DNA of 6,508 nt from an uncultured Bacilli bacterium. Lineage in GTDB: Bacteria > Bacillota_I > Bacilli_A > RF39 > UBA660. The notes below the pieces were generated by a model. It saw only the letters and a program-made list of their open reading frames with translations. It was not told the DNA's origin and did no database searches. Location: NCBI GenBank assembly GCA_944331815.1, contig CALVIQ010000061.1, positions 1 to 6,508 on the forward strand. Direction: 5' to 3'. Position 1 is the stretch's first letter. The number at the start of each line of letters is the position of its first letter. Shown here piece after piece: positions 1-6,508 of this stretch. The translations under genes were made by a program, and so were the position numbers.

Positions 1-127
1 TAGCTTCCAGTATTACAAAAAATGAATCATTTTTATTACCATTTTCCATAATAAATTAAATTTTGATTTTAAAGGCATTATGGGGCGAATTTTATTTCTT
101 TTGGTATAAATCCCTTATTGCGCCCCA
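1..127. repeat. Left copy of 127-bp terminal direct repeat (circularity overlap)
   Basis: These 127 bases are identical to the last 127 bases of the window (6382-6508). The repeat cuts through the replication gene: bases 1-49 are a second copy of the codons for its first 16 residues on the minus strand, and the rest is its upstream region. A perfect repeat of 127 bp at the two ends of a contig is what a de Bruijn assembler using a 127-base k-mer leaves on a circular molecule. I read it as an assembly overlap, not a biological repeat. The unique genome would be 6381 bp, a normal inovirus size. A true terminally redundant linear molecule cannot be excluded from sequence alone. Confidence 0.9.
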
Positions 128-128
128 T
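80..128. promoter_or_regulatory. Inverted repeat ATGGGGCG...CGCCCCAT upstream of the replication gene
   Basis: Two 8-bp perfect inverted arms (80-87 and 121-128) are separated by 33 bp. Their starts are 41 bp apart, close to four helical turns. They are conspicuously GC-rich in very AT-rich DNA. On the minus strand the proximal arm runs into CATAAT (77-82), a possible -10 box about 27 nt before the replication-gene ATG at 49 (equivalent to 6430). No good -35 is visible. The placement suggests an autoregulatory operator or looping site for the replication gene. An integrase arm or core site is an alternative because the integrase gene ends just beyond this region. Confidence 0.4.
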
Positions 129-133
129 TTTGA

Positions 134-175
134 TTAAAATAACCCTATAAAAATGCAAATTTGAGGGTATTTTAA
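134..175. repeat. Imperfect inverted repeat between replication gene and integrase
   Basis: TTAAAATAACCCT (134-146) and AGGGTATTTTAA (164-175) are inverted copies differing by one extra A. They flank a 17-base spacer containing the palindrome CAAATTTG. The repeat lies upstream of the replication gene and downstream of the integrase stop. It could be an operator, a weak hairpin in single-stranded DNA, or part of the phage attachment site. Nothing in the sequence decides between these. Confidence 0.35.
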
Positions 176-188
176 TAAATTTATAGCG

Positions 189-250
189 TTTTTGTTTTCT
201 TTTTAGTTCTAACTCTTTATAAATTTTGTTAGAAACTGGTATATAATGCT
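189..250 (-). pseudogene. Fragment of a second replication-gene copy (62-bp duplicate)
   Basis: This stretch matches 6113-6174, inside the replication gene, at 60 of 62 positions (differences at 195 and 204). The last 46 bp (205-250) are identical. Read on the minus strand it encodes HYIPVSNKIYKELELKRKQK, residues 87-106 of the replication protein. It sits directly after the integrase stop codon (249-251) and in the same reading frame. Past the repeat the frame stays open to a TAA at 78-80, but there is no ribosome site, so I do not call a gene. It looks like the remnant of a duplicated or recombined replication gene whose front part was replaced by the integrase. Confidence 0.6.
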
Positions 251-1163
251 ATAATCTAGATAGATTAATCTTTTTGATTAATCTTTTTTGTTCTACCTCG
301 TTTGTATGAACGTAAATATTCATAGTTGTAGAAATATCTGCGTGTCCTAAACGTTCTTGAATTAGCTTAATTTGTGTTTTTTTATTATATAACATTGTCG
401 CATGACTATGTCTAAAATCATGAATTCTAATTTGTTTTACACCAGACTTTTTACAATAAAAGTCTTTTTTTCTATCTAACGTAGTTGTTGCTATAGGCTT
501 ATCGGCTCCAAATAGATAAAAATCTTGATTGAAATTTTCATAATTTTTGCTATAATATTTTATTAGTTTTTTAATTTCAATAATTGTAAATAAGTCTAAT
601 GGTATTATTCTTGTTTTTCCTGATTTAGTTGGTATTGCTTGTCTTTTTCCATTATAAAATTCTTTCGTTAGTGTTTTGCTTATTACTAGACTATTATTTT
701 TAAAATCGGATACTTTAAGAGCTAAAGCTTCTCCTTTTCTAATTCCAGTATAGAATAAGACTGTGAATAGTGTGTGATATATATTGTTATCCACACATTT
801 TATAAATTTTTTAAAATCTTTTTTCAACCATATGTTATTGTCTTTTTTAATTTCATTTTTATTGTAAACTATTCTTCCAACTTCATTAGCAATATTATTT
901 ATACCATATGTTAAATTTAAGTATTTAAAGAATCCATTGCATACAGACATAATTTCGTGATAAAATGAATTACTGTAATTTAATTTTTTTAAATTTAATT
1001 GAAATTCTATAAAATCATTTTTTGTAATTTCAATTATTTTTTTATTACAAAAAAATGGGATAATATAGTTTTTAAATTTTCTTTTTACACTAGAAACAGT
1101 AGTTATTTTATTCTTTAATGATATATAATTAATGTATTTTAAATAAGCTTCTTCTATTGTCAT
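249..1163 (-). CDS. int: Tyrosine recombinase / phage integrase
   Basis: This 304-residue protein of the phage integrase (tyrosine recombinase) family is predicted to integrate and excise the element by conservative site-specific recombination through a covalent 3'-phosphotyrosine. The N-terminal part (about 1-95) looks like the SAM-like core-binding domain. The C-terminal catalytic domain shows the full active-site set: R142 in TGIRKGEALAL, a beta-hairpin lysine near K180-K183 in TKSGKTRIIPL, H248 and R251 in HDFRHSHAT, H274 in RLGHADISTT, and nucleophile Y284. Length is typical for a small integrase of Gram-positive elements. The start ATG at 1163 is preceded by an unusual all-G ribosome site (AAAGGGGGGG) and a consensus promoter. 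The stop abuts a duplicated replication-gene fragment. A role in resolving multimers of the circular form is an alternative to integration. Confidence 0.93.
   Translation of the reverse strand: MTIEEAYLKYINYISLKNKITTVSSVKRKFKNYIIPFFCNKKIIEITKNDFIEFQLNLKKLNYSNSFYHEIMSVCNGFFKYLNLTYGINNIANEVGRIVYNKNEIKKDNNIWLKKDFKKFIKCVDNNIYHTLFTVLFYTGIRKGEALALKVSDFKNNSLVISKTLTKEFYNGKRQAIPTKSGKTRIIPLDLFTIIEIKKLIKYYSKNYENFNQDFYLFGADKPIATTTLDRKKDFYCKKSGVKQIRIHDFRHSHATMLYNKKTQIKLIQERLGHADISTTMNIYVHTNEVEQKRLIKKINLSRL
787..795 (+). other. Perfect DnaA-box sequence inside the integrase gene
   Basis: TTATCCACA, the consensus DnaA binding site, occurs here within the integrase coding region, where it encodes part of CVDNN around residue 125. 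An isolated box inside a gene may be coincidence. It is recorded because a second perfect box lies at the origin-like region, and a 9-base match is not expected to recur by chance in 6.4 kb of such AT-rich DNA. Confidence 0.35.
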
Positions 1164-1188
1164 AGTACCCCCCCTTTCTTGAGGGTGT

Positions 1189-1217
1189 ATATTACAAAAA
1201 AATCAAAATTTTGTCAA
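1189..1217 (-). promoter_or_regulatory. Sigma-70-type promoter of the integrase
   Basis: Read on the minus strand there is a perfect -35 TTGACA (1212-1217), exactly 17 bp of spacer, then -10 TAATAT (1189-1194). The expected start of transcription is near 1182, leaving a leader of about 20 nt. The ribosome site is a run of seven G residues (complement of 1168-1174) four bases before the ATG. Confidence 0.75.
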
Positions 1218-1273
1218 ATTCACCTCTCTTTCTATTAAAAATAATAACATTTTTTTTATTAAATAACAACAAA

Positions 1274-1295
1274 AAAGTACAGGGGGCTGTACTTT
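1274..1295. promoter_or_regulatory. Strong hairpin AAAGTACAG-GGGG-CTGTACTTT (minus-strand terminator or packaging-signal candidate)
   Basis: A perfect 9-bp inverted repeat (1274-1282 and 1287-1295) closes a GGGG loop. Read on the minus strand the stem continues into a T-rich tail (TTTTTTGTTGTT), so it can act as a rho-independent terminator shielding the integrase from upstream antisense transcription. In single-stranded phage DNA it would be a stable hairpin in the main intergenic region, the kind of place where filamentous phages keep their packaging signal or complementary-strand origin. The function is inferred. Confidence 0.5.
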
Positions 1296-1321
1296 ATGAA
1301 AAAGAGTTTACTTTAATCGCC

Positions 1322-1327
1322 TATAAT
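1322..1327 (+). promoter_or_regulatory. Orphan -10 box TATAAT
   Basis: A perfect TATAAT lies upstream of the coat gene, but no acceptable -35 is found at 16-18 bp (the bases there are AAAAAG). TTTACT at 1307-1312 is far too close. It may be a second, activator-dependent promoter for the virion block, or chance in AT-rich DNA. Confidence 0.25.
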
Positions 1328-1372
1328 AGTGGTAGTATGAGAGGCAATATTAATATATCATATAAATTTTAT

Positions 1373-1398
1373 ACTGTCAACTAAAAAGGATTGACAGT
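1373..1398. promoter_or_regulatory. Operator-like inverted repeat ACTGTCAA...TTGACAGT
   Basis: A perfect 8-bp inverted repeat (1373-1380 and 1391-1398) has a 10-base spacer. The arms contain the same half-sites, ACTGTCA and TGACAGT, that make up the three origin iterons at 5977-6035, but set 12 bp apart instead of 3. The right arm includes the -35 hexamer of the coat promoter, so a protein bound here would directly affect coat transcription. The stem is also followed by TATTTTTTTTAT, so it could work as a terminator for any transcript arriving from 1322. Confidence 0.6.
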
Positions 1399-1418
1399 TA
1401 TTTTTTTTTATGCTATTC
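1391..1418 (+). promoter_or_regulatory. Promoter of the coat gene / virion block
   Basis: A perfect -35 TTGACA (1391-1396), 16 bp of mostly T spacer, then TATTCT (1413-1418, four of six matches to TATAAT). Transcription would start near 1425, giving a 5' leader of about 33 nt before the coat ATG at 1458. The -35 is embedded in the right arm of the operator-like repeat. Confidence 0.6.
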
Positions 1419-1457
1419 TTTAAGCATGAGTACTCTAATATTTATGAGGAGGTATAT

Positions 1458-1667
1458 ATGGAAGAAACAGTAACAGCAACAGAAATCACAACTGCCAACA
1501 TTTTTGAACAAGCAGCTGAAACAATGGGCGGATTCATGACTATGACTGGTGATTTCTTCACAGGATTATGGGCTAATCCAATGGGAAAAATTATCATCAC
1601 TTTAGGTCTTGTATCTGGCGGTATTGGATTATGCTATCGTTTATTCTTAAGAAGAAAACACGTATAG
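1458..1667 (+). CDS. Major coat protein (pVIII-like)
   Basis: This 69-residue protein has the filamentous-phage major coat design. It has an acidic, Thr/Glu-rich amphipathic N-terminal half (MEETVTATEITTANIFEQAA), a central membrane span (about 44-61, GKIIITLGLVSGGIGLCY), and a short basic tail RLFLRRKHV that would face the packaged DNA. No cleavable signal peptide is visible, as in phage Pf3 coat protein, so membrane insertion would be direct (inference). The start at 1458 is chosen because a strong ribosome site (GAGGAGG) lies just before it. An upstream in-frame ATG at 1410 would precede the predicted transcription start. By hand count the gene is about 38% GC with C-ending codons, far above its neighbours, as expected for the most highly expressed protein. 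A hairpin terminator follows directly. Confidence 0.85.
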   Translation: MEETVTATEITTANIFEQAAETMGGFMTMTGDFFTGLWANPMGKIIITLGLVSGGIGLCYRLFLRRKHV

Positions 1668-1677
1668 TTGAATCGGT

Positions 1678-1700
1678 GGGAGGAGGAATCCTCCCTTTTT
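1678..1700 (+). terminator. Rho-independent terminator after the coat gene
   Basis: GGGAGGA (1678-1684) and TCCTCCC (1689-1695) form a perfect 7-bp GC-rich stem with a GGAA loop, followed by TTTTT. It is 10 bp past the coat stop. Partial termination here would give coat mRNA in excess over the downstream minor proteins, as the terminator after gene VIII does in Ff phages. The downstream genes have no obvious promoter and probably rely on readthrough. Confidence 0.85.
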
Positions 1701-1716
1701 ATTTTATGGAGGAAAT

Positions 1717-1830
1717 ATGTTAAAAAAAATATTAATTTATATAGAGTGGGGGGTGTGTGATTTAAATGAAATCGTTGAAGATAAAGAGCTATTTAATTGG
1801 TTTTATTGTAGTGATGATTTCGCTATTTAG
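1717..1830 (+). CDS. Possible 37-residue leader peptide overlapping the pIII-like gene
   Basis: The open frame MLKKILIYIEWGVCDLNEIV... has a textbook ribosome site (GGAGGAAAT) directly before its ATG, better than that of the large gene it overlaps. It runs 65 bp into the pIII-like gene in another frame. The peptide has no membrane segment or motif I recognise. It could be a small protein, or a leader whose translation opens the ribosome site of the pIII-like gene. The evidence is the ribosome site alone. Confidence 0.35.
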   Translation: MLKKILIYIEWGVCDLNEIVEDKELFNWFYCSDDFAI

Positions 1831-3559
1831 TTTTAATAATAATGCTTATGCTTATGAAGTGGATTTAAATGCAGATATAAACTATTATATAAATGATTTA
1901 AAAGAAACTCACGACAAATATCCAAATGGTTTAAATATAAATGATACTTTAGATTTAATAATTAGTAAATTAAAAAATAATGATAATTTTGATTATCTTA
2001 TAGTAAATATTAATAAAGATTTTAATATATATGCAATTCCAAAAAATTTAAATATTAACACAATTTGGAAAAGAACTTACGTTAATAAAAAATGGTATTA
2101 CGAATTAGAAATTAATCCTAATATTTTAGATAATAATTGTAAAAAATTTAATATTAGATTTTTATTTAATAATGATACAAATTCTATAGAATTTAAAGAT
2201 TTATCTAATAATAACTCAAGTTTAGAAGAATATTTAAATTATATTGATAATTGGTTAAAAAATCCTAATTATCCTGATTTTTGGTATACAACGGACGCTT
2301 TTTTAGGTGGTTTTGAAAGCACAGGAACTTTAAATGTTGATACTATAATTTATGATACTAATTCAAATATCTCATTTAATAATGTTGACTCATCAGGTAA
2401 TGTTTTAAATTTGTCTATTAACGGAACTTTATTAGAAAATGGCACGAAGTTACCTACTTTTGTAAAATATTATAATAGAATAAAAATAACAAAAACTTAC
2501 GCTAATGATTTAGAGGGAAACGATTTATATAATATCAGAGCTGATTTTGCTGATATATACGACGAATCATATACATATCAATTTAAAACTGATTTTTTTA
2601 ATGATTGGGTAGATATAACTGAAAATATCCAAACAGCAGCACAAGAGGGATTTTATATATATGATTATTCTTGTTACTATAATACAAATATTCGTTTTCG
2701 AGTATTAGATAGTAATGGCGAAGTATTAGATGAAAATTCAATAAATGTATCAGAATTAAATAATTTCGGAATGCAAATATCTCATAATTTCGCAACTGAT
2801 TTAGAAGGTAGAGATATATATGCAATAACAATTGATTTAAGAAATTGTTGGGAAAATAGTTATAAATATCAATATTCATATGATAATAAAAATTTTTATA
2901 ATATGGACGTTTCAGAAGAAAATAAGATATATTATTTAAATCATGGAATAAATATTCCAATTTATTTTCAAATATTAGATAGTAATAATAATATTTTATG
3001 GAATACAAAATATAATGGTCCCTTTGATAATATTAATAAAAATATAGAGTTAAAAGAATTTACTGGAACTGATCAATCTGGGAATAAATTTATAGGATTT
3101 GAAGCTGATTTATCAGATTATACACAATTCAGCGATATTTATAATTTTAAAGTGATTATTAATGGAATTCAGCAAGATTTAAAAGACGTTATTGCATGGA
3201 ATATACGTGAAAATCAATTTGATAATTATAATATTGATTTTGAGCTATATTTAGACGAATTATTAATTGAAAAATTTAATTATAATCCTAAACTAGGATT
3301 TGATTCTTTTGATGATAAATACAATGATATTGTTAATAATGAAATGGAAGAAGAAATTAATAATGGCGATTATACAAGTATTGATGGTATATTTGAAGCT
3401 GTAAAATCATTTATTAACGCTATAAGTGATTTTATAAACTCATTTTTTAAATTGATAATGGTATTTTTTAATAGATTGAATTTATGGATAAAAAGTGCAG
3501 TTATTGGGATATTTATTGTAATGGTTGTATGTAGGATTATTAAGGCGGTGAGAAAGTGA
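1766..3559 (+). CDS. Adsorption / minor tip protein (pIII-like), membrane anchored
   Basis: This 597-residue secreted protein has the overall design of filamentous-phage pIII: N-terminal signal peptide, large exported region, C-terminal membrane anchor. The signal peptide is clear (KIKSYL, hydrophobic core IGFIVVMISLF, AYA site, cleavage after about residue 29). The exported part is rich in Asn, Asp and aromatic residues. Three consecutive related segments of about 80-90 residues (about 238-327, 335-418, 426-507) share a D-x-x-G-[NR] turn and a following acidic, aromatic strand pattern. Residues 558-570 and a span at about 577-592 form the membrane end, followed by KAVRK. The gene lies between coat and assembly genes, as gene III does. 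ATG 1766 is the first possible start, with TAA directly before it; its ribosome site is a GGGGGG run. No sequence family is recognised, so function rests on architecture and position. Confidence 0.75.
   Translation: MKSLKIKSYLIGFIVVMISLFSFNNNAYAYEVDLNADINYYINDLKETHDKYPNGLNINDTLDLIISKLKNNDNFDYLIVNINKDFNIYAIPKNLNINTIWKRTYVNKKWYYELEINPNILDNNCKKFNIRFLFNNDTNSIEFKDLSNNNSSLEEYLNYIDNWLKNPNYPDFWYTTDAFLGGFESTGTLNVDTIIYDTNSNISFNNVDSSGNVLNLSINGTLLENGTKLPTFVKYYNRIKITKTYANDLEGNDLYNIRADFADIYDESYTYQFKTDFFNDWVDITENIQTAAQEGFYIYDYSCYYNTNIRFRVLDSNGEVLDENSINVSELNNFGMQISHNFATDLEGRDIYAITIDLRNCWENSYKYQYSYDNKNFYNMDVSEENKIYYLNHGINIPIYFQILDSNNNILWNTKYNGPFDNINKNIELKEFTGTDQSGNKFIGFEADLSDYTQFSDIYNFKVIINGIQQDLKDVIAWNIRENQFDNYNIDFELYLDELLIEKFNYNPKLGFDSFDDKYNDIVNNEMEEEINNGDYTSIDGIFEAVKSFINAISDFINSFFKLIMVFFNRLNLWIKSAVIGIFIVMVVCRIIKAVRK
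2477..3286 (+). repeat. Three tandem diverged domain repeats within the pIII-like gene
   Basis: The encoded protein repeats a pattern three times. The matching starts are NDLEGNDLYNIRADF, TDLEGRDIYAITIDL and TDQSGNKFIGFEADL. Each is followed by an aromatic segment (YTYQFKTD, YKYQYSYD, YNFKVIIN) and later a closing strand (IRFRVLDSNGEVL, IYFQILDSNNNIL, IDFELYLDELLIE). Similarity is at protein level and fades in the third copy. The alternation suggests beta-sandwich modules, possibly receptor-binding domains built by ancient tandem duplication. Confidence 0.6.
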
Positions 3560-3735
3560 AAGAATTATGGGATAATTTCACACAAGCTCTTGAAACAATA
3601 AAGAATTTAGTTTTTGGATTTATTGATATTGTAGGTCTGATTTTTAGTTTTATACCTAGTCCATTTTCTGAAATTTTGGGAATTGCATCTATAGTGATAA
3701 TTGCATTGATAGTTGCTAAGATAGTGAGGGGATAA
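3556..3735 (+). CDS. Small membrane protein, likely minor virion protein (59 aa)
   Basis: This gene starts with GTG, overlapping the TGA stop of the pIII-like gene by four bases (GTGA), which implies translational coupling. A ribosome site AAGGCGGTGAG lies just upstream. The protein begins KELWDNFTQALETIKNLVFG and has two hydrophobic stretches (about 20-34 and 38-56) with a short basic end AKIVRG. Its position right after the adsorption protein matches gene VI of Ff phages, whose product joins pIII at the virion tip. That comparison is positional only; no sequence family is recognised. Confidence 0.7.
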   Translation: MKELWDNFTQALETIKNLVFGFIDIVGLIFSFIPSPFSEILGIASIVIIALIVAKIVRG

Positions 3736-3736
3736 A

Positions 3737-3928
3737 ATGTATGAGATAATAGAAAAATTATTAATATTATGGGCAGATACAATAAATAAAATATTTTTAT
3801 TTGAGATACAATTTGATTCTAATGAATATATACCAATAGGTAAAATTATAACAGCTTTTATTTTCATTTCTTTAGTAATTTATTTTATATTAGACGCTAT
3901 GGGGATTTTAGATAATGAGGGAGAGTGA
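3737..3928 (+). CDS. Small membrane protein (63 aa)
   Basis: The gene begins one base after the preceding stop, with GAGGGG as ribosome site. The protein has an amphipathic N-terminal part (MYEIIEKLLILWADTINK), a central polar stretch and one clear membrane span at about 34-53 (IGKIITAFIFISLVIYFIL), ending in an acidic tail DNEGE. It lies in an unbroken run of small membrane-protein genes between the adsorption protein and the assembly ATPase. A minor coat or assembly role is likely from this context, but I do not recognise the family. Confidence 0.65.
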   Translation: MYEIIEKLLILWADTINKIFLFEIQFDSNEYIPIGKIITAFIFISLVIYFILDAMGILDNEGE

Positions 3929-3934
3929 TAATTA

Positions 3935-4102
3935 ATGGAATTTATATATAATTTTTGGGTAGAAATGTTACCTATGTGTACTGGGTATGAATTTATATAT
4001 GTATTTTTAACAATATTGACATTTTTGGCTTTAATTGAGGCAGTAATTGTATTACCAGGAACGTTATTATTTGGAGGTACTAACAAGATATGGAACGATT
4101 AA
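3935..4102 (+). CDS. Small membrane protein (55 aa)
   Basis: The ATG at 3935 follows the previous stop by six bases and has GAGGGAGAG as ribosome site, located in the end of the previous gene. The protein has a short N-terminal segment (MEFIYNFWVEML), one long hydrophobic span at about 19-42 (through YVFLTILTFLALIEAVIVL) and a short polar end NKIWND. It overlaps the next gene by 13 bases, suggesting coupled translation. Probably a minor virion or assembly membrane protein; no family recognised. Confidence 0.65.
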   Translation: MEFIYNFWVEMLPMCTGYEFIYVFLTILTFLALIEAVIVLPGTLLFGGTNKIWND

Positions 4103-4323
4103 TTGATATTACATTATTTTTTATAATAAAAGTACCACAATTTGATGAATTAATTACTACTTTAGGATTAAATTTAGATAAGAGCAGTGATATGTATTTA
4201 ACTACGTTAATTTTAGCAAATATTTTTGCTTATTTAGTAATATATTTATTCATTATGTTATTATTGAAAATCTTAAAGAAATTATTTAGAAAAAGAAGAT
4301 ATTTTAGTAATAGGAGGTATTAA
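4090..4323 (+). CDS. Small membrane protein with basic tail (77 aa)
   Basis: The gene overlaps its upstream neighbour by 13 bases; the ribosome site GGAGGT lies about 12 nt before the ATG. A hydrophobic N-terminus (DITLFFIIKV) is followed by a soluble stretch (16-36), a strong membrane span (about 37-60, MYLTTLILANIFAYLVIYLF onward) and a strongly basic end KILKKLFRKRRYFSNRRY. A basic cytoplasmic tail after one span is a coat-protein-like layout, so this could be a minor coat protein touching DNA, or an assembly factor. No family is recognised. Its stop shares one base with the next start (TAATG). Confidence 0.65.
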   Translation: MERLIDITLFFIIKVPQFDELITTLGLNLDKSSDMYLTTLILANIFAYLVIYLFIMLLLKILKKLFRKRRYFSNRRY

Positions 4324-4499
4324 TGGCAATTTTAATTTTAGAAATAATTTTAATAGTAATTTTAGTTTTTATGGTGGATTTATTTACTTATAAATGGATA
4401 CGTAGATTAGACAAAAAAGAGCGTGAAAAATTGGCTAAAAAAGAAACTGAATACTTAAAAAAACTATGGGCTGAATGGGACAAAAATAAAAATGTTTAA
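4323..4499 (+). CDS. Small membrane-anchored charged protein (58 aa)
   Basis: A near-perfect AGGAGGT ribosome site lies five bases before the ATG, which overlaps the previous stop by one base. The protein has one N-terminal membrane span (about 2-22, AILILEIILIVILVFMVDLF) and a highly charged, probably helical cytoplasmic half (RRLDKKEREKLAKKETEYLKK, then LWAEWDKNKNV). It overlaps the assembly ATPase gene by eight bases. The tight coupling and the coiled-coil-like tail suggest a partner of the ATPase at the membrane assembly site; this is inference. Confidence 0.65.
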   Translation: MAILILEIILIVILVFMVDLFTYKWIRRLDKKEREKLAKKETEYLKKLWAEWDKNKNV

Positions 4500-5157
4500 A
4501 GTATTATTAATTTTAGTTTTTTTGTTGATAAAAACGTATTTTTCATTTAAAAAAGCAGAGAAAATAATATGTCGTCCACCTAATAAATTTACACAAGTTT
4601 TTGCCCCACCCGGTACTGGTAAAACTACATTAGCAGCATTATTGGTAAAACAATGTTTAGAAAAAGGAAAAGACGTATATTCAAACGTTCCTATAATTGG
4701 AGCTAAAAAGCTAGATTTAAAAGATTTAGGAACATATTTATTAGAAGATTGTGTTGTTATTATTGATGAGGCTGGAAGTGAATTATCAAATCGTAATTGG
4801 ATGAGAAATTTATCAGACGCACAAGTTAGATTCTTGAAAAAGCATAGACATTATGGAGTTGATTTATGGTTATTTTCTCAAGCATATAATGACGTTGATA
4901 ACAAATTTAGAGAATTAACAACTCAATTAATAATGTTAAAAAAAGCAAAAACACCATTTAAAATAAATGCTTTAGCAATTCGTAAGACTATGGATTTAAT
5001 TGGTGGTCAGATATGTGAATATTTTGAGTGGGATAAAGAGGGAAGTTTTTCATTTTATACACCAAAATTATGGGCATATTTTAATTCATACGATAAAACT
5101 GAAAATTATGAGGTTAAAGAGTTTGAAAGATACACTAAATTAGACACGATTAAGTAA
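4492..5157 (+). CDS. Filamentous-phage assembly ATPase, Zot / pI family
   Basis: This 221-residue P-loop ATPase is predicted to drive virion extrusion through the cell membrane. Walker A is APPGTGKTT (residues 38-46) and Walker B is CVVIIDEAG (87-95). The downstream KKHRHYGVDLWLFSQ segment (116-130) is the usual Zot-family sensor-like region, ending in Gln130. A single membrane span lies at the extreme N-terminus (about 3-18). In Ff pI the ATPase domain comes first and is followed by a span and a periplasmic domain. Here no C-terminal exported domain exists, consistent with a host without an outer membrane and with the lack of a secretin gene. The ATG at 4492 overlaps the previous gene by eight bases. 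It is the last gene of the virion block, with a terminator just beyond. Confidence 0.9.
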   Translation: MFKVLLILVFLLIKTYFSFKKAEKIICRPPNKFTQVFAPPGTGKTTLAALLVKQCLEKGKDVYSNVPIIGAKKLDLKDLGTYLLEDCVVIIDEAGSELSNRNWMRNLSDAQVRFLKKHRHYGVDLWLFSQAYNDVDNKFRELTTQLIMLKKAKTPFKINALAIRKTMDLIGGQICEYFEWDKEGSFSFYTPKLWAYFNSYDKTENYEVKEFERYTKLDTIK

Positions 5158-5170
5158 AAAATTTTCAAAC

Positions 5171-5228
5171 AAAAAAGGGAATTTAATATATATACTAAAG
5201 TATATATATTAAAATTTCCTCTTTTTTT
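5171..5228. terminator. Bidirectional rho-independent terminator between the converging blocks
   Basis: GGAATTTAATATATATAC (5178-5195) pairs with GTATATATATTAAAATTTCC (5200-5219), with small bulges and a TAAA loop. The stem is flanked by an A-run (5171-5176) and a T-run (5222-5228), so it can terminate in both directions. It begins 13 bp after the assembly ATPase stop and ends the plus-strand virion block. Confidence 0.85.
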
Positions 5229-5238
5229 GTTGTGTTGT

Positions 5239-5264
5239 GGGTTGGGGTCTTGGAGGGGAGCGGG
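5239..5264 (+). other. Putative G-quadruplex tract
   Basis: Four G-runs, GGG (5239-5241), GGGG (5244-5247), GGGG (5255-5258) and GGG (5262-5264), are separated by loops of 2, 7 and 3 bases. This satisfies the usual G3+/loop 1-7 rule on the plus strand. The surrounding 40 bases are strongly G/T- then G/A-rich, in sharp contrast to the rest of the genome. It lies between two terminators, outside any gene. In a single-stranded plus genome it could fold and serve as a packaging or replication signal; that role is inference. Confidence 0.6.
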
Positions 5265-5269
5265 AGAAG

Positions 5270-5297
5270 AAAAAAAGAAACGTCATTAAACGTTTTC
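5270..5297 (-). terminator. Terminator of the minus-strand small-gene operon
   Basis: Read on the minus strand, GAAAACG and CGTTTC (complements of 5291-5297 and 5277-5282) form a short stem with one bulge and an 8-base loop, followed by seven T residues. The stop codon of the last minus-strand gene (5286-5288) lies in the loop. The stem is weak, but the bidirectional terminator at 5171-5228 backs it up. Confidence 0.55.
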
Positions 5298-5501
5298 TTT
5301 TCTACAAAATACTTTTTTTTCGTCAAATATTGCTATTTCGTGAGTTTTTTCATCGTAAACAATATAAACTAAATCTTTCTTATCGTTTATTTTGATTAAA
5401 TTATCGTCTATTAGTTCGATTGATAAATTATCTATTAATTTTGGATAATTGTTTTTTAAATATTCTAATATTTTAAATTGTGCTATTGTTTTTGCTCTCA
5501 T
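5286..5501 (-). CDS. Hypothetical small protein (71 aa), alpha then beta pattern
   Basis: The start at 5501 is chosen because a strong GGAGGAAAACT ribosome site precedes it; the frame is open further upstream to 5633 but that part overlaps the neighbouring gene and has no such site. The protein starts with a helix (MRAKTIAQFKILEYLKNN) and continues with alternating strands (LSIELID, NLIKIND, DLVYIVYD, HEIAIFD). There is no membrane segment. I do not recognise a family. As the only soluble, beta-rich small protein in the genome it is the least unlikely candidate for a single-stranded DNA-binding (pV-like) protein, but no motif supports that. It overlaps the preceding gene by 29 bases. Confidence 0.65.
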   Translation of the reverse strand: MRAKTIAQFKILEYLKNNYPKLIDNLSIELIDDNLIKINDKKDLVYIVYDEKTHEIAIFDEKKVFCRKENV

Positions 5502-5682
5502 AGTTTTCCTCCTTTTTTTTATTATATATTTTCGTAAATTCGCAATCATTGTAGAATCTACACGTCCAGCAAGTGCATTGTGCTTTTTTCTTGTAGTTTT
5601 TTTTACAATAGTTTTCTTCAATAATTTTATCAAATGCTTTGGATATTGTTATTGCGAAAAATATGCCTAGTACTATATTCAT
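5473..5682 (-). CDS. Small membrane-anchored Cys-cluster protein (69 aa)
   Basis: The ATG at 5682 has a GGAGGAAGATTA ribosome site and overlaps the preceding stop by one base (TAATG). The protein begins with a short hydrophobic segment (MNIVLGIFFAITISKAF) and then carries five Cys residues (26, 36, 38, 41, 47) in the pattern C-x9-C-x-C-x2-C-x5-C, which could bind a metal such as zinc or form disulfides if exported. The tail is Lys/Asn/Glu-rich. It is co-oriented with the replication gene and lies in a three-gene overlapping cluster. Function unknown. Confidence 0.65.
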   Translation of the reverse strand: MNIVLGIFFAITISKAFDKIIEENYCKKNYKKKAQCTCWTCRFYNDCEFTKIYNKKKEENYESKNNSTI

Positions 5683-5870
5683 TAATCTTCCTCCGTTCTT
5701 TTTTTTATTTTTCCTTTTTTTATTAAAGATTCATATCTTTGTTGAAGATAAAATTTAGGCACAAAATTTTCTAATAATGTAAATGGTACAAAATAATAAA
5801 AATTAATAAATGTTTCATCATCATCTAGTTTTTTAATTAACTCAATATACAATTTGCTTTGATTTTTCAT
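5682..5870 (-). CDS. Hypothetical small protein (62 aa)
   Basis: The start ATG at 5870 is preceded by GGAAGTGAAAA, a moderate ribosome site. The protein is mostly helical, with an aromatic middle (FINFYYFVPFTLLENFVPKFY) and charged ends (KKGKIKKRTEED). It is the first gene of the three-gene cluster downstream of the origin-like region and shares a base with the next start. No domain is recognised. Expression probably depends on readthrough from the replication gene or on a promoter in the AT-rich tract 5900-5960, which I cannot pin down. Confidence 0.6.
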   Translation of the reverse strand: MKNQSKLYIELIKKLDDDETFINFYYFVPFTLLENFVPKFYLQQRYESLIKKGKIKKRTEED

Positions 5871-5922
5871 TTTTTCACTTCCATTTCTAAAAATTGAATT
5901 TAATATTCCTTTTTTATATATT

Positions 5923-5955
5923 ATTTTAAATTTATTTTAAATTTATTTTAAATTT
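5923..5955. repeat. Three tandem AT-rich 11-mers (candidate DNA unwinding element)
   Basis: ATTTTAAATTT is repeated three times without a gap at 5923, 5934 and 5945, with a partial fourth copy (ATTTTA) at 5956. The tract contains no G or C. Its position next to the iterons fits the melting region of an iteron origin. It lies between the replication gene and the small-gene cluster, so it may also hold a minus-strand promoter. Confidence 0.7.
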
Positions 5956-5976
5956 ATTTTATATACATATATAGGG

Positions 5977-6035
5977 ACTGTCATTTTGACAGTTTAGGCT
6001 GTCATTTTGACAGTATCGACTGTCATTTTGACTGT
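5977..6035. repeat. Three origin iterons ACTGTCATTTTGACAGT, 21-bp period
   Basis: Copies lie at 5977-5993, 5998-6014 and 6019-6035. Each is itself an inverted repeat, ACTGTCA-TTT-TGACAGT. Copy 2 begins with G, and copy 3 has TGACTGT instead of TGACAGT, where it merges into the DnaA box. The exact 21-bp spacing (two helical turns) places all sites on one face of the helix, as expected for cooperative binding of a replication initiator. In single-stranded DNA each copy could form a 6-7 bp hairpin. Confidence 0.85.
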
Positions 6036-6041
6036 GGATAA
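6033..6041 (-). other. Perfect DnaA box at the origin
   Basis: TTATCCACA on the minus strand, the full DnaA consensus. It overlaps the end of the third iteron and lies two bases from the replication-gene stop codon. It indicates recruitment of the host DnaA initiator. Confidence 0.75.
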
Positions 6042-6043
6042 CT

Positions 6044-6430
6044 TTACCTATCATTTAGCCAATCATAGTCTAAAATTTCGAATTCTTCTTTTTTCTTTTT
6101 TAGTTCTAATTCTTTTTGCTTTCTTTTCAGTTCTAACTCTTTATAAATTTTGTTAGAAACTGGTATATAATGCTTTTCATTATTTTCAACAAATAAAGAT
6201 ATGTAATTTTTATCTGTAAGTTGTTTTATATTTCTATAAAATTGTTTTTCAGATATATTTGACATTTCCATTAATTCTTTGTTTGACCTAAAGCAATATC
6301 CTTTTTCATTGTTTGAAGAAAAGCAAATACAAGCATACAAAATTTTTGCACTATTTGTTATTGATTTACTTTTTAAAATACTAGCTTCCAGTATTACAAA
6401 AAATGAATCATTTTTATTACCATTTTCCAT
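6044..6430 (-). CDS. Winged-helix replication initiator-like protein (Rep)
   Basis: This 128-residue protein has an N-terminal winged helix-turn-helix of the kind found at the front of many Gram-positive plasmid Rep and phage replisome-organiser proteins. SFFVILEASILKSKSITNSA and the following helix lead to a recognition region about 50-75 (SNKELMEMSNISEKQFYRNI) and the strand KNYISLFV. The rest is a highly charged helix with a 9-residue tandem repeat (KELELKRKQ, KELELKKKK) and a terminal EILDYDWLND motif. It is shorter than two-domain iteron Reps. ATG 6430 is the first possible start (in-frame stop seven codons or fewer upstream) but has no visible ribosome site, implying low expression. The gene directly adjoins iterons and a DnaA box, which it probably binds. 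A transcription regulator is the main alternative. It crosses the contig junction. Confidence 0.75.
   Translation of the reverse strand: MENGNKNDSFFVILEASILKSKSITNSAKILYACICFSSNNEKGYCFRSNKELMEMSNISEKQFYRNIKQLTDKNYISLFVENNEKHYIPVSNKIYKELELKRKQKELELKKKKEEFEILDYDWLNDR
6113..6174 (-). repeat. 62-bp segment of rep duplicated beside the integrase
   Basis: This stretch of the replication gene (residues 87-106) recurs at 189-250 with two mismatches. Around the circle the two direct copies are offset by 457 bp and bracket the replication-gene promoter and its N-terminal coding part. Homologous recombination between them would delete that segment. Confidence 0.85.
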
Positions 6431-6508
6431 AATAAATTAAATTTTGATTTTAAAGGCATTATGGGGCGAATTTTATTTCTTTTGGTATAAATCCCTTATT
6501 GCGCCCCA
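6382..6508. repeat. Right copy of 127-bp terminal direct repeat
   Basis: Identical to bases 1-127. This copy carries the intact 5' end of the replication gene (down from 6430) and its upstream region. The genome should be closed by joining base 6381 to base 1. Confidence 0.9.

Follow-up and report, generated by a model that had tools for sequence, protein, structure and literature searches.

A nicking initiator is generally regarded as a requirement of filamentous phages, which would use it to copy the genome and also to make the single strand that is extruded. Inovirus replication modules are exchanged and comprise HUH types, Rep_trans, which is used by many, and the transposases of the vespertilioviruses, which are filamentous phages without a Rep that replicate by transposition with IS3 or IS30 transposases (PMC6668415, in its available part), and the replication families are broadly shared across candidate inovirus families (PMC6813254, likewise available in part). 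The earlier note on this DNA had given rolling-circle replication with an HUH endonuclease as the norm for filamentous phages; members without an HUH initiator are already known, namely the many phages with Rep_trans and the transposing vespertilioviruses described in the available text of PMC6668415. Among plasmids and related elements, the RepA_N initiators, such as the solved structures 4pt7 and 4pta, act with iterons that are mostly semi-palindromic direct repeats around an A-tract, and a RepA_N initiator with semi-palindromic iterons is also found in the PLE of Vibrio cholerae, a phage-related integrated element (PMC7145576, in the sections available). In addition, the Rep of plasmid pPR9 has an N-terminus of the HTH_36 type, and a mini-replicon of this plasmid replicates (PMC5703833, available in part). 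In the open literature, with supplementary tables and subscription papers outside the scope, no filamentous phage or inovirus with theta, iteron or DnaA-type replication was found. Here we describe a lineage of inoviruses in which an iteron replicon seems to have taken the place of the rolling-circle module and to have been retained.

The stretch of DNA analysed here (the window, 6,508 nucleotides) is a circular contig of 6381 bp plus assembler overlap, bases 1-127 being an exact copy of 6382..6508, which gives a terminal overlap of 127 bp. The size of the circle falls inside the range of 5.5-10.6 kb given for the circular genomes of Inoviridae/Tubulavirales (PMC8491893, in the part available), and its GC content is 24%. 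A tyrosine integrase is encoded on the minus strand at 249..1163 (Pfam PF00589, Phage_integrase, 1.4e-24), and the morphogenesis operon is on the plus strand, with a 69-aa major coat-like protein carrying a hydrophobic stretch and a basic C-terminus (1458..1667), a large surface protein of 597 aa with hydrophobic ends, whose position is that of a pIII-like protein (1766..3559), five small membrane-type ORFs (3556..4499), these three assignments being read from the sequence, and a zot/pI-like assembly ATPase (4492..5157). The Zot protein matched Pfam PF05707 at 31.6 bits in comparison to a cut-off of 20.3 (E 1.4e-7) and phrog_197 at 5.3e-12, and it groups with inovirus records in the Zot tree, while the coat-like and surface ORFs, which fit by size and place, gave no confident family match in Pfam or PHROGs. 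Past zot, the minus strand carries a 71-aa protein (5286..5501), a 69-aa ORF with no family match in the profile searches (5473..5682), a 62-aa ORF with no match in Pfam or PHROGs (5682..5870), and rep (6044..6430). A G-rich tract, GGGTTGGGGTCTTGGAGGGGAGCGGG, with quadruplex-like spacing is located at 5239-5264 and is nearly unchanged in the relative L005.

This relative is integrated in a metagenome-assembled genome labelled uncultured Bacilli bacterium, and it contains twice an 18-bp att core, one copy lying within a tRNA-His gene. Both copies are identical to the attP core of the window (109..126), where the two phage arms are joined, and the window is thus the circular form. Between the window and L005, the dN/dS of rep was 0.11, that of int 0.07, that of zot 0.20, that of the 71-aa gene about 0.08 and that of the large surface gene 0.55. 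Purifying selection acts on zot, rep and the 71-aa gene (dN/dS about 0.06-0.20), and zot is intact in four relatives at 48-86% identity to the window. A near-identical direct repeat of 62 bp, of which 46 bp are exact in the window, was also observed at 189-250 and 6113-6174 of the window and at 6974-7035 and 1477-1538 of L005. In both it is a piece of the rep coding sequence placed a second time between the integrase stop and attP, perhaps as a scar of module exchange or as an arm site for the integrase.

The region directly after the rep stop codon (5910-6041) carries an AT-only run, iterons and a DnaA box. Three 21-bp iterons occupy 5978..6040, with CTGTCATTTTGACAG starting at 5978 and again at 5999 and CTGTCATTTTGACTG at 6020, so that the spacing is exactly 21 bp, and each contains the 15-bp dyad CTGTCA-TTT-TGACAG, the third copy ending in TGACTG; the same array is present in L005 from 1616 onward. 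Three dyad units at 20-23 bp as good as these were found in 0 of 1000 dinucleotide shuffles of 5601-6381, none of 100 dinucleotide shuffles of the whole circle matched the array, and the composition-weighted iteron score was 58.9 in comparison to a maximum of 29.2 over 200 shuffles. The array adjoins an AT-only run of 56 bp (5910..5965), a candidate unwinding element which contains three AT 11-mers in register starting at 5921, 5932 and 5943, and which is the longest such run in the window, the second longest having 25 bp; 0 of 200 shuffles reach the 56-bp run. A perfect DnaA box, TTATCCACA, without mismatch, lies on the minus strand at 6033..6041 and overlaps the end of the third iteron. Perfect TTATNCACA occurs three times in the window in comparison to 0.45 expected, a count reached by 3 of 200 shuffles, and the other two occurrences (787 and 3118) are within genes. 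When an iteron replicon was looked for as at least three direct repeats about two helical turns apart beside rep, this arrangement was present. The AT-only 11-mers, the three iterons at 21 bp and the perfect DnaA box beside a winged-helix Rep gene, which the earlier note had reported, were therefore borne out by the sequence, the shuffles and Pfam, with the correction that the AT stretch begins at 5910 and not at 5923.

The 128-aa Rep matched Pfam HTH_36 (PF13730) at 35.0 bits in comparison to a cut-off of 25 (E 1.3e-8), and the Reps of L005, L034 and L052 were also above the cut-off with 32.4, 50.2 and 39.1 bits, respectively. Its PHROG matches were replication initiation and DnaD-like families (best 9.6e-11), and its C-terminal DWLN motif is conserved. 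The AlphaFold model, made from an alignment of nine sequences, is a winged helix with a mean pLDDT of 71. The fold comparisons by Foldseek and VIA include the RepA_N initiators 4pt7 and 4pta together with 4pql and 5kbj of the same family, although none of the Foldseek rows reaches E 0.001 and the best of them include partition and transcription proteins; winged-helix folds are common. Pfam RepA_N (PF06970) was absent among the Rep families at E<=1, and RepA_N did not come up for Rep when solved structures were searched by sequence, which was not counted as evidence against RepA_N. Small chromosomal islands (L011, L012, L013 and L018) were also noticed to encode short HTH_36 proteins, 114-141 aa long and with a DYDW or DYNW motif at the end, close to where a single conserved HTH gene ends; these are a possible source of the replicon or possible relics of it.

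For rolling-circle initiators, the ten window proteins showed no HUH or Rep_trans family in Pfam or PHROGs at E<=1, three further small ORFs showed no rolling-circle family in Pfam at E<=0.1, and no H-U-H, H-U-Q or Q-U-H triplet (U being V, I, L, M, F, Y, W, C, T or A) was present in any window ORF of at least 30 aa. No rolling-circle family was matched by ten proteins of L005, L034 and L052, nor was any transposase matched among the window proteins in Pfam or PHROGs. Because Pfam found rolling-circle initiators in 15 relatives, the profile test is able to detect them. The predicted model of the 71-aa protein has two helices followed by five strands with a mean pLDDT of 83, and its fold search returned no confident match, the weak ones, LolA and frataxin at E of at least 0.09, being set aside. 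A hidden HUH domain in Rep or in the 71-aa protein was considered and rejected on the motif, family and model evidence. The earlier claim that no encoded protein has an HUH motif pair thus agrees with the triplet scan and with Pfam and PHROGs. Of the follow-up that the earlier note had proposed, the profile search found HTH_36 and neither RepA_N nor rolling-circle families, and structure prediction for the 128- and 71-residue proteins gave a winged helix and a two-helix, five-strand fold, respectively, with no HUH.

To place the window among its relatives, loci with Zot were collected from genomes and phage records. L005 was reached through a Rep search; Zot searches of the genomes around its host gave matches in 6 of 193 genomes for the family sample and 10 of 385 for the order sample, the two samples overlapping. 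Of 56 phage records with a Zot match, 11 were examined (L002-L004 and L059-L066), and the IMG/VR Zot searches contributed 3 loci. No close relative was found among viral contigs searched with a single Zot, a single Rep or a Rep alignment, and a Zot alignment found two distant relatives there. When 395 genomes from across the class were searched at E<=1e-15, only genome G001 matched, thus the known hosts of the clade come from the family and order samples. In a maximum likelihood tree displayed with midpoint rooting, which comprised 27 Zot proteins and left out the truncated match of G088, the window, L005, L037, L052, L034 and L035 formed one clade with support of 95/95, the tree program warning of long branches elsewhere (L001, L058, L061, L002 and L065). 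The clade is found in one order of Bacilli.

In the window, L005, L034 and L052, the four clade members whose contig includes rep, the gene product is an HTH_36 protein facing zot, that of L005 being 96% identical to the window Rep, and for L035 and L037 rep is not on the contig. Outside the clade, 15 of the 21 rows have a typed rolling-circle initiator (Rep_OBD 6, REP_ORF2-G2P 3, Rep_trans 3, Rep_1 2 and Viral_Rep 1). The six untyped ones are L002, L050, L057, L058, L059 and L062, and L062 has a Rep_trans match under the cut-off (E 0.012). A profile built from the clade Reps and run on the 992 ORFs from 28 loci matched only the four clade proteins, which are themselves in the profile, with no HTH_36 Rep among the remaining 24 loci. 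Several features of individual relatives were recorded along with these results. L059 (MT135313), an inovirus record whose host is given as porcine, has no typable Rep, and carries, besides an ORF with DUF6808, one that is peptidase-like by eye. The rolling-circle relative L054 has, at 8100-8310 between zot and the Rep_OBD gene, a hairpin with TACTACGAC, which resembles a nick site of the pMV158 type. An ORF of about 100 aa before the coat gene in L036 and L053, with no family match, may be a single-strand-binding protein; none was seen in the window, L034 or L035.

The region after zot was then scanned across the relatives for three repeats at 20-23 bp, using a composition-weighted score and 200 shuffles, in 20 regions and subsequently in nine more; this score was used in place of an earlier one, which had picked AT-rich repeats in L034 and L052. 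The results showed that five of the six clade members beat 200 of 200 shuffles, with scores of 58.9 for the window, 58.6 for L005, 59.4 for L035, 51.2 for L037 and 35.0 for L052 in comparison to shuffle maxima of 19-29. The best array of L034 lies between Rep and zot with spacings of 21 and 22; it is reached by 6 of 200 shuffles, which by count is no better than the rolling-circle loci L004 (5) and L061 (6), and it was accepted for its place, spacing and partial dyad only. Among the rolling-circle loci, 1 of 17 regions (15 loci) beat all shuffles, namely L055 with a score of 36.6, and this array is a coding 7-codon (heptad) repeat inside the surface gene. None of the six regions of the six untyped relatives beat all shuffles. 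The iteron sequence varies by lineage (window/L005, L034, L035, L037 and L052), so that four different sequences occur among the five members beyond all shuffles, while the spacing is kept at 21-22; in L035 the repeats show by eye an A-tract and no clear dyad. A constant architecture with changing sequence is expected if binding sites change along with Rep, and we regard it as the strongest evidence that this region is a putative origin.

The longest AT-only run after zot was 31-57 bp in the six clade members, in comparison to 8-28 bp in the 15 rolling-circle loci, for which 16 regions were measured; those of the rolling-circle loci that come from other hosts are richer in GC. Against their own shuffles, the runs of five members were reached by 0-2 of 200 and that of L005 by 19 of 200. 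A perfect DnaA box near the iterons is present in the window and L005 only, the four other members having no perfect box there, and this weakens the DnaA-type origin proposed in the earlier note. In addition, a perfect AT-rich stem of 12-16 bp is located 4-34 nt past zot in all six members. In the window this stem is 14 bp long and begins 24 nt past the zot stop (5182..5213), a candidate terminator and/or packaging hairpin. Across the clade, the stem is beyond 300 of 300 shuffles in five members and reached by 5 of 300 in L052, shows a paired base change in L005 and differs in sequence in L037. In the window and L005 a G/C clamp and a T-run make the stem terminator-like; a role in priming or packaging is a possibility.

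The virion strand of a single-stranded phage tends to be T-rich. The ratio T/(T+A) was calculated at synonymous T/A sites, used in place of simple third-position skew, for zot together with the large surface gene, or for zot only in the case of L037 and L052. For 12 of the 13 rolling-circle relatives the ratio was 0.57-0.90, the exception being L001 with 0.47; L056 had 0.57 (p=0.065), and L055, typed later, had 0.82. The six clade members had 0.23-0.555 and eight host gene sets 0.48-0.64. The Mann-Whitney p-value was 0.0009 for the clade versus the rolling-circle relatives, 0.18 for the clade versus the hosts and 0.0009 for the rolling-circle relatives versus the hosts, these and the following p-values overstating independence in that the members are related. 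With zot alone, the 15 typed relatives differed from the clade with p=0.001, although L001 (0.48) and L060 (0.57) are near or among the upper values of the clade. Within the same order, five rolling-circle phages had 0.64-0.72 in comparison to 0.23-0.56 for the clade, without overlap (p=0.004, or p=0.016 without L005 and L052), and these controls likewise come from bacterial genome contigs. L052 was shifted towards A (0.23), and the untyped L057 (0.51) was also without T excess. Genes on the opposite strand showed T excess on the operon strand (0.61 for the window and 0.59 for L005), in comparison to 0.48 and 0.51 for the operon's own genes, and no strand-wide single-strand signal was therefore concluded. 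Taken at face value, the base signature of a long single-stranded life is missing in the very lineage that has no nicking initiator; this fits the unusual life cycle suggested in the earlier note. A largely dormant, integrated life could have this effect as well, although, as mentioned, the controls of that order come from bacterial genome contigs too.

What the earlier note had read from one sequence, an iteron replicon with no recognisable HUH or Rep_trans initiator, was retained and recurs in the clade. We consider it probable that the element is an integrating filamentous phage whose circle is kept by an iteron replicon that replaced the rolling-circle initiator. The excised circle would be maintained, presumably in theta mode, by this plasmid-type replicon, whose Rep, a predicted winged helix resembling RepA_N and DnaD-like initiators, would bind the three iterons as a dimer, would assist the opening of the neighbouring AT-only run, together with DnaA in the case of the closest relatives, and would recruit the host replisome, perhaps via the DWLN motif. 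The replacement most likely took place in an ancestor of the Bacilli-order clade. Another explanation is that Rep and the iterons serve partition or the control of transcription, as a centromere or an operator, replication being done by something else. The first two Foldseek rows for Rep are the plasmid centromere binder AspA, with TubR also present, and the iterons, downstream of rep and ahead of the next gene, are in a possible place for an operator. We nevertheless consider this improbable: profile and motif searches recognised no other replication gene in the element, the PHROG matches of Rep are replication initiation families, the profile search confined this Rep to the clade, the clade unit sits after zot, where sister phages often have rolling-circle initiators, and the host genomes G001, G011 and G408 gave no Rep_OBD, Rep_trans or REP_ORF2-G2P match. 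Decay of the clade into prophages that lost the initiator and no longer make particles would agree with members known solely as genome contigs or one circular contig, and such dormancy could explain the missing T excess; the purifying selection on zot, rep and the 71-aa gene, the intact zot genes and the existence of a circular form make it very improbable.

The source of any single strand for packaging may be considered separately. Mob_Pre is a family of nicking relaxases, and a host or helper nickase of this kind might act in trans and give rolling-circle single strands, while the iterons maintain the double-stranded form. Two of the three hosts with a zot and HTH_36 rep contig have a Mob_Pre match (G001, partial, and G011), but G408 has none, the three genomes, which are perhaps incomplete, gave no match to a MOB relaxase or to the three rolling-circle families named above, Rep_1 gave no match in the hosts either, though the control for that search was silent, and the clade is without the T excess of most rolling-circle relatives, so we regard trans nicking as rather unlikely. 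RSF1010 replicates by strand displacement, which frees single-stranded circles, and by analogy a nickase-free route to single strands is conceivable. The origin of this plasmid has iterons, and its unwinding exposes stem-loops for priming (PMC4234260, available in part). As an extension of the iteron-replicon reading, we tentatively suggest, as a possibility that we would not yet favour, that the lineage left the rolling-circle life with its ssDNA virion strand, is copied from iterons without a nickase and packages a displaced closed circle, as in RSF1010, or dsDNA, the missing base signature in six members being the trace of this change.

With a clade-stable iteron replicon, the maintenance of the genome would be uncoupled from the production of the strand, and the source of the packaged strand would become a directly testable question, for which the sister rolling-circle phages of the same host order are ready controls. 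These phages (L036, L053, L054, L055 and L056) resemble the window in having Zot/pI, a coat-like ORF, a surface protein and membrane ORFs, in L036, L053 and L054 with the morphogenesis genes in the window's order. They differ in carrying REP_ORF2-G2P or Rep_OBD initiators, in having no noncoding three-iteron array beyond shuffles, and in a higher synonymous T than the clade, for L056 at p=0.065 only. In comparison to the RepA_N theta plasmids pSK41 and pTZ2162, the window has a winged-helix initiator with a predicted fold that may be similar, and the iterons of the window and L005 are likewise direct repeats, each containing a dyad centred on an A/T tract, but Rep has only 128 aa, with no large C-terminal domain and no RepA_N Pfam match, the iterons come after the gene and not inside it as in pSK41, and the carrier is a filamentous phage. 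The N-terminus of the pPR9 Rep, as described in the available part of its source, belongs to HTH_36, the Pfam family that the window Rep also matches. The PLE, as far as the accessible text on it goes, differs in being a satellite of a lytic phage and in depending on that phage for replication, and the same text mentions no genes for filamentous morphogenesis. Like the vespertilioviruses, the window has no rolling-circle Rep, and unlike them it has an iteron replicon and no transposase match. Module swapping among inoviruses, even for transposases, is already known.
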